This document shows positions 1 through 64,000 of a stretch of DNA of 64,000 bases, in pieces; positions within the stretch are counted from its first letter, which is position 1, and each line of letters opens with the position of its first letter. The notes beneath the pieces were generated by a model. It worked only from the letters and a program-made list of their open reading frames with translations. It was not told where the DNA came from and did no database searches. The position numbers and the translations under genes are program-made. Location of the stretch: NCBI RefSeq assembly GCF_000016185.1, contig NC_011420.2:124001-188000 (forward strand), read 5' to 3'. The stretch is from Rhodospirillum centenum SW. Lineage in GTDB: Bacteria; Pseudomonadota; Alphaproteobacteria; Azospirillales; Azospirillaceae.

Positions 1-150
1 CTGATGTCCAGCGCTGGCAGCTTTGCCCTGCCGGTCACCCGGATCGACGGCAAGCCGGTCGGGGAGGGCAGGCCGGGGCCGCTGACCCTGCGGCTGCGCG
101 CGGCCTATCTGGCCGATGTCGGCGCTCCCGATCCCGTCGGCCGGGTCTGA
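1..150 (+). CDS. Class IV aminotransferase (D-amino-acid aminotransferase type), C-terminal end only
   Basis: Only the last 49 codons are in the window; the start lies upstream. The reading frame from base 1 ends in TGA at 148-150 and gives a tail containing SFALPVTRIDGKPVG, GRPGPLTLRLRAAY. This resembles the C-terminus of PLP fold-type IV enzymes (D-alanine/branched-chain aminotransferase family), where a 'V.IDG..VG.G.PGP.T..LR..Y' tail is typical. The next gene starts 4 bases after the stop, so the two are probably co-transcribed. Substrate cannot be judged from this fragment. Confidence 0.6.
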   Translation: MMSSAGSFALPVTRIDGKPVGEGRPGPLTLRLRAAYLADVGAPDPVGRV

Positions 151-154
151 CGCC

Positions 155-889
155 ATGAATGACGCCATCGCCGACGCCACCGTGTCCGCGCCCCTGCCGC
201 CGCAGCGGCTGCCGCGCGCCGTGCTGTTCGACTGGGACAACACGCTGGTCACCAACTGGCGCTGCGTCCATGCCGCGATCAATGCGGCGCTGGAGCGTTT
301 CGGCCACCGGCCCTGGACCCTGGAGGAGAGCTACGGCCGTGTCCGCCACAGTCTGCGCGACAGTTTCCCCGCGATCTTCGGGGATGACTGGATGGCGGCG
401 CGCGACGTGTTCTATGCCCATTTCCAGGAGCACCACCTGGACTATCTGGAACCGCTGCCCGGCGCGGCGGAGTTGCTGGAGCAGCTCTCCGGGACGGGCA
501 TCTATCTGGGGGTGGTGAGCAACAAGACCGGCAGCTTCCTGCGCGCCGAGGCCGACAGCCTGGGCTGGACGCGCCATTTCGGCAAACTGGTGGGCGCCAC
601 CGACGCCGCCGCGGACAAGCCGTCCGTGGCGCCGGTGGAGATGGCGCTGGAACCGGGCGGAATCGTCGCGGGTCCCGATGTCTGGTTCGTCGGCGATGCC
701 GATATCGATATGGAGTGCGCGCACAGGTCCGGTTGCCTGCCGATCCTCGTCGGATGTACCCCGGACGTTGCGGCCGGCCTGGGGCGCTTCCCCCCGGCTG
801 TGAGGCTTGATGGCTGCTCAGCGATTTCCGCCTTGGTGCAACAGATGCGTGATACCATATCGCTAGACGGTGCCCCACGGATGTCCTGA
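155..889 (+). CDS. HAD-superfamily hydrolase, phosphoglycolate-phosphatase type
   Basis: 244-residue protein starting at ATG 155, just after the upstream stop. An in-frame ATG at 116 would overlap the aminotransferase and is not preferred. HAD motif I is FDWDNTL at residues 25-31 (nucleophile Asp26, acid/base Asp28). Motif II is in VVSNKTG near 120-126, the motif III lysine in ADKPS near 153-157, and motif IV in FVGDADIDMECA near 178-189. A helical cap follows motif I, as in the Gph/PGP subgroup. The natural substrate is unknown; phosphoglycolate or another small phosphate ester is possible. It sits upstream of hfq in the same direction. Confidence 0.8.
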   Translation: MNDAIADATVSAPLPPQRLPRAVLFDWDNTLVTNWRCVHAAINAALERFGHRPWTLEESYGRVRHSLRDSFPAIFGDDWMAARDVFYAHFQEHHLDYLEPLPGAAELLEQLSGTGIYLGVVSNKTGSFLRAEADSLGWTRHFGKLVGATDAAADKPSVAPVEMALEPGGIVAGPDVWFVGDADIDMECAHRSGCLPILVGCTPDVAAGLGRFPPAVRLDGCSAISALVQQMRDTISLDGAPRMS

Positions 890-967
890 TCCGGCCGGCT
901 GCCGCAGAACCAGAAACCCGGGCGCTCTACAAGAGGCCCCAAGAACGAGCAAAGCGAGGCTGCTCCA

Positions 968-1216
968 ATGTCGGAAAAATCGCAGAACGTGCAGGACGTT
1001 TTCCTGAATCACGTCCGCAAGAACAAGACTCCGGTGACGGTATTTCTCGTCAATGGCGTCAAACTTCAGGGCATCATTACCTGGTTCGACAATTTCTCCG
1101 TCCTGCTGCGCCGTGATGCGCACTCGCAGCTTGTCTACAAGCATGCGATTTCGACGGTGATGCCGGCACACCCGATCCAGCTGTTCGAGCCCGCCAAGGA
1201 GACGGAACACGACTGA
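968..1216 (+). CDS. hfq: RNA chaperone Hfq
   Basis: 82-residue Sm-fold RNA chaperone that assembles as a hexameric ring and pairs small RNAs with mRNAs. The Sm1 region (about residues 10-50) contains the [11 protein letters not shown] strand and WFDNF. The Hfq-specific Sm2 signature YKHAIS is at residues 57-62. The C-terminal tail is short, as usual in alphaproteobacteria. hflX follows directly, the classic hfq-hflX arrangement. Expected to act in the cytoplasm. Confidence 0.97.
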
Positions 1217-1289
1217 GATCCAGCCTGCCGAAGGGCGCGGGCCTGCCACCCGCGCCTTCGTCATCCATCCGGTCCTGCCCGAGGACCGG

Positions 1290-2582
1290 ATGGCAAGCCG
1301 TAGCCCGGAGGCGCAGCTGGAGGAGGCCGTCGGCCTTGCCCGCGCCATCGAGCTTGAGGTGGTCGGGGCCCGCTCCATCCGTGTGATGAGGCCGCGGCCC
1401 GCCGCCCTTCTCGGCCAGGGGGCCGTGGAGGAACTGGCCGCCGCCATCGAGGCGGAGACCGCCACGCTCGTCGTCGTCGATCACGCCCTCACGCCCGTAC
1501 AGCAGCGCAACCTGGAGAAAGCCTGGAAGGCAAAGGTCATCGACCGCACCGGCCTGATCCTGGAGATCTTCGGCGCGCGCGCCCGCACCCGCGAGGGCCA
1601 GTTGCAGGTCGAACTGGCGGCGCTGACCTACCAGCGCTCCCGCCTCGTGCGGTCCTGGACGCACCTGGAGCGCCAGCGCGGCGGCTTCGGCTTCCTGGGC
1701 GGCCCCGGCGAGAGCCAGCTTGAGATCGACCGCCGCCTGATCGGGGAGCGCATCGCCCGGCTGAAGGCGGAACTGGAGGAGGTCCGGCGCACCCGCGGCC
1801 TGCACCGCCGCGCGCGGGAGAAGGTGCCCTATCCGGTCGTCGCCCTGGTCGGTTACACGAACGCGGGCAAGTCCACCCTGTTCAACCGCATGGCCGGCGC
1901 GGATGTGTTCGCCAAGGACCTGCTGTTCGCCACGCTGGACCCGACCATGCGGGCGATCACGCTGCCGTCCAACCGGAAGATCATCCTGTCCGATACGGTG
2001 GGGTTCATCTCCGACCTGCCGCACGGGCTGGTCGAGGCCTTCCGCGCCACGCTGGAGGAGGTGCAGGCCGCCGACATCGTCCTGCATGTCCGCGATGTCT
2101 CGCACCCCGACACCGAGGCGCAGAAGGCCGACGTGGAGACGGTGCTCCGCGAACTGGGTATCGAGGTCGACTCGGACGCCCGTGTCGTCGAGGTCCTGAA
2201 CAAGATCGATCTGGTTCCTGAGGGGGAGCGTGATGCGCTGCTCCGGCAGGCACGCCGGACCGGCGACACGGTGGCCATCTCCGCCCTGACGGGCGAGGGG
2301 CTGGGCGGGCTGTTCGACCTGATCGACCGGCGGATGGTGGCGGACCGCGATGTCGTCTCCGTGGCCGTCGATCTGGCGGACGGTGCGGCTCTCGCCTGGC
2401 TCTATCAGCGCGGGGAGGTGCTGGAGCGCCAGGACGACGACGCCCGGGCCCTGGTCCGCGTGGGCCTGGAGACGGCCGATGTCGGCCGTTTCCGCGAGCG
2501 GTTCGGCTATCTGCCGGTTCCGGCGGCTCCCGTCGGAACGGCTGCCCCGGACGCGGGTCCCTGGGAAGCCCGCCGCGCCTGA
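1290..2582 (+). CDS. hflX: GTPase HflX
   Basis: Ribosome-associated Obg-HflX GTPase that can split stalled or heat-damaged ribosomes. From ATG 1290 it is 430 residues. G1 is GYTNAGKST near 188-196, G3 DTVGF near 235, G4 NKID near 304. The Gly-rich GGFGFLGGPGESQLE loop of the N-terminal domain precedes the G domain. The frame stays open upstream of 1290 and encodes residues resembling the usual HflX N-terminus (TRAFVIHPVLPEDR). There is no ATG/GTG/TTG before the in-frame stop at 1158-1160, so the real start may be a rare codon overlapping the end of hfq. It is convergent with purU, with 23 bp between them. Confidence 0.95.
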   Translation: MASRSPEAQLEEAVGLARAIELEVVGARSIRVMRPRPAALLGQGAVEELAAAIEAETATLVVVDHALTPVQQRNLEKAWKAKVIDRTGLILEIFGARARTREGQLQVELAALTYQRSRLVRSWTHLERQRGGFGFLGGPGESQLEIDRRLIGERIARLKAELEEVRRTRGLHRRAREKVPYPVVALVGYTNAGKSTLFNRMAGADVFAKDLLFATLDPTMRAITLPSNRKIILSDTVGFISDLPHGLVEAFRATLEEVQAADIVLHVRDVSHPDTEAQKADVETVLRELGIEVDSDARVVEVLNKIDLVPEGERDALLRQARRTGDTVAISALTGEGLGGLFDLIDRRMVADRDVVSVAVDLADGAALAWLYQRGEVLERQDDDARALVRVGLETADVGRFRERFGYLPVPAAPVGTAAPDAGPWEARRA

Positions 2583-2605
2583 CCGGCCGGCGGGCGGCCT
2601 CCCGG

Positions 2606-3451
2606 TCAGCGGAACACGACCGTCTTCGAGCCGTTCAGCAGGACCCGGCGTTCCAGGTGGTATTTCACCGCCCGGGCCAGGACCATGCACTCGATGTCCC
2701 GGCCGACGGCCACCAGATCGTCGGGTCCCAGCGTGTGGTCCACCCGCTCCACCGCCTGTTCGATGATCGGACCTTCGTCCAGGTCCGTCGTCACATAGTG
2801 CGCCGTGGCGCCGATCAGCTTCACCCCGCGGGCGAAGGCCTGATGGTAGGGCTTGGCGCCCTTGAAGCTGGGCAGGAAGGAATGGTGGATGTTGATGCAG
2901 CGCCCGGGCAGGCGCTCGCACAGCGTCGGGGACAGAACCTGCATGTAGCGGGCCAGCACCACGAGGTCGATGCGCTCGCCCTCGATGATCTCCAGCAACC
3001 GTTCCTCCTGCCGTTCCTTGTTCCCGCCGTTCACCGGCAGATGGTGGAAGGGCACGTCGTGCCAGGCGGCGAGCTGGTAGAAGTCGCGGTGGTTGGAGAC
3101 GATGGCCGGAATGTCCATGGCCAGCGCGCCGATCCGGTAGCGGTACAGCAGATCGTTGAGGCAGTGGCCGAAGCGGGAAACCAGGATCATCACCCGCGGC
3201 CGCCGGCCGGCGTCGTGGAGGTGCAGGTCCATCCGGAACCGCTCCGCCACCTCGGCCAGGGCGCGGCGCAGCGTGTCCACCCTGCCGTCCTCCACCTCGA
3301 AGGAGATTCGCAGGAAGAAGCGGCCGCTGATCCGGTCGCCGAACTGGGCGCTGTCCAGGATGTTGGCGTCGTGCCCGGCGAGCAGTCCCGACAATGTGGC
3401 GACGATACCGACGGCATCGGGACAGGACAGGGTCAGAACATAGCTCTGCAT
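2606..3451 (-). CDS. purU: Formyltetrahydrofolate deformylase PurU
   Basis: 281 residues, the usual PurU length. It hydrolyses 10-formyl-THF to formate and THF, balancing the one-carbon pool for purine synthesis. An ACT regulatory domain occupies about residues 3-80 (LSCPDAVGIVATLSGLLA). The C-terminal half is a formyltransferase-like domain with NIHHSFLPSFKGAKPYHQA at 187-205, carrying the catalytic Asn/His, and TTDLDEGPII near 221-230 with the catalytic Asp. Cytoplasmic. Confidence 0.95.
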   Translation of the reverse strand: MQSYVLTLSCPDAVGIVATLSGLLAGHDANILDSAQFGDRISGRFFLRISFEVEDGRVDTLRRALAEVAERFRMDLHLHDAGRRPRVMILVSRFGHCLNDLLYRYRIGALAMDIPAIVSNHRDFYQLAAWHDVPFHHLPVNGGNKERQEERLLEIIEGERIDLVVLARYMQVLSPTLCERLPGRCINIHHSFLPSFKGAKPYHQAFARGVKLIGATAHYVTTDLDEGPIIEQAVERVDHTLGPDDLVAVGRDIECMVLARAVKYHLERRVLLNGSKTVVFR

Positions 3452-3684
3452 GCGGCTCTCCGGTTACCGGAAAGGACCTATCACGCAGATCCTCCCCTTT
3501 GGAATGAAAATTCCCAACGTCCGATCGTCCGGGCGAGCAGGGCAGTCTGGCCGCTGTCTTGCGATGGCGTCTCCCTGCAAGCCCTGCACAGGTCGCAGGG
3601 CTGCGCGCAAGTTCCCTTTGTGCCGGGGGGAGCGGACCAGTATGAAGGGCCGTCGGCCCGCGGGGCCGCTCCGGAGGGGTGCCC

Positions 3685-4485
3685 ATGGTCCCGGATATCG
3701 CCCGAGTTGCCGACATCGTGCGCGAGGTTGCCGCGAGCGAGATCATGCCGCGCTTCCGCCACCTGGAAGACCGCGACGTGCGGGAGAAGGGGCCAGGTGA
3801 TCTGGTCACCATCGCCGACGTGGCGGCGGAGCGGCAGCTCTCGGTACGGCTGACAGAGCTGCTGCCCGGGTCCGTGGCGATCGGCGAGGAAGCGGCCACG
3901 GCGGACGAGCGGGTGCTGGAGCGCATCCAGGGCGACGATCCCGTCTGGATCATCGACCCGGTGGACGGAACCGCGAACTTCGTCGCTGGCCGGCCGGTCT
4001 TCGCCGTCATGGTCGCCCTGGCCCGCCGGGGCGAGACCCTGGCCGGCTGGATTCACGATCCCTGCGGCGGCAGCATGGCCGTGGCCACCCGGGGCGGCGG
4101 CGCCTGGCTGGACGGGGTGCGTCTGTGCGTGGCGCCACCCGTTCCGCTGGAGACCATGACCGGCGCCGTCGGCACCCGCTACTTCGAGCGCCGCGTCCGC
4201 GAGCATCTGGAAAGCCGGATGCCGCGGCTGGCCGGGACCTTCACCCTGCAATGCGCCGGGCATGAGTATCTCCGGCTGCTGCGCGGGGAGTCCCACTTCT
4301 CGCTCTACCGCCGCATCATGCCCTGGGACCATGCCGCCGGCGCCCTGATGCATGCGGAGGCCGGCGGCTATGCCGCGAAGCTGGACGGCATCGGCTACAC
4401 GCCCATGGAACTGGCCGGGGGCCTGCTCCTGGCCCCTGACCGCCCGAGCTGGAACGCCCTGCGCACCCTGCTGTTCGGCGATTGA
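3685..4485 (+). CDS. Inositol monophosphatase family phosphatase
   Basis: 266 residues from ATG 3685, which has GGAGG at 3673-3677 at good spacing; the in-frame GTG 3679 would be too close. It is a Mg2+/Li+-sensitive phosphatase of the IMPase/FBPase fold. Metal-binding motifs are GEEAAT (about 68), IDPVDGTANF (about 90-99) and the C-terminal PWDHAAGALMHAEAGG (about 213). It may act on inositol-1-phosphate, histidinol phosphate or another sugar phosphate; the sequence does not decide. Convergent with the SDR gene. Confidence 0.85.
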   Translation: MVPDIARVADIVREVAASEIMPRFRHLEDRDVREKGPGDLVTIADVAAERQLSVRLTELLPGSVAIGEEAATADERVLERIQGDDPVWIIDPVDGTANFVAGRPVFAVMVALARRGETLAGWIHDPCGGSMAVATRGGGAWLDGVRLCVAPPVPLETMTGAVGTRYFERRVREHLESRMPRLAGTFTLQCAGHEYLRLLRGESHFSLYRRIMPWDHAAGALMHAEAGGYAAKLDGIGYTPMELAGGLLLAPDRPSWNALRTLLFGD

Positions 4486-4493
4486 GCCGGGCC

Positions 4494-4509
4494 GCGGGGC
4501 ACGCCCCGC
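4494..4509. terminator. Possible bidirectional hairpin between convergent genes
   Basis: A 6-bp perfect GCGGGG/CCCCGC stem with a CACG loop fills the 27-bp gap between the convergent IMPase-family and SDR genes. There is no clear T-run on either side, so this is only a plausible terminator. Confidence 0.3.
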
Positions 4510-4512
4510 CCG

Positions 4513-5286
4513 TCAGCCCTTGGGCGAACGGTGGACGCCGAGGGCGCCCGGTCCCTGGGTCGTCGGCATCAGCTCGATCCGGTTGATGTTGAAGTGCGGC
4601 GGCAGGGTCCCGGCCCAGACCACCGCCTCGGCCACGTCGTCCGCCGTCAGCGGCGTGGTGTCGGCATAGACCCGGGCCGCCTTCTCGGCATCGCCCTTGA
4701 AGCGGACGAGGCTGAAATCCGTCTCCACCATGCCGGGCTCGATGGAGGTCACGCGGACCCCGGTCCCGATCAGGTCCGCCCTCAGGGCCAGACTGAACTG
4801 CGTGACGAAAGCCTTTGACGCGCAATAGACATGGCCACCGGGGTAGGGGTAGCTGCCGGCTGTGGAGCTGATGTTGATGATGTGGCCGCGGCCGCGCGCC
4901 ACCATGCCCGGCAGGACCAGCCCGGTCATCACGGCCAGCGCCTTGTCGTTGGTGTCGATCATCACCTCCCAGTCGTCCAGGTTGGACCGGAAGGCGGGGT
5001 CGGCGCCGAGCGCGAGGCCGGCATTGTTGATCAGCAGGTCGATCGCGGCGAAGTCGGTGGGCAGGGCCGCCAGGGCAGCCTCCACCGCCGGACGGTCGCG
5101 GACATCGACCTGGACCGTATGGACCGGCACCGTCAGACCGGACGCCAGAGCCCGGAGTTTCGCCGCATCCCGCCCGACCAGGACCAGCCGGCAGCCGAGC
5201 CCGGCGAAGCGGTGGGCGAAGGCGGTTCCGAAACCGCCTGTGGCCCCGGTGATCAGGACGGTTTCGGGGCGGTAGCTCTGGCTCAT
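4513..5286 (-). CDS. Short-chain dehydrogenase/reductase (YdfG-like)
   Basis: 257-residue classical SDR. The Rossmann cofactor motif is TGATGGFG at 13-20, followed by NNAG at 87-90. The catalytic Ser is in SSTAGSYPY (140-148), with Tyr154 and Lys158 in YCASK. The closest characterised relatives by pattern are NADP-dependent serine/3-hydroxy acid dehydrogenases (YdfG), with EPGMVETDFSLVRFKGD after the active site. The exact substrate is uncertain. It precedes nothing in an obvious operon; mazG lies 70 bp upstream on the same strand and may be co-transcribed. Confidence 0.85.
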   Translation of the reverse strand: MSQSYRPETVLITGATGGFGTAFAHRFAGLGCRLVLVGRDAAKLRALASGLTVPVHTVQVDVRDRPAVEAALAALPTDFAAIDLLINNAGLALGADPAFRSNLDDWEVMIDTNDKALAVMTGLVLPGMVARGRGHIINISSTAGSYPYPGGHVYCASKAFVTQFSLALRADLIGTGVRVTSIEPGMVETDFSLVRFKGDAEKAARVYADTTPLTADDVAEAVVWAGTLPPHFNINRIELMPTTQGPGALGVHRSPKG

Positions 5287-5356
5287 GGTGCTGTCCTTGC
5301 TGTCACGTCAACAGGTTGCGGCGTCGAATTGGTATGGCGGGTGAGGGGGCGAGGGG

Positions 5357-6166
5357 TCAGTCGCGGGGCTCCAGGCGCTTCGCCTGCTGCCACAGCGCCT
5401 CCATCTCCTCCAGGGTCGCGTCCCCGGGCGTGCGGCCCTGCGCGGCCAGCCGGTCTTCGATGTGGCGGAAGCGGCGCTCGAACTTCGCGTTGGTTCCGCG
5501 CAGGGCGGATTCGGGATCGACCTCCAGCCGGCGGGCCAGATTCACCAGCGCGAACAGCAGGTCGCCCGTCTCGTCACGGATACGGTCGGGGTGCGGCGTG
5601 GCGGCGCGCAGCTCATGACGCAGCTCGCCGATCTCTTCCTCGATCTTGTCGAGAATCTCCTCCGCCCGGGTCCAGTCGAAGCCGACCCGTGCCGCCCGCT
5701 TCTGGAGCTTCACGGCACGGGTGAGGGCGGGCAGTCCGCCGATCACTCCGTCCAGGGCCGAGGGACGCCGGCCCTCGGCGGCGGCTTTCTCCGCCCGTTC
5801 ACGCGCCTTCAGGTCCTCCCAGCGCTGCGTCTGGTCGGCGGCCGTGTCCACCACGGTTTCCCCGAAGACATGCGGATGCCGGCGGACCATCTTGGCGGTG
5901 ATGTGCGCCGCCACGGCGTCGAAGTCCCAGTCGCCGCGCTCCTCGGCCATCCGGGCGTAGAAGACGACCTGGAACAGCAGGTCTCCAAGCTCGTCCTTGA
6001 GGGCCGCCATGTCGCCTTTCTCGATGGCGTCGGCGACCTCGTAGGCTTCTTCGATCGTGTGCGGCGCGATGCTGCGGAAATCCTGCTCCAGGTCCCAGGG
6101 GCAGCCACCCTCCGGGTCGCGCAGTTTCGCCATCAGATCGACAAGTCGCTTCATGCTGTCGGACAT
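5357..6166 (-). CDS. mazG: Nucleoside triphosphate pyrophosphohydrolase MazG
   Basis: 269 residues with the two tandem all-alpha MazG domains expected of the full-length bacterial enzyme. It hydrolyses (d)NTPs to (d)NMP plus PPi, as a house-cleaning enzyme and modulator of ppGpp. The first domain carries GGCPWDLEQDF and the metal-binding EExxE...ELGDLLFQ pattern (about 20-65). The second repeats it around EEILDKIEEEIGELRHE and DETGDLLFALVNLAR (about 170-215). Cytoplasmic. An AT-rich island lies about 135 bp upstream of its start. Confidence 0.95.
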   Translation of the reverse strand: MSDSMKRLVDLMAKLRDPEGGCPWDLEQDFRSIAPHTIEEAYEVADAIEKGDMAALKDELGDLLFQVVFYARMAEERGDWDFDAVAAHITAKMVRRHPHVFGETVVDTAADQTQRWEDLKARERAEKAAAEGRRPSALDGVIGGLPALTRAVKLQKRAARVGFDWTRAEEILDKIEEEIGELRHELRAATPHPDRIRDETGDLLFALVNLARRLEVDPESALRGTNAKFERRFRHIEDRLAAQGRTPGDATLEEMEALWQQAKRLEPRD

Positions 6167-6303
6167 CGCGGCACCCCGTTGGCGGACGTGCCGCGACCTT
6201 AACCGACGCGGTGACGCGGGAAAACCCGACGGCAGGGGAAGGCCGCCCTGACATGGCCGCGGGGCGCGCGGGGGCTGCCTGTCCTGGCCACGATATAAGT
6301 CCG

Positions 6304-6317
6304 ATAATAATGATTAT
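6304..6317. promoter_or_regulatory. AT-rich palindrome, possible Fur-family box
   Basis: ATAAT-AATG-ATTAT stands in a local AT-rich island (about 6288-6330) within otherwise GC-rich sequence, between mazG and the merR stop codon. GATAATAATGAT resembles two NATWAT hexamers of a Fur box, but the third hexamer is poor. It would lie upstream of mazG on the minus strand. Regulatory role unproven. Confidence 0.2.
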
Positions 6318-6345
6318 GGAAAATCAAACCAGAGCCAACCCTGCA

Positions 6346-6780
6346 TCACGGCCGGCCCTGGGCGGGCATTTCTGGCAGGGGTTCCGGTAGGACCGGCGGC
6401 GACAGGGCTTCGATGATGCGGCAGTCCCTGATCCGGTCGCCGCGGCACTGGCCGGCGAGACGGACCAGCTCGTCGCGTAGCCGGGTCAGGTCGGCGATTT
6501 TCGCCTCCACCTCGGCGATCTGCCGGCGGGTCAGCGCGTCCACGCCGGCGCAGGACTGGTCCGGCCGGTCCGACACGTCCAGCAGCGCCCGGATCGTGTC
6601 CAGATGGAAGCCGAGGGCGCGTGCCCGCCGGATGAAGGACAGCCGCCGCACATGCCCGTCGTCATAGTCACGGTAGTTGCTCTGCGTCCGCGGCGGCGGC
6701 GGCAAGAGCCCGATCCGCTCGTAGTAGCGGATCGTCTCGACATTCGTCTCCGTGAGGCTGCCCAGACGGCCGATGTTCAT
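6346..6780 (-). CDS. MerR-family metal-responsive regulator
   Basis: 144 residues. The N-terminal winged helix (about 1-70) has ETIRYYERIGLLPPPPR and YRDYDDGHVRRL, typical of MerR. A long dimerisation helix follows, then cysteines at 77, 112 and 120 in SCAGVD and CRGDRIRDC. These match the metal-ligand cysteines of MerR/ZntR/CadR-type sensors. It is divergent from a cation-efflux gene with a MerR-type operator between them, so it most likely activates that gene on binding Zn, Cd, Pb or Co. Which metal cannot be read off. Confidence 0.88.
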   Translation of the reverse strand: MNIGRLGSLTETNVETIRYYERIGLLPPPPRTQSNYRDYDDGHVRRLSFIRRARALGFHLDTIRALLDVSDRPDQSCAGVDALTRRQIAEVEAKIADLTRLRDELVRLAGQCRGDRIRDCRIIEALSPPVLPEPLPEMPAQGRP

Positions 6781-6805
6781 GCGGCTCCCCGCCGATGAGA
6801 AGGGC

Positions 6806-6837
6806 TTGACCCTGTAGCGACTACGGCCCCCAGGCTA
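6806..6837 (+). promoter_or_regulatory. MerR-type promoter/operator of the cation-efflux gene
   Basis: A -35 TTGACC at 6806-6811 and a -10-like AGGCTA at 6832-6837 are separated by about 20 bp. The over-long spacer is the hallmark of MerR-activated promoters. The spacer holds a dyad with core GTAG-CGA-CTAC at 6814-6824. It sits between divergent merR and the efflux gene (ATG 6866). Confidence 0.7.
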
Positions 6838-6865
6838 GCCCGGAACGCCACCGAGGAGAAGACCG

Positions 6866-7516
6866 ATGGGCGCTTCCTGCTGCGCCGGCCCCTGCGCCTC
6901 CGAAAAGCCTCCCGCCGATTCCGCCTACCGCCGGGTGCTGTGGGTCGCCCTGCTGGTCAACGGGGCCATGTTCGGGGTGGAGATCGTGGCGGGTGCCGCG
7001 GCGGATTCCGTCTCACTGAAGGCGGATGCACTGGATTTCCTCTCCGATGCCGCCAACTACGCGATCAGCCTGTTCGTCCTGGGGGCTGCCCTCACGGTCC
7101 GGGCCCGGGCTGCCCTGGTGAAGGGGCTGTCGCTCGGCGCGGTCGGCCTGGTCGTGGCCGGCAACACCTTCTACAACGCGCTGGCCCAGGCGGTGCCCGG
7201 AGCGGAGGTGATGGGCGCCGTCGGCCTGCTGGCCCTCGCTGCCAATGTCGGCGTGGCCGCCCTGCTCTATGCCTGGCGGGACGGCGATTCCAACCGGCGC
7301 TCGGTCTGGATCTGTTCGCGTAACGACGCCATCGGCAATGTCGCGGTCGTGCTGGCGGCGGCCGGTGTCTTCGGCACCGGCACGGGCTGGCCGGACATCG
7401 TGGTCGCCGCCGTGATGGCCGGGCTGGCCGTGTCCGGCGCCGTCCAGATCACCCGGCAGGCGCTGGGGGAGCTGCGCGACACCAACCGTCCTGCCGCGGG
7501 CGCCCTGCCCCTCTGA
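6866..7516 (+). CDS. Cation diffusion facilitator-type metal efflux protein
   Basis: 216-residue inner-membrane protein with about six hydrophobic segments. It has a Cys-rich N-terminus (MGASCCAGPC) and CDF-type polar motifs in TM2 (KADALDFLSDAAN) and TM5 (RNDAIGNVAV), which hold the metal site in this family. It ends soon after TM6 and so lacks the usual C-terminal cytoplasmic metal-binding domain (about 80-90 residues) of YiiP/CzcD-type CDFs. Divergent merR-type regulation implies efflux of a heavy metal by proton antiport. Metal specificity unknown. Confidence 0.8.
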   Translation: MGASCCAGPCASEKPPADSAYRRVLWVALLVNGAMFGVEIVAGAAADSVSLKADALDFLSDAANYAISLFVLGAALTVRARAALVKGLSLGAVGLVVAGNTFYNALAQAVPGAEVMGAVGLLALAANVGVAALLYAWRDGDSNRRSVWICSRNDAIGNVAVVLAAAGVFGTGTGWPDIVVAAVMAGLAVSGAVQITRQALGELRDTNRPAAGALPL

Positions 7517-7648
7517 CCGGCCGGACAGAGCGCAGTCCCGCCGCCGTGTGTTCCGGTGTAGGCTCCCCTCCCCGGGCCGGCGGCGCGGGGCGGCCCGACC
7601 GCCCCTGCGCTGGAGCGCCGCCCGGAGAAAGACACGGGAGACGACGCC

Positions 7649-8863
7649 ATGGCCGACGTGCCGGAGACAGGCTTGCCGCAGAAGACCCCCAAGGGAAGCC
7701 CCTTCCGCTGGGAGGACCCGCTGCGCCTGGACGACCAGCTTTCCGAAGAAGAGCGGATGGTCCGCGACAGCGCCCGCGCCTACTGCCAGGACAGGCTGAT
7801 GGGCCGCGTGCTGGAGGCCTTCCGGCATGAGCACTTCCACCGCGAGATCATGGCGGAGATGGGCGAGCTGGGCCTGCTGGGCGTCACCATCGACGGCTAT
7901 GGCTGCGCCGGGCTGAACCATGTCTGCTACGGTCTGGTGGCGCGCGAGGTGGAGCGCGTCGATTCGGGCTACCGCTCGGCCATGAGCGTGCAGTCCAGCC
8001 TCGTGATGCACCCGATCCATGCCTATGGCAGCGAGGAGCAGCGGCAGCGCTGGCTGCCGGGCCTTGCCAGCGGCACGCTCGTCGGCTGCTTCGGGCTGAC
8101 GGAACCGGATGCCGGCTCCGACCCCGGTTCCATGAAGACCCGGGCGCGCAAGGTGGCCGGCGGCTGGACCCTGTCCGGGTCGAAGACCTGGATCACCAAC
8201 TCCCCCATCGCCGACATCTTCGTCGTCTGGGCCAAGGACGAGGCGGGCGATATCCGCGGCTGGGTCCTGGAAAAGGGCATGGCCGGCCTGTCTGCCCCGA
8301 AGATCGAGGGGAAGTTCAGCCTGCGCGCCTCCGTCACCGGCATGATCATGATGGACGAGGTGTTCGTGCCGGAGGAGAACCTGCTGCCGGGGGCCAAGGG
8401 CCTGTCGGGCCCGTTCGGCTGCCTGAACAAGGCGCGGTACGGCATCGCCTGGGGGGCCATGGGCGCAGCCGAGTTCTGCTGGCACGCGGCACGGCAGTAC
8501 ACGCTGGACCGCCAGATGTTCGGCCGGCCGCTGGCCGCGACGCAACTGATCCAGAAGAAGCTGGCCGACATGCAGACGGAAATCGCTCTCGGTCTCCAGG
8601 GTGCGCTGGCGCTGGGCCGCATGCTGGACGCCGGCACCTGGGCGCCCGAGGCGATCAGCCTGATGAAGCGCAACAACTGCGGCAAGGCGCTGGACATCGC
8701 CCGCGTCGCCCGCGACATGCACGGCGGCAACGGCATCGCTGACGAATACCATGTCATCCGCCACGTCCTGAACCTGGAGGCCGTCAATACCTATGAGGGC
8801 ACGCACGATGTCCACGCCCTGATCCTGGGCCGGGCGCAGACGGGTCTCCAGGCCTTCGGCTGA
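7649..8863 (+). CDS. gcdH: Glutaryl-CoA dehydrogenase
   Basis: 404-residue FAD-dependent acyl-CoA dehydrogenase. It oxidatively decarboxylates glutaryl-CoA to crotonyl-CoA in lysine/tryptophan/aromatic degradation. Family hallmarks are [17 protein letters not shown] (acyl-CoA/FAD loop, about 150-166), [31 protein letters not shown] and the C-terminal [20 protein letters not shown], where Glu383 is the catalytic base. This signature fits GcdH better than generic short- or medium-chain ACADs. Electrons would pass to ETF. It starts at ATG 7649, behind a GGAG-like site. Confidence 0.92.
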
Positions 8864-8865
8864 GG

Positions 8866-8900
8866 CGGCGGCCGCGACGATCTTCCCGCGCCGGCCGCCG
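8866..8900 (+). terminator. Possible hairpin after gcdH
   Basis: A perfect 9-bp GC stem, CGGCGGCCG (8866-8874) with CGGCCGCCG (8892-8900), directly follows the gcdH stop, with a 17-nt loop and a weak ATTT tail. Plausible terminator only. Confidence 0.3.
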
Positions 8901-9012
8901 GCCATTTGGAGTACTCGCGGCGGCCGGGATGCGCTAGGGTCCGGCCGCGACCGGCCGGACCCGCCGCGGGGGGCCGGCGGTCGGGGACGGTCGTCCGCGG
9001 AGGATAAGCGCC

Positions 9013-10284
9013 TTGGGCATCAGCATGGACGGAAACGGACCGATCTGGGCACCGGCGGTCGGAGACGCCGTGCCGCGCACCCTGTGTACCGACTGCGGCA
9101 TCTCCCGGACCACCACGCCCGGACGATGCGGCCATGCCTGCCAGTTCATCCGGCCCGACTATGCCGGGATGGAAACCCAGGTGCATGGCCGCAGCCGCGA
9201 TCCGTCGCGCCCGGGCGAGCTGCATTTCGGCCCGTTCCGGCGCATGGTCCGCGCCGCCATGGCCACGCCCCGGCCGGGCGCGCAGTGGACCGGGATCACC
9301 ACGCGCATCGCCGAGCGCCTGCTGGAGACGGGGGCGGTGGATGCCGTGCTGACCATGGCGCCGGACCCCGACGACAAATGGCGGCCGGTGCCGGTGCTGG
9401 TGACGAAGCCGGAGGGCATGGCCCGCTGCCGCGGCATGCGGATGGGCTATGCCCCCCTGCTGGCGCTGCTGGAGCCGGCGCGCGAGCGCGGTTACCGCCG
9501 GCTGGCGGTGGTCGGCATCCCCTGTCAGGTGCATGCGCTGCGCCGGCTGGAGGCGGAACTGGGGTTCGAGCGCCTCTATGTCATCGGCATCCCCTGCTCC
9601 GACAACACGACCACCGAGCGTTTTCACCAGTTTCTGAACCTGCTGTCCGACCGGCCGGAGACGATCACCTATCTGGAGTTCCGTGCCGATTTCTATGTCG
9701 AGCTGCGTTTCGATGACGGCCGGGTGAAGGAGATCCCCTTCCTGCTGCTGCCGATCTCCAAGCTGCCGACGGACTTCTTCCCCCTCACCTGCCGGACCTG
9801 CGTTGATTACACGAACGTGCTGGCCGACATCACGGTCGGCTACATGGGCGGCCAGGGCGAACAGTGGCTGCTGGTGCGCAACGAGCGCGGCGAAGAGCTG
9901 CTGTCGCTGCTGGGCGACGAGGTGCGCCTGTCCGAGCCCGGCAGCGCCGGCAAGCGACAGGGGCCGGTCAAGGGCTTCATCGAGAACACGAAGCGGGCCG
10001 CCGGCGGTCTGCCGCTGCGGCAGATGCCCGACTGGCTGCGCCCCCTGGTCGGCTGGCTGATGCCCAAGGTCGGACCGAAGGGGCTGGAGTTCGCCCGGGC
10101 GCGGGTCGAGATGAAGGCGTCGGAAACGGTGCTTCACCTGCGCCGGGAGCAGCCGCGGCGGATGAAGCACATGGTGCCTCCACATGTATGGGAACTGGTG
10201 CGTCCCTATGGGCTGGAGGCGGAACCCGGCGAGCGGCATGATACGGCTGAACCGGAAACTGCGGATCCGGAAACACGCGCATGA
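9013..10284 (+). CDS. bciB: BciB-type divinyl (proto)chlorophyllide 8-vinyl reductase, F420 hydrogenase beta-subunit family
   Basis: 423 residues from TTG 9013, with GGAGG at 8999-9003 nine bases upstream; ATG 9025 is the alternative. An N-terminal cysteine cluster (Cys25, Cys28, Cys39, Cys43) fits an Fe-S site. Then come IHGRSRD-like VHGRSRDP, GAQWTGITT, VVGIPCQVHALR, YVIGIPCSDNTTTERF, CRTCVDYTNVLADITVGYMG. This run of motifs matches cyanobacterial and green-sulfur BciB and plant 7-hydroxymethyl-chlorophyll reductase rather than archaeal FrhB. The role would be reduction of the C8 vinyl group in bacteriochlorophyll synthesis, with reduced ferredoxin. No other bch genes lie nearby. Confidence 0.8.
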   Translation: MGISMDGNGPIWAPAVGDAVPRTLCTDCGISRTTTPGRCGHACQFIRPDYAGMETQVHGRSRDPSRPGELHFGPFRRMVRAAMATPRPGAQWTGITTRIAERLLETGAVDAVLTMAPDPDDKWRPVPVLVTKPEGMARCRGMRMGYAPLLALLEPARERGYRRLAVVGIPCQVHALRRLEAELGFERLYVIGIPCSDNTTTERFHQFLNLLSDRPETITYLEFRADFYVELRFDDGRVKEIPFLLLPISKLPTDFFPLTCRTCVDYTNVLADITVGYMGGQGEQWLLVRNERGEELLSLLGDEVRLSEPGSAGKRQGPVKGFIENTKRAAGGLPLRQMPDWLRPLVGWLMPKVGPKGLEFARARVEMKASETVLHLRREQPRRMKHMVPPHVWELVRPYGLEAEPGERHDTAEPETADPETRA

Positions 10285-10405
10285 CGGGAAGCCGACCCGC
10301 GTCTACCGGGTAGGGATTCAGGCACGCCCAATACCGGATGGGGTTTCCGGACGGTAGCGGGCGGACTATGATTACTGGCCCCGCAGCGGTCTCAAGACTC
10401 CCATA

Positions 10406-10978
10406 ATGAAGTGTGCCCCGACGACGCTCTATGCCGCCACAGCCAGCGGCACCTCTCCCCCTGTGCTCCGGCGGAGTGGTGGCCCCGACCCCCGCATCAG
10501 AAGCCCCCTGGTGGTTCCTGAATTCCTGCCGTTCCGGTTCGGGTCCATCTTCTCCAAGATGGTCTTCGATTCCACCCGTGCCCCGGAAATCTATGAAGGC
10601 CTGAGCCTCCGGGCATGGCGGGTCTTGGCGCTCCTGGCGAGCTATCCCGACATCACCAATGCCGAGATGAGTGCCCTGTTCGGCATGGACACGGCGACGG
10701 TCACCCGGGCGGTGGCGGAGCTGAAGTCCAAGGGCCTGATCACCACCAACCGCGATCCGTCCGACCGGCGCCGTGTCCAGAACCGTCTGACCGATGCGGG
10801 CGCCGCCCTGCATGACCGCATCGCCCCGGCCCGCATCGCCCGCGGCAGGCGCTACGAGGCCTGTTTCACGCCCGAGGAACTCACGCAGTTGCACCGGCTG
10901 CTGGACAAGCTCTCCCGCCATGTGGATGCCATTTTCATCGAGGAATGGCGGGAGGAGCGCCGGCGCGCTGCGGTCTGA
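10406..10978 (+). CDS. MarR-family transcriptional regulator
   Basis: 190 residues from ATG 10406, but the first 40 or so look non-conserved and the start has no clear ribosome site. GTG codons near 10460 and 10510 are alternatives, since FLPFRFGSIFSKMVFDS already looks like the first dimerisation helix. The winged helix runs from SLRAWRVLALLA through ITNAEMSALFGMDTATVTRAVAEL to GLITTNRDPSDRRRVQNRLTDAG, the standard MarR recognition helix and wing. The ligand and targets are unknown. The YbjQ-type gene downstream may be co-transcribed. Confidence 0.85.
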   Translation: MKCAPTTLYAATASGTSPPVLRRSGGPDPRIRSPLVVPEFLPFRFGSIFSKMVFDSTRAPEIYEGLSLRAWRVLALLASYPDITNAEMSALFGMDTATVTRAVAELKSKGLITTNRDPSDRRRVQNRLTDAGAALHDRIAPARIARGRRYEACFTPEELTQLHRLLDKLSRHVDAIFIEEWREERRRAAV

Positions 10979-11040
10979 TCCGGACCGATCGGCCGGCGGC
11001 GGTGTTCCTCCGGAACCGTGCGACATCCAGGGAGACCAGC

Positions 11041-11364
11041 ATGATCGTTTCCACGACCGGCAGCGTGCCCGGCCAGGACGGCTACCAGATCCTCGGCGTC
11101 GTCGGCGGGGAGGCGGTGCTGGGCACCAACTTCCTGCGCGACATGTTCGCCGGCATCCGCGACATCTTCGGCGGACGGTCGGGCGGCTACCAGAAGGCCA
11201 TGCGCGAGGCGAAGGAGCATGCCATCGACGACATGGTGGATCAGGCCAAGCGGATGGGGGCCGACGCCATCATCGGGGTGACCCTGATCCCCTATGCCAT
11301 CGCCTCGGACAAGGACAAGATGCTGGCCATCAGCGCCAGCGGCACGGCCGTCCGGTTCCGCTGA
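11041..11364 (+). CDS. YbjQ/UPF0145 family putative heavy-metal-binding protein
   Basis: 107 residues of the small YbjQ/UPF0145 pentamer-forming family. It has MIVSTTGSVPGQ...ILGVVGGEAVLGTN, an RDIFGGRSGGYQKAMREA segment and MGADAIIGVTL..YAI near the C-terminus, all typical of the family. Start ATG 11041 follows GGGAG at 11032. The biochemical function of the family is not established; the heavy-metal label is by similarity only. Confidence 0.85.
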   Translation: MIVSTTGSVPGQDGYQILGVVGGEAVLGTNFLRDMFAGIRDIFGGRSGGYQKAMREAKEHAIDDMVDQAKRMGADAIIGVTLIPYAIASDKDKMLAISASGTAVRFR

Positions 11365-11388
11365 CCCCGCCTCTCGGGAGCCCCCGCC

Positions 11389-12102
11389 ATGCAGTCCCTG
11401 GCTATCCAGCCCCTGTTCGATCCGGGCCCGCGGCCGACCCTGGCAATCGTCGGCCGTCCGGAACGCTTCCCGGTCCGCCGCATCTACTGCGTCGGCCGCA
11501 ACTATGCCGCCCATGCCCGCGAGATGGGGGGCGACCCGGACCGGGAACCTCCCTTCTTCTTCCAGAAGCCGGCGGATGCGGTGGTGGCGGACGGGGCGGA
11601 CGTGCCCTATCCGCCCCGCACCGATGACCTTCAGCATGAGGTCGAACTGGTCGTGGCACTCGGCCGCGGCGGCCGCAACATCCCCGTGGCAGAGGCCGGC
11701 GCTCTGGTCTTCGCCCAGGCTGTCGGCATCGACCTGACCCGCCGCGACCTTCAGGCCGCCGCCCGGAAGGCCGGCAAGCCCTGGGACACGGCCAAGGCGT
11801 TCGACCATTCGGCTCCTGTGGGAATCCTGCATCCGGTCGGACCGGCCGGCCCGCTGACGCGGGGCCGTATCTGGCTCGCGGTCAATGGCGACCGGCGGCA
11901 GCAGGCGGACCTTGCCGACATGACCTGGTCGGTCGCGGAGGTGATCGCCGAACTCTCCACCCTGTTCGACCTGGCCCCAGGCGACCTGATCTTCACCGGC
12001 ACGCCGTCCGGCGTCGGTTCGCTGCTTCCCGGCGACCGGATCGACGCGGGGATCGACGGCCTGGAGCCCCTGGTTACACGGATAGTTCCGCCGGTCGCGT
12101 GA
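11389..12102 (+). CDS. Fumarylacetoacetate hydrolase family protein
   Basis: 237 residues, the size of the single-domain FAH family (acylpyruvases, oxaloacetate decarboxylases, 2-hydroxyhepta-diene-dioate isomerases). Metal ligands are in [11 protein letters not shown] (Glu84, Glu86) and [12 protein letters not shown] (Asp near 115). [17 protein letters not shown] and [15 protein letters not shown] are the N- and C-terminal family signatures. It probably acts on a 2,4-dioxo acid with a divalent metal. It starts 24 bp after the YbjQ-type gene on the same strand. Confidence 0.85.
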
Positions 12103-12319
12103 CGGGCGGCGCGGCAGAGGACGACTTCCCGGGATGGAGTCGACAGCGCCTCCGTTCCGGGCGGGCACCCTGCCCCATCCCCGGAACCACACACCGCGGG
12201 CCGGCTGTATCCTCCGCCATGCCGGGGAGTTGGCGCAGAGGAAACAGCCCCCTGTCCCAGCCGCGTAAAACGGCCGGACCCGGTATGGCCGGATGCTGGA
12301 GCTTATGGGAAGTGAAGGA

Positions 12320-12487
12320 TCAGTGCCTTCGTAGCCTGTCCAGTTCCTCTTTGAGGCGAAGCTTCTCAAGCTTCATCTGTCGGACGGCGACACTGTCGTA
12401 ATAGGCGTGCCCGGTTTCCGCCATGATCTGGGCTTCCAACGCTGCATGCTGCCTTTGCAGGCTCTCGATACTCGGGTCGGGTTCCAT
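12320..12487 (-). CDS. YdcH-family (DUF465) small coiled-coil protein
   Basis: 55 residues from the ATG at 12487, preceded by GGGAGG on the minus strand; the longer frame to 12553 has no support. The sequence is almost entirely helical (LQRQHAALEAQIM and VRQMKLEKLRLKEELDRLRR), matching the short DUF465/YdcH coiled-coil proteins common in alphaproteobacteria. Function unknown. Confidence 0.8.
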   Translation of the reverse strand: MEPDPSIESLQRQHAALEAQIMAETGHAYYDSVAVRQMKLEKLRLKEELDRLRRH

Positions 12488-12603
12488 GTCGGTCCTCCCG
12501 TTTCGGTCAGCGATGAAGACAAGCGTACACCGTTTCGACGGAGGTCGCTTCAAGAAACGTGCTTACCTCTCGGATAGGGTGTCGGCCTCCCTGTCGCGGC
12601 CTG

Positions 12604-13887
12604 TCAGGCCTTCACGGTGTGGCGAGGCCGGTCCACCGGCCATCCGTCCTGCCGGCCCGCGGAGGGACTGACATCCATCGTTCCCAGGGTCAGATGGCCG
12701 CGGTCGTCCAGCGTGCCGACCTCTCCGGTGCGCAGCCACCCTTCATGGAAGGCCGCTTCCGTCTCGACCGGCGCGTCCAGGTAGCCGGCCATCACGAGAT
12801 CGCCGGTAACGAGCACTTCCCCCGCCGCCCCCGGCTCCTGCCGGAGCACGCCGTCAGGCCCCAGAAGGGCGATGCGGCTGTCCTCACAGGCAGGGCCGAC
12901 GGTCGCCCGCAGCCCTGCCTCTTCCATCTCCGCCGCGCCCAGTGTGCTGATCGTGAGCGGAGCCTCCGGCAGACCGAACAGGACAGCAAGTCTCGGCCCG
13001 AAACGCTCCAGGGCAAGGGCCGTCAGATCGGGGAGCAGTCCTTCCGTTCCGCAGGCCAGATGGCGCAGCGCCGGAAAGTCCGACGGGGCGAAATCCCGTT
13101 CTCCCAGCAGGAGCGGCAGATAGGCCGGCGGCAGATAGGCCAGCGTCACCTCTTGCCGCAGCGCATCCAGAATTCCCGCCGGGCCGGCATGGCGCAGCAG
13201 ACGGTGGGTGCCGCCCGCCCCGAGCACGGGCAGGATGAAATGGGCGGCATCTTCCGACAGAGGCGCCGCCAGGAGGGAAATGTCTGCCGCTACGGGGGCG
13301 AAGAGACGCTCCAGGGTGCGCTGCACGGAAAGGAAGCTGCGGGCGGGCAACAGCACGCCACGGGAGCGTCCCCCCTGAGTGCCGACAAAGCGGATGCAGA
13401 CGATGTCCTCCGCTCCCTCCGGTACCGTACCGGGCCGGTCGCCCAGGGTCCGGTTCAGGTGGCGGTCAAGCTCCCCGCCTTCGTCGATCAGGAGGGCGGA
13501 GACACTGCCGGTCCCGACGCACTCGGCACAGTCCGCCTCGACCAACAGCAGATCCAGATCGGCCTGACGTACCAGGGTGCGGTTCACCTCCCGGCCGTCA
13601 TGCGGGTTGATCGGCACCCAGACGGCACCGGCCCGGAGGATGGCCAGGAAGGCCGTGACATGACGGATGCTGTTCAGGGCACAGACACCGACCCTCGGGC
13701 CGATCCGTCCCGTCGGGGCTCTGTCCCCGGGGCCGAGCCATCGCTGCAAGAGGCTGGCCAGAGCATCGACGTGGACGAGGAGGTCCATATGGCTCAGGAC
13801 CCGCCCGTCCTCGACCAGCGCCGGTGCCGCCGGGTTGATGGACGCCCCGGCCTCAAGCAGATCCGTCAGTCGCCCGGATGCCGGCAT
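12604..13887 (-). CDS. Truncated, probably inactive AMP-forming acyl-CoA synthetase-like (ANL) protein
   Basis: 427 residues from ATG 13887; a GTG at 13953 is also possible. N-terminal ANL features are present: LTDLLEAGASINPAAPALVEDGR, FLAILRAGAVWVPINP and GEVLVTGDLVMAGYLD. The ATP-binding P-loop is VGTQGGRSRGV instead of the usual SGTTGxPKGV. The ribose-binding RTGD is RTGE. The whole C-terminal swinging domain (about 100 residues, with its catalytic Lys) is missing, because the protein stops soon after GHLTLGTMDVS. No other frame downstream restores it. It could be a decaying gene or a non-catalytic binding protein; no close functional context is visible. Confidence 0.65.
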   Translation of the reverse strand: MPASGRLTDLLEAGASINPAAPALVEDGRVLSHMDLLVHVDALASLLQRWLGPGDRAPTGRIGPRVGVCALNSIRHVTAFLAILRAGAVWVPINPHDGREVNRTLVRQADLDLLLVEADCAECVGTGSVSALLIDEGGELDRHLNRTLGDRPGTVPEGAEDIVCIRFVGTQGGRSRGVLLPARSFLSVQRTLERLFAPVAADISLLAAPLSEDAAHFILPVLGAGGTHRLLRHAGPAGILDALRQEVTLAYLPPAYLPLLLGERDFAPSDFPALRHLACGTEGLLPDLTALALERFGPRLAVLFGLPEAPLTISTLGAAEMEEAGLRATVGPACEDSRIALLGPDGVLRQEPGAAGEVLVTGDLVMAGYLDAPVETEAAFHEGWLRTGEVGTLDDRGHLTLGTMDVSPSAGRQDGWPVDRPRHTVKA

Positions 13888-14272
13888 TTCAGGCAGCCCG
13901 GACCCGCGGCTCCGCCGCTTTGAAAGTGGGAACCATCGACCCTGTCCGCGCACATCTGGTTTCCGGTCCGTTGTCCGCGGGTCTGGCTGCGCGCGGTTGC
14001 TGCCGGTAGAGCGCCCGCAGTCCGGGCTGCCCCTTTACCAGGACAATCCTGCCCGGCCGGCCCGACCGTAGTCGGGCAGCCTGTAAGACGGTCCGTGCGG
14101 CTCCCGCCCGCCCGGTTCCGGTTGCTCCGGAACCCCTGTGACCCGAGGCTCTGTCCGGCCGCGTTGGTGCGGAAGCTAAAGACGGCCGTTCAGATTTGCA
14201 AGCCCCACGCGCATCAGGGCGGTTGTACACGCGGATGTTGTTGTAACGTCTGAAGACAATCAGGCGCCTCCT
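13888..14272. other. Intergenic region, no gene seen
   Basis: 385 bp between the ANL-like gene start and the deacetylase stop. It holds a GGTTCCGG / CCGGAACC hairpin (14114-14134, 5-nt loop) without a T-run. No convincing open frame, RNA gene or promoter is visible; the frames present lack start signals and family resemblance. Confidence 0.5.
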
Positions 14273-15151
14273 TCAGTCGGAGGACTCCCGCATCAGATCG
14301 GCGAAGCGGGCCAGACGCAACCCACGGGCGGCAAGGAGTCTCGGGAAAGCACCTCCGGAAAGGAACCTGTATTCCGCTTCCCGCGGGGCATGAACGGGAT
14401 CGACCGCCCGCAACAGATCATCCACCAGTCCGGGGTGGCAGTTGACCAGGACACGTCCCCGGACCCCGGACAGCAGACGGTCGAAACGGGAGGCGGGGTC
14501 GTCCGCGGGATCGAAGGCGTGGACACCCCGGAATCCGTCGTTGCACGGTACTCCGGTCCGGGCCGCATCGGTCGGGAAGCCAGCCGCGAGGGCGGACAGC
14601 ACCAGGGTCCGCGCCGGTGCCACGCCACGGCGGAGGATGGCGCCGGGCGGTTCGTAGCAGTTGCGGACGTAGTGGCGGGCGGGATCGAGGCGGCGGCGGA
14701 ACAGGTCCAGGACCAGCCCGCGGATGCCGGGAAGCTGGTGGACGTGCTGGTGGCCGTCCAGGAAGTCCGGCAGCCGTCCGGTCGCCGCGACGAAGGCGTC
14801 GAACTGCCGTTCCAGTTCCGCCGCGATCTCCCCCAGCGGCAGCCGGCGCAGCAGCGCCGCCCGGATCAGGGCTCCCAGCCCCGGCAGGCGGCCCTCCGGG
14901 GCGAGCACCGGCATGGTTCCCAGAGGCGGCAGGGCCGTGAGACAGAGGTGCAGACCGACATCGACCCTGCCATAGGCCGGTTCCAGGGCCGCCGCATCCT
15001 CCGGCCAGGAGGGGCCGACCGTCATGCAGCTCAGCGCCGAAATGCGACCGTCCAGGGCAAGCCGGAGGATGGCACATGACACGCCGGGGCTGAGGCCGTA
15101 ATCATCGGCGCACAAAAGGATGGGGTACCCCTTTCCGCTGGCGTCCGTCAC
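14273..15151 (-). CDS. ChbG/HpnK (YdjC) family carbohydrate deacetylase
   Basis: 292 residues from GTG 15151, which has a GAGG-type site upstream. The frame extends to 15307 but would then overlap the divergent glycosyltransferase start. Metal and catalytic motifs are CADDYGLSPG (Asp16-Asp17) and DGHQHVHQLPG (about 132-142). NCHPGLVDD lies near the C-terminus. The family removes N-acetyl groups from chito-oligosaccharides or, as HpnK, acts in hopanoid head-group synthesis. Divergence from a GtrB-like glycosyltransferase suggests lipid-linked sugar modification. Confidence 0.8.
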   Translation of the reverse strand: MTDASGKGYPILLCADDYGLSPGVSCAILRLALDGRISALSCMTVGPSWPEDAAALEPAYGRVDVGLHLCLTALPPLGTMPVLAPEGRLPGLGALIRAALLRRLPLGEIAAELERQFDAFVAATGRLPDFLDGHQHVHQLPGIRGLVLDLFRRRLDPARHYVRNCYEPPGAILRRGVAPARTLVLSALAAGFPTDAARTGVPCNDGFRGVHAFDPADDPASRFDRLLSGVRGRVLVNCHPGLVDDLLRAVDPVHAPREAEYRFLSGGAFPRLLAARGLRLARFADLMRESSD

Positions 15152-15212
15152 CGTACCCTCATTAATTGAAGCCAGCCGCAACAACCGGATACGTCCGAGC
15201 GGAACCAGCGCC

Positions 15213-16310
15213 ATGCCGACCGCCCCCGATACCGTGAGCCCTTCGTCCCCCACCGGAAAGCGGCCGCTGCTGTCCGCCATCCTGCCGATGTACAACGAGG
15301 CGGGCAACCTCGCCCGTCTGTTCGAACGGCTGGAAGGCGTGCTGGGCCGCCTGCGGATGGACTATGAGATCATCTGCATCGACGACGGCAGCCGCGACGG
15401 CACCTTCGAGGCGCTGCTGTTCCACCGGCTGCGCAATCCGCGGATCAAGCCGGTCCGGCTGAGCCGCAACTTCGGCAAGGAGGCGGCGATGGCCGCCGGG
15501 CTGGAGCGGGCCGCGGGCGCCGCCGTGGTGCTCCTGGACTCCGACCTCCAGCATCCGCCGGAGCTGATCGAGGCCATGGTGGCGCACTGGCGCGACGGGG
15601 CGGAGATGGTCTATGCCCGCCGCACCAGCCGCGACACCGACGGCTGGCTGCGGCGCACCCTGACCCGCGCCTATTACCGGCTTTACCGGGCGCTGTCGGA
15701 GGTGGATCTGCCGCCCGGAGCCGGTGACTTCCGCCTGCTGGACCGCCGGGTCGTGGACGCGATCATCGCCATGCCGGAGCGCCGCCGCTTCCTGAAGGGC
15801 ATGATGGCCTGGGTCGGGTTCCGCCAGGTCGCCATCCCCTACGAGCCGGAGGCGCGGCACGCCGGCAGTTCGACCTGGAACTTCTGGCGTCTGTTCACGC
15901 TGGCCTTCGACGGTCTCGCCTCCTTCACCACCCTGCCACTGCGCATCTGGTCGGTGATCGGCCTCTTCGTCGCCCTGGTTGCGATGGCATATGGCGGCGT
16001 GATCGCCGTCCGCACCCTGGTCTACGGCGTTGACGTGCCAGGATACGCCTCGCTGATGGTGGCAACCCTGTTCCTCGGCGGGGTGCAGCTCATCTGTCTG
16101 GGCGTGCTGGGAGACTATCTCGGCCGGGTCTTCGAGGAGGTGAAGCGCCGCCCCGTCTATCTGGTCGCGGAGGCGGCAGGCTTCGGCGAAGCCGAGCAGA
16201 CTGCCGCCAAGGCTTCTCCGCCCGTCCTGGCCGATCCCGCTGTCCCGGAACCGGCCCGGGAGCGGTCATCCGATACGGCGTCGCTCACCCTCGCCTCGCA
16301 ACGCTCCTGA
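15213..16310 (+). CDS. GT2-family polyprenyl-phosphate glycosyltransferase (GtrB/DPM1-like)
   Basis: 365 residues from ATG 15213. The N-terminal GT-A domain has LPMYNEAGN (25-33), CIDDGSRDGT and the DxD-containing LLDSDLQHPPELI. RLSRNFGKEAAMAAGLE and GDFRLLDRRVVD are typical of GtrB/ArnC/DPM1. Two C-terminal TM helices (about 240-300) anchor it in the inner membrane, and a polar tail follows. It would transfer a sugar from UDP/GDP-sugar to undecaprenyl phosphate. Its last 45 bases overlap the 3' end of the convergent membrane-protein gene. Confidence 0.88.
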   Translation: MPTAPDTVSPSSPTGKRPLLSAILPMYNEAGNLARLFERLEGVLGRLRMDYEIICIDDGSRDGTFEALLFHRLRNPRIKPVRLSRNFGKEAAMAAGLERAAGAAVVLLDSDLQHPPELIEAMVAHWRDGAEMVYARRTSRDTDGWLRRTLTRAYYRLYRALSEVDLPPGAGDFRLLDRRVVDAIIAMPERRRFLKGMMAWVGFRQVAIPYEPEARHAGSSTWNFWRLFTLAFDGLASFTTLPLRIWSVIGLFVALVAMAYGGVIAVRTLVYGVDVPGYASLMVATLFLGGVQLICLGVLGDYLGRVFEEVKRRPVYLVAEAAGFGEAEQTAAKASPPVLADPAVPEPARERSSDTASLTLASQRS

Positions 16311-17684
16311 TACGGCCGGAGCGACCGCCCCGCGACCATCTCCGGCCGTCAGCAGCAGTCCGACCAGGGCGACGGGCATCCAGGCCAGCCGTCCCTGGTA
16401 GCGCTGGTTCGGGTTCGACAGAGCGCCGCAGATGAAGGCGTTTCCGGCAAGAGCGGCGAGCACGCCCAGGGCAAGGATGGACTGACGCCGGCAGCCGGCC
16501 CGCCAGCGCCCGGCCACCAGCAGCACGAGCCCGCCGAGGCCCCCCCACCAGAGCACCGACAGCAGCGGATTCCAGAACGGGAATGTGATTTCCCCCTGCT
16601 GCTGCCGGGCCGCCTCGAACGCCGCCAGTTCGGCGGGGTAGTGCTCGGCCACCGGCCCGCGCATCAGGAACTGCATGGGCACCAGCCCGTCTCCCAGCCT
16701 CATCATGGCGAACTGCCGGCCCGTGAAGCGGGCCGACTGCCAGAGCAGCGCGCCGGGATAGCGCGAGCGCACTCCGTCCACGATCGCTTCGGCCTCGGGC
16801 CGCAGCCCGTCCCAGCCGCCGAGCGCACGGAACGGGCTGTGGCCCCAGAGGAACTCGTTGGCCGAATGCGGTAGCGCGCCGCGGTGCGCACAGAGGGCGT
16901 GGGGCGGCGGCTCCCGCCCGGGGCAGACCGCGTCCAGATAACGGGCGGCCAGACCGTTCTCCACGAACAGGGCGAGCGTCTGAACCGTGCTGGGCTGCAC
17001 GAGGAAAAGGCGCCCGGTCGCTGTCCAGTTCGCCCCCACCGCCAGCATCAGCCCGGCCGCCAGTGTCACGGCCGGCAGGCCGGTTCTGACAGGGGGCAGC
17101 CAGCCCGGCCGCAGCCGCCCCAGGGCCGCCGCGGCAAATCCCAGGAGCAGCAGCCCTCCGGCGATACCGACATGGCTGGTGTGGCTGGCGATGCCCACGG
17201 CCACGACCGCCGCCACCAGGGTGGCCCAGGACAGGGGCAGCCGGTCGCGGAACAGCAGCAGGGTCAGCAGGCCGAGGATGACCGCCCCGGTCAGCCCGTC
17301 CGCCATCACCTGTCCGGTGTACCAGGGCAGGCCACCGGCTGCGGCCGCGGCCAGCAGCACGGCATACGCCGCCCCGCTCCGTCCGACGCCGGCGACCGCG
17401 CGCGCGAAGGCCAGGAGAACGAAAGCGACCAGCAGGCACTGCACGACGATGATCGGCCACAGGCTGCCCGTCAGCCGGCCGATCCAGGCGAACAGGCCGT
17501 AGCCCGCCGTCCGGTAGACGGGCAGCTCACCCGTGAAGGGAAGCGGCACATATTCGAAGCTGTCGAAGAAGAACAGTGGATAGCCGTTCCACAGCGCCGG
17601 CCCCAGCAGGGGCAGCGCCCCCAGTCCGACGAGGAGAACCGTCCGCAGGCTGTCCTTCCAGCCATCCACCCGTCGCCCCATCAT
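16266..17684 (-). CDS. Multi-pass membrane protein, possibly glycosyltransferase-C-like
   Basis: 472 residues with about ten hydrophobic segments. I do not recognise a specific family. The first periplasmic loop after TM1 (NGYPLFFFDSFEYV) contains an acidic residue in the place GT-C enzymes keep a catalytic Asp. A large soluble loop lies at about 245-355. The gene is tail-to-tail with the GtrB-like transferase, overlapping by 45 bp. A plausible, unproven reading is a membrane sugar transferase using the lipid-linked sugar made by that enzyme. Confidence 0.6.
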   Translation of the reverse strand: MMGRRVDGWKDSLRTVLLVGLGALPLLGPALWNGYPLFFFDSFEYVPLPFTGELPVYRTAGYGLFAWIGRLTGSLWPIIVVQCLLVAFVLLAFARAVAGVGRSGAAYAVLLAAAAAGGLPWYTGQVMADGLTGAVILGLLTLLLFRDRLPLSWATLVAAVVAVGIASHTSHVGIAGGLLLLGFAAAALGRLRPGWLPPVRTGLPAVTLAAGLMLAVGANWTATGRLFLVQPSTVQTLALFVENGLAARYLDAVCPGREPPPHALCAHRGALPHSANEFLWGHSPFRALGGWDGLRPEAEAIVDGVRSRYPGALLWQSARFTGRQFAMMRLGDGLVPMQFLMRGPVAEHYPAELAAFEAARQQQGEITFPFWNPLLSVLWWGGLGGLVLLVAGRWRAGCRRQSILALGVLAALAGNAFICGALSNPNQRYQGRLAWMPVALVGLLLTAGDGRGAVAPAVSGALRGEGERRRIG

Positions 17685-18056
17685 GCCCGCCGCCGCAAGG
17701 TTGCAGATCGGGGAAGTGATGGGGCGTCCGTGGCCGGTAAGGCAAGCGATCTCCTGACGTGCCGCTATCTCCGGCGCGCAGGCCGCGATGGGCGCGATAC
17801 CGAGCCAGGGCCGAGCCAGTGCCGGGCCGGGGCGTGGCGACCCGGGCAGCCCGACCCGTCCTCGCCCCCCCCCTCTTTGGAGCGATTCTCAAACCGGACA
17901 GATCACGTGTCAGCGACATGCCGCAGGGCGGTACTTGCTCCGGCCCGTCCATACGGTACGATGGTTGCCGGTTACGGAATGTCGCCGACCGCGCCCGGGG
18001 GCGAAGAGGCTGGTCCTGTCCCCCGGGCGTGCGCCAGGCCCGGAGGCAGTCGATTC
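17685..18056. other. Intergenic region upstream of ppx
   Basis: 372 bp between the divergent membrane-protein and ppx genes. It holds the candidate ppx promoter (17935-17962), two in-frame ATGs (17961, 17979) that could extend Ppx, and a run of nine C residues near 17865. No separate gene is seen. Confidence 0.5.
17935..17962 (+). promoter_or_regulatory. Candidate sigma70-type promoter of ppx
   Basis: TTGCTC (17935-17940), 16-bp spacer, TACGAT (17957-17962). It would start transcription near 17969, upstream of GTG 18057 and also of ATG 17979 but not of ATG 17961. Moderate match only. Confidence 0.4.
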
Positions 18057-19181
18057 GTGGAGTCCGATCAGGGTCAGTCCTATCACGCTCAGGACGGTCA
18101 CGTTCAGGCCGGGCAGGCTGCGGCAGCCAGGTTCGACGCCGCGGGGTGGGATGCCGTCGGCCGGGAGGGTGACGGTACGGCGGCCATCGGGCCGGAGCCG
18201 GCCGGGGCGATGGTCCCGCGGCCGGGACCCGTGTTCGCCGCCCTGGACGTGGGCACCAACAACTGCCGTCTGCTGATCGCCCGGCCCGCCCGGGGCGGCT
18301 TCCGGGTGGTGGACGCCTTCTCCCGCATCGTGCGGCTGGGCGAGGGGCTGTCCCGCACCGACCGGCTGTCCGACGAGGCCATGGGCCGGACGCTCTCCGC
18401 GCTCAAGGTCTGCCGCTCCAAGATCCGCCGCCGCGGCGTCACCGCCCTGCGCGCGGTGGGCACCGAGGCCTGCCGGCGTGCCGACAACGGCGCCGAATTC
18501 CTGGAGCGCGTCGAGTCCGAGACCGGCATCCATGTCGAGATCATCAGCGCCGGGGAGGAAGCGCGTCTGGCGCTGGCCGGCTGCGCGCCGCTGCTCGACC
18601 CTGCCCTGGCGCGCGCCGCCGTCTTCGACATCGGCGGCGGCTCCACCGAGCTGATGTGGCTGGAACTGCGCCGCGGCCGGCCGCACCTGATCGACCAGAT
18701 ATCCGTGCCGCTGGGCGTCGTCGGGCTGACGGAGCGGTTCGGCGGCGACCGCGTCTCCCCCGATTCCTACCGCGGCATGGTGGAGGAGATGCGGGAGGCG
18801 CTGCGCCCCTTCGCCCGGCGCAACGCCCTGGCCCGCGAGGTGGCGCGGGGCCGGGTGCAGATGCTGGGCACCTCCGGTACGGTGACGACGCTGGCCGGCA
18901 TCCGCATGGGGCTGCCGCGCTACGACCGCTCACGGGTGGACGGGACCTGGCTGTCGCGGGTGGACGCGACAGCCATCGCCGGCGACCTGCGCGCGCTGGA
19001 CTTCCAGGGACGCGCCAGCCATGCCTGCATCGGCCGCGACCGTGCCGATCTGGTGATCGCCGGTTGCGCCATCCTGGACGGCATCTGGGAGACGCTCCCG
19101 GTGCCGCGGCTGCGCATCGCCGATCGCGGCGTGCGCGAGGGAATCCTGGCCGAACTGGCGGCCGCGGCACGGCAGCGCTGA
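18057..19181 (+). CDS. ppx: Ppx/GppA-family exopolyphosphatase
   Basis: 374 residues from GTG 18057, which has GGAGG at 18042-18046; upstream ATGs at 17961 and 17979 are less well placed. The protein is an actin-fold phosphatase that degrades polyphosphate and/or (p)ppGpp. Motifs are LDVGTNNCRLLIA (phosphate 1), ALRAVGTEACRRADN, ISAGEEARLA and FDIGGGSTELMWLE (phosphate 2). It lacks the C-terminal HD domain of long Ppx, as usual for the alphaproteobacterial short form. rlmE follows after 93 bp, a conserved neighbourhood. Confidence 0.92.
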   Translation: MESDQGQSYHAQDGHVQAGQAAAARFDAAGWDAVGREGDGTAAIGPEPAGAMVPRPGPVFAALDVGTNNCRLLIARPARGGFRVVDAFSRIVRLGEGLSRTDRLSDEAMGRTLSALKVCRSKIRRRGVTALRAVGTEACRRADNGAEFLERVESETGIHVEIISAGEEARLALAGCAPLLDPALARAAVFDIGGGSTELMWLELRRGRPHLIDQISVPLGVVGLTERFGGDRVSPDSYRGMVEEMREALRPFARRNALAREVARGRVQMLGTSGTVTTLAGIRMGLPRYDRSRVDGTWLSRVDATAIAGDLRALDFQGRASHACIGRDRADLVIAGCAILDGIWETLPVPRLRIADRGVREGILAELAAAARQR

Positions 19182-19196
19182 CCCCCTGCCCGCCGG

Positions 19197-19225
19197 CAGG
19201 TCCTTCCCGCCGGCAGGGCGGCCCG
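19197..19225. repeat. 12-bp direct repeat within a hairpin, ppx-rlmE gap
   Basis: CCCGCCGGCAGG occurs at 19197-19208 and again at 19214-19225. The flanks CCCTGCC (19192-19198) and GGCAGGG (19220-19226) can also pair. Small GC-rich repeat; function unknown. Confidence 0.5.
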
Positions 19226-19274
19226 GCGCGCGGCGCGCTTGCCTTTGCCGGCCATCGGGTCGATATGGGGCGGC

Positions 19275-20027
19275 ATGACTGGCAAGACTCCGAAGAATCC
19301 CCGCGGCCCCGCCGGCACCCGGCCCACCGGCCGGACGGAAGCCGTGCGGGTGAAGACCGCGCACCGCCGCTCCCTCTCCTCCACCCGTTGGCTGGAGCGG
19401 CAGCTCAACGACCCCTATGTGGCCGAGGCGCGCAAGCGCGGCTACCGCAGCCGTGCCGCCTTCAAGCTGTTGCAGCTCGACGAGAAGTTCCACTTCCTCA
19501 GGCGCGGCCAGCGCATCGTGGACCTCGGCGCCGCCCCCGGCGGCTGGACCCAGGTGGCTGTCGCCGTGGTGAAGCCGGGGGAGGGCAGCACCGGCAAGGT
19601 CGTCGGGCTGGACCTGCTGGAGGTGGAGCCCGTGCCCGGCGCCACCATCATCCAGCTCGACTTCCTGGACGCCAGCGCCCCGGACCGGCTGAAGGAACTG
19701 CTGGGCGGGCAGGCGGACATCGTGCTGTCCGACATGGCCGCCAACACGACGGGTCACCCGGCGACGGACCATCTGCGCATCATCGGTCTGGCCGAGGCCG
19801 CCTATGACTTCGCGGCCGACGTGCTGGCGCCCGGCGGCGCCTTTGTCTGCAAGCTGTTCCAGGGTGGCGCCACGAAGGGGTTGCTCGACCTGCTGAAGCG
19901 CGACTTCGCCACGGTGCGCCATGCCAAGCCGCCGGCCAGCCGCGCCGACAGTTCGGAGACCTATGTCGTCGCCACCGGCTTCCGCGGCAGCAGCAGTGCG
20001 GATGATCGCGGCGGAGCGGAGGTGTAG
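19275..20027 (+). CDS. rlmE: 23S rRNA (uridine-2'-O-)-methyltransferase RlmE (FtsJ)
   Basis: 250 residues from ATG 19275. It methylates U2552 (E. coli numbering) of 23S rRNA in the 50S subunit. The SAM-binding motif is [14 protein letters not shown]. The catalytic K-D-K-E set is placed by [37 protein letters not shown] and [11 protein letters not shown]. The basic N-terminal extension (about 1-45) resembles that of other alphaproteobacterial RlmE proteins. Cytoplasmic, ribosome-associated. Confidence 0.95.
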
Positions 20028-20120
20028 GGCGGGGAGATTGACCTGCAGGCCGGACTTCCCCCTGTCTCGTGCATAGCCGTCCTTCAATATCCTGTGCCTT
20101 CCTTTCGGGGCGTCCGCGTG

Positions 20121-21733
<1,613 letters not shown>

Positions 21734-21881
21734 TCCCCGTTCCGACGGGGCCGGGACCCGCACGGGCCGGCCGCAGCCTGTCTCCTCCCTGTCCGCGGAC
21801 GGATCGGCGCGATGCCGGCCCGTCCGCGGTCGCCGTTTCCGGGGCCGCGTTCAGGCCCCGCCTGCTTCCGGACTTCTGCCC

Positions 21882-23252
21882 ATGACCCCCGCCGCGCGCA
21901 TCCAGGCCGCCATCGACCTGCTGTCCGAGATCGAGGCGACGCCGCGCCCGGCCGACGCCCTGGTCAGCCAGTTCTTCCGCAACCGGCGCTATATCGGGGC
22001 CAAGGACCGGCAGGGCGTGGCCGGGCTGGTCTATTCGGTGCTGCGCCACCGCGGCCGGCTGGGCTGGTGGCTGGACCGCTGCAACGTCATGCCGACGCCG
22101 CGGGCGCTGCTGCTGGCGGAAGCGGTGCTGGTGCAGGGGCGGCGGGCCGATTCCGTGTCCGGCCTGTTCAACGGCGCCAAGTTCGGGCCGGAGCCGCTGA
22201 ACGACAGCGAGCGGCGTCTGCTGAAGGCGGTCGATACCCACACCATCGACCATCCGAAGCAGCCCGAGGCCCTGGCGCTGGAGGTGCCGGAGTGGGCGGA
22301 AGCGCCGCTGCGCGCCGCTTTCGGCGACCGCTTCCATGCCGAGATGGCGGCCATGCTGGGGGAGGCCCCGCTGGACCTGCGCGCCAACCCGCTGAAAGCG
22401 GCCCGTGAGCAGGTGCAGGCGGCGCTGGCCGAAGCCGGCGTCACGGCCGCACCCACGGGTCTGTCGCCCTTGGGCCTGCGGGTGCAGGGGCGGGCGCCGG
22501 TCTCGGCCCTGCCGGCCTTCCGCGAGGGGCTGTTCGAGATCCAGGACGAGGGCTCGCAGCTCGTCGCCCTGCTGGCCGATCCGCGGCCGGGCATGCAGGT
22601 CGTGGATTTCTGCGCCGGCGCCGGCGGCAAGACGCTCGCCATCGCGGCGATGATGGACAACAAGGGCCGCGTCGTCGCCAGCGACGTGCTGGAGGGCCGC
22701 CTGACCCGCGCCAAGGAGCGGTTCCGCCGGGCCGGGCTGCACAACATCGAGACGCGCGCCCTGTCCAGCGAGCGCGACCCCTGGGTCAAGCGGCACAAGG
22801 GCAAGTTCGACCGCGTCGTGGTGGATGCGCCGTGCTCGGGCACCGGCACCTGGCGGCGCAACCCGGACAGCCGCTGGCGCCCGCTGGGGCCGGGGCTGGC
22901 CGAACTGCTGCCATTGCAGGCCGCCATCCTGGACAGCGCGGCGCGGCTGGTGCGGCCGGGCGGGCGGCTGGTCTACGCGACCTGCTCCCTGCTGCCGGAG
23001 GAGAACGAGCGGCAGGTGGAGGCGTTCCTGGCCAACCATCCGGCCTTCCGCCTGCTGCCCGTCGCGGAGGCGTGGCCGGAGAACCTGGGCGCCGCCCCCG
23101 TGACCGGGGACACGCTGCGCCTGACCCCCGCCCGCCACGACACCGACGGCTTCTTCGCCGCCGTCATGGTCCGGGAGGAGGCTGCGGAGGCCACGGAGGC
23201 GGCAACGTCGGACGCCGCCGGAACGGAGCCACCGCCGGCCGCCGACGTCTGA
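21882..23252 (+). CDS. rsmB: RsmB/NOP-family RNA m5C methyltransferase
   Basis: 456 residues from ATG 21882. The N-terminal NusB-like region starts at MTPAARIQAAIDLLSEI. The SAM-binding motif is VVDFCAGAGGKTLAIAAMM. The two catalytic cysteines of m5C RNA methyltransferases are Cys318 in DAPCSGTGTWRRNP and Cys368 (the nucleophile) in VYATCSLLPEENERQ. The likely target is C967 of 16S rRNA, though RsmB/RsmF specificity is not certain from sequence. It lies 148 bp after guaB. Confidence 0.9.
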   Translation: MTPAARIQAAIDLLSEIEATPRPADALVSQFFRNRRYIGAKDRQGVAGLVYSVLRHRGRLGWWLDRCNVMPTPRALLLAEAVLVQGRRADSVSGLFNGAKFGPEPLNDSERRLLKAVDTHTIDHPKQPEALALEVPEWAEAPLRAAFGDRFHAEMAAMLGEAPLDLRANPLKAAREQVQAALAEAGVTAAPTGLSPLGLRVQGRAPVSALPAFREGLFEIQDEGSQLVALLADPRPGMQVVDFCAGAGGKTLAIAAMMDNKGRVVASDVLEGRLTRAKERFRRAGLHNIETRALSSERDPWVKRHKGKFDRVVVDAPCSGTGTWRRNPDSRWRPLGPGLAELLPLQAAILDSAARLVRPGGRLVYATCSLLPEENERQVEAFLANHPAFRLLPVAEAWPENLGAAPVTGDTLRLTPARHDTDGFFAAVMVREEAAEATEAATSDAAGTEPPPAADV

Positions 23253-23391
23253 CGCCGAGGCATGGGGGCTGCGGCATCCCTGCCCCCTTCCTTCGTCGGC
23301 TGTTGCTGACAGCCGGTCTCAGACGGGGTGACCGTATTCCCCGAACGGGGTATTGTGGGCCATCGTCCCGTATTCCAGTCGGATTTCCTTC

Positions 23392-24135
23392 ATGCCGCTG
23401 CTGACCCGGCTCCTTGCGCCGCTCGCCCTCCTCCTCGTCGTGGGCGTCATTCTCCTGCCGCGACCGGCCGGGGCCTTCCGGCTGGTGCCCATCGAGATGG
23501 AGTTCGAGCCGGCCGGACGTGGGGCGACACAGATCTTCCAGCTCCAGAACGACAATGCCGATCCCGTTGCGGTGGAGATCACGATCAAGGCCCGCGCCAT
23601 GGACCGGGACGGACAGGACGTGCTCACAGATGCCGGCGACGACTGGGTGATCTTCCCGGAGCAGATCATCCTTCAGCCGGGCGAATCGCAATCTGTACGG
23701 GTTCAGTGGATCGGCCCCGCTACGCCGGACAGGGAGCTGGCCTTCCGGCTGATCGCCGAGCAGCTTCCCATTGACATCGGACGGCCGCCCGCGCGCGGCG
23801 GTCAGGTGCGGCTGCTGGTCAACTACATCGCCTCGCTCTATGTGATGCCGGCCGGTGTCAGGGCGGATGTCGGTGTCGTCTCCGCCCAGGAGATTGCGAC
23901 CCCGGACGGCCGACGCCTGGAACTGGTGCTGCGCAATGGCGGCACCACCCGCAAGCCCCTGAACGAGCCGACCCTGACCCTGAAAGCCGGCGGAACGACC
24001 GTTACCCTGACACCGGACCGGCTCGGCGGCCTGAACGGAGAGAACATGCTGGCCGGGGCGACCCGGCGCTTCCTGCTGCCCTGGCCGGAGAAACTCCCGG
24101 TCGGCGCTGTCACGGCGAGCCTCAGCCTGCCGTGA
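23392..24135 (+). CDS. Fimbrial periplasmic chaperone
   Basis: 247 residues with an N-terminal signal peptide ending near AGA-FRLVPIEM (about residue 22-25). The body is the two-domain immunoglobulin-like fold of PapD-type chaperones: IFQLQNDNADPVAVEITIKAR (strand that donates to subunits), PEQIILQPGESQSVRVQWIG (conserved G1 region) and ELAFRLIAEQLPID. It would hold SCPU-type pilins in the periplasm. Its stop overlaps the usher start (ATGA at 24132-24135), indicating translational coupling. Confidence 0.85.
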   Translation: MPLLTRLLAPLALLLVVGVILLPRPAGAFRLVPIEMEFEPAGRGATQIFQLQNDNADPVAVEITIKARAMDRDGQDVLTDAGDDWVIFPEQIILQPGESQSVRVQWIGPATPDRELAFRLIAEQLPIDIGRPPARGGQVRLLVNYIASLYVMPAGVRADVGVVSAQEIATPDGRRLELVLRNGGTTRKPLNEPTLTLKAGGTTVTLTPDRLGGLNGENMLAGATRRFLLPWPEKLPVGAVTASLSLP

Positions 24136-26660
24136 TGCACCGACGGCCGGGGCGCTCCACCGGACGCCTGCTCCTTGCCGCTGTCTGCATTGCCGTCGCC
24201 CTGCTGCCTCCCGCAGCCCTGGCGGCGGACGAGCCGCCGCCGCCGGTCCCCGCGGCCGCTGGCAAGGATGCCCTGTTCGACAAGGTCTTCGGCCAACGTG
24301 CCCGGGCGACGAAGCTTCGCCAGATCGACCTGCCGGTCCGTTTCGACGGTCAGGAACTGGGCGTCGTCCCGGCCCGGCTCTCCGGCGATCCCAGGACGGC
24401 ACAGGTGGACATCCCCCGACTGGCCGAACTGCTGCGTGACGTGGCCCAGGACGCGGCACTGGACGAGCTGCGCCGTCTGGCCGGCCCCGACGGTTTCGCT
24501 GTTCCCGCCCCGCCCGCGCCCGGGCGGATCGAGGTCGCCATCAATGCCGCCGATCTGTCCGTTCAGGTCACGGTGCCGCCGGATATCCGCCGTCTGGTCC
24601 GGATCGACGTGCAGGGCCGCAGTGACGCGGCCCGCGGCTATCTCGTGCGGCCCCCGGCGGACCTCAGCGCCTATGTCAATGCGCGTGCCGCCATCGGTTA
24701 CCTGTCGTTGCCGGGCGGTGGCGTCCAGGACGAGGGCCGCGGCCCCCTGACCGTCTCCCTGGAGGGGGCGGTGAACCTGAAGGGCTGGGTCGTCGAGACC
24801 GACTCCTACTACCGGGAGGATGGCGAGCGGCGCTGGTCGCGCGGACCGACCCGGCTGGTCCGGGACTTCCCCGACTCCGGCGTCAGGGTACAGGCCGGCG
24901 ATCTGACCTATCCCGTCAGTGGCCAGCAGGTCGGCCGGCCGCTCAGCGGCCTCTCGGTCGCGCGCAACTTTTCGCTCCAGCCCTACCGTTCGGTGCAGCC
25001 GGCGGGTCAGCGCGACTTCATCCTGGAGACCCCCTCCCTCGTGGAGGTCTTCGTCAACGGCCGACCCACCCGCACCCTGCGGCTGTCCCCCGGCCCCTAC
25101 AATCTGGCGAACTTCCCCGGTGCCTCCGGTACGAACGATATTCAGATCCGTATCACCGACCAGTTCGGCCGGGAGCAGACGATCGAGTTTCCGTTCTTCT
25201 TCGACAACCAGCTCCTGGCCGGCGGCATCCACGAATTCGGATACACAATCGGGTATCCCTACACCACGGACGGCGACAACCTCGCCTATGACCGTGATCG
25301 CCCGACCTTCTCCGGCTTCCACCGGATCGGCCTGTCGGACCGCCTTACCCTGGGCGCGGGGCTCCAGGCCGACCGCCAGCAGCAGGTCGCAGGCGCCGAG
25401 ATGCTGCTCGCCACCCCGATCGGCACCCTGGGGGTGGAGCCCTCAGTGAGCTTCGGGGCCGCGACCGGCTATGCCGCGACCCTGGGCTACCGCGACTACC
25501 GCACCGGCGACAGCTTCTGGCAGCAGCGGACGACAACCGCGCAGATCTCCTGGCGCGACAGCGCCTATGGCAGTTTCGGCACCCTGGACCCGGACAACGA
25601 CATCGCCCTGGACGCCGCCTTCCGTTTCAGCCAGCCGCTGGCGCCCGACCTCACGGCAACCCTGGGCGGCCGCTGGCGGGAGAACCGGGAGCCGGAGCGG
25701 GTGGACGGCTATGCCATGGATCTGACCCTCCGGCGGCGGCTGGGCCGGACGGCGAGCTGGGACCTGACCTTCTCGCACGACCGCGATACCGACGGCGAGC
25801 GGGAGACGGGGGCCTATGTCAGCCTGCGGGTCAGCCTGGACGAGGGCCGCCACACGGCCGGCGCCTCCTTCGATACGGTCCGGCGGGAGAAGCGGCTGGA
25901 CTGGCGCTACCAGTCGCTGGAGCCGGTTGACCAGCTCAGCCTGTCACTGGACGCCACAGGGGCCAGCGGCAGCGACCGCCTTCAGGGCAGCGCCGGCTAC
26001 GTCCACCAGCGCTTCAGCGCCGGGGTCCGGCACGACGTGGTGGAACGGACGACGGGCGGAACCGAGAACCGCACCCAGGCCAACTTCGCTACGGCGCTCG
26101 CCTATGCGGACGGCCATGTCGCGCTGTCCCGGCCGATCTCCAACAGCTTCGCCCTGGTCGTGCCGCACCCGCGGCTGGCCGGGCGGACGGTGGGGGTTGA
26201 TCCCGTCAACGGCAGCTACCTTGCGCGGACCGACGGGCTGGGGCCGCCGGTGGTGCCCAACATCTCCGCCTATCTGGTCCGCCCCCTCCTGCTGGACGTA
26301 CCGGAGGTGCCGCTGGGCTACGACATCGGCGAGGACCGCCCGGCCGTGCGGCCCGGCTACCGTACCGGAACCGTCGTGCCTGTCGGCACGGACGCCACCG
26401 TTTCGCTGGACGGCAGCCTGACGGGGCCGGACGGACAGCCGGTAGCCCTGGCCTCCGGCGTACTGCGGCCGGTGGGCGGGCCGGAACGGCAGGAGATCCA
26501 GTTCTTCTCCAACCGCCGCGGCCGCTTCCGCGTGGAGTCGGTGCGACCGGGCCGCTGGGAGCTGGTGCTGGTCGGGGTGGAGGCCCGGCCGGTGCCGGTG
26601 GAGGTGCCGGCCGACGCGGAAGGCGTGCTTCCGCTCGGCGAGGTGCGGCTCCAGCCCTGA
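24132..26660 (+). CDS. Outer-membrane fimbrial usher protein
   Basis: 842 residues with a signal peptide (LLLAAVCIAVALLPPAALA, about 12-30). It shows the order expected of a usher: N-terminal periplasmic domain, a 24-strand beta-barrel with plug (about 200-700), and C-terminal beta domains. Characteristic stretches are VRVQAGDLTYPVSGQQVGRP, GQRDFILETPSLVEVFVNGR and GPYNLANFPGASGTNDIQIRITD. These match archaic/alternative-type ushers that pair with spore-coat-U-like subunits. It secretes and assembles the pilus across the outer membrane. Confidence 0.88.
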   Translation: MMHRRPGRSTGRLLLAAVCIAVALLPPAALAADEPPPPVPAAAGKDALFDKVFGQRARATKLRQIDLPVRFDGQELGVVPARLSGDPRTAQVDIPRLAELLRDVAQDAALDELRRLAGPDGFAVPAPPAPGRIEVAINAADLSVQVTVPPDIRRLVRIDVQGRSDAARGYLVRPPADLSAYVNARAAIGYLSLPGGGVQDEGRGPLTVSLEGAVNLKGWVVETDSYYREDGERRWSRGPTRLVRDFPDSGVRVQAGDLTYPVSGQQVGRPLSGLSVARNFSLQPYRSVQPAGQRDFILETPSLVEVFVNGRPTRTLRLSPGPYNLANFPGASGTNDIQIRITDQFGREQTIEFPFFFDNQLLAGGIHEFGYTIGYPYTTDGDNLAYDRDRPTFSGFHRIGLSDRLTLGAGLQADRQQQVAGAEMLLATPIGTLGVEPSVSFGAATGYAATLGYRDYRTGDSFWQQRTTTAQISWRDSAYGSFGTLDPDNDIALDAAFRFSQPLAPDLTATLGGRWRENREPERVDGYAMDLTLRRRLGRTASWDLTFSHDRDTDGERETGAYVSLRVSLDEGRHTAGASFDTVRREKRLDWRYQSLEPVDQLSLSLDATGASGSDRLQGSAGYVHQRFSAGVRHDVVERTTGGTENRTQANFATALAYADGHVALSRPISNSFALVVPHPRLAGRTVGVDPVNGSYLARTDGLGPPVVPNISAYLVRPLLLDVPEVPLGYDIGEDRPAVRPGYRTGTVVPVGTDATVSLDGSLTGPDGQPVALASGVLRPVGGPERQEIQFFSNRRGRFRVESVRPGRWELVLVGVEARPVPVEVPADAEGVLPLGEVRLQP

Positions 26661-26753
26661 CCGGACGGAGAGGTCGCAGCGATTTCCCGTAACGCGGGAG
26701 TGCGGCCGCGCTAGACTGAGCGGCTGGTGGTAGCCCCTCGGGAGAACCCCCGC

Positions 26754-27842
26754 TTGCCCCTTCGGACCCTGGCGGAGTTGGCGCATCAGGTCGGTGCGGT
26801 CATCCCCTTCGCAGACACCAAGCTGAAGTTCACCCGCGTCCGGCGCGGCCAGGACGGGCTGGAGGCCCTGCTGCCGAGCCTCGTCGGCGGGCGCGAGACC
26901 TATGTCGTGCAGCTCATCGACCTGCCGCGCCTGTTCCCCTTGCCGCTCTACGACCGCATGCTGCTGGAGGAGATCGTGGCGGAAGCCGCGCTCGCTCCCT
27001 CCTCCCTGCGACGGGCCGCCCTGACGCTGGATGCCGACGGCGCGCGCGGGGCCGTCGCCCGGCAGGAGGCGCAGGCCCGGCTGGCGATGGACCGCACGCA
27101 GGAGATCAGCGCCTACTTCGCCGCTCTGGAGCGGCTGCGCGACCTGCTGGTCCCCAGCCTGCCGCCCTGGGAGGTGGAAACCTACGACCTGCGGGAGCGC
27201 GGAACGAACCTGCGGGTGAACACGCTGGTGGAGGCGGCGGCGCAGCGTTTCGGCCAGGACAAGCGGGCAGTGGTCGCCCTGCTGGAGCGGATGGCCAGGG
27301 TGCTGTCGCCGCTGATGGACTTCCAGGTGACCCAGGGTCATCTGGCCTCTGCACTCTATGCCGTCCGGTCCTTCGTCTCCGACCTCGCCCGGATGCGGCT
27401 GGGCGGGTCCGCAGACGGCCAGGAGGTGCTGAGCTTCGTCCGCATGGCCGGGCGGGAGACGGACCGGCTGGTGACGCCGCTGCTGCGCCAGGGTCAGGGG
27501 ATGCTCCAGGCGGTGGACGCCTTCCTGCAACGGCCCGACGACATGGAAGCCGCCCTCTCAGAACTGGTGCAGACGGTGGAATGGAGCCTGGATGGCTGGA
27601 CCTCGCTGATCGACCACTGGCAGACGGTGGACGAGCGTACCCAGCTCGCCGCCGCCACGCTCGACCAGATCGCGCCCAACGTGCCGTTCCTGCCGTTGCA
27701 GGTCTTCGCCACCGGCTCACGCGACCGCGGCACGGCGCTGGAGCGCGGCCGCGCCCGCCTGACCGGGCTGACCCGGACAGTCGCCGCCGGAGAGGTGGAC
27801 ACGCTTTCGCTGGACCTGCTGCGCCGACGGCGGGCCGGCTGA
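26754..27842 (+). CDS. Hypothetical protein, mostly helical, fimbria-locus neighbour
   Basis: 362 residues from TTG 26754, which has GGGAG at 26740-26744; a GTG at 26727 is the alternative. I recognise no family. There is no signal peptide or TM segment. The sequence is predicted mostly helical after an N-terminal region with ETYVVQLIDLPRLFPLPLYDRMLLEEI, and contains a long amphipathic block (about 150-330). The next gene starts 10 bp downstream, so the two form an operon. Codon use is typical of the genome, so it is a real gene. Confidence 0.65.
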   Translation: MPLRTLAELAHQVGAVIPFADTKLKFTRVRRGQDGLEALLPSLVGGRETYVVQLIDLPRLFPLPLYDRMLLEEIVAEAALAPSSLRRAALTLDADGARGAVARQEAQARLAMDRTQEISAYFAALERLRDLLVPSLPPWEVETYDLRERGTNLRVNTLVEAAAQRFGQDKRAVVALLERMARVLSPLMDFQVTQGHLASALYAVRSFVSDLARMRLGGSADGQEVLSFVRMAGRETDRLVTPLLRQGQGMLQAVDAFLQRPDDMEAALSELVQTVEWSLDGWTSLIDHWQTVDERTQLAAATLDQIAPNVPFLPLQVFATGSRDRGTALERGRARLTGLTRTVAAGEVDTLSLDLLRRRRAG

Positions 27843-27852
27843 GGGGCGGCCG

Positions 27853-29086
27853 ATGTCGGAACCGATCCGCTTCTTCGAGGATCTGGACCCGCCCGCCCGT
27901 CAGCGTCTTCTGCGCCGGCTGGAGAAGGCCGGCCCGGACGGTCTGGTGCCGGTGGAGAACCTGCTGATCCGGCAGCATCTGCGGCCCGGGCTGCGCCGGT
28001 TGCGCCCGGAGCGGCAGCGCCAGCCGGCCCGGGTTCTCCTGCTGCCGGCGGAGCCGTTCCTCGTGGACGCCCCGGTATCGGGGCGGCTGCCCCTGATCCC
28101 CCGCGCCGTGCTGTCCCCCCTGATCCGGCGGCTGGCCGGTGCCGGGCTCCGACTGGACGGGGGGCGGTCGGACGGGGAAAGGCCGTTGGACTGGTCGCAG
28201 CCCCTGTCCGCGGCGGACGAACCCGCGGCGCGCCGGGTGCTGGCCGCCCATGTCGCCCGCGAGCGCGATGCCCTGGCGACCGTTGCCGCCACCGGGCTGG
28301 GCGGCGACATGGCCGGGGCGCGGCGGGCGGTGGCGGCGCTGGCCACCTGCCTGTGCCATGCCGACCGCATCGCCGGCTGGTGCGCGGACGTGCCGGCCGG
28401 GCCGATCCTCTGGATCGACGACCCGCTGGCGGACCTGCTGGCGGCGCAGTTCGCGCAGGCGGAACGGGCGGAGGACGGGCTCGGCACCCTGCTGCTCCTG
28501 CTCGTGGCCCGGCGCATGCAGAACCCGGCCCTGCTGCCGGCGGCGTTCGCCGCCCAGGCCCGCGCCTCTGCCGCCCTGGCCGCGGCCAGCAGTGCCGTGG
28601 TGGGAGAGATCGCGCCGGTCCTGGCGGCGGACGCCCTGGCCTTCCTGGACCGCCCGACGGTGCCGGAGGCGCTGGCCGGGATCGACTTCTTCCGGGTGCG
28701 GCACTGCTGACCTGCGCGGAGCTGTCCTGGCAGCCGCGCTGCCGTGGCCGGCCGGCTGGAGCATCTGCTGGGCCGGACCGCGACCCGGCGCGCTCCAGGC
28801 GGAACTGGCGGCGCTGCTGGACTCCGGCACGCCGTCCGTCGCCGCCGGGGAGATCGAGCGGTCGCTTCGGGAACTGGCGGCCCTGGCACGGCTGGACGGG
28901 CTGGACAGCCTGTCCGGGGCGCTCGCCCGGATTGAGGCCGACCTGATCGCGCGGCTGGAGCGCACCGCCGCGGCCGGCGGGCGGGCGATGGTCTACCACC
29001 TGCACCTGCTGGAACTGGCCGCCGGCAGCGACCGGGCCGACGAGGTGCGCCGGCGTCTGTGGCCGCGGACGCCCCCGTCCCCTTGA
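27853..29086 (+). pseudogene. Hypothetical gene with a disrupted reading frame near its 3' end
   Basis: The first part (27853-28710, 285 codons, MSEPIRFFEDLDPPARQRLLRRLEK onwards in two segments of helices) ends at a TGA. Strongly biased coding sequence continues in another frame to a TGA at 29084-29086. That stretch includes LQAELAALLDSGTPSVAAG, LARIEADLIARLERTAA and VYHLHLLELAAGS. It has no ATG/GTG/TTG of its own near its beginning, and between about 28690 and 28790 the best codon use switches frame more than once. I read this as one gene broken by indels, or a sequencing error cluster. Family unknown. Confidence 0.55.
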
Positions 29087-29095
29087 GCGGCGCCT

Positions 29096-30448
29096 CTACT
29101 CCTCCGGGAGCCCCGGCGGGCGGCGCCGGTGCCAGTCCGTCACCTGCTGGAAGGCGTGCGCCACGGCGACGGCCGCCTCCTCACCCCAGGGCAGAGCCAG
29201 CACCTGGAGCGAGACGGGCAGCCCCTCCCCGCTCTGCCCGCAGGGCAGCGCCACGGCCGGCAGGTCCAGCCAGTTCGCCATGCGGGTGAAGCTGCTGAAG
29301 GGCAGTGTCGTCTCGTCGGCCGTGTCCAGGGGCGGCGCCGTTACCGGCACGGTCGGCGTCAGCAGGGCGTCGAAATCCTGCATCCAGGCATGGAAGCGCC
29401 CCTGGTCGGCGGCGCGGGCTGCCAGCAGGCGGGCATGGTCCGCCTCGGTCGAGGATGCCGCCGCCTGCAACCGGGCCAGGGTGCCGGGGTCCATCTCCGG
29501 CGCGAAACGCTCCACGCGGTCCGACCAGCGCCGCCAGCCCTCCGCCCCGATCAGGCGGCCGGTCGGCTCGACGCAGGCACCGGGAGCGACGGCCGGTCGC
29601 ACCTCTTGCAGCCGGGCGCCCTGCCGCTCCAGGACGGACAGCGCCTCCAGATAGGCCGCACCCACCGGGTCCGCGACGCTGGCGAGGTCGGCGTCGCCCA
29701 GCACCGCCAGCCGGCAGCCCCGCACGGACCGGGCCAGCGCCGCCGCGGCCCCGAAGCCCGGTCGCTCCAGCGTTGCCGGGTCCGCCGGATCGGGACCCGC
29801 CATCGCCTCCAGCAGCGCGGCCGCCTCCGCCACGCTCCAGGCCATGGGGCCGACCGTATCGAGTGTGGGGCTGAGCGGGACGACGCCGGCGCGGCTCACC
29901 CGGCCGACCGTCGTCTTGATGCCGCTGATTCCGTTCAGCGCGCAGGGGATCCGGATGGAGCCGCCGGTGTCGCTGCCCAGCGCCATGTCCGCAAGTCCGG
30001 CCGCGACCGCCACGGCCGATCCGCTGCTGGACCCGCCCGGCACCCGCGCGACCGTCATGTCCCAGGGATTGCGGGGCGTCCCGGTGGCGCGGTTGATGCC
30101 CCAGGTGCCGAACGCCAGCTCCACCGTGGCCGCCTTGCCGAGGGGGATCATGCCGGCGCGCAGGAGATGGTCCAGTGCGGTAGCCGTGGCGGGTGCCTCA
30201 TCCACCACCGGCGTCCGGGCGCCGGCGGCGGTCGGCACGCCGCGCAGATCGAACAGGTCCTTGACCGCCAGGGTGCGGCCGGCGAGCGGTCCTGTCCCCG
30301 GCCCCCGCTCCAGCCGCCATGCCGCTTCGCGCGCCAGCTCCGGCAGGACCAGGGCGAAGGCCCGCAGCTCCCTGTCCAGCCGCCCGATCCGGGAAAGCTG
30401 TTCTTCGAGCCGCAGTACCGGCGGAATCCCCTCAACCCGATCCGTCAT
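29096..30448 (-). CDS. Amidase-signature family hydrolase
   Basis: 450 residues from ATG 30448; longer frames lack support. The amidase signature gives the Ser-cisSer-Lys triad: Lys63 in TLAVKDLFDLRG, Ser140 in VPGGSSSGSAVAVAAG and nucleophile Ser164 in LGSDTGGSIRIP. The 24-residue Ser-Ser spacing is as in FAAH and malonamidase. It probably hydrolyses an amide such as indoleacetamide, a carbamoyl compound or a similar small molecule. Gln-tRNA amidotransferase GatA is unlikely because gatB/gatC are absent here. It lies inside the fimbrial locus but reads against it. Confidence 0.85.
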   Translation of the reverse strand: MTDRVEGIPPVLRLEEQLSRIGRLDRELRAFALVLPELAREAAWRLERGPGTGPLAGRTLAVKDLFDLRGVPTAAGARTPVVDEAPATATALDHLLRAGMIPLGKAATVELAFGTWGINRATGTPRNPWDMTVARVPGGSSSGSAVAVAAGLADMALGSDTGGSIRIPCALNGISGIKTTVGRVSRAGVVPLSPTLDTVGPMAWSVAEAAALLEAMAGPDPADPATLERPGFGAAAALARSVRGCRLAVLGDADLASVADPVGAAYLEALSVLERQGARLQEVRPAVAPGACVEPTGRLIGAEGWRRWSDRVERFAPEMDPGTLARLQAAASSTEADHARLLAARAADQGRFHAWMQDFDALLTPTVPVTAPPLDTADETTLPFSSFTRMANWLDLPAVALPCGQSGEGLPVSLQVLALPWGEEAAVAVAHAFQQVTDWHRRRPPGLPEE

Positions 30449-30597
30449 CCGTCCCTGCCGTCCCTGGCCTTTGTCCGGCACGCACCATGTCCATGCCGGC
30501 CAGCGCTGGCAAGACCCGACCGGCATACCCCTTGCTTCGGACCAGGATCCGGCAGGATCGTGCAATCCGCCCCCGCCTCCGCTACTCTTCGGCCGCC

Positions 30598-31527
30598 ATG
30601 TTCTGCTCCCGCCTCCTCCACGTCACCCTGCTTGCTCTGCTGATCGCCGCCGTGACACCGGCTGCCCCGGCCGGGGCGAAGACCAGCAACTGCAAGCTGA
30701 AGCTGCGCGATCTGACCCGCATCGAGCCGCAGAGCGGCAGTTACGATCCCTTCGCCGGCACGCCGCCGCCGCAGTATCACCGTTTCGAGGTGCAGCACCT
30801 GAACGGCCCCGGCTGTGCCTTCGTCATCGGGGTGGATGCCGGTTCCAACGGCAGTCGCCAGATGGAAGAGGACGGCTACCGGCTGAGCTATGGCCTCTAC
30901 ATCGACGGGGCCCTGTCGCAGCCCCTGGCCGATGCCTACGGCTCGCCCAGCGGTCTGCTGTCGGGCTATGTCGAGGACACCAAGGGCCGTGACGCGGTCG
31001 AACTCCAGTTTTTCAGCATCATCCCCGCCGGACAGATGGTGCCGGCAGACACCTACCGCGACGAAGTGCGCTTCACCCTCTACGAGTGGGAGGACGGCAC
31101 CCCCGGGCGTATCCTGGACTCCCGCGACGTGCAGGTCCGGGCCAAGGTGCGCGAGGTGTTCCAGGCCTCGGTGCGCGTCGGCGGAATCTCCCGCCCCCTT
31201 GCCGGGGTCGCCGGGACGCTGGATCTGGGCGAACTATCCAATGGCGCGGCTACCACCTTCGATCTGGAAGTGTCGGGCAATGCCGGATACGATGTGTCGT
31301 TGGAGTCCGAGAACCGGGGCTATCTGGTGTCGCATGACGGGGGCGGTTCCATCCCCTACGGGCTGACGCTGGATGGACGGTCGGTTTCGCTGCAACGGTC
31401 GGTGACCCTGGGGTTCGGGGGCAGCGGTACCGCGCAGCACGGTCTGACGGTCACGGTGCCGGCGGCGTCAAATGCGCTGGCGGGCACTTATCGGGATAAT
31501 CTCGTCCTGACGGTGTCGGCCCGCTAG
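30598..31527 (+). CDS. Spore coat U-like fimbrial subunit, long form (probable tip protein)
   Basis: 309 residues with a signal peptide (LLALLIAAVTPAAPAGA, cleavage near 27) and an early Cys (SNCKLKLRDL). The C-terminal third, from VREVFQASVRVGGISRPLAG to the terminal GTYRDNLVLTVSAR, matches the SCPU beta-sandwich ending used by chaperone-usher subunits. The extra N-terminal domain (about 30-190) suggests a two-domain tip adhesin. It starts 150 bp from the divergent amidase. The ligand is unknown. Confidence 0.72.
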   Translation: MFCSRLLHVTLLALLIAAVTPAAPAGAKTSNCKLKLRDLTRIEPQSGSYDPFAGTPPPQYHRFEVQHLNGPGCAFVIGVDAGSNGSRQMEEDGYRLSYGLYIDGALSQPLADAYGSPSGLLSGYVEDTKGRDAVELQFFSIIPAGQMVPADTYRDEVRFTLYEWEDGTPGRILDSRDVQVRAKVREVFQASVRVGGISRPLAGVAGTLDLGELSNGAATTFDLEVSGNAGYDVSLESENRGYLVSHDGGGSIPYGLTLDGRSVSLQRSVTLGFGGSGTAQHGLTVTVPAASNALAGTYRDNLVLTVSAR

Positions 31528-31561
31528 GGACTGCACCGGCCGCCGGGGTGGCGGCATCGGG

Positions 31562-32146
31562 ATGATGGCGGAGGGTAGGATGCGGGGTCGATTCGCAAAG
31601 CGCATCGGGCCGGCGCCAGGAACGGGAATGACCGTTGCCACGGCTCCGTCCAGGTGGGGGAGAGGCATCACTGCCGCCAGGACAAGGGGCACAGCGGGGG
31701 TTACAGCGGGCGTCGTCGCCGCGGCCCTTCTGGGGGCGCCTGCGATGGCCGGCGCCGCGGAGCGCGGGCAGATCACCCTGCGCGGCACGGTTCCCGCCGT
31801 CTGTACGGTCGCGCTGAGCGCATCCAGCGCCACGCTGGAGGTGGTCCGCGGGCAGTCAGCAACACCCGTCGCCACGGTCGAGGAGCGGTGCAACGCCGCC
31901 GCCGGCTATACGGTCAGCGTCACCTCACGCAACGGCGGCCAGCTCCGTCAGGAGGGCGCGGCGTCCGGCGTCAGTTACGCCGTGAGCTACGATCAGGTGA
32001 GCAGCAACAGCGGCGCCCTTGTCGCCGTGCGTACCCCGACGGGGGCGGCACGGGTCGGCACGCTGGCGGTGGAGGTTCCGGCAAGTCCGGAAGCCGCGGC
32101 CGGTGACTATGTGGACGTTCTGACCGTCAGCATTTCTGCCAGGTAG
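31562..32146 (+). CDS. Spore coat U-like fimbrial subunit
   Basis: 194 residues in the frame from ATG 31562; ATG 31628 is another candidate. The hydrophobic segment ending AGA-AERGQITLRGTV gives the signal peptide. The mature part is a pilin-type fold with two cysteines (AVCTVALS, EERCNAAAGYTVSV) and the family ending AAGDYVDVLTVSISAR. It resembles the pilin at 32375-32842 in length and pattern, so it is likely a minor subunit. It lies 34 bp after the long subunit gene, forming an operon. Confidence 0.72.
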   Translation: MMAEGRMRGRFAKRIGPAPGTGMTVATAPSRWGRGITAARTRGTAGVTAGVVAAALLGAPAMAGAAERGQITLRGTVPAVCTVALSASSATLEVVRGQSATPVATVEERCNAAAGYTVSVTSRNGGQLRQEGAASGVSYAVSYDQVSSNSGALVAVRTPTGAARVGTLAVEVPASPEAAAGDYVDVLTVSISAR

Positions 32147-32374
32147 ACCGGCCTTCCCCACACGGGAGGGGGGCCCGACGCCCGTTCTCCGGTCGTGGGA
32201 AAAACGGCGCGGAGGAGGGTGGTCCCCCGCGCCGATCGAGTTGGCGCGTTTGCCCCGAACCGATGAAAGGGCCCGGCCGCGCTGGGCCGGCAGTCCTGGC
32301 GGGTTTGCTCCGGATGAGCCCCGCCTGGAGCCCTGCGCCCCCGGGCTTTTCCCGGAGGCTGAACCGTGCGCCCG

Positions 32375-32842
32375 TCAGCGGGCGGCGATGGTGATGGTCA
32401 GCGTGTCGGCGTAGTCGCCGGCGATGTACTGGGCCGACGCCGGGATGGTCACGTTGACCGACGAAACCTTGTTGAACTGGGCCTGGCTGCGCAGGATCTC
32501 CAGCGAACCGGCATTGCCGGACTGACCGTCATAGATCGTGGTGTACATGATGGGGCTGGTGCCCGCGGCGCCGGAAACCAGCTTGCCGGCATTGGCGGAG
32601 CCCACGGTGATCTTGTAGCCGTTGCCGCGGTTGCAGGTCTCGGTGACGGTGCCGACCTGCTTGTTCGTCTCGCCCCCGCTGATGTTCAGCGCCTGGTTCA
32701 GGTCCGTGACCGAGACCGAGCAGTTCACGGCGACGGTGCCGCGGAGCTGGATGGTGCTGCCGGACTGAGCGGCGGCGGCGACCGAAGCGGTGGCGGCGGT
32801 GGCGACCAGGGTGGCGAAGGCAATGCGGGTGAGGGTCTGCAT
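32375..32842 (-). CDS. Spore coat U-like major pilin subunit
   Basis: 155 residues from ATG 32842, with GGAG six bases upstream. The signal peptide ends SVAAA-AQSGSTIQLRGTV. The mature protein has a disulfide pair (VNCSVSVTDL, ETCNRGNGYKITV) and the SCPU terminal strand IAGDYADTLTITIAAR, which would serve as donor strand region. Simple composition and small size suit a major shaft subunit. It is convergent with the 31562 gene and divergent from the sigma54 activator. An unusually AT-rich 255-bp region with a sigma54-like element lies upstream. Confidence 0.78.
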   Translation of the reverse strand: MQTLTRIAFATLVATAATASVAAAAQSGSTIQLRGTVAVNCSVSVTDLNQALNISGGETNKQVGTVTETCNRGNGYKITVGSANAGKLVSGAAGTSPIMYTTIYDGQSGNAGSLEILRSQAQFNKVSSVNVTIPASAQYIAGDYADTLTITIAAR

Positions 32843-32995
32843 GATCGTCTCCATCGGTTCACGGCCGTTCGGCCATCGTTTGTCTTGCCCGATAACAAGC
32901 AAACCAGATGCCATTCGATCATTGTGTCGGACCGAAACTGTAACTCCTTGTCATAAAAGGATTTTTCAAAATACCGCGAAAGCGGTGTTGCGAAA

Positions 32996-33011
32996 TGCAG
33001 CGATGGCGCCG
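32996..33011 (-). promoter_or_regulatory. Candidate sigma54 (-24/-12) element upstream of the pilin gene
   Basis: Read on the minus strand the site is CGGCGC-CATCG-CTGCA, close to the consensus TGGCAC-N5-TTGCA. It keeps the GG and GC dinucleotides at the required 10-bp spacing. It is about 155 bp upstream of the pilin ATG, in an AT-rich gap whose other side is a sigma54 activator gene. A perfect ACCGC-GAAA-GCGGT hairpin lies at 32973-32986, downstream of it. Confidence 0.4.
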
Positions 33012-33097
33012 CAAGACGTTATGAATTTTAGCATTGCATTTTTCAACTATCTGAATGGCTATTGCACTCCGCAATGCCCTCGGCCATACTCCTTTCG

Positions 33098-34738
33098 ATG
33101 GCACGAGACCCCCACCGTATCCTGATCGTCGAACCGTCGGCGGCGTTGGCCCAGGCCTTCGTCACGGCGCTGCGCCGTGACGGCCATGCGCTCGATCAGG
33201 CCGACAGCATCGCCGCCGCCCTCGACCGGCTGGCGGCGGCACCGGCCGACCTGGTGCTGCTGAACCTCCAGGTGACCGACCGGCCCGGTCTCGACGGCCT
33301 GAAGGCCCTGTGCGACCGGGCGGCGCGCATCATCGCGCTGACCGCGCAGGGCTCCGTCCAGGCGGCGGTCGAAATCATGCGGGCCGGGGCGGTGGACGTG
33401 CTGCTGCTCCCGGTGGGGACGGAGAAGCTGCGTGGTGCCGTCACGGCCGCGCTGGAAGCCGGGCCGCCGCGCCTCCAGGGATCGGTCGGACCTCTCCAGT
33501 CCGCCCCCCCTTCCCCGCTGCCCGGCCCGGCCGCGCCGGCCGCAGCACCGGCGGGGGAACCGCTCGGCTATCTCGGCTTCATCGGCCTGTCGCCGCAGAT
33601 GCAGGCCGTCTACCGGATGATCGACGCCGCGGCGCCCAGCAAGGCGACCGTCTTCATCACCGGGGAGAGCGGCACCGGCAAGGAGGTCTGCGCCGAATCC
33701 ATCCACCGCCGGAGTCCCCGCACCGGCGGTCCCTTCGTGGCGATCAACTGTGCCGCCATCCCGAAGGACCTGATGGAGAGCGAGATCTTCGGCCATGTGA
33801 AGGGCGCCTTCACCGGGGCCACGGCGGACCATGCCGGCGCCGCCCTCCAGGCCCATGGCGGCACCCTGTTCCTGGACGAGATCTGCGAGATGGATCTGGC
33901 GCTGCAGGCCAAGCTGCTGCGCTTCCTCCAGACGGGCATGGTCAAGAAGGTGGGCAGCGAGAAGCTGGAGCCGGTCGATGTCCGCATCGTCTGCGCCACC
34001 AACCGCGACCCCTATGCCGAGGTGCAGGCCGGGCGCTTCCGCGAGGACCTGTTCTACCGTCTCCAGGTCATCTCCATCGAGCTGCCGCCCCTGCGCGACC
34101 GCGGCGACGACGTGCTGCTGATTGCCCGCCAGTTCCTGATCCGCTTCAACCAGGAGGAGCGCAAGCGCTTCCGCGGCTTCAGCCTGGAGGCCGAACGCAT
34201 CCTGCGCGACTATGCCTGGCCGGGGAACGTGCGCCAGCTCCACAACGTCGTGCGCAACGTCGTGGTGCTGAACGAGGGGGAGGAGATCCAGCCCTTCATG
34301 CTGCCCCCGCCCTTGAACAAGCCGACCATGATCGTGCCGCCGATGCTGTCGGACCCGCGCTGGGCGGCGGTGGCCGGTCCCCTGGCCTTCCAGTTCGGTG
34401 GCGGGCCGAAGCCGCCGGGGCTGCCGACCATGCCGGGCCTGCCCGGCTTCCCCCCGGCTCCGGCCCCGGCCGATCCCGTCCCGCAGCCCGACCGGGAGAC
34501 GGCCGCCGTCCCGGCACCGCCCGACCCGGTTCCGGCCCCCGCACCGCAGTCGCTGGCGGCCGCCTTTCCACCGGAAGCGCCGGAGCGGCGCATCCGGCCC
34601 CTCTGGCAGGTGGAACAGGACGCCATCGACGAGGCGATCCGCCTGTGCGGCGGCAACATCACCCGTGCCGCCGCCCTGCTGGAGATCAACCCCTGCACCA
34701 TCTACCGGCGCCGGCAGCGCAAACGGGCCGCTCTCTAG
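33098..34738 (+). CDS. Sigma54-dependent transcriptional activator with degenerate receiver domain
   Basis: 546 residues from ATG 33098; ATG 33074 and TTG 33062 are in frame. The N-terminal CheY-like domain (about 5-120) has lost its phosphorylation chemistry. The acidic pair is Glu-Pro (VEPS), the acceptor Asp is Asn56 in LVLLNLQ, and the conserved Lys is Leu104. The AAA+ domain is intact: Walker A GESGTGKE 189-196, GAFTGA 236-241 for sigma54 contact, GGTLFLDEI Walker B and the WPGNVRQL helix. A Pro-rich linker and a Fis-type HTH ([19 protein letters not shown]) follow. It likely controls the adjacent pilin gene. Confidence 0.88.
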
Positions 34739-34758
34739 GCCAGGACGAAGGATTGGCG

Positions 34759-35079
34759 ATGATCACCGAGATCCGGCACATCATCTTCTCCAACGACGAG
34801 CTGAAGCTCGTCTTTCAGACGGTGCCGCTCGATGGCTTCGACCCGGCCCGCAGGATCACCCGCATCGAGGTGATGGAAGGTCCGCCGCCGTCGGTCCGCA
34901 TCCGCAGCGAGGCGCCGGGAGGACCCCCGTCCGAACTGGACGTGGAGGCCTACCAGCTCGCCCGGCTGATCGTCAGCTACTGCCGCGACAAGCGCATCCC
35001 GCTGCCCAAGGACGCGCTGAAGACCCTGCATGCCCAGGGCGAGCAGCTCTGCTTCAGCATCATGAGCACGCTGGGCTGA
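34759..35079 (+). CDS. Small hypothetical protein following the sigma54 activator
   Basis: 106 residues from ATG 34759, 20 bp after the activator stop, so very likely co-transcribed. I recognise no family. It has no signal peptide or membrane segment. The N-terminal half reads as beta strands (ITEIRHIIFSNDELKLVFQ, ITRIEVMEG, SVRIRSEA) and the C-terminal half as helix (VEAYQLARLIVSYCRDK, ALKTLHAQGEQL). Position suggests a partner or modulator of the activator, but this is speculation. Confidence 0.65.
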   Translation: MITEIRHIIFSNDELKLVFQTVPLDGFDPARRITRIEVMEGPPPSVRIRSEAPGGPPSELDVEAYQLARLIVSYCRDKRIPLPKDALKTLHAQGEQLCFSIMSTLG

Positions 35080-35080
35080 G

Positions 35081-35395
35081 TCAGGGAGCGGCGATTTCCG
35101 GCTTGCCGCGCTGCGCCAGCAGCATGTTCACCGCCTCCACCATCAGCGCCTGGACGGAGGTGTCCTCGTCCAGCGCAAGCTGGCGCAGCAGCTTGCGTCC
35201 CTCCGGCGAGAGATGGACCGTGACCGGGGCGGTGCCGTTGCGGCTGGGGGGGGGCACGTACCGCCGCTCCTCCGGCGGATTGGCGGCGGCCGCCAGGGCG
35301 GCAGGATCAGGGCGTTTGGCTTCGGCGGCCTTCGGCACCGCCTTGGACCCCGCCGCCGCCTTCAGGGCCGCCCCGAGTGCTGGACGCTTCGCCAT
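35081..35395 (-). CDS. Ribbon-helix-helix DNA-binding protein (probable ParA partner)
   Basis: 104 residues. A basic, Ala/Pro-rich N-terminal half (about 1-52) is followed by a C-terminal ribbon-helix-helix (APVTVHLSPEGRKLLRQLA then DEDTSVQALMVEAVNMLL). This is the MetJ/Arc fold used by small centromere-binding proteins such as ParG and omega, and by antitoxins. The flexible positively charged tail in front of an RHH is typical of ParA-stimulating partners. The gene lies just after parA on the same strand. Tandem 8-bp repeats stand 47-78 bp upstream of its ATG, overlapping its likely promoter. Confidence 0.78.
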   Translation of the reverse strand: MAKRPALGAALKAAAGSKAVPKAAEAKRPDPAALAAAANPPEERRYVPPPSRNGTAPVTVHLSPEGRKLLRQLALDEDTSVQALMVEAVNMLLAQRGKPEIAAP

Positions 35396-35441
35396 CCTGT
35401 CCGTCTCCCTCCTGATTTCAGTCGGACGATCCTAGCAGCCC

Positions 35442-35473
35442 GCATGCCGGCGTGCCAGCATGGCAGCCTGCCA
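35442..35473. repeat. Array A: four tandem octamers between parA and the RHH gene
   Basis: Octamers GCATGCCG, GCGTGCCA, GCATGGCA and GCCTGCCA follow each other without spacers (consensus GCATGCCA). They include the dyad TGCCA-GCA-TGGCA at 35453-35465. A likely -10 of the RHH gene (TAGGAT on the minus strand, 35429-35434) lies beside it, with the -35 position inside the array. This is consistent with an autoregulatory operator and/or centromere-like site. Confidence 0.7.
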
Positions 35474-35524
35474 TCGGTCCATCCTTCCCGGTGGCCGCAC
35501 ACCGTCGGCCCTGTCCCGGTAGTG

Positions 35525-36154
35525 TCAGGCGGCGCCCAGCCGCTTCGCCACCCACTTCCGCAGCGCCTTCACCTCGGTCGCGGCCGTGCCCTCCGGCTCG
35601 AACTCCGTAACGCCCTGGCTGGCGATGGCGGCATAGCCGAAGGCGGCGCGGTTGCCGATGGTGACCGGCGCCGTCTCCAGCCCCAGTTCCTCCAGGGCGG
35701 TGCGGGCCTCCTGCACCTTGGGGCCGCGCACGGGTACGGCGTTCAGTACGGCGGTCGGCTGCTTCTTGGCGACGCCGATCATCTCCACCGTGTTCGCCAT
35801 GGCGCGCAGGTCGAAGATCTCCGGCCGCAGCGGCATCAGGATGAGGTCCGCCGCCTTGGCCGCGGCCAGGGCCGCCGCCTCGGAATGCGGGGCCGTGTCG
35901 ATGATGACGATGTCGGCCCGGTTGTCGCGCGCCGCCTGCAATACCGCCTGCAGTCTGCCATGCTGGCAGGACAGCACGGACAGTTCGTCCTCGTCCTCGC
36001 GCTGGTCGCTCCAGGCGGTGGCAGTCGCCTGCGGATCGAGGTCGAGGACGACCACGGTCTTGCGCGCCTCGCGGAACGCCACGGCCAGATTGAGGGCGAT
36101 CGTCGTCTTGCCCGTGCCGCCTTTGGTGCTGATGAGCGAAAGCACCTTCGTCAT
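35525..36154 (-). CDS. parA: ParA-family partition ATPase
   Basis: 209 residues from ATG 36154; the longer frame to 36289 runs through repeat sequence. The deviant Walker A is KGGTGKTT at 11-18 (SLISTKGGTGKTTIALNLA), then VVVLDLDPQATATAW (A') and IVIIDTAPHSEAAAL (Walker B), as in small type Ib ParA/Soj ATPases without an N-terminal HTH. LMPLRPEIFDLRAM follows. It would form ATP-dependent nonspecific DNA-bound gradients and be stimulated by a partner, here the RHH protein. Cargo unknown. It carries a copy of the TGCCA dyad inside its coding sequence. Confidence 0.88.
   Translation of the reverse strand: MTKVLSLISTKGGTGKTTIALNLAVAFREARKTVVVLDLDPQATATAWSDQREDEDELSVLSCQHGRLQAVLQAARDNRADIVIIDTAPHSEAAALAAAKAADLILMPLRPEIFDLRAMANTVEMIGVAKKQPTAVLNAVPVRGPKVQEARTALEELGLETAPVTIGNRAAFGYAAIASQGVTEFEPEGTAATEVKALRKWVAKRLGAA
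35956..35968. repeat. Third copy of the TGCCA dyad, inside parA
   Basis: TGCCATGCTGGCA is the exact reverse complement of the 13-bp dyad in array A. It falls in codons for CQHGR, so it may be chance, but it lies midway between the two arrays. Confidence 0.4.
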
Positions 36155-36186
36155 GGTCCCCCTCCCGCCGTCGCGGCAGCGTCGCG

Positions 36187-36246
36187 GCATGGCACCGGGC
36201 GCCCCGGGAGGCCACCATGCCAGCATGGCTTCATGCCACCCTGCCG
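36187..36246. repeat. Array B: tandem octamers upstream of parA
   Basis: Octamers CCATGCCA, GCATGGCT, TCATGCCA and CCCTGCCG lie in tandem at 36215-36246, and an isolated GCATGGCA at 36187-36194. The dyad TGCCA-GCA-TGGCT (36218-36230) differs by one base from that in array A. The array is 61-92 bp upstream of the parA ATG, where an operator would sit. Confidence 0.68.
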
Positions 36247-36403
36247 CCAGTGCTGCATCAGATGTACGGCCTGCCGCCGGTGGCCGCAAGCCTGAAAGCC
36301 TGAGCTATCCAGGGGCCGCCGGCCGGCCTATGCTCCCCCCGCCCGCCGGGATGGTCCCGGCCGGCCAGCCGATCCCGTCCCGCAACGCCGGCCGCTCCCG
36401 CCG

Positions 36404-37471
36404 ATGCGCATCCTCGCCCTTCCCCGCTACGACCGGCTCGGCGCCAGCAGCCGTCTGCGGTTCCTGGACTTCCTGCCCGGTCTGGCCGCGACGGGGATCG
36501 CGCTCCGGGTCTCTCCCTTCTTCGACGATGCCTATCTCCGGCGTCAGTATGCCGGGCTTCGCCCCGACCGGCGGGCGGTGGCAGGACACTATGCCCGGCG
36601 CTTCACGGCGCTGGCGGGCCGGCGTGGACACGATCTGCTGTGGATCGAGAAGGAGGCGTTGCCCTTCCTGCCCCTGGCCGTGGAGCGCGCGGCCCTGTCC
36701 GGCGTGCCCTATGTGCTGGACTTCGACGATGCCTGGCACGAACGCTACGAGGGCCACCCGAACCCGGCCGTGCGCCGTCTGCTGGGCGGCAAGCTGGCCC
36801 GGCTGGCCGGGGCGGCGGCGGCCGTGCTGGTGGGCAACGGGCACCTGGAGGACTGGGCCTGGCGCGCCGGCGCCCGGCGTGTCGTCAGGCTGCCGACGCC
36901 GGTCGATCTCGCGCGCTATCCCGACCGTCCCCCGCCTACGGACGGCTTCCGCCTGGGCTGGATCGGCACCCCCTCCTCCGCCGTTCACCTTGCCCTGCTG
37001 GCGGAGCCGCTGCGCCGGCTGGCGGCGGAAGGGCCGCTTACCCTGGTCACCATCGGGGTGGCTCCCGTCGCCCTGCCCGGCGTGCCGGAGGAGTTCCACC
37101 CCTGGACCAGCGAGACAGAGGGGGCTCTGCTGGCCACGATCCATGCCGGCATCATGCCGCTCGCGGATACGCCCTTCACCCGCGGCAAGTCCGGCTACAA
37201 GCTGATCCAGTACATGGCCGCCGGCCGCGCCGCCATCGGCTCCCCCGTGGGGGAGAACGCGCTGATCGTCCGCCCGGAGGAAACCGGACTGCTGCCGGGA
37301 ACGGAGGGGGAGTGGCTGGACGCCTTGCGCCGGCTGCGCGCCGATCCCGGATTCGCAGCCCGGTTGGGGCGCGCCGGCCGGGTGGAGGCGGCAACCCGGT
37401 TCGGTCTGGCCGTGCTCGTTCCCCGGCTGGCTGAGACCCTGCGGTGCGCCGCGGAGGGGGAGCGCGGGTGA
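36404..37471 (+). CDS. GT4-family glycosyltransferase
   Basis: 355 residues. An N-terminal Rossmann-like half (MRILALPRYDRLGASSRLRFLDFLPGL split by a short loop) contains VPYVLDFDDAWHERYEGHPN. The GT-B C-terminal half has LGWIGTPSSAVHL, FTRGKSGYKLIQYMAAGRAAIGSPVG and ENALIVRPEETGLLPG, where the nucleotide-sugar Glu motif sits. Retaining transferase of unknown donor; the nearby ManC suggests mannose-containing polysaccharide. It is transcribed away from parA. Confidence 0.82.
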   Translation: MRILALPRYDRLGASSRLRFLDFLPGLAATGIALRVSPFFDDAYLRRQYAGLRPDRRAVAGHYARRFTALAGRRGHDLLWIEKEALPFLPLAVERAALSGVPYVLDFDDAWHERYEGHPNPAVRRLLGGKLARLAGAAAAVLVGNGHLEDWAWRAGARRVVRLPTPVDLARYPDRPPPTDGFRLGWIGTPSSAVHLALLAEPLRRLAAEGPLTLVTIGVAPVALPGVPEEFHPWTSETEGALLATIHAGIMPLADTPFTRGKSGYKLIQYMAAGRAAIGSPVGENALIVRPEETGLLPGTEGEWLDALRRLRADPGFAARLGRAGRVEAATRFGLAVLVPRLAETLRCAAEGERG

Positions 37472-37474
37472 GGG

Positions 37475-37882
37475 TCAGGGCGCGGGGGTTGCCTCGCGCT
37501 CCCAGGTCTCCAACGCCGTGCTGGTGCCGCCCAGGATCGTGTAGACCCCGATAACGCGGCCGTCCGGCGTCGGTCGGTAGATCGCCACCCCTGGCGGCGC
37601 ATGCGGTCCGGAGGCGAAGACGGCGCTGAGCTGGCCGCCGCTGACGATGCCGGTGCCGAAATGATGCTCGGTCCCGATGCGCCAGGCAATGGTGTAGGTG
37701 TCGCCGGTGCGGACGACCTTGGCCTCGCCCCGGTAGTCACGGCCGTTTCCGGTGCTGCCGCTGACGCGGAAGGTACCTTCGAAACCGGAGGCCTTTTCCG
37801 TCTGCGCCAGGGCGGGCAGCGTGGTCGGGACGGATCCGGCGGCGAGGGCAACGACCAGGGCGGCGGCAAGGCGGTGCATCAT
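37475..37882 (-). CDS. Small secreted hypothetical protein
   Basis: 135 residues with a clear signal peptide (MHRLAAALVVALAAGSVPTTLPALA, cleavage near residue 26; given here as one stretch of hydrophobic character). The mature part is beta-rich with GTFRVSGSTGNGRDYRGEA, YTIAWRIGTEHHFGTG and VIGVYTILGGTSTALETW. It resembles conserved exported proteins of unknown function that report on 'GxYxxxG' strands. It is convergent with the GT4 gene, with 3 bp between stops. Confidence 0.7.
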   Translation of the reverse strand: MMHRLAAALVVALAAGSVPTTLPALAQTEKASGFEGTFRVSGSTGNGRDYRGEAKVVRTGDTYTIAWRIGTEHHFGTGIVSGGQLSAVFASGPHAPPGVAIYRPTPDGRVIGVYTILGGTSTALETWEREATPAP

Positions 37883-37969
37883 CGGTCCGGTTCCGTCAGC
37901 AATGGGTCCCGCACCCCCAACACGGCACGGAGCGATTCCGTGCCCGCTACCCTCGTGCCGAGCAGGCCC

Positions 37970-39214
37970 TCACCCCGCCCAGGTCGGCAGGGGTTGGCCT
38001 GTCCCGAGCGCCTCGACCAGCGCGATATGGCGCGGCAGGCAGACGCGGTTCAGATCGAAGCGGCGGACCACCGTGTCACGCGCCGCGGCCCGCAGGGGCC
38101 GCAGCTCCTCCCGCCGGTCGAGCGCCTCGGCCACGGTGGCGGCGATCGCATCGGGATCGAAGAAGTCCACCAGCAGGCTGTTGCGGCCGTGTTCCACCAC
38201 CTCCTGCACCGGCGGGGTGGCGGAACCCACGACCAGCGCCCCCGCTGCCATGGATTCCAGCAGCGACCAGGACAGCACGAAGGGGTAGGTCAGATAGACA
38301 TGCGCTGAGGACAGCTGGAGCAGGCCGATGAACTGGCCGTAAGGCACCCGGCCCAGGAAGTGGATGCGGGACGGATCGATCCGCCCCGCCACCTCGCGCA
38401 TGAAGCGCTCCTTGTAGGAGACGCCATCCTGGGGCTTCGCGCCGTAGCTGACCTCGTCGCCGCCGATCACCAGAATCTGCGCGTCCGGCCGCGCCTTCTG
38501 CAAGGCCGGGAGGGAGCGGGCGAAGCTGTGGAAGCCGCGCATCGGCTCCAGATTGCGGGCGACGAAGGTCACCACCGGGTCGGCCGTCGTCAGCACCGTC
38601 CCGTCCGACAGCCGGACGGTCACGCCGGGGTCCGGCCGGATGGCGTCCGTGTTCACGCCGTCATGGACGACGCGCAGTTTCGGCCGGAACTCCGGCGGCA
38701 GGGTGCTGCCCTGCCACTCCGTCGGGCTCAGGATGGCGTCGGCAAGGTGAAGCGACAGCAGCAGATGGGTGTTCTTCAGGTGCAGGCGCGCCAGCGCGTC
38801 CACCCCCGCCATCGGGAACTCCGGGTCGAAGCCGACGTCCTGGCCCTCCGCCGCGTAATAGAACTCGTGATAGGCCAGGACTCGCGCCGTGGGGAACACC
38901 TCGCGCAGGAACAGCGCCTCGCCCCATCCCGGATGGACGCAGACCACATCCGGCACGAAGCCGTTCTTCTTCATCGCCTCGCAGGCCCGCAGCACCCCCT
39001 CGCCACGGATGACCTTGGTCTCGAACTCGGAGACCCAGGGATGGATGGCGGTGCTGGAGCCGCGCCCCACCTTGTATCTGAAGGCCTGCACCCCCGGCAG
39101 CTTCACCGGATCGCGCATCCCGAGCGCGACGCACTGGTGCCCGCGTGCGGCCAGCGCCGGGGCAAGGTGCAGATACTGGGCGGGGAAGTTCTGATGGATG
39201 AAGAGGATGCGCAT
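37970..39214 (-). CDS. GT4-family glycosyltransferase
   Basis: 414 residues from ATG 39214. The N-terminal GT-B domain starts MRILFIHQNFPAQYLHLAP and contains VCVHPGWGEALFL and LAYHEFYYAAEG, typical of long GT4 proteins that begin with 'FIHQNFPGQY'. The C-terminal domain has VTFVARNLEPMRGFHSF, IHFLGRVPYGQFIGLLQLS and YPFVLSWSLLESMAAG, the EX7E-like region. The donor is unknown. It lies 63 bp downstream of manC on the same strand, so GDP-mannose is a reasonable guess. Confidence 0.85.
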   Translation of the reverse strand: MRILFIHQNFPAQYLHLAPALAARGHQCVALGMRDPVKLPGVQAFRYKVGRGSSTAIHPWVSEFETKVIRGEGVLRACEAMKKNGFVPDVVCVHPGWGEALFLREVFPTARVLAYHEFYYAAEGQDVGFDPEFPMAGVDALARLHLKNTHLLLSLHLADAILSPTEWQGSTLPPEFRPKLRVVHDGVNTDAIRPDPGVTVRLSDGTVLTTADPVVTFVARNLEPMRGFHSFARSLPALQKARPDAQILVIGGDEVSYGAKPQDGVSYKERFMREVAGRIDPSRIHFLGRVPYGQFIGLLQLSSAHVYLTYPFVLSWSLLESMAAGALVVGSATPPVQEVVEHGRNSLLVDFFDPDAIAATVAEALDRREELRPLRAAARDTVVRRFDLNRVCLPRHIALVEALGTGQPLPTWAG

Positions 39215-39277
39215 GCCGCCCCGTTTGCCATGCCCGGTCCGGTGCGGCAAGCGCCTCCCGTCGCTGCCGTCGGGCGG

Positions 39278-40759
39278 TCACACCCGCCCGTAGGTATCTT
39301 CGAAACGGACGATGTCGTCCTCGCCCAGATAGGCGCCCGACTGCACCTCGATCAGGTTGAGCGGCACCTTGCCGGGATTTTCCAGCCGGTGGACGCAGCC
39401 CAGCGGCAGGTAGACGGACTCGTTCTCGCGCACCAGCATCTCCTCGCCGTCGCGGGTGACCAGCGCTGTGCCGTTGACAACGACCCAGTGCTCCGCCCTG
39501 TGGAAATGCTTCTGCAGGGACAGCTTGCGGCCGGGCTTCACCGTCAGGCACTTGACCTGGAAACGCTCGCCGGAGGTGATGCTCTCGTAGGACCCCCAGG
39601 GCCGGTGGACCTTGCGGTGCTCCAGCGGTTCCGTCCGGCCGGACTGTTTCAGCCGCTCGACGATGCCCTTGACGTCCTGCACGCGGTCGCGCCGCGCCAG
39701 CAGGATGGCATCCCCGGTCACCACAAGCACGGCATCGTCGATGCCGAGCACGGCCGTCAACATGCCGTCGCTGCGGATGTAGTTGTCGTGGGCGTCCACC
39801 AGCATGACGTCACCCTGGACGACATTGCCGTCGGCGTCCTTCTCCCCGATCTCCCACAGGGCCGACCAGGAGCCGACATCCGTCCAGCCGAGATCGGCGG
39901 GAACGACGGCGGCACGGTCGGTCTTCTCCATCACGGCATAGTCGATGGAGAGATTCGGGGACCGGCCGAACGCCTCGGGGTCGAGGCGCAGGAAGTCCAG
40001 GTCCCGCGTGGCCGCCGCCAGCGCCGCGTCCGCCGCGGCCAGCACCGCCGGGGCGTGCCGCTCCAGCTCCTCCAGGAACGTCCCGGCGCGGAACAGGAAC
40101 ATGCCGCTGTTCCAGAGATGCGCGCCATCCGCGACGAAGGCTTCGGCCACCGCCAGCGAGGGCTTCTCCGTGAAACGCTCGACACGCTGCACGCCCGCGA
40201 TCCCGTCGAGCGCGGCACCGGCCTTGATGTAGCCGTAGCCCGTCTCCGGGCTGGTCGGGCGGACGCCGAAGGTCACCAGGAAACCGGCCGCGGCCGCGCG
40301 GGCAGCCTGCTCCACCGCCCTGCCGAAGGCGGCACGGTCCTGCACCACATGGTCGGCCGGCAGCAGCAGCAGCAGCGCGTCCGGATCATCGCGCGCCGCC
40401 AGCCGGGCGGCGATGGCCGCAGCCGCGGCCGTGTTGCGCCCCACCGGTTCCAGCACAATGGCAGCGGGCTCGATACCCACGGACTGCAACTGCTCCCCGA
40501 CGGAGAAGCGGTGCTCCTGGTTGCAGACGACAATGGGGCTACGGAAGGCCCGGGCATCGCCGACGCGAAGCGCCGTCTCCTGGATCATCGTCCGTTTTCC
40601 GGACAGGGCCAGGAGCTGCTTCGGGAACCGCTCCCGCGACATGGGCCACAGGCGCGATCCGGTTCCTCCCGAAAGCAGCACGGGCTGGATCTGCTTCCGG
40701 CCGGCATCGCTCATGCCGTCCATGACTTCGGCGACGGCTGCATCGATCGAATTGGGCAT
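39278..40759 (-). CDS. manC: Mannose-1-phosphate guanylyltransferase / mannose-6-phosphate isomerase
   Basis: 493 residues, the length of bifunctional type II PMI-GMP enzymes (ManC/AlgA/CpsB). The N-terminal nucleotidyltransferase has VLLSGGTGSRLWPMSRERFPK, LLPADHVV and the FTEKP loop. The C-terminal cupin PMI domain (about 360-490) has HRPWGSYESI, KPGRKLSLQKHFHRAEHW and VYLPLGCVHRLENPG with the metal-binding His/Glu. It makes GDP-mannose for surface polysaccharide. ATG 40759 is chosen; the Met at 40720 is also possible. It starts the operon with the GT4 gene. Confidence 0.95.
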   Translation of the reverse strand: MPNSIDAAVAEVMDGMSDAGRKQIQPVLLSGGTGSRLWPMSRERFPKQLLALSGKRTMIQETALRVGDARAFRSPIVVCNQEHRFSVGEQLQSVGIEPAAIVLEPVGRNTAAAAAIAARLAARDDPDALLLLLPADHVVQDRAAFGRAVEQAARAAAAGFLVTFGVRPTSPETGYGYIKAGAALDGIAGVQRVERFTEKPSLAVAEAFVADGAHLWNSGMFLFRAGTFLEELERHAPAVLAAADAALAAATRDLDFLRLDPEAFGRSPNLSIDYAVMEKTDRAAVVPADLGWTDVGSWSALWEIGEKDADGNVVQGDVMLVDAHDNYIRSDGMLTAVLGIDDAVLVVTGDAILLARRDRVQDVKGIVERLKQSGRTEPLEHRKVHRPWGSYESITSGERFQVKCLTVKPGRKLSLQKHFHRAEHWVVVNGTALVTRDGEEMLVRENESVYLPLGCVHRLENPGKVPLNLIEVQSGAYLGEDDIVRFEDTYGRV

Positions 40760-41361
40760 TGCCGCTGTTCCACTCCGCCATCCGCAGGGGGCTTCGGGAT
40801 CTCTCCGTTCCGAGGTCCCGGATAACTTGGTCCGATGCACAGGTATGGGACGCATCCCGGCAGGACCGGACTCCCGGCACTCTATTCGCGGCACCGTCGG
40901 AGGGTAAAGCGTCTCACTGGCCTGGGTTGCTCCCCTTCCGATATCCCCTCCTCTGGGCATGGCATGTCCCGACCGGAGAGACAGCAGGCGGCAAGGAGCC
41001 TGTCCGCGACCGTGGATGAGCGGTCCGGCCGTACCCGGGGGGCGGCCTCCCCACGATCCGTCGTGTAAGGCCCTACGGTCCGGCGGGTAAGGATTGTGAC
41101 AAGAAGGGTTAATACGGTTTAATTCTTGACACACTTCGGGACCGCAGTGCCCGCTACAATTCGGAGCATGAATGCAGTTATGCTCCCCAGGTGGCTGTCG
41201 CGGCTGGACAATCTTCCAATCCCGATCGCGGCGGGTGGAACCCGACGGATACCGCGGGAGCAGGAACAAGGGACTGGCGGCAGAATGATGAGGAGTGCGG
41301 TGATGCGGGAAACCGGCGGGCGGACGCCCCGACGACAGGAGCGGAACGGGGGGCGTTGGTC
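40760..41361. other. 602-bp intergenic region between divergent manC and the LdtR-type gene
   Basis: No convincing gene. The right half has an AT-rich patch at 41100-41165 with two TTAA half-sites (41109 and 41119, six bases apart), a TTGACA at 41126-41131 and a TACAAT at 41155-41160. The 23-bp gap between the last two is too long for one promoter. The left half is featureless GC-rich sequence. Likely control region for both genes. Confidence 0.45.
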
Positions 41362-41886
41362 ATGATGACGAAGCCGAACAGCCCGGTTGCGGCAGTCGTG
41401 AACCGCCAGGACCCGGTGACCAGTGTCTCCGTCTATACCGACATCGCCCGTGTCGTGGAGCGCATGCAGCGCCGCTTCCACGACGTGGTGCGGGTGGAAC
41501 TGGGGCGCATCGGGGTGGACGACATCAGCCCGATGCAGGTCGTCATGCTGATGAACATCGGCAACGATGAGCTGTCGGTGCGCGACCTGATGGAGCGGGG
41601 CTACTATCTCGGCTCGAACGCCTCCTACAACCTCAAGCATCTGGTCGAACAGGGCTATGTCGATCGCGGCGCCTCCCAGCGCGACCGCCGGGCGGCGCGC
41701 CTGCGCCTGTCGGAGAAGGGCCAGTGGCTCTGCAACGAGCTGCGCCGGCTGGAAGGCCATCAGGCCGGCGTCCTGATCCGCGAGCCGCGCGACGCCGAAG
41801 ACCTGGAGACGACCTACCGCACGCTGCGCCGGCTGGAGCGGCTGTGGGGCGACATCATCCGCTACGACGGGCGGAATCTGGACTGA
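41362..41886 (+). CDS. LdtR-type MarR-family regulator
   Basis: 174 residues from ATG 41362; the next codon but one gives an alternative ATG at 41365. A winged-helix regulator with YTDIARVVERMQRRFHDVVR, QVVMLMNIGNDELSVRDLMERGYYLG, SNASYNLKHLVEQGYVDR and SQRDRRAARLRLSEKG. This pattern matches LdtR of Rhizobiales/Liberibacter, a MarR relative controlling L,D-transpeptidase and osmotic or motility functions. Targets here are unknown, but it stands between polysaccharide and flagellar genes. Confidence 0.82.
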   Translation: MMTKPNSPVAAVVNRQDPVTSVSVYTDIARVVERMQRRFHDVVRVELGRIGVDDISPMQVVMLMNIGNDELSVRDLMERGYYLGSNASYNLKHLVEQGYVDRGASQRDRRAARLRLSEKGQWLCNELRRLEGHQAGVLIREPRDAEDLETTYRTLRRLERLWGDIIRYDGRNLD

Positions 41887-41922
41887 GCGGCACCCACGGC
41901 GGGCGCCCCGGGCGGAGCAGCA

Positions 41923-43074
41923 ATGGCAGGGCGGCGGACGCGGCTGACACGTTCGGATGTGGACCGGCTGCTGCGCGAGCCCGGGCCGCACAGCCGTATC
42001 GAGACCATGGCGAAACTGGTCGCGGATCTGGAGGCCGGGCTGCTGACGCAGGCCGAGCACAGGCTCGCGCTGGAGGTGCTGGGCGCCTTCGCCGCCGATG
42101 CCGAGGCCGAGGTCCGCAGCGCCGTGGCCTGGCAAATCCATAACAGCCCGTTGCTCACCACCGATCTGGCGGACCGGCTGGCGCGCGATGTCGCGCGGGT
42201 CGCCTTCCCCATCCTGCGTCATGTCGAGATGCTGACGGACGAGCTGCTGCTGGAGATCGTCGCCGAGCGCGATCCGCACAAACAGCTCGCCATCGCCGGC
42301 CGCCGCCGGGTCTCGGCCGAGGTGGCGAGCGCGCTGGTGGAGACAGGCAATCTGGTCACCGTCGTGCATCTGCTGCGCAACCGCGGCGCCCATGTCGCGG
42401 CGGCAACGCTGGAGCGCGCGGTGGAACGGTTCGGCCAGATCCGCACCGTGGCCGACGCCGTGGCCGCCCGGCCGGAGCTGCCGCTGGCCCTGGTCGAACG
42501 CCTGATCGCCTTCGTTTCCGAAGATATCCGCCGCCGGCTGGTGGACGAGCACGGGCTGGAACCGCAGCTCGCCACCCGTCTTGCCCAGCGCGGCCGCGAG
42601 GCGGCGACCCTGCGCCTGCTGAAGCCGCTGCTGCTGCGCGCCGAGGATGCGGAGCTGATGGCGCGGCACCTGAACTGGCAGGGGCGACTGACGCCGCATT
42701 TCCTGTTCCGCGCCCTGTGCGGCGGCGATCTGCCCCTGTTCGTCGCGGGTATGGCCGAACGCAGCGGCATCGCCATCGGCAGCGCCGAGATGCTGGTCTG
42801 GGACGATGGGGCTCTGGGCCTGCGCACCCTGTTCGACGCGGCACGGATACCAGCGGCGCTGTACGCGCCGTTCCGTACCGCCATCCGCACCGCCAAGGAG
42901 AGCGGCTTCGTCGGTGGGCTGTGCGAGCGGGAGGCGTTCCAGGCCGAGGTGCTGGCCCGCCTTTTCGAGGAATGCGGTGACATCGAGGAGCGCGAGGTGG
43001 ACGAGCTGCTGTTGCAGGTCTGCGACCAGCCCGGCGCCTCCCCACCCGACATGCTGCTGCCGTTGCGGGCATGA
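41923..43074 (+). CDS. DUF2336 domain-containing protein
   Basis: 383 residues starting 36 bp after the LdtR-type gene, probably the same operon. It is an all-helical HEAT-like repeat protein. Repeating units such as LEVLGAFAADAEAEVRSAVAW, RVAFPILRHVEMLTDELLLEIV and DPHKQLAIAGRRRVSAEVASAL match the alphaproteobacterial DUF2336 family. The family is often near motility or signalling genes; its molecular role is not established. No TM segment or signal peptide. Confidence 0.82.
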   Translation: MAGRRTRLTRSDVDRLLREPGPHSRIETMAKLVADLEAGLLTQAEHRLALEVLGAFAADAEAEVRSAVAWQIHNSPLLTTDLADRLARDVARVAFPILRHVEMLTDELLLEIVAERDPHKQLAIAGRRRVSAEVASALVETGNLVTVVHLLRNRGAHVAAATLERAVERFGQIRTVADAVAARPELPLALVERLIAFVSEDIRRRLVDEHGLEPQLATRLAQRGREAATLRLLKPLLLRAEDAELMARHLNWQGRLTPHFLFRALCGGDLPLFVAGMAERSGIAIGSAEMLVWDDGALGLRTLFDAARIPAALYAPFRTAIRTAKESGFVGGLCEREAFQAEVLARLFEECGDIEEREVDELLLQVCDQPGASPPDMLLPLRA

Positions 43075-43185
43075 GACCTGGCCGGACCGGCCGGGGCCAT
43101 TGACCGCACCCCCGTCGCCACGGACAGCTTGCGCCCGCTGACGGGCTGCGCAAGCATGGGGTGCGGCGCAGCCCCCAGCGGACCC

Positions 43186-43620
43186 ATGAACCACCGTTCG
43201 ATTCTCGATCCGGCCCTGCGCGACCTGCCGATCCGGCAAGCCGCCTACATCGCCAAACTGGCCGACCAGTTGGACATCCGGGACGACCTGGAGGAGCGGC
43301 GACACCTGCTCTATCCGGTCGTCGCCGCGGCGGCCAAGGACATCGAGCCGGTCCTGGAGCCGGCGGAGTGCGCTGCCCTGGCCGCCGCCTTCCTGGACGT
43401 CCATGCCGAGGGCGTGGCCCGGACCCTCTATTCGCCGGCCTTCCTCACGGAAGGGACGGCTGCGATGAAGCCATGGGCGGACCGGCTTCTCGCCGCGATC
43501 GCGGGCGCCATCCTGGACCGCCTGAAGCAGGGGGACATGAGCATCGCGCCGCGGAAGGTCTGGCGCTTCCGGGCGGACGGGAGCGATCCCGACTTTCCCT
43601 ACCGGGACGATGGCGACTGA
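43186..43620 (+). CDS. Hypothetical protein
   Basis: 144 residues from ATG 43186; frames extending to 43129 are less likely. No family recognised. It is acidic, soluble and helical (RDLPIRQAAYIAKLADQLD, ECAALAAAFLDVHAEGVAR, WADRLLAAIAGAILDRLKQG) and ends in a charged tail. It lies between DUF2336 and the PilZ gene, in the same direction as both. Codon use is normal. Confidence 0.6.
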   Translation: MNHRSILDPALRDLPIRQAAYIAKLADQLDIRDDLEERRHLLYPVVAAAAKDIEPVLEPAECAALAAAFLDVHAEGVARTLYSPAFLTEGTAAMKPWADRLLAAIAGAILDRLKQGDMSIAPRKVWRFRADGSDPDFPYRDDGD

Positions 43621-43657
43621 TCCCGCAGCGGGGCCGTGACGCCGGTCTTGACCGGCT

Positions 43658-43672
43658 TTAAGCGCCACTTAA
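43658..43672. promoter_or_regulatory. CtrA-type box upstream of the PilZ gene
   Basis: TTAA-GCGCCAC-TTAA, an exact TTAA-N7-TTAA, lies 53 bp before the GTG start of the PilZ-domain gene. TTAA is rare in this GC-rich window. CtrA controls motility genes in several Rhodospirillales. Confidence 0.6.
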
Positions 43673-43725
43673 GTCCTCTCTGCGATTCTGAGCCCCCGTC
43701 CCTTTCCCCCTGAGCCCCGCGCGCC

Positions 43726-44328
43726 GTGAGCAGGACCTCCTTTTTCGAGAAGCGCCGGCAGATCCGCGAGCCGGTCCAGGCCGGCGGCGCTCTGGTGGAT
43801 GGAATCCCCTGCCGGGTCTTGAACTGGAGCCTGAACGGCCTGCTGCTGGACGGACTTGACCGGCCGATGCAGCCGGGCCGGCGCTTTTCGGCGGACCTGG
43901 ATTTCGTCGCCAGCAGCGGGGAGCGGTTCAGCTTTCCGATCGAGGCCCGTGTCGTGCGCTGGCAGAGCGAGGGCCGTGTCGCGGCGACCTATGTCTGTCT
44001 CGATGCCCAGGTGGCGCGGCGCATCCTGACGCATTTCCAGCCGGTGCCCGGGCCGCGTCTGCACGGCATGGAGGCGGAATGGCGCCGCGAGGCGCCACCA
44101 CGGCCCCCTCCCGCTGCCGAACCGGAATCAGCGGCCATGGACGACAGCGTGCGGCTTGCCGACACGGTGCTGGCGCTGAAGGAGATTTCGGCCATCAAGT
44201 CGGCATTCGCGCGCCGGTTCCATCCGGATACCGCACCACGCGACGCGGGCTACGACCTGCGCGTGCAGCTCTTCAAGGAATTCTGGGAAGTCCTGGACGG
44301 GGCGGAGAAGCGTCTCAAGGGGCGCTGA
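43726..44328 (+). CDS. PilZ-domain protein with C-terminal J-domain-like segment
   Basis: 200 residues from GTG 43726. The N-terminal PilZ domain (about 8-105) carries RRQIR, fitting the c-di-GMP-binding RxxxR, and NWSLNG, fitting (D/N)xSxxG. A Pro-rich linker (about 118-135) follows. The C-terminal 60 residues have IKSAFARRFHPDTAP then LFKEFWEVLDGAEKRLKG. This matches helices II-III of a J domain, including the HPD loop, although helix I is weak. A CtrA box precedes it and the flagellar cluster begins just downstream. It may link c-di-GMP to a chaperone or motor. Confidence 0.75.
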   Translation: MSRTSFFEKRRQIREPVQAGGALVDGIPCRVLNWSLNGLLLDGLDRPMQPGRRFSADLDFVASSGERFSFPIEARVVRWQSEGRVAATYVCLDAQVARRILTHFQPVPGPRLHGMEAEWRREAPPRPPPAAEPESAAMDDSVRLADTVLALKEISAIKSAFARRFHPDTAPRDAGYDLRVQLFKEFWEVLDGAEKRLKGR

Positions 44329-44365
44329 CGCTCCGCCCGTTCAGGTCCGTCCCTGTCGGTTGTGG

Positions 44366-44608
44366 TCAGCAGCGGCCGGCGGCCACGGTGGTCAGCAGAT
44401 GCTGCAACATGAGCTGCCGCTGGAACAGGGGATTGTGGTCGAGGCCCTGGGGAACTTCGACAGAGTAGTCCTTGATCTCGGCGCCTTCGCTCAGATAGAG
44501 CAGGATTTCGCGCAGACGGGCCAGTCCGGTCTCGTCCGCCAGTTCGGCGGCCTGGTCAAGCAGCAGATGAAGTTCGGTCGTCAGCGATATCGGCGCGGTG
44601 TGCGGCAT
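44366..44608 (-). CDS. Small hypothetical protein
   Basis: 80 residues from ATG 44608. Soluble, helical and slightly acidic (TTELHLLLDQAAELADETG, LARLREILLYLSEG), with a C-terminal FQRQLMLQHLLTTVAAGRC. No family recognised. A CtrA-type TTAA-N7-TTAA box stands 71 bp upstream, in an AT-rich gap before the fliK-like stop, so it probably belongs to the motility regulon. Convergent with the PilZ gene. Confidence 0.6.
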   Translation of the reverse strand: MPHTAPISLTTELHLLLDQAAELADETGLARLREILLYLSEGAEIKDYSVEVPQGLDHNPLFQRQLMLQHLLTTVAAGRC

Positions 44609-44678
44609 GACGGGTCCTGTCCGGTTCGTGCCCGTTCGGGCTTGCTGCAAAACTCGATAAAATTGTGCCGGCGCCGGT

Positions 44679-44693
44679 TTAAAGCCGGGTTAA
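44679..44693. promoter_or_regulatory. CtrA-type box upstream of the 80-residue protein gene
   Basis: TTAA-AGCCGGG-TTAA, an exact TTAA-N7-TTAA in an AT-rich patch (about 44640-44730). It lies upstream of the minus-strand gene starting at 44608. Confidence 0.55.
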
Positions 44694-44738
44694 AAGATCG
44701 ATAGAATTAAAGAATATTCAAATCTTCGGGGATTTCCG

Positions 44739-46259
44739 TCATAGCCGCGCATCAAGGCGTGGCAGCGTGCCGCCGGGCATCAGTTCCGGCTTCGCGGGCG
44801 GGGTGCCCCAGGCGACCCGGAGGCGGCTGACGGCCGGCAGCGCCTCGGCGAGCGCCGCCTCGAAATCCTGTCTCAGCCCCGGTTCCGGCAGGCCGCCGAC
44901 GCTGATCTCCAGCCGCAGGTCCAGCCCTCCGGCACGGCCCAGGATCTGCACCGGCCCCAGCTCGCTCAGCTCTGCGCCGACCGCGAAATCGACCGGCCGC
45001 CCCACGCGCGGACGCGGCGACCCCGCCTCGTCCTCTTCCCCGTCCAGGGGCTCGGGCGGGCCCTGCCGGCTGGCGAGGAGGAGGATGGAGAGCCCGTCGC
45101 CGTCGGGGTCCAGCAGCGGGGCCAGAAGGGCCGACCAGACGCTTCCGTCCGCGGTCGGCCGCGGTGTCGGGGTCATCGCTTCCTCGATCCGCTTCAGGCT
45201 CGCCCCCACCTTTCCCGACCGCTCCAGGCCCTCCAGGCCGGTCCAGGCGCGCAGGCCGCCGCCGCGGGCGCCGAACAGATAGAGCAGCAATGCCAGCCCG
45301 CCCAGACGGTCGGGCCGCGGCAGCAACGGGCCCAGGCGGGCCGCGACGGCGGGGTTCGCGAGCGCCGCGGCGAGCAGGAGGTCCGGCCGAGGCGCCGCTT
45401 CCGGTTCCACGCCGCCGGCCAGATCGGCCAGCAGTTCGCGTCCCTCCGGCGTCAGCCCCGTTCCCAGGGCGGCGGCCTGTCCCGTGACCGCTCCGCGCGC
45501 AGCCACTGCCGCCCCCTGCCGCAGCAGATCGTCGGTTCCGCCGCCCAGCGACCGTCCGAGCGCCGGGATCGAGACGGGGGAAGCGGGCGCCGTCACGCCG
45601 CGCGGGAGCGACGGCAGCGCCGCTACCGGCGTCGGGGCGACGGTGGGGCCGCGGATGCTGCCGGCGACGGAGAGCAGCGCCGGTGTCGCCGCGGGAGCGT
45701 GTGGGCTGCCCGGCGCGGCGGTCGGGACCGCCCCCGGCAGCGCCGCCGGCGGGACCGCGGGCGTGGAGGCCGGCTGTGTCGCCGCCGGTGCGGCCGACAG
45801 GGCCAGCAGGCCGCGCAACGCCGCTTCCGATGCTCCGACGGCCCGGCTGGCGAGGCTTCCCTCGGCGCCCGCGACCCGTGTGGGCAGGGCGCTTGCCCGC
45901 TCCACCTGGAGCATGGCCGGCGAGGTCGCGGGCGTGGAGGCGGTGATCACCACACCGCCGCGGCTGCCCAGGCTGACCGTCAGATTGCTGCCCGCCGGCA
46001 GTTCCGGCGGCCAGGCGCCGGGCACGGGGCGCAGCAGCAGGGTGCCGAAGCTGGTGGTCAGCGGCAGCAGCCCGTCGGTTCCGGCCGCGCCCAGGACCCC
46101 GGTGACGGTGACCGTTCCGGCCGGCAGCTCCGCCGGCCGGGCCGCCACCAGCGCATGCGGCGCCTGCACGGCCGGATGGGTCTGGACCGGCCGCTGCACC
46201 GGCCCCACGTTGCCGACCGGGGCGACGCCGCCCGGTCCGTATCCGCCCTGCTCCGCCAT
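44739..46259 (-). CDS. FliK-like flagellar hook-length control protein (tentative)
   Basis: 506 residues from ATG 46259. It has a long Ala/Pro/Thr-rich low-complexity middle (about 110-260) and a compact C-terminal domain ending LDLRLEISVGGLPEPGLRQ and LPAVSRLRVAWG. This resembles the Flg_hook domain that lets FliK switch export specificity. The N-terminal third has beta-rich VTVTGVLGAAGTDGLLPL and LTVSLGSRGGVVITAS. It is the last gene of the fliF operon, 19 bp after fliG. The assignment rests on layout and context, not on a diagnostic motif. Confidence 0.55.
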   Translation of the reverse strand: MAEQGGYGPGGVAPVGNVGPVQRPVQTHPAVQAPHALVAARPAELPAGTVTVTGVLGAAGTDGLLPLTTSFGTLLLRPVPGAWPPELPAGSNLTVSLGSRGGVVITASTPATSPAMLQVERASALPTRVAGAEGSLASRAVGASEAALRGLLALSAAPAATQPASTPAVPPAALPGAVPTAAPGSPHAPAATPALLSVAGSIRGPTVAPTPVAALPSLPRGVTAPASPVSIPALGRSLGGGTDDLLRQGAAVAARGAVTGQAAALGTGLTPEGRELLADLAGGVEPEAAPRPDLLLAAALANPAVAARLGPLLPRPDRLGGLALLLYLFGARGGGLRAWTGLEGLERSGKVGASLKRIEEAMTPTPRPTADGSVWSALLAPLLDPDGDGLSILLLASRQGPPEPLDGEEDEAGSPRPRVGRPVDFAVGAELSELGPVQILGRAGGLDLRLEISVGGLPEPGLRQDFEAALAEALPAVSRLRVAWGTPPAKPELMPGGTLPRLDARL

Positions 46260-46278
46260 GCGACGGGTCCGTCCCCGC

Positions 46279-47304
46279 CTAGTAGACGAGGTAGGCAGCG
46301 GAGTCGCTGCCGCGGTTGATGACGATCTGGCCTTCTTCCGCCAGCAGCTTGGTGGTGCGCAGGATGGCGTCGCGCGCCTCCTCCACGTCGCGGGCGCGGA
46401 CGGCGCCCAGCAGGTCCATCTCTTCCCGCAGCAGCGCCGCGGCGCGTTCGGACATGTTCTCCAGGAAGACCTGCTGGATCGGGTCGTCCAGCCCCTTGAG
46501 CGCGTAGGCGAGGCGTTCGCTGTCGGTGTTGCGGATGACCGTCTGGATCGCCTGCGGGTCCAGCCGCGCCAGATCCTCGAAGGTGAACATGAGCTGCTTG
46601 ATCCGCGTGGCGCTCTCGGGCATCCGCTTTTCCAGCGGGTCCATGATCTGCTCGAACAGTTCCTTGTCCGTGCGGTTGAGGATTTCCGCCATGATGGCGT
46701 GGCTGTCGTGGCCGTGGGCGCGGACATAGTTCGCCATGAACTCGCTGCGCAGGGTCTTCTCCACATCCTCCAGCACGTCGCGCGGCACCGCCTCCATCTT
46801 GATGATGCGGCTGACGATCATCTGCACGAGATTGCCCGGCAGCAGGCCCAGCACCTTGGCCGCATGCTCCGGCCGGATGCGGGTCAGCACGACCGCGATG
46901 GTCTGCGGGTGCTCGTTGCGCAGATAGTTGGCCAGCACCTGCTCGTTCACGTTGGAGAGCTTCTCCCACATGGTCCGGCCGGCGGGGCCGCGCAGTTCGG
47001 ACAGGATCTCCTGCACCCGGTCGCTGGGCAGGAAACGGGCGAGGAAACGCTCGGTGCTGTCGAAGCCGCCGAGGATTTCGCCGGTACCGGCGAAGCGCTC
47101 GCTGAAGTCGCGGATCAGCCGCTCGACCACCTTGCCCGACACGGTGCCCAGGCCCGCCATGGCATAGCTGACGTCGCGGATCTCGTCGTCCTCCAGCCGC
47201 TCCATCAGCCGCGCCCCGCGCTCCTCGCCGAGCGCGAGCAGGATCACGGCCGTCTTCTCCAGACCGGTCAGGCTTTTGTAGTCGCTACGGATCTTCGGCA
47301 GCAT
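46279..47304 (-). CDS. fliG: Flagellar motor switch protein FliG
   Basis: 341 residues, usual size. C-ring protein joining the MS-ring to the stator; its C-terminal charged helix transmits torque. The N-terminal GLEKTAVILLALGEERGARL is the FliF-binding region. The middle domain has LRNEHPQTIAVVLTRI (EHPQ motif), and the C-terminal domain has FTFEDLARLDPQAIQTVIRN followed by the charged torque helix. It lies 16 bp after fhlB, near the end of the fliF operon rather than next to fliF, where it is often found. Confidence 0.97.
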   Translation of the reverse strand: MLPKIRSDYKSLTGLEKTAVILLALGEERGARLMERLEDDEIRDVSYAMAGLGTVSGKVVERLIRDFSERFAGTGEILGGFDSTERFLARFLPSDRVQEILSELRGPAGRTMWEKLSNVNEQVLANYLRNEHPQTIAVVLTRIRPEHAAKVLGLLPGNLVQMIVSRIIKMEAVPRDVLEDVEKTLRSEFMANYVRAHGHDSHAIMAEILNRTDKELFEQIMDPLEKRMPESATRIKQLMFTFEDLARLDPQAIQTVIRNTDSERLAYALKGLDDPIQQVFLENMSERAAALLREEMDLLGAVRARDVEEARDAILRTTKLLAEEGQIVINRGSDSAAYLVY

Positions 47305-47320
47305 CGCGTCCTCTCGGGCG

Positions 47321-47650
47321 TCAGGCGGGATCGGTCTTGGGTTCGGTCAGGGCGGGACCGGATCGGTCCGACGCCAGAGAGCGGTTCAGGCGGTAGAGGT
47401 GCGCCAGCACCTCGGCCACGGCCATGATGGCGTCGGGCGGGATCTCCGTGCCCGGGTCGATGGCGGCCAGCACGCGGGCCAGATCAGCGTCTTCGCGCAC
47501 CGGGACGCCGTGGAGGAAGGCCAGATCGACGATGCGCTCGGCCACGGCCCCGCGCCCGCTCGCCACCACCCGCGGCAGAGCGTCGGAGCCCTGTTCATAG
47601 GTGAGGGCCGCGGCGCGGGCCTCCTGCCGTGGTGGCCGGGAATGCGTCAT
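47321..47650 (-). CDS. FhlB: FlhB C-terminal-domain-like protein
   Basis: 109 residues corresponding only to the cytoplasmic FlhB_C domain, without membrane part or NPTH autocleavage site. The sequence LPRVVASGRGAVAERIVDLA, HGVPVREDADLARVLAAID and AIMAVAEVLAHLYRLN matches FlhB after the NPTH loop. Such small FlhB-like proteins (FhlB) can substitute for the FlhB C-terminus in export switching. Full flhB is elsewhere in the cluster (54441-55562). It overlaps fliP by 4 bp (ATGA). Confidence 0.85.
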   Translation of the reverse strand: MTHSRPPRQEARAAALTYEQGSDALPRVVASGRGAVAERIVDLAFLHGVPVREDADLARVLAAIDPGTEIPPDAIMAVAEVLAHLYRLNRSLASDRSGPALTEPKTDPA

Positions 47651-48450
47651 CCGACGCCCCCGTAGCTGCGCACCAGGGCACCGGCGACCAGCAGCCAGCC
47701 GTCCACCATCACGAAGAAGATGATCTTGAACGGCAGCGAGATGATGACGGGCGGCAGCATCATCATGCCCATGGCCATCAGCACCGCAGCGATGATCATG
47801 TCGATCACCAGGAACGGCAGGAACAGCAGGAAGCCGATCTCGAAGGCGCGCCGCAGCTCGGAGATGACGAAGGCCGCGATCAGGGTGCGCAGGCCGGGGG
47901 CGCTGGCGGCCTCTTCCGTGGATGGCGCGGGACCCGCGGAACCGGCTGCCGGAGCCGCTCCGGACTTCGTTCCCGCCTCGAAGCTGCGGAACAGCTCCAG
48001 ATCCTTCGGCCGGACATGGGCCTGCATGAAGTCCCGGAACGGCTCGACGATGCGCTCGAACGCCTGCTCCTCGGTGATCTGGCCGTCCACCATGGGCTGC
48101 ACGCCCTCACGCCAGCTCCGGTCAAGGGTGGGGCCCATGACATAGGCGGTCAGCAGGAGCGCCAGACCCAGCAGCACCATGTTCGGCGGCGTCTGCTGCA
48201 GGCCGAGGGCGGAGCGCAGCAGCGACAGCACGACGACGATGCGGGTGAAGCTCGTCACCATCACCAGCAGGCCCGGCGCTACGGACAGGATGGTGACCAG
48301 GGCCACCACCTGCACCATGCGCCCCGCGAACGAGGCGTCGCCGGTCCCGCCCATGTCCATGCTGAAGCTCTGCGCCAGCGCCGGGGCGGCGGCGAGCAGG
48401 GTCGTCAGCAGGGCGGCGCCGGCCGCCAGCAGCGTCGCGCGGGCTTTCAC
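47647..48450 (-). CDS. fliP: Flagellar export gate protein FliP
   Basis: 267 residues. It has a cleavable signal peptide (AALLTTLLAAAPALA) and four TM segments, with the FliP signatures VVALVTILSVAPGLLVMVTSFTR (in parts) and SFTRIVVVLSLLRSALGLQQ, then PPNMVLLGLALLLT. The C-terminal half has SELRRAFEIGFLLFLPFLVID and MGMMMLPPVIISLPFK. It forms the FliPQR pore of the type III export gate. It overlaps both neighbours by 4 bp. No fliO is visible next to it. Confidence 0.97.
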   Translation of the reverse strand: MKARATLLAAGAALLTTLLAAAPALAQSFSMDMGGTGDASFAGRMVQVVALVTILSVAPGLLVMVTSFTRIVVVLSLLRSALGLQQTPPNMVLLGLALLLTAYVMGPTLDRSWREGVQPMVDGQITEEQAFERIVEPFRDFMQAHVRPKDLELFRSFEAGTKSGAAPAAGSAGPAPSTEEAASAPGLRTLIAAFVISELRRAFEIGFLLFLPFLVIDMIIAAVLMAMGMMMLPPVIISLPFKIIFFVMVDGWLLVAGALVRSYGGVG

Positions 48451-48806
48451 AGCAGGCTCAGCTCGGCCTTGACGATCTCGGTCATGGTGACGCCCAGGCG
48501 GCCGTCGTCCACGATCACCACTTCGCCGCGGGCGATCAGGCGGTCGTTGACGAAGACGTCCACCGCCTCCCCCACCTTGCGGTTCAGTTCGACCACGGCG
48601 CCGCGGCCCAGCTTCAGGAGCTGGCTGACCGGCATGGTGGTGCGGCCGAGCACGACCTGGACATTGACCGGCACGTTGAAGATGGCGCGCAGTTCGTCCC
48701 GGTCCTGGCCGGGTTCCTCGGGGGCGGCCGGGCGGGCGGTGGCGGCCGCGTCCGCCCCGGCGGGCTTGGCGATGGTATCGGTGTAGCTGGCGGGCTGCGT
48801 CGTCAT
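48447..48806 (-). CDS. fliN: Flagellar motor switch protein FliN
   Basis: 119 residues: a variable N-terminal tail of about 45 and the SpoA domain, with VNVQVVLGRTTMPVSQLLKL, GAVVELNRKVGEAVDVFVND and LIARGEVVIVDDGRLGV. It forms the lower C-ring with FliM and docks FliH. It follows fliH by 48 bp and overlaps fliP by 4 bp. Confidence 0.96.
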   Translation of the reverse strand: MTTQPASYTDTIAKPAGADAAATARPAAPEEPGQDRDELRAIFNVPVNVQVVLGRTTMPVSQLLKLGRGAVVELNRKVGEAVDVFVNDRLIARGEVVIVDDGRLGVTMTEIVKAELSLL

Positions 48807-48854
48807 GGTCGGGATCTCCTGTCCTGGCGGAAGGCGTGGGGGCGATGGGGGCGG

Positions 48855-49538
48855 TCAGGCGCGCGGGCCGCCGCGCAGGGTCAGCCGGCTGATGGCGATG
48901 GCGACGGCGTCCGACAGGCGGCGTTCCACCACCTTGGGGTCGCGCACGGCCCCGCCGGTACCCCAGTCCGCAGTGGCGGCACCCGGTGGCAGCGACGGGT
49001 CGGGGATCAGGGCCACGGTGCCGCGGAAGCCGGCGGCGGCCTGCATCTTCTCGACCTGCTCGCGCATCCGCTCCACGCTGCCGGGCGGCAGCCTCAGCTC
49101 CAGCCGCGGCGTGCCGACGGCAGCGTGCAGGCAGTCCAGCACCAGAGTGTCCAGCTCGGCCTCGGCCACGGTATCGAGCAGCGGCGGGGCGAGCCGCGTC
49201 ACCAGCGAGGAGACGACGCGGACGGCGTCGCGCTCGATCTGTTCCCGGAAGGGACCGACCGTCTCGTCGGCCCGCCGCAGGGCGGCCTCGATCCCGGCGA
49301 GCGCCTCGGCCATCTGCGCCTCGGCGGCCTGCCGGGCGCTCTGCTGTCCGCGCTCGAAGCCGTTGCGCTCACCGACTTCCAGACCCTGGCGGAAGGCGCG
49401 GTCGCGCACCGATTCCAGGTCCTCCTCGGTGAAGCCGCCGACCGTCGTCGTGCTGCGCAGCGGCTCGGGCGGGACATCGGCACTGCCGGGTGGCAGGTCG
49501 GGCGGGAACTCGGTTCCGAACCGGAAGGGGCGGGGCAT
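48855..49538 (-). CDS. fliH: Flagellar export ATPase regulator FliH
   Basis: 227 residues. The N-terminal region is followed by a long coiled coil (LESVRDRAFRQGLEVGERNG then QQSARQAAEAQMAEALAGI) and a C-terminal globular domain with VVSSLVTRLAPPLLD and LRLPPGSVERMREQVEK. This is the layout of FliH/YscL, which inhibits and delivers the FliI ATPase. Sequence conservation in FliH is low, so the position between fliF and fliN adds weight. Its ATG overlaps the fliF stop by one base. Confidence 0.88.
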   Translation of the reverse strand: MPRPFRFGTEFPPDLPPGSADVPPEPLRSTTTVGGFTEEDLESVRDRAFRQGLEVGERNGFERGQQSARQAAEAQMAEALAGIEAALRRADETVGPFREQIERDAVRVVSSLVTRLAPPLLDTVAEAELDTLVLDCLHAAVGTPRLELRLPPGSVERMREQVEKMQAAAGFRGTVALIPDPSLPPGAATADWGTGGAVRDPKVVERRLSDAVAIAISRLTLRGGPRA

Positions 49539-51190
49539 CAGGAAGCTCCCTCATAGATCCAGGTGCGCAGCACGGTGATGCTCTCCTCGGGGTGCTCGTC
49601 CACGATCCCGGCCAGCCGGCGCAGGGCTGCGGCACTGACGCCGCCCTCGACGCTGCGGAGATCGACGATGTCGTCCATCTCCTGCGACCCCTCCTCCCCG
49701 GCCGGAACCAGGTCGCTGCCCTCATGGGTGAGCTGGCCCGCCACCGGCGTGGTGGCGTCGGCAAGCTGTGGCGGTGCCGCAGCCTGCGCGGCCGCCGGAG
49801 CCGGGACTTCCTTGGAGCGCAGCACCAGAGGGCGGAGCACCAGAAGGATCACCAGAACCGCGACGACACCCAGCACCACCCATTGCAGCAGCCGCACCAT
49901 GTCGTTGCCGACGAGGCCGGGCTCGGTGGCCGGCGCCGCGACCGGCTCCTCGGGGCCGGCGAGGAACTGGAGATTCTCCACCGCCACCATGTCGCCGCGC
50001 CGGTCATCGAACCCGATCGCGGTGCGCACCAGATGCTCGATGCGCGACAGTTCCTCGTCACTGCGGGGCTGGTAGACGCTCTTGCCGTCGGCACCGGGGA
50101 CATAGCTCCCGTTCACCACCACGGCGACGGCCAGACGCCTGATCTCGCCCGCATCCTGGGCGCGTTCGCGCAGGATGGAGCTGATCTCGTAGTTCGCCGT
50201 CTCCTCCTCCCGTGCGCTTTCGCTGCGCGAGCCCTGGGGCGCCTGGGCGTCGGCCGCCTCCAGCGGCAGGTTCTGCTCCACCGTGGTCGGCTGGTCGGTG
50301 TCCCGGTCCAGGGAGCTTTCCCGCTCCTCCACCGTCTGGGTGGAGCGCAGCACGCGGCTGTTCGGATCGAAGGTCTGTTCGCGCAGGGTCTCCCGGCCCA
50401 GGTCGATCTCGGCGGCCACGCGCACGCGGATGTTGCCCGGCCCGAAACGGGGCACCAGCATCTCCTCGATCGCGCGGGCGAGCCGTGTCTCGGTGGCGGA
50501 GCGCAGCTCCTCCGCGTGCAGCAGGGCCAGCCCGTCCGTCGCCCCGCCGTCGGCGGCCAGGACGACGCCGGAGGCGTCCATCACCGTGACCGCGCCGGGC
50601 TGCAACCGCGGCACGGCCGCCGCGACGAGGTGGCGGATCGCCAGCGCCTGGGAGCGGTCCAGCCCGCCGGTGACGGTCCGGACGACGACGGAGGCGCCGG
50701 CCGGGGCTGCCCCGGGGGCGAAGGCCTCGCCGTCCGGCATGGACAGGTGGACGCGCGCCGACTTGACCCCGTTCAGGGTCTGGATCGTGCGTGCCAGCTC
50801 GCCCTCCAGCGCCCGCGCCTTGTTCAGGCGCTGCATGAAGGAGGTGAGGCCGAGCGCGCCCTGTTCGTCGAACAGCTCATAGCCGGCGCCTCCGGCCGAG
50901 GGCAGCCCCTGCTGCGCCAGCAGCATCCGGGTCCGGGCGATCTGGTCCTGCGGCAGCAGGATCGCACCGCCCGTCCCGGACACCTGGTACGGCACCTTCA
51001 TGCTCTGAAGCTGCGTCAGGATGCGGCCGGCTTCTGCGTCGTCCAGACCGGCATAGAGCAAGCCCATGGGCGCACGGGAGAGGCCGAACGCCACCAGGGC
51101 GACGGCCAGCAGGACGCCGGCTCCAGCTGCCGCGAGAAGCATCAGACGGCGCTGGCCCAGGGCCCGCAGGTTCTGAAGGAGGTTCGCCAC
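49538..51190 (-). CDS. fliF: Flagellar MS-ring protein FliF
   Basis: 550 residues from GTG 51190, which has GGAG five bases upstream; GTG 51193 is adjacent. TM1 is at about 18-38 and TM2 at about 440-460. The periplasmic RBM domains contain LYAGLDDAEAGRILTQLQ, GYELFDEQGALGLTSFMQ and LNGVKSARVHLSMPDG. The cytoplasmic tail with IVDEHPEESITVLRTWIYEG binds FliG. It is the base on which the basal body is built and the first gene of its operon, divergent from fliL. Confidence 0.96.
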   Translation of the reverse strand: MANLLQNLRALGQRRLMLLAAAGAGVLLAVALVAFGLSRAPMGLLYAGLDDAEAGRILTQLQSMKVPYQVSGTGGAILLPQDQIARTRMLLAQQGLPSAGGAGYELFDEQGALGLTSFMQRLNKARALEGELARTIQTLNGVKSARVHLSMPDGEAFAPGAAPAGASVVVRTVTGGLDRSQALAIRHLVAAAVPRLQPGAVTVMDASGVVLAADGGATDGLALLHAEELRSATETRLARAIEEMLVPRFGPGNIRVRVAAEIDLGRETLREQTFDPNSRVLRSTQTVEERESSLDRDTDQPTTVEQNLPLEAADAQAPQGSRSESAREEETANYEISSILRERAQDAGEIRRLAVAVVVNGSYVPGADGKSVYQPRSDEELSRIEHLVRTAIGFDDRRGDMVAVENLQFLAGPEEPVAAPATEPGLVGNDMVRLLQWVVLGVVAVLVILLVLRPLVLRSKEVPAPAAAQAAAPPQLADATTPVAGQLTHEGSDLVPAGEEGSQEMDDIVDLRSVEGGVSAAALRRLAGIVDEHPEESITVLRTWIYEGAS

Positions 51191-51369
51191 CACGGCTCCG
51201 AATCTTTTACGTTTCTGAAGACCGGTCGCGCTTATCGTCCGACCGCAACCGAACGGCACCGTACAGGCCCTGATTTTAGCGGTGGTAAAAAACGGCCAGG
51301 GTGCTTCGGAAAGGAATTCAGTAAAATTCGCGGTTTTTTCTTCGGCCTGCGGAACGGACGACTGGGGTC

Positions 51370-51855
51370 ATGTCGGAAAGCACTTTCGAGAGACTGACGA
51401 AAAAGGCCGATGAAGCGCAGGCGTCACGCCGTCGGCGGCTTCTGCTGGGAGCGGGCGCCGTTGTCGGCGCCGGCGTCCTCGGGCTTCTCGCCTCCGTCGG
51501 CAGCCGGGAGATCGGTCTCTGGACCGATGAGGCGCCTCCGCCGGCCCAGGCCGGCTGGTCCGCCTTCGTCAAGCTGCCGGACCTGACCGTCAATCTGCGA
51601 CCGACCTCAAAGGTCAAGCTGCTGAAGATCGGCGTCACCCTCCGTACCGCTCCCGACAAGGCGGCGGAGCTGGCGACGCTGGAACCCGTCCTGATCGACG
51701 GGATGCAGGACTACCTCCGCCAGCTCGACGAGCACGACCTGGAAGGCAATGCCGGCCTTGCCCGCCTGCGCGAAGGCCTGCTGCGGCGCAGCCGCCTGCT
51801 GGCCGCGCCGGTGCCGGTCGAGGACGTCCTGCTCAGAACCATGATCCTCCAGTAG
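51370..51855 (+). CDS. fliL: Flagellar basal body-associated protein FliL
   Basis: 161 residues. One N-terminal TM (LLLGAGAVVGAGVLGLLASV, about 23-43) is followed by a periplasmic stomatin-like domain with FVKLPDLTVNLRPTSKVKLL and a C-terminal PVPVEDVLLRTMILQ. FliL surrounds the stator and supports torque. fliM follows after 7 bp. It is divergent from fliF with a 179-bp control region. Confidence 0.93.
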   Translation: MSESTFERLTKKADEAQASRRRRLLLGAGAVVGAGVLGLLASVGSREIGLWTDEAPPPAQAGWSAFVKLPDLTVNLRPTSKVKLLKIGVTLRTAPDKAAELATLEPVLIDGMQDYLRQLDEHDLEGNAGLARLREGLLRRSRLLAAPVPVEDVLLRTMILQ

Positions 51856-51862
51856 GTGAGCG

Positions 51863-52921
51863 ATGATCGATCAACCCGATGAGACGGCCCCCGCCGACGA
51901 AGACGAGGCCCTCGTCGCCTGGGAGGCGATGGTGGCCGGCAGCGAGAAGACGCTCAGCCAGACGGAGATCGACCGGCTGCTGGACGTGGACGATTCCAAG
52001 TCGGTCCGGACCCGCAGCGTCATCGACCAGATCGTCAATTCCAGCTTCGTGAACTACGACCGGCTGCCCATGCTGGACGTGGTGTTCGACCGCCTGGTCC
52101 GGCTGCTGAACACCAGCTTCCGCAACCTGACCTCGGGCACGGTCGAGGTGACGGTCCAGCAGATCGCCTCGGTCCGCTTCGGCGATTATCTCTCGGGTAT
52201 CCCGCTGCCCTCGCTGATCGCCGTCGTCCGGGCGGAGGAGTGGGACAACCACTGCCTGCTGACCGTGGACAGCGAACTGATCTATTCGATCGTGGACATC
52301 CTGCTCGGCGGCCGGCGCAGCGACCCCGCGCCGATCGACGGGCGCCCCTATACCGTGATCGAACGCGCCCTGGCGGAGCGGCTGATCCGCACCGTGCTGA
52401 AGGATCTCGGCACCGCCTTCTCCCCCCTCTCCGCTGTCGGGTTCGCCTGCGAGCGGGTGGAGACGACACCGCAGTTCGCCGTCATCACCCGGAGCAACAA
52501 CGCCTGTATCTCCGCCCGCTTCCAGGTGGCGCTGGACGGCCGCGGCGGCTGTGTCTCGCTGCTGATCCCCTATGCCACGCTGGAGCCGATCCGCGATCTG
52601 CTGCTGCAGATGTTCATGGGCGAGAAGTTCGGCCGTGACAGCATGTGGGAGACCCACCTGAAGAACGAGCTGCGCCGCACCAGCGTGGATCTGTCCGCGG
52701 TGCTGGGGCAGGCGCAGGTCAGCCTGACCGACCTGCTGGCATGGAAGGAGGGCACGCAGCTCGTGCTCGACATGCGCCCCGACGCGCAGGCGCTGCTGAC
52801 CTGCGGCCATGTCCCGATGTTCGTCGGCGAGATGGGCCAGCGCAACGGCAACGTCGCCATCCGTATCGACGCCGATCTTGGTGCCCAGGACGAGGTGATC
52901 CATGGCCTCCTTCAACGCTGA
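51863..52921 (+). CDS. fliM: Flagellar motor switch protein FliM
   Basis: 352 residues. It has the N-terminal LSQTEIDRLLD (the CheY-P binding EIDALL-type motif, about 32-42), the middle CheC-like domain (YDRLPMLDVVFDRLVRLL, FGDYLSGIPLPSLIAVV) and a C-terminal SpoA domain (SLTDLLAWKEGTQLVLDMR). It forms the wall of the C-ring and sets rotation direction. Its last 20 bases overlap the next gene. Confidence 0.97.
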   Translation: MIDQPDETAPADEDEALVAWEAMVAGSEKTLSQTEIDRLLDVDDSKSVRTRSVIDQIVNSSFVNYDRLPMLDVVFDRLVRLLNTSFRNLTSGTVEVTVQQIASVRFGDYLSGIPLPSLIAVVRAEEWDNHCLLTVDSELIYSIVDILLGGRRSDPAPIDGRPYTVIERALAERLIRTVLKDLGTAFSPLSAVGFACERVETTPQFAVITRSNNACISARFQVALDGRGGCVSLLIPYATLEPIRDLLLQMFMGEKFGRDSMWETHLKNELRRTSVDLSAVLGQAQVSLTDLLAWKEGTQLVLDMRPDAQALLTCGHVPMFVGEMGQRNGNVAIRIDADLGAQDEVIHGLLQR

Positions 52922-53474
52922 ACTGCTCCAGCACGGGCTGAACCTGGGTCTGGCGCTGCTGTTCGTCGGCGCGCTGGTGCATCTCGCCCGGCTCAACCAG
53001 CGGCTGACGGCGCTGCGCGGCGCCCAGTCGGAACTGCACGGGCTGCTGCGGTCCTGCTCCGACAATGTGGACACGGCCGAGAAGTCGATCGCCCGTCTCC
53101 GCACCGCCACGCAGGAGATGGCGGTCGGTCTGGGGCGCAGTCTGGACGAGGCGGAGCGGCTGAAGGCCGACATCGACGCCACCTGTGCCGCGGCCCGGCG
53201 CCTGCTGGCCCGGCTGGAGGAAGGGCCGGCGCCCGCCCCCTTCATCGCCGCCGTGCCCGAGCCCCGGCCGGTTCCCCCGGTTGCGCCGGTCGCTGCGCCG
53301 GCGGAGCCGGTGGTCGAAGCGGACCCTGCCCCGAAGCCGGCCGTCGCCACCGGCGCCGCCGAGCCGCGCTGGGTGATCCGCCGGCAACGACCCGCCGCCC
53401 CGCCCGCCCCCGAGCCCAAGACCGGCGAACGCGCCGCCCTGCGCTTCTTCCGCGAGACGTTCCGCGGCCTCTGA
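52902..53474 (+). CDS. DUF6468 flagellar-cluster protein
   Basis: 190 residues. A single N-terminal TM (LNLGLALLFVGALVHLARL) is followed by a coiled-coil region (ELHGLLRSCSDNVDTAEKSI, LGRSLDEAERLKADIDATC) and a Pro/Ala-rich tail. This matches the alphaproteobacterial DUF6468 family found between fliM and motE; its function is not known. It overlaps fliM by 20 bp, so translation is coupled. Confidence 0.8.
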   Translation: MASFNAELLQHGLNLGLALLFVGALVHLARLNQRLTALRGAQSELHGLLRSCSDNVDTAEKSIARLRTATQEMAVGLGRSLDEAERLKADIDATCAAARRLLARLEEGPAPAPFIAAVPEPRPVPPVAPVAAPAEPVVEADPAPKPAVATGAAEPRWVIRRQRPAAPPAPEPKTGERAALRFFRETFRGL

Positions 53475-53507
53475 CGGCCTGCCGCCCGAGCCTGGGAGTA
53501 CTGCCTG

Positions 53508-54296
53508 ATGTCCCGTCCCCGACTTCTGCCCGTGATGATCGCCGCCTGCGCTCTGGCGGCCCCGCTCTATGCCGGCGGGGTCGCGGATACACTGGCGGCC
53601 CTGGCCCAGTCCGCCGCCGCGCCCCCTGCCCAGCCCCCCTCCCGACAGCCGGAGATGGCCGGTGAACCGGGCTATGCCGACCTGCTGGCGCCCCAGGGGC
53701 CGTCCGCCTCCGTGCCCGACGCGCAGGCCGGGGCGTCCGCTCCCCTGCCGGCACCGGTGGCCACGGCGGGCGCCTGTTCCCCTGCCGTGCTGGACATGGT
53801 GGCCCAGGAGCGTGCCGCCCTGGACGCCCGGGCGCGCGACCTGGACAACCGGGCGCAGACCCTGGAGGCGCTGGAGCGCCGGGCCCGGGAGCAGTTTGAG
53901 CGGTTGCAGGCGGCCCGCGCCGAACTGGCGGGTCTGCTGGAGACGCGCACCAGCCTGTCCAAGGCCGATCTGCAACGCCTCGTCGGCATCTACGGTGCCA
54001 TGAAGCCCAAGGACGCCGCCCGCCTGCTGAACGAGACGGAGACGCCGATCCTCGTCGATCTGGTGGATGCCATGGAGGAGCGGCGCTCCGCCCCGATCCT
54101 GGCGGAGATGGACGCGGCCAAGGTGAACGAGCTGACCCGGACCCTGGCCCTGCGCCGGACGCCCGAGGCCGACCGTCCGCCGGTACCGAAGCCTGCCCGC
54201 CAGCCGGCCCCGCGGACCGCCGCCCGTCCGGCGACGCCGGTCGCCGCCGCCGCTCCGGTGGAGGCAAGCCGTCCGGTCCCCGGCCCGGGCATGTGA
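53508..54296 (+). CDS. motE: MotE-family flagellar protein
   Basis: 262 residues. N-terminal signal or TM segment, a Pro-rich stretch, a coiled coil (ERAALDARARDLDNRAQTLE, REQFERLQAARAELAGLLE) and an MgtE_N-like helical domain (LVGIYGAMKPKDAARLLNET, ILVDLVDAMEERRSAPILAE). This is the layout of MotE, a periplasmic chaperone for MotC in Sinorhizobium-type motility. The C-terminal tail is Pro/Ala-rich. Last gene of the fliL operon, ended by a strong hairpin. Confidence 0.82.
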   Translation: MSRPRLLPVMIAACALAAPLYAGGVADTLAALAQSAAAPPAQPPSRQPEMAGEPGYADLLAPQGPSASVPDAQAGASAPLPAPVATAGACSPAVLDMVAQERAALDARARDLDNRAQTLEALERRAREQFERLQAARAELAGLLETRTSLSKADLQRLVGIYGAMKPKDAARLLNETETPILVDLVDAMEERRSAPILAEMDAAKVNELTRTLALRRTPEADRPPVPKPARQPAPRTAARPATPVAAAAPVEASRPVPGPGM

Positions 54297-54343
54297 GGGC
54301 GGACATGTGAGGGAACGCCACGCCGGTGACGGCAGTGGCGGGA

Positions 54344-54385
54344 GCAGAAAGGCCGGCCGGGGATCTCTCCGGCCGGCCTTTCTGC
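54344..54385. terminator. Perfect bidirectional terminator between motE and flhB
   Basis: A perfect 17-bp inverted repeat (54344-54360 and 54369-54385) with an 8-nt loop. A-rich and T-rich ends (GCAGAAA / TTTCTGC) give a short U-run in either direction. It lies between the convergent fliL and flgB operons. Confidence 0.85.
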
Positions 54386-54440
54386 TGCCCGGGATTCGCC
54401 AGTGGACGGAGTGCGGTCGGGGTGCGGGGCGGGGCCGGCC

Positions 54441-55562
54441 CTAGCGCGCCGGCGGAACGCCCGGCTGCCCGGGCGGCGTCGGTGCGGCACCCTGGGAGCG
54501 CGCCTGAAGGCCGACGACGTAGCTGATGACTTCCGCCACGGCCATGTAGTGTTCCGGCTGCACCTCCTCGCCGATCTCCACCGACTTGTGCAGGGCGCGG
54601 GCCAGGGGCGGGTTTTCGACGATGGGCACCTTGTGCCCCATCGCCGCCTCGCGGATGCGCCGGGCCACCAGATCCATGCCTTTGGCGAGGCAGACCGGGG
54701 CCGGTGCCTCGCTGAGATCGTAACGCAGCGCGACGGCGAAGTGCGTGGGGTTGGTGATGACCACCGTGGCCCGGGGAATATCCGAGAACATGCGTTGGCG
54801 CGCGCGCTCCCGGCGGAGCTGGCTGATCCGCGCCTTCACATGCGGGTCGCCCTCCGCCTGGCGGAACTCCTCCTTCAGTTCCTGAAGCGTCATGCGCTGC
54901 TGCCGCCGCCAGGAGAACTGCTGCCAGACAAGATCGAGCAGGGCGATGGCGATGCTGGCGATCAGGGTTGCCACCAGCAGGCGGGTCAGCACGGAGGTCA
55001 GCAGCTCCGGCAGGGCGGCGACATCGGTGAGCGCCAGCGCCTCCATCCGATGCAGCTCGGGCTCCAGCACCACCAGCAGGGCGGCGCCGACCGCCGCCAC
55101 CTTCGCCAGCCCCTTCAGGAACTCGACCAGGGTGCGCAGGGAGACGAGCCGGCGCAGGCCGGCGATGGGGGAGATGCGTTCCAGCTTCGGTTTCAGCCGT
55201 TCGGTGGTGAAGACGATCCCGTTCTGCCCGACGGCGGCCAGCAGCACGGCGGCCAGCAGGATGGCGGCGGCCGGCAGCAGGACCAGCCCGATCTCCCCTG
55301 CCAGCCAGGCCAGCAGCCGGAAGGCGTCGGCCGGCGCCTGCAAGGGGAAGTCGCCCGGATTCTCCACCAGCGGCAGCAGGTCGTCGGTCAGGTGTCCACC
55401 CATCCAGGACCCCAGGCCCCCGACCAGGATGACGCCGGCAAGCACCAGCATCATCGAACTGACCTCGCGGCTGACGGGCACGTCACCCTTCCGCCGCGCC
55501 TCGTCCAGCTTGCGTTGGGTCGGTTCTTCCGTCTTCTGGCTGTCTTCGGGCCTTTCCGACAT
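54441..55562 (-). CDS. flhB: Flagellar export switch protein FlhB
   Basis: 373 residues with four TM segments after a charged N-terminus (EDSQKTEEPTQRKLDEARRK). It has the autocleavage motif NPTH in VVITNPTHFAVALRYD and a C-terminal FlhB_C domain (VPIVENPPLARALHKSVEIG and YMAVAEVISYVVGLQ). It sets substrate specificity of the export gate. The tail ends in a Pro-rich stretch. Last gene of the flgB operon. Confidence 0.97.
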   Translation of the reverse strand: MSERPEDSQKTEEPTQRKLDEARRKGDVPVSREVSSMMLVLAGVILVGGLGSWMGGHLTDDLLPLVENPGDFPLQAPADAFRLLAWLAGEIGLVLLPAAAILLAAVLLAAVGQNGIVFTTERLKPKLERISPIAGLRRLVSLRTLVEFLKGLAKVAAVGAALLVVLEPELHRMEALALTDVAALPELLTSVLTRLLVATLIASIAIALLDLVWQQFSWRRQQRMTLQELKEEFRQAEGDPHVKARISQLRRERARQRMFSDIPRATVVITNPTHFAVALRYDLSEAPAPVCLAKGMDLVARRIREAAMGHKVPIVENPPLARALHKSVEIGEEVQPEHYMAVAEVISYVVGLQARSQGAAPTPPGQPGVPPAR

Positions 55563-55580
55563 GGCGGGTCCGCTCTCCGG

Positions 55581-56336
55581 TCAGAAGCGGCCCAGCCAGC
55601 CGCCGAAAGCGTCCAGGAAACCGCCCAGGATGGCCGCAGCCACCAGGGCCAGCACGATGAACCCGCCGAGGATCGACACCGGCAGCCCGACGAAGAAGAC
55701 AGCGAAATGGGGCATCGCCCGGTTCACCAGCCCCAGCCCCACATTGTAGGCGAGCCCCAGCAGCAGGAACGGGGCGGAGAACTGCACGGCCAGCCGGAAG
55801 GACAGGTTCACGGTCTCGGCCGTCAGCTTGCCCAGCGAGCGCGGGTCGGGGATCGTCGCCGCCGGCATGAGCTGGTAGCTGTCCAGCAGGGCGCGGATCA
55901 TGGCGTGGTGCAGGTCGGTGACGAAGACCAGGACCAGACCACCCATCATCAGATAGGCGCCGAGCACGGAACCGCCTTCGAAGCCGGTTCCCGGCAGGGC
56001 GAAGATGTTCGACAGGCTTGCCGACTGGGCGATGATCTGTCCGGCGATCTGCAACGCCGCGAACAGGATGCGCGCGCCGATCCCGATCACGGCCCCGGCC
56101 ATCGCTTCGCCCACGATATGGCGCAGCAGCTCGCCCGGACCGGCGGGGGGGACGGCCGGCAGGCCGGGCACAGCGGCGGCCAGCGCCAGCGCCAGCGCCA
56201 GGGCTGCGGCCATGCGCGTGCGCATGGGCACCGCCATCTCTCCGAAGCCGGGCAGCATCGACAGGGCGGCGCCGACCCGCACCAGCACCAGCAGGACTCC
56301 GTAGATCTCGCCGCTCAGCGTGGCTTGCAGGGTCAC
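55581..56336 (-). CDS. fliR: Flagellar export gate protein FliR
   Basis: 251 residues from GTG 56336, with six or so TM segments. FliR signatures are VLVRVGAALSMLPGFGE near the N-terminus, EAMAGAVIGIGARILFAALQ and LLGLAYNVGLGLVNRAMPHF, and GLPVSILGGFIVLALV near the C-terminus. It forms the export pore with FliP and FliQ. It starts 8 bp after the flhA stop and is 18 bp from flhB. Confidence 0.95.
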   Translation of the reverse strand: MTLQATLSGEIYGVLLVLVRVGAALSMLPGFGEMAVPMRTRMAAALALALALAAAVPGLPAVPPAGPGELLRHIVGEAMAGAVIGIGARILFAALQIAGQIIAQSASLSNIFALPGTGFEGGSVLGAYLMMGGLVLVFVTDLHHAMIRALLDSYQLMPAATIPDPRSLGKLTAETVNLSFRLAVQFSAPFLLLGLAYNVGLGLVNRAMPHFAVFFVGLPVSILGGFIVLALVAAAILGGFLDAFGGWLGRF

Positions 56337-56344
56337 GCCCGGCC

Positions 56345-58414
56345 TCAGATCTGGTCGATGGTGGTCACGGGGGCCTTGCGGTGCAGTTCGTTGTGGCAGA
56401 TCACGGGGGTGGAGGGGCTGACCCGCTCCAGCAGCGACCGCACGAAGGGTCGCGCGGCCGGGGCCACCAGGACGGCCGGCCAGTGGTCGCTGCCGGCATG
56501 GGCCTGGATCTTGGCCCGCGCCGCCAGCAGGAAGTCCTGCACCTGGCTGGGCGGCATGACGAAGCGCCGGTCCTCCCCCTCCTCCACGATGTTCTCCAGG
56601 AAGGCCTGCTCCCAGTCCGGGTTGACGACGATCACCGGGATGTATCCCTCGGCGTTCATCAGGGACTGGCAGATCTGGAGCGACAGCCGGCTCCGGACAT
56701 GCTCGGTGATGAGGGTGACATTGCGCGTCCAGGCGGCGGCTTCGGAGATGCCCTCCAGGATGATCGGCAGGTTGCGGATGGACACGCGCTCGGCCAGCAG
56801 GGCCTGGAGCACCCGCTGCACGACCGACAGGCTGACCTGGCCGGGGATCAGGTCGGCGACCAGCCGCTGGTTCTCCCGGTCCATCTCGTCCAGCAGCTTG
56901 CGCGTCGCGGCATAGCCCAGCAGGCCGGGCATGTGCTCCTTGATCACCTCGGACAGGTGCGTGGTGATGACGCTGTCCGCGTCCACCACGGTGAAGCCCT
57001 TCAGCTCCGCCTCCTCCGTCTGTGCCGCATCGATCCAGCGGGCCGGCAGGCCGAAGGTCGGTTCGCGGGTATCGGCACCGGGAACGTCGATGCCCTGGCC
57101 GCGCGGGTCGATGGCCAGCATCTTGCGCGGCATCACCTCGCCCTTGGCGACGACGACGCCCTGGATGGAGATCTCGTAGGCGTTCAGCGGCAGACTGGCG
57201 CTGTCGCGCAGCCGCACCGACGGCAGCAGGAATCCGAACTCGGTGGCGAACCGCTTGCGCAACCGGCGCACCTTGGCCGACAGGCCCTGTGCGGGGTCCA
57301 GGATCAGGGTGACAAGGCCGTTGCCCAGTTCCACCTTGATGTCGTCCACCCGCAGCATGTCCGCCACGGGCTCCTCGGCCGTCGGTGCCTTGGCGGCCAG
57401 CATCTCCTCGTGCCGCTTGGATTCCTCCTGCTTCGCGGCATACCGGGGCAGGAACCAGGCCAGTCCGCCCGCCAGCGCGGCCAACAAGAGGAAGGGCGGC
57501 ATCGGCAGGCCCGGGGTCAGCGACAGCAGGCCCATCAGCCCGCCGGCCACGGCCAGGGCCTTCGGATAGGCGCCGAGCTGGCCCAGCAGCGCTTCGTCCA
57601 CCGAGCCGCGGTTGCCGCCCTTGGACACCAGGATGCCCGCGGCCAGGCTGACGATCAGGGCCGGAATCTGGGTGACCAGACCGTCGCCGACGGTGAGGAT
57701 CGTATAGGTCCGGGCGGCATCGCCGAAGGCCATGTCCTGCTGTGCCACGCCGATCACCATGCCGCCCAGCACGTTGATGCCGGTGATGATGAGGCCGGCC
57801 ACGGCGTCGCCGCGGACGAACTTGCTGGCACCGTCCATGGCGCCGAAGAAGGAGCTTTCCTGCTCCAGCTCCTGACGCCGACGCCGGGCCTCCGTCTCCT
57901 CGATCAGGCCGGCGGAGAGATCGGCGTCGATCGCCATCTGCTTGCCGGGCATGGCATCCAGGGCGAAACGGGCGCCCACTTCGGCGATGCGGCTGGCGCC
58001 CTTGGTGATGACGATGAAGTTCACCACCACCAGGATAGCGAAGACGATCAGCCCGATGACGAAGTTGCCGCCCATCACGAAGTTGGCGAACCCCATGATG
58101 ACATGGCCCGCCGCGTCCGTGCCGGTGTGTCCTTCCGACAGGATCAGGCGGGTGGACGCAAGATTGAGCGCCAGCCGCAGCAGGGTGGCGATCAGCAGCA
58201 CGGTCGGGAAGCTGGAGAAGTCCAGCGGCCGGTTGATCCAGAGGGCGACCATGAGGATCAGCACGGCCACCGCCATGCTGAGCGCCAGCCCGACGTCCAG
58301 CATCCAGCTTGGCACCGGCAGGATCAGCACCGTCAGGATGAAGACCAGCCCCAGCGCGAACAGGACGTCGCGGTGCTTGAGGCCGAGGGGGATGGCGGCG
58401 GAGGCTGTGGTCAT
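56345..58414 (-). CDS. flhA: Flagellar export gate protein FlhA
   Basis: 689 residues. The N-terminal half (about 1-330) has eight TM segments with the FHIPEP-type region (LDVGLALSMAVAVLILMVAL, STRLILSEGHTGTDAAGHVI, RIAEVGARFALDAMPGKQMA). The C-terminal cytoplasmic domain (about 345-689) forms the nonameric ring that docks chaperone-substrate complexes (VVDADSVITTHLSEVIKEH, NQRLVADLIPGQVSLSVVQR). Standard length. Confidence 0.97.
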   Translation of the reverse strand: MTTASAAIPLGLKHRDVLFALGLVFILTVLILPVPSWMLDVGLALSMAVAVLILMVALWINRPLDFSSFPTVLLIATLLRLALNLASTRLILSEGHTGTDAAGHVIMGFANFVMGGNFVIGLIVFAILVVVNFIVITKGASRIAEVGARFALDAMPGKQMAIDADLSAGLIEETEARRRRQELEQESSFFGAMDGASKFVRGDAVAGLIITGINVLGGMVIGVAQQDMAFGDAARTYTILTVGDGLVTQIPALIVSLAAGILVSKGGNRGSVDEALLGQLGAYPKALAVAGGLMGLLSLTPGLPMPPFLLLAALAGGLAWFLPRYAAKQEESKRHEEMLAAKAPTAEEPVADMLRVDDIKVELGNGLVTLILDPAQGLSAKVRRLRKRFATEFGFLLPSVRLRDSASLPLNAYEISIQGVVVAKGEVMPRKMLAIDPRGQGIDVPGADTREPTFGLPARWIDAAQTEEAELKGFTVVDADSVITTHLSEVIKEHMPGLLGYAATRKLLDEMDRENQRLVADLIPGQVSLSVVQRVLQALLAERVSIRNLPIILEGISEAAAWTRNVTLITEHVRSRLSLQICQSLMNAEGYIPVIVVNPDWEQAFLENIVEEGEDRRFVMPPSQVQDFLLAARAKIQAHAGSDHWPAVLVAPAARPFVRSLLERVSPSTPVICHNELHRKAPVTTIDQI

Positions 58415-58460
58415 CGGGCTCGGCGCTCTGGCGGCGGAAGATCGGGACGAAGCCTAGGCC

Positions 58461-58491
58461 CCCCGGGTAAAACCGGGGTTCAAGCCCGGGG
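58461..58491. other. Hairpin between slt and flhA
   Basis: CCCCGGG (58461-58467) can pair with CCCGGGG (58485-58491) or in part with CCGGGG (58473-58478), giving two exclusive hairpins in the 88-bp gap ahead of flhA. Possibly a processing or attenuation element. Confidence 0.3.
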
Positions 58492-58502
58492 ACCGGGACC
58501 GC

Positions 58503-59243
58503 CTACCACGCCTTCGGCAGACGCCAGGCGCTGAGCGAGTCCGTCACGGGCCGGACGACGGTGCCGCCGGGGGTCGGGGTTGTGCGCTGGCGCGTCGGCG
58601 GCGCGTCGGCCAGATCGCGGCGGCGCTGGGCGACCAGCCGCATGTTCTCGGAGACACGGTCGAAATAGGCTTCGCCCCGCTCGGGCGTCCGGGAATGGTA
58701 GTGCTTGACCGAGCGGGTCCAGTTGCGCAGATCGCCGTGCAGGTTCTTCAGCAGGGCGGCGGCGTAGCCGACATTGGCGGCGGGATCGAGCGCCGTTTCC
58801 AGATCCGGAAACGCATCAGGGTGCCAGTGCAGGTTGACCTGCAGGCAGCCCACGTCGATCGACCGGACGCCCCGGGCCCGCAGCGCGCGGACATGCGTCA
58901 GCGCTTCCTCCCGGCTCTTGAAGAAGCGTCCCTGCCCTTCGGCATTGACGGTCCAGGGCCAGACGGTCAGGCGCCCGTCCACGGTCCGGCCGGATTCCGT
59001 GACACCCAGGGCCAGCAGCAGCCGGGACGGCAGACGGTGCGCCCGTTCGGCCTTGCGGATGGCGTCCAGGCAGAGACGCTCAGGCGCCGTGGCCGGCAGG
59101 ATGGCGGGTTCTGACAGGGCCCAGCCCGGGGCGACAAGTCCCAGCCCGAGCAGCGCCGCCAGCAGCAACAGCCGGCGCAGGCGGCGGCGGCTGCGCTTCA
59201 CGAAGATGCGCCGCGTCGCGCCGACCTCGCCCAACGCCCTCAT
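58503..59243 (-). CDS. Lytic transglycosylase, flagellar-operon (SltF-like)
   Basis: 246 residues. An N-terminal TM or signal (LLLLAALLGLGLVAPGWALS) is followed by an SLT domain. This has LLLALGVTESGRT with the catalytic Glu, VRSIDVGCLQVNLHWHPDAF, ALDPAANVGYAAALLKNLHG, and VKHYHSRTPERGEAYFDRV. It would cut peptidoglycan so the rod can pass the wall. Overlap with fliQ by 4 bp places it in the flagellar operon, comparable to SltF of Rhodobacter. Its C-terminal tail is Thr/Pro-rich. Confidence 0.85.
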   Translation of the reverse strand: MRALGEVGATRRIFVKRSRRRLRRLLLLAALLGLGLVAPGWALSEPAILPATAPERLCLDAIRKAERAHRLPSRLLLALGVTESGRTVDGRLTVWPWTVNAEGQGRFFKSREEALTHVRALRARGVRSIDVGCLQVNLHWHPDAFPDLETALDPAANVGYAAALLKNLHGDLRNWTRSVKHYHSRTPERGEAYFDRVSENMRLVAQRRRDLADAPPTRQRTTPTPGGTVVRPVTDSLSAWRLPKAW

Positions 59244-59506
59244 GGCGCACCCCCGATCCGCGCCACCACCTGTTCGGTGAAGGTGGCCAGAACGCCGTAC
59301 ATGAAGGGCAGCGCCAGCACGATCGTTACCAGCATGGCGACGATCTTCGGCACGAAGCTGAGGGTCGCCTCCTGGAGCTGCGTGAGTGCCTGCAGGAGCG
59401 AGATGCCGAAGCCGACCAGCAGCGCGACTGCCAGCACCGGCCCGGCGGCCCAGACCGCAGCCCAGATCCCTGCCCGCACCAGCTCGAAGACATCCGCTTC
59501 GTTCAT
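59240..59506 (-). CDS. fliQ: Flagellar export gate protein FliQ
   Basis: 88 residues with two TM hairpin segments (AVWAAGPVLAVALLVGFGISL and VAMLVTIVLALPFMYGVLAT, each given in part). LQALTQLQEATLSFVPKIV between them is the FliQ signature. Part of the FliPQR pore. It starts 9 bp after fliE and overlaps slt by 4 bp. Confidence 0.96.
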   Translation of the reverse strand: MNEADVFELVRAGIWAAVWAAGPVLAVALLVGFGISLLQALTQLQEATLSFVPKIVAMLVTIVLALPFMYGVLATFTEQVVARIGGAP

Positions 59507-59515
59507 GACAGCCGC

Positions 59516-59830
59516 TCAGATCCCCATGCGCATGATGTCGAGATAGGCGCTCACGAGCTTGTCGCGGACGGTGACGACGGCCTGCACGGTCATCTCCGCC
59601 GACATCACGGCCTGCACCACCTCCTGCGCGCTGGCCTTGCCTTGCAGGCCGGCGGCGGACATTTCCTCGCCGGTGCGGACCGTCTTGATGGCCGATTTGA
59701 CGGCGGTCTCGACGAAGCCGGCGAAGCTGCCGCGCTCCGGCGCCGTCGCGGTGTCGAGCGCCGGACCGGCGATGCCGGCCACTTTGCCGGCGGCATAGGC
59801 CTTGGCGACGCCTGCTGCGGGAACGATCAT
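59516..59830 (-). CDS. fliE: Flagellar hook-basal body protein FliE
   Basis: 104 residues, usual size. It joins the MS-ring to the proximal rod and is the first exported subunit. The pattern GSFAGFVETAVKSAIKTVRT then QEVVQAVMSAEMTVQAVVTV and the C-terminal VRDKLVSAYLDIMRMGI are typical. The order flgB-flgC-fliE-fliQ is the common one in alphaproteobacteria. Confidence 0.95.
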   Translation of the reverse strand: MIVPAAGVAKAYAAGKVAGIAGPALDTATAPERGSFAGFVETAVKSAIKTVRTGEEMSAAGLQGKASAQEVVQAVMSAEMTVQAVVTVRDKLVSAYLDIMRMGI

Positions 59831-59849
59831 CTCCGGTCTCCCTGTCCGC

Positions 59850-60263
59850 TCAGCCGCGCAGCATGTCGATGGTGCGGCCCAGCATGCCGCGGGCCTGTTG
59901 CAGCACGTTCAGGTTGGCCTCGTAGGACCGCCCGGCCTCGCGCATGTCCATCATCTCGACCAGCGTGTTGACGTTGGGCAGCTTGACGTAGCCCTTCGCG
60001 TCGGCGGCGGGATGGCCCGGCTCATAGCTCAGGCGGAAATCGGAACTGTCCCGGCCGATCGTCTTGACCCGGACGGTATCCGCCCGCAGCGCCCGGTCGA
60101 GCACGCTGTCGAAGACGATGGTCTTGCGCCGGTAGGGATCGGCGCCCGGCGTCTCGCCGGTGGAGCTGGCGTTCGCCATGTTCTCGGCGACGACACGCAG
60201 GCGGGTCGCCTGGGCCTTCATGCCGGAGGCGGCGATGCCGAAGGAGGAGGCAAGCGGGTCCAT
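59850..60263 (-). CDS. flgC: Flagellar proximal rod protein FlgC
   Basis: 137 residues. The N-terminal rod-protein motif is FGIAASGMKAQATRLRVVAE then NMANASSTGETPGADPYRRK. The C-terminal heptad region is VKLPNVNTLVEMMDMREAGR with SYEANLNVLQQARGMLGRTID. Exported and assembled on FliE. It lies 29 bp after flgB. Confidence 0.96.
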   Translation of the reverse strand: MDPLASSFGIAASGMKAQATRLRVVAENMANASSTGETPGADPYRRKTIVFDSVLDRALRADTVRVKTIGRDSSDFRLSYEPGHPAADAKGYVKLPNVNTLVEMMDMREAGRSYEANLNVLQQARGMLGRTIDMLRG

Positions 60264-60292
60264 TCTGTCGATCTCCCTTGGTCGTGCGGCGC

Positions 60293-60757
60293 TCAGCGGC
60301 CGGTGAAGGCCTGGCGGAGCATGCCGACATGCTTCTGGAAGAGGCCGGCGGCGAGGTCGTAGGCCTGCCGGACTTCGGCGGCCTTCATCATCTGTTCTTC
60401 CAGCACCACCCCGTTGCCGTCCGGTGCCATCTCGTAGGCGGCGGCCTGCCGGTCCTCCTTGAAGTCCCGTGCTTCGCGCAGGCCGGCCAGATGCGCCGGG
60501 TCGGTGAGCGAGGGGCGCACCGCGGCCGACTGCATGGCCGACTGGAAATCGAAGCCCTTCAGGTCCTTGGCGCGGTAGCCGGGCGAGTTGGCATTCGCCA
60601 CGTTCTCTGCGATCACCTGATGGCGGGCGCCGAGATAGTCCATGCGCCGGCTGGCGAGGTGGAAGAGCCCGATGGCGGCGAGGTCCATGGCGTCGTGCCC
60701 CTGTGGTTCGGCGGAATCCGGCACGGGGCCGGCTGCTGTCGGAGCGGATGCTTCCAT
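60293..60757 (-). CDS. flgB: Flagellar proximal rod protein FlgB
   Basis: 154 residues from ATG 60757; ATG 60688 (131 residues, MDLAAIGLFHLASRRMDYLG) is a strong alternative closer to family length. The rod motif ARHQVIAENVANANSPGYRA and a C-terminal helix (AYDLAAGLFQKHVGMLRQAF) are present. First gene of the flgB-flgC-fliE-fliQ-slt-flhA-fliR-flhB operon. Four TTAA half-sites lie just upstream, in the gap shared with fliI. Confidence 0.92.
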   Translation of the reverse strand: MEASAPTAAGPVPDSAEPQGHDAMDLAAIGLFHLASRRMDYLGARHQVIAENVANANSPGYRAKDLKGFDFQSAMQSAAVRPSLTDPAHLAGLREARDFKEDRQAAAYEMAPDGNGVVLEEQMMKAAEVRQAYDLAAGLFQKHVGMLRQAFTGR

Positions 60758-60764
60758 GCCGCCT

Positions 60765-60818
60765 TTAAAGCGGGGTTTAAGGGCCGGGGCTGGGGAGGCG
60801 TGCTTTAAGCCGCTTTAA
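60765..60818. promoter_or_regulatory. Cluster of four TTAA half-sites between flgB and fliI
   Basis: TTAA occurs at 60765, 60777, 60805 and 60815 in 54 bp of otherwise very GC-rich sequence. The spacers are 8 and 6, not the 7 of a canonical CtrA box. Likely regulatory for the divergent flgB and fliI operons, but the factor is uncertain. Confidence 0.45.
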
Positions 60819-60880
60819 ACCCGGCGACCGAGGATGGCGGCCAAGCACCGTCCGCGATCCCGTTCCCGGAGTCCCGTCCC

Positions 60881-62266
60881 ATGACCGTCCTTGCCGGCCT
60901 TGCCGCCGACGTCCAGCACCTTCCCGGTCCCGTCTTCCATGGAAAGGTGTCCTCCTGTTCGGGGATGACGGTCGAGGTCGAGGGGCTGGAACGGCGGCTG
61001 GCCGTCGGCGATGCGTGCCGGGTCTTCGCCCGTGACGGCCGGGCGCTCGCCTGCGAGGTCATCGGCTTCTCCGTCGGCCGCGCCGTTCTGATGCCCTTCG
61101 GTCCGCTGGACGGGCTGGGGCTGGGCTGCCGGGTGGAGACCGGGGGCGAGCCGGCCTCCTTCCGGCCGGCGCTCTCCTGGCTCGGGCGGGTCGTGGACGG
61201 GTTCGGGCGGCCGGTGGACGGCCGGGGGCCGTTGTCGCGCGGCGACGAGAACCGGGTGCTCCGCGCCGCGCCGCCCCACGCCTACGAACGTCGTCGCATC
61301 GGGCCGCGGCTGGAGACGGGGCTGCGGGTGGTGGATACCTTCGTGCCGCTCTGCCGCGGCCAACGCCTGGGCGTCTTCGCGGGATCGGGCGTGGGCAAAT
61401 CCACCCTGCTGGCCATGCTCGCCCGCTCCAGCGCCGCCGACGTCAATGTGATCGGCCTGATCGGCGAGCGCGGACGCGAGGTGCAGGAGTTCATTCAGGA
61501 CGATCTGGGGCCGGAGGGGCTGGCCCGTTCCGTCGTCGTCGTCGCCACCTCCGATGAACCGGCGCTGATGCGCCGGCAGGCGGCGTGGCTGACGCTGGGG
61601 CTGGCCGAGTACTTCCGCGACCAGGGCCGAGACGTGCTGTGCATGATGGACAGCGTCACCCGCTTCGCCATGGCCCAGCGCGAGATCGGCCTGTCTGCCG
61701 GCGAGCCGCCGACGACCAAGGGCTATCCGCCCACCGTCTTTGCGGAACTGCCCCGGCTGCTGGAGCGGGCCGGGCCGGGGCGGGAGGGCACGGGCGACAT
61801 CACCGGCATCTTCACCGTGCTGGTGGAAGGCGGCGACCATGACGAGCCGGTGGCCGACGCGGTGCGCGGCATTCTCGACGGTCACCTGGTCCTGACCCGG
61901 TCCATCGCGGAGCGCGGCCGTTATCCGGCGGCGGATGTTCTCAAGAGCGTGTCCCGCGCCCTGCCCGGCTGCCATTCCGAGGAGGAGAACCTGACCATGG
62001 GGCGTGCCCGGGCGCTGCTGGCCCGGTACGAGTCGATGGAGGAACTGGTGCGGCTTGGCGCCTACAAAGCCGGCAGCGACCCCGAACTTGATCTCGCCAT
62101 CAAGGCCAATGAACCGCTGGAGAACTTCCTGCGCCAGGGCAAGACCGAGACGACCGCGTCCGCCGACGCTTTCGCAAGGCTTCAGGGAATTCTGGACGGG
62201 TTGGTACCGGAGGCTCCCCTTCCGGAGGCGCCGATGCAGAAAAGACTCCCCCGTCTCGCGGGATGA
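60881..62266 (+). CDS. fliI: Flagellar export ATPase FliI
   Basis: 461 residues, F1-beta-like. Walker A is GVFAGSGVGKSTLLAMLAR, Walker B VLCMMDSVTRFAMAQREIGL (in part), then SAGEPPTTKGYPPTVFAELP and the substrate-binding FTVLVEGGDHDEPVADAVRG. It powers unfolding and chaperone release in flagellar export and is regulated by FliH. No fliJ follows; the next 535 bp hold no gene. Confidence 0.97.
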   Translation: MTVLAGLAADVQHLPGPVFHGKVSSCSGMTVEVEGLERRLAVGDACRVFARDGRALACEVIGFSVGRAVLMPFGPLDGLGLGCRVETGGEPASFRPALSWLGRVVDGFGRPVDGRGPLSRGDENRVLRAAPPHAYERRRIGPRLETGLRVVDTFVPLCRGQRLGVFAGSGVGKSTLLAMLARSSAADVNVIGLIGERGREVQEFIQDDLGPEGLARSVVVVATSDEPALMRRQAAWLTLGLAEYFRDQGRDVLCMMDSVTRFAMAQREIGLSAGEPPTTKGYPPTVFAELPRLLERAGPGREGTGDITGIFTVLVEGGDHDEPVADAVRGILDGHLVLTRSIAERGRYPAADVLKSVSRALPGCHSEEENLTMGRARALLARYESMEELVRLGAYKAGSDPELDLAIKANEPLENFLRQGKTETTASADAFARLQGILDGLVPEAPLPEAPMQKRLPRLAG

Positions 62267-62367
62267 CATGATCCGGTGGGGCGGGACTTCCGGACGGGAA
62301 CGGCGGCAACCCTGTTGGGGGCATCTGGTTTTCGGTTAGGGCGCTACGGTTCCTCTTCGTATCAGAC

Positions 62368-62403
62368 CACTACATACCGTCTACGCGTAGACGGTATGTA
62401 GTG
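62368..62403. terminator. 36-bp perfect palindrome, probable fliI terminator or operator
   Basis: Two 18-base arms meet without a spacer around ACG-CGT (centre between 62385 and 62386). The arms are moderately AT-containing, with CACTACATACCG at the outer end. CTTTTCC follows at 62404, so on the plus strand it can act as a terminator hairpin about 100 bp after fliI. The gapless symmetry would also suit a protein-binding site. Confidence 0.55.
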
Positions 62404-62487
62404 CTTTTCCATGAATGGGGAGAGGATGATCACTGTCGATCAAAGAATGCTCCCCATGCCCGGCATACCCTGCAATCGCTGAGCCTT

Positions 62488-62520
62488 GAGCAGCCGGAAG
62501 AGCAGCCGGAAGAGCAGCCG
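62488..62520. repeat. 12-bp tandem repeat
   Basis: GAGCAGCCGGAA is present in two full copies and one 9-base partial copy in tandem, in the intergenic region before the PiT gene. No coding or regulatory meaning is evident. Confidence 0.6.
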
Positions 62521-62801
62521 CCACACCCCCGGGGGGACGATTCGCCCCAGCACTGCCCCGGACCGCACATTCCCCGGTCTGAGGTCTGCCCTGCCCCGAC
62601 CGAATGTATCCCAGGAAAGAGGGACTTGCAGGTGGACCCTCTGGCACGAAGGCTTCCTTGCCCCCGCACCTACGGGGTCATGGCCAGGACGGATAAGACC
62701 GAGCCAGCATATCCGAGGGGGTATGAAGGCGGCCTTCGGCGTTGTCCCGCCCCGCAAACTCTGATAGCTGGCGCCCCCCGGATACCCGTTTGCAGGACAT
62801 C

Positions 62802-64000
62802 ATGGGCGAGATGCCGTCACAACTGCGCAAGCAGGCGCTCGACAAGGACCTCAAGAAGATCAGCGCCCTTGAGACTGTCGGTCACGAAGGCAGGCTACGA
62901 CTGCTGCCGCTGGGATTCAGTCTGATCTTCCTGGTGCTGGTATGGCTGCTCGCCACCAACCAGGTCCTCCCCGGTTCCGGTGCCGGGCTGGTGATCGCGG
63001 CGGCGGTCATCGGTGGCTACATGGCGTTGAACATCGGGGCCAATGACGTCGCCAACAACATGGCGCCGGCGGTGGGGGCCCGGGCTCTGACCATGACCGG
63101 CGCACTGGTGGTCGCGGCGATCTTCGAAGCGGCCGGGGCGCTGATCGCCGGCGCCGATGTCGTCGAGACGATCAGTCGCGGCATCATCAACCCGGCGGCG
63201 GTCTCCGGGAACGCCACCTTCGTGGCGCTGATGATGGCAGCCCTGCTGGGCGCCGCTTTGTGGCTCAATCTGGCGACATGGATCGGTGCGCCCGTCTCGA
63301 CAACACATTCCATCGTCGGTGGCGTGCTCGGCGCCGGGATCACGGCGGCCGGGTTCGACGTGGCGAACTGGCCGGTGATGGGCGCCATCGCCGCCAGCTG
63401 GGTGATCTCGCCGCTGCTGGGCGGCCTGATCGCGGCTGGCTTCCTCGCCATCCTGAACGCTCTCATCCTCCAGGCTGACGACAGAATCGCCGCGGCCCGA
63501 CGCTGGGTGCCGCTGATCGTCGGGGGCACGGCGTCAGCCTTCACCGTCTATCTGGTCCAGAAGGGGCTGTCCAAGGTCTGGCATCCGGGCACCGGGACCC
63601 TGGTCCTCCTGTCGGTTGCCATCCTGCTGGCCGGGGCGCAGTTCGCCCGCATGGCCATCGCCCGGCGGGCGCCGTTTCTCGACAACAGCGAGAAGGCGGT
63701 CGGAACGCTTTTCACGGTGCCGCTGATCGTGGCTGCCGCCCTCCTCTCCTTCGCGCATGGGGCCAACGACGTGGCCAATGCGATCGGTCCCCTGGCGGCC
63801 ATCGCCGCCGCGGTCGGCGGAGAGTCCGGGACGAAGGTCACCGTTCCGAGCTGGATCATGCTGATCGGTGCCATCGGCATCTCGGTCGGCCTTGCTCTGT
63901 TCGGCCCCCGCCTGATCCGCGTGGTCGGGGAGAAGATCACCAAGCTGAATCCGGTGCGTGCCTTCTGCGTCGCGCTGTCGGCCGCGATCACTGTCCTGGT
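62802..64000 (+). CDS. PiT-family inorganic phosphate transporter (3' end beyond the window)
   Basis: The frame opens at ATG 62802 (MGEMPSQLRKQALDKDLKKI) and runs off the window end after 399 codons without a stop. A charged cytoplasmic tail of about 45 residues precedes the first TM. Both PiT signatures are present: MALNIGANDVANNMAPAVG (about 77) and SFAHGANDVANAIGPLAAI (about 320), with the ATWIGAPVSTTHSIVGG loop between. It is an inner-membrane low-affinity phosphate symporter. Unrelated in function to fliI upstream. Confidence 0.92.
   Translation, partial: MGEMPSQLRKQALDKDLKKISALETVGHEGRLRLLPLGFSLIFLVLVWLLATNQVLPGSGAGLVIAAAVIGGYMALNIGANDVANNMAPAVGARALTMTGALVVAAIFEAAGALIAGADVVETISRGIINPAAVSGNATFVALMMAALLGAALWLNLATWIGAPVSTTHSIVGGVLGAGITAAGFDVANWPVMGAIAASWVISPLLGGLIAAGFLAILNALILQADDRIAAARRWVPLIVGGTASAFTVYLVQKGLSKVWHPGTGTLVLLSVAILLAGAQFARMAIARRAPFLDNSEKAVGTLFTVPLIVAAALLSFAHGANDVANAIGPLAAIAAAVGGESGTKVTVPSWIMLIGAIGISVGLALFGPRLIRVVGEKITKLNPVRAFCVALSAAITVL

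Follow-up and report, generated by a model that had tools for sequence, protein, structure and literature searches.

The parA gene and the adjacent ribbon-helix-helix (RHH) protein-encoding gene found in the window, namely, the 64,000-nucleotide stretch of the Rhodospirillum centenum SW genome considered here (positions 124001-188000 of the single 4,355,543-bp contig that carries both genes), are proposed to make up a chromosome-borne partition module of plasmid type (type Ib-like), which would act on or mark chromosomal loci and also control its own expression. The probability of this reading is put at slightly above one-half, about 0.55.

The two genes share the same orientation, with parA being followed by the RHH gene (Table 1). 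When the ParA sequence was compared to profiles, it matched AAA_31 in Pfam (6.7e-20) and scored 176 bits against NF041546 (ParA_partition), slightly short of the cut-off of 180; its closest solved chains were ParA 5u1g and ParF 4dzz (E 1.2e-12). The RHH domain scored 71.8 bits against PF20605 (Antitox_RHH; cut-off 27.2). The basic N-terminal tail that the initial annotation had ascribed to the RHH protein was indeed present, and its start, of the (K/R)RPxL..ALK/MK type, is conserved among relatives. The start of parA was placed at the ATG at 36154 rather than at the TTG at 36289, because homologues begin at the former position. Were the ORF to start at 36289, array 2 would lie within parA.

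Table 1. Features of the parA/RHH locus, with positions given as those of the window.
Feature	Position	Strand	Description	Basis
RHH partner gene	35081..35395	-	104 aa; Ala/Pro-rich basic tail at residues ~1-50, C-terminal RHH domain at residues 52-101	
Array 1	35442..35473		four boxes in 8-bp phase between parA and the RHH gene, ahead of the latter	lag-8 test, PWM
Dyad TGCCAGCATGGCA	35453..35465		in array 1	alignment: also present between parA and the RHH gene in the 87% relative
parA	35525..36154	-	small Walker-type ATPase, 209 aa, deviant Walker A STKGGTGKTT	
Dyad reverse complement	35956..35968		inside parA	exact match; PWM 23.3
Array 2	36210..36246		four to five boxes in 8-bp phase, upstream of parA	lag-8 test, PWM

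The presence of an octamer array ahead of each of the two genes, also described in the initial annotation, was likewise confirmed. Array 1, found 47-78 bp ahead of the ATG of the RHH gene, comprises the boxes GCATGCCG GCGTGCCA GCATGGCA GCCTGCCA, while array 2, found 61-92 bp upstream of parA given a start at 36154, reads TGCCA gca TGGCT tca TGCCA ccc TGCCG between 36215 and 36246, with GGCCA in phase at 36210. When self-similarity was compared to that of Markov shuffles, a lag of 8 was significant for both array 1 (p = 0.002) and array 2 (p = 0.014). In the same test, no significance was obtained for either array at lags of 7 and 9. The arrays thus lie beyond chance, and TGSCANNNTGSCANNNTGSCA, from array 1, has a single exact match genome-wide. 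When a PWM was built from no sequences other than the eight octamers of arrays 1 and 2 and was scored as five in phase, the two arrays, themselves the training set, scored 37.0 and 41.3, respectively. At the same time, whereas the arrays are real and 8-bp spaced, the notion of a fixed octamer as the site unit did not stand. Rather, the octamers are degenerate and of mixed orientation, such that the term 8-bp phased TGSCA boxes (with a TGSCA box being either TGCCA or its reverse complement, TGGCA) fits better and was adopted instead.

As previously described, the dyad TGCCAGCATGGC(A/T) was found in the local arrays, and its exact reverse complement inside parA. In the 87% relative (G055, locus L020), the dyad survives between parA and the RHH gene as TGCCATGCTGGCA on the coding strand, with that array not being retained in full and the upstream array being eroded; alignment revealed no counterpart of the intragenic copy in this relative. 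The copy within parA is probably fortuitous and may represent coding sequence by chance. The exact dyad TGCCAGCATGGCA was also considered as a genome-wide site and rejected, given 225 matches at ≤2 mismatches, an excess probably due to GC-rich coding sequence; one copy, at 3,929,529, falls in what looks like coding sequence for an asparagine-synthetase-like protein.

The description of the module as partition-like was supported by its plasmid relatives. ParA shares up to 51.7% identity with plasmid ParAs of the NF041546 type, and in all 16 plasmid relatives examined parA is followed by an RHH gene, with several such pairs adjoining a replication initiator gene. When 30 flanking regions, drawn from the R. 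centenum locus and 20 relatives, were considered, a significant lag-8 repeat was detected in 21 and a significant repeat at lag 16, a multiple of 8, in 13, with each of the remaining lags between 5 and 20 being significant in 0-2 regions. No lag-8 repeat was seen in any of 21 parA-coding stretches or 40 random stretches. The sequences of the boxes vary between relatives, yet the 8-bp phase is constant. Arrays in 8-bp phase are, therefore, a trait of this ParA/RHH family, a point now tested rather than drawn by analogy with omega or ParG. Similar TTGCCAGCAA-type boxes were found on family plasmids of Agrobacterium, Ancylobacter, and Methylocystis. In addition, TGCC/GCAA-type boxes accompany RHH proteins whose beta-strand has T-V or T-T (those of R. 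centenum, G061, Methylocystis, and Agrobacterium), and other box types accompany RHH proteins whose strand has GGHF or AGHF, a pattern only suggestive of a possible specificity code linking beta-strand residues to box type.

A search of 385 genomes from the class detected PF20605 in 7, with the family otherwise being mostly plasmid-borne or found on small contigs. In a ParA tree, drawn with an arbitrary root and lacking support for the deep order, the two chromosomal ParAs pair (100/100). They fall among plasmid proteins, separate from a Sua5-linked chromosomal paralogue. The latter, a second small ParA (1679387-1680016, L002), adjoins a Sua5/YciO-like gene and has similar neighbors in G066 and G055 (L010, L015), with no adjacent RHH gene being seen.

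Arrays were next found far from the module, a result that bears directly on what the module moves, a question left by the initial annotation. A genome-wide search for TGCCN4 x4 (≤1 mismatch) returned three places in the 4.36-Mb genome, namely, array 1, array 2, and a third array at 220,234-220,273, 60 kb from the module. This array of five boxes (TGCCTTCA TGCCATGA TGCCCTTA TGCCATCA TGCCAGCA) is intergenic, lying between an epimerase gene, some 200 bp downstream, and a methyltransferase-like gene. Across the remaining 80 genomes of the order, the same search (≤1 mismatch) yielded 84 matches, or ~0.7 per 4.36 Mb, of which two were exact once microsatellites and the array of a sibling module were set aside. 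The PWM was applied to ~1.02 Mb of sequence, with the remaining genome being covered by pattern searches, and gave no score of ≥22 in 400 kb of R. centenum background or in 374 kb of background from the relative. By contrast, the distal arrays scored 41.3 (220,225-220,296), 34.6 (3,898,473-552), and 26.2 (3,897,159-220), although enrichment in the 3.87-3.95 Mb stretch, picked for its clustered pattern matches, is a biased test. The arrays at 3.897 and 3.898 Mb lie on either side of a gene encoding a 364-aa protein without a Pfam match, one between this gene and a glycosyltransferase gene, the other between this gene and a convergent gene.

The 3.897-Mb array, for which lag 8 alone gave p = 0.34, was rated only moderate, because matches in coding sequence also exceed a score of 25. 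Indeed, elsewhere the ~1.02-Mb survey returned isolated weak matches of 22-23.3 and two matches above 25 (3,880,404 and 3,920,249), both in coding sequence. Candidate arrays at 3,920,249 (in a glycosyltransferase-like gene), 3,880,404, and 3,929,320 were accordingly left out as coding or weak. At the first of these (3,920,249-3,920,320), the octamers CTGCCAGC ATGACAGC AAGACAGC ATACCACC are in 8-bp phase inside the coding sequence (PWM 30.3) and may be fortuitous or may mark a site within a gene, as is seen with SegB.

Examination of G055, the only close relative with the module, revealed that the syntenic distal locus carries a denser set of arrays. On contig C36, PWM matches were found at 48,314 and 48,410 in a convergent gap, at 49,852-995 in a divergent gap, at 51,381-517 downstream of a glycosyltransferase gene, and at 54,320. 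A simpler box count gave five clusters in 3.2 kb vs. two in 374 kb, and this only at period 8, with the locus having been reached via a single pattern match at 51,478, such that enrichment there is a biased test. The distal loci of the two species, located by different patterns in different genomes, turned out to be orthologous. This outcome, like the lack of arrays in the RHH-less control described below, did not follow from the way in which the loci were chosen. In both, the arrays adjoin the gene for the 364-aa protein (76% identity between the two), the glycosyltransferase gene, and the gene convergent with the former; array positions are common to both species at this one distal locus only. 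Beside the G055 arrays (C36, 51507-54329), a seemingly DUF1403-like gene and a resolvase-like gene hint at a small mobile insertion. The expectation that the octamers be kept in relatives with parA and the RHH gene was thus borne out in part. Near parA in G055, where the local arrays are reduced to the one dyad, lag 8 was not significant and no PWM match of ≥22 was obtained, whereas strong arrays of the same octamers exist elsewhere in that genome.

No arrays were detected at the same locus in G067, in which the 364-aa protein gene (71% identity) lies beside the same type of glycosyltransferase gene and no RHH gene was detected, nor at 17 further loci of the 364-aa protein family, nor, using the PWM, at the same distal locus in three relatives with no RHH gene detected. 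At the level of sequence, then, the distal arrays co-occur with the RHH gene, being found only in the two module-bearing genomes among those compared. The 364-aa protein was considered as a third component of the module, yet this is unlikely, given that 51 of the 81 genomes examined in the order have a member of the family and that most of these lack the module.

In the mechanism proposed, in which RHH binding of the arrays, ATPase stimulation, and DNA movement are all predicted steps, RHH dimers would sit next to one another on the 8-bp phased TGSCA boxes. On the arrays upstream of parA and the RHH gene, bound RHH would both repress the module and form a partition complex, such that these arrays likely serve as operator and centromere. 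The same protein would bind the distal arrays at 220.23 kb, at 3,898.48 kb, and probably at 3,897.17 kb. ParA-ATP on the nucleoid would then bind the RHH-coated arrays, presumably stimulated by the basic N-terminal tail, with the array loci thereby being tethered, moved, or kept apart. The presence of four to five boxes per array agrees with pSM19035, where at least four contiguous RHH boxes are needed for ParA activation (PMC9499535).

The position of the arrays also raises another explanation, albeit one that seems unlikely, in which RHH represses its own genes and a small cell-surface regulon, ParA serves as modulator or co-repressor, and no DNA is moved. RHH partition proteins double as repressors, and such a role would account for arrays upstream of both parA and the RHH gene, for the 220-kb array lying ahead of the epimerase gene, and for the further distal arrays that adjoin glycosyltransferase genes near polysaccharide-type genes. 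Still, pure promoter control is disfavored, because some distal arrays, namely, those in the convergent gap by the 364-aa protein gene in both species, lie between the ends of converging genes, a setting in which a promoter is neither expected nor evident. Nor is a promoter evident at the arrays downstream of the glycosyltransferase gene in the relative, and simple repression needs no dedicated, highly conserved ParA.

Conservation of the module was considered in R. centenum and the relative, the only two species available that carry it on the chromosome. Protein identity between R. centenum and the relative is 87 and 83% for the module and 73-74% for neighboring genes, with parA and the RHH gene being better conserved than are the flanking sigma-54 activator gene and its small neighbor. 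Simple Nei-Gojobori counts gave omega values of 0.145 for parA and 0.158 for the RHH gene. The module is under purifying selection. The same sigma-54 activator gene is found near the module in the second species, where ~1.4 kb of other DNA intervenes. No integrase, relaxase, or replication genes were found among the Pfam-scanned neighbors, and the idea of an integrated element was accordingly dropped. Native plasmids have been reported as absent from R. centenum SW (PMC2890560). With the module lying on a single 4.36-Mb contig and the scanned neighbors including no plasmid genes, plasmid carriage does not apply, and the module is therefore a chromosomal variant related to the NF041546 ParA and PF20605 plasmid family. 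The simplest history would be one in which a plasmid-type module gave rise to the chromosomal one, the direction being unproved.

These findings speak against the suggestion, raised in the initial annotation, of the centromere of a captured plasmid, at least as a passive remnant. A plasmid module that is a relic or is passively carried, with arrays that had served a lost plasmid and distal arrays that are copies or chance, is in keeping with the mostly plasmid or small-contig location of the family and with the erosion of the local arrays in the relative. This reading is, however, quite improbable in light of omega values of ~0.15, conservation above that of neighboring genes, synteny in two species, the lack of plasmid genes among scanned neighbors, and distal arrays that score well over background and are confined to the two module-bearing genomes among those compared. 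Least credible is an anti-plasmid (incompatibility) device, in which chromosomal arrays together with RHH and ParA disturb the partition of incoming plasmids with the same boxes, as the similar boxes on the Agrobacterium, Ancylobacter, and Methylocystis family plasmids might suggest, yet which does not require one particular syntenic locus.

A chromosomal partition module of this sort can be compared to known systems. Like the type Ib delta/omega system of pSM19035, it combines a small ParA, an RHH partner, and contiguous short boxes; in pSM19035, 7-bp boxes overlap the promoters of parA, the RHH gene, and copS (PMC9499535), whereas here the boxes are of 8 bp, are chromosomal, and include extra arrays tens to hundreds of kb away. 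With TP228 ParFG/parH, the module shares the order of parA and then the RHH gene, as well as an RHH protein with a flexible N-terminal tail, and ParF of TP228 is one of the two solved structures that match ParA best. TP228 is, however, plasmid-borne, its ParG sites have AT-rich regions between them (PMC5016525), and the RHH protein considered here matches PF20605. The NF041546 ParA and PF20605 plasmid modules of Alphaproteobacteria and Cyanobacteria offer related ParA and RHH proteins, the same gene order, and 8-bp arrays, yet differ from the chromosomal module with its distal arrays. Chromosome-encoded ParMs provide a precedent for plasmid segregation systems with a chromosomal location (PMC12270681). 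In SegAB of the Sulfolobales, a chromosomal ParA and RHH pair, sites are found upstream of the pair and scattered over the chromosome, with 46-49 13-bp palindromes, mostly intragenic, having been mapped for SegB (PMC12284271). SegAB thus resembles the present module in terms of its chromosomal ParA and RHH pair and may do so in terms of off-locus sites, the latter being candidates read from sequence in the present case, a likeness in mode of action rather than a family assignment. It differs in that the module considered here is bacterial and has few, mostly intergenic tandem arrays, with boxes distinct from the TCTAGA-type 13-bp palindrome.

Canonical ParABS, in turn, relies on an HTH/CTPase ParB and TGTTTCACGTGAAACA parS, whereas here the partner is an RHH protein and no parS is found at the locus. 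Exact canonical parS sites were found at 2.8907 and 2.8940 Mb, and the arrays are ~1.0 and 1.6 Mb away; the module is, therefore, not the main chromosome centromere. Sampled counts of an FtsK-like motif change strand near 2.85 Mb, consistent with an origin there. Also in sampled counts, the strand bias of GGGNAGGG between 0.14-0.52 and 0.7-1.1 Mb changes sign more times than a single origin and terminus would account for, as though several hundred kb had undergone inversion. In addition, the 21-mer TGGCACCGTGGCCGGTTCGCA was found on either strand at seven places (1063746, 1604973, 2490865, 2871222, 3159311, 3352328, and 3707634) and is presumably an insertion sequence or other repeat.

A more specific proposal, held tentatively and at somewhat less than even odds, is that the module provides a second, RHH-type chromosomal centromere system, independent of ParABS and derived from a plasmid module, in which RHH would mark the 3.897-3.898 Mb region and other sites, and ParA would position or segregate them, representing a bacterial counterpart of SegAB. 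A literature search that covered few subscription journals yielded no description of distal arrays for a ParA/RHH system on a bacterial chromosome. If true, the capture of a partition system by a chromosome from a plasmid would be testable in a genetically amenable organism in which candidate sites are already mapped, and an RHH/ParA pair working on a bacterial chromosome would parallel archaeal SegAB.
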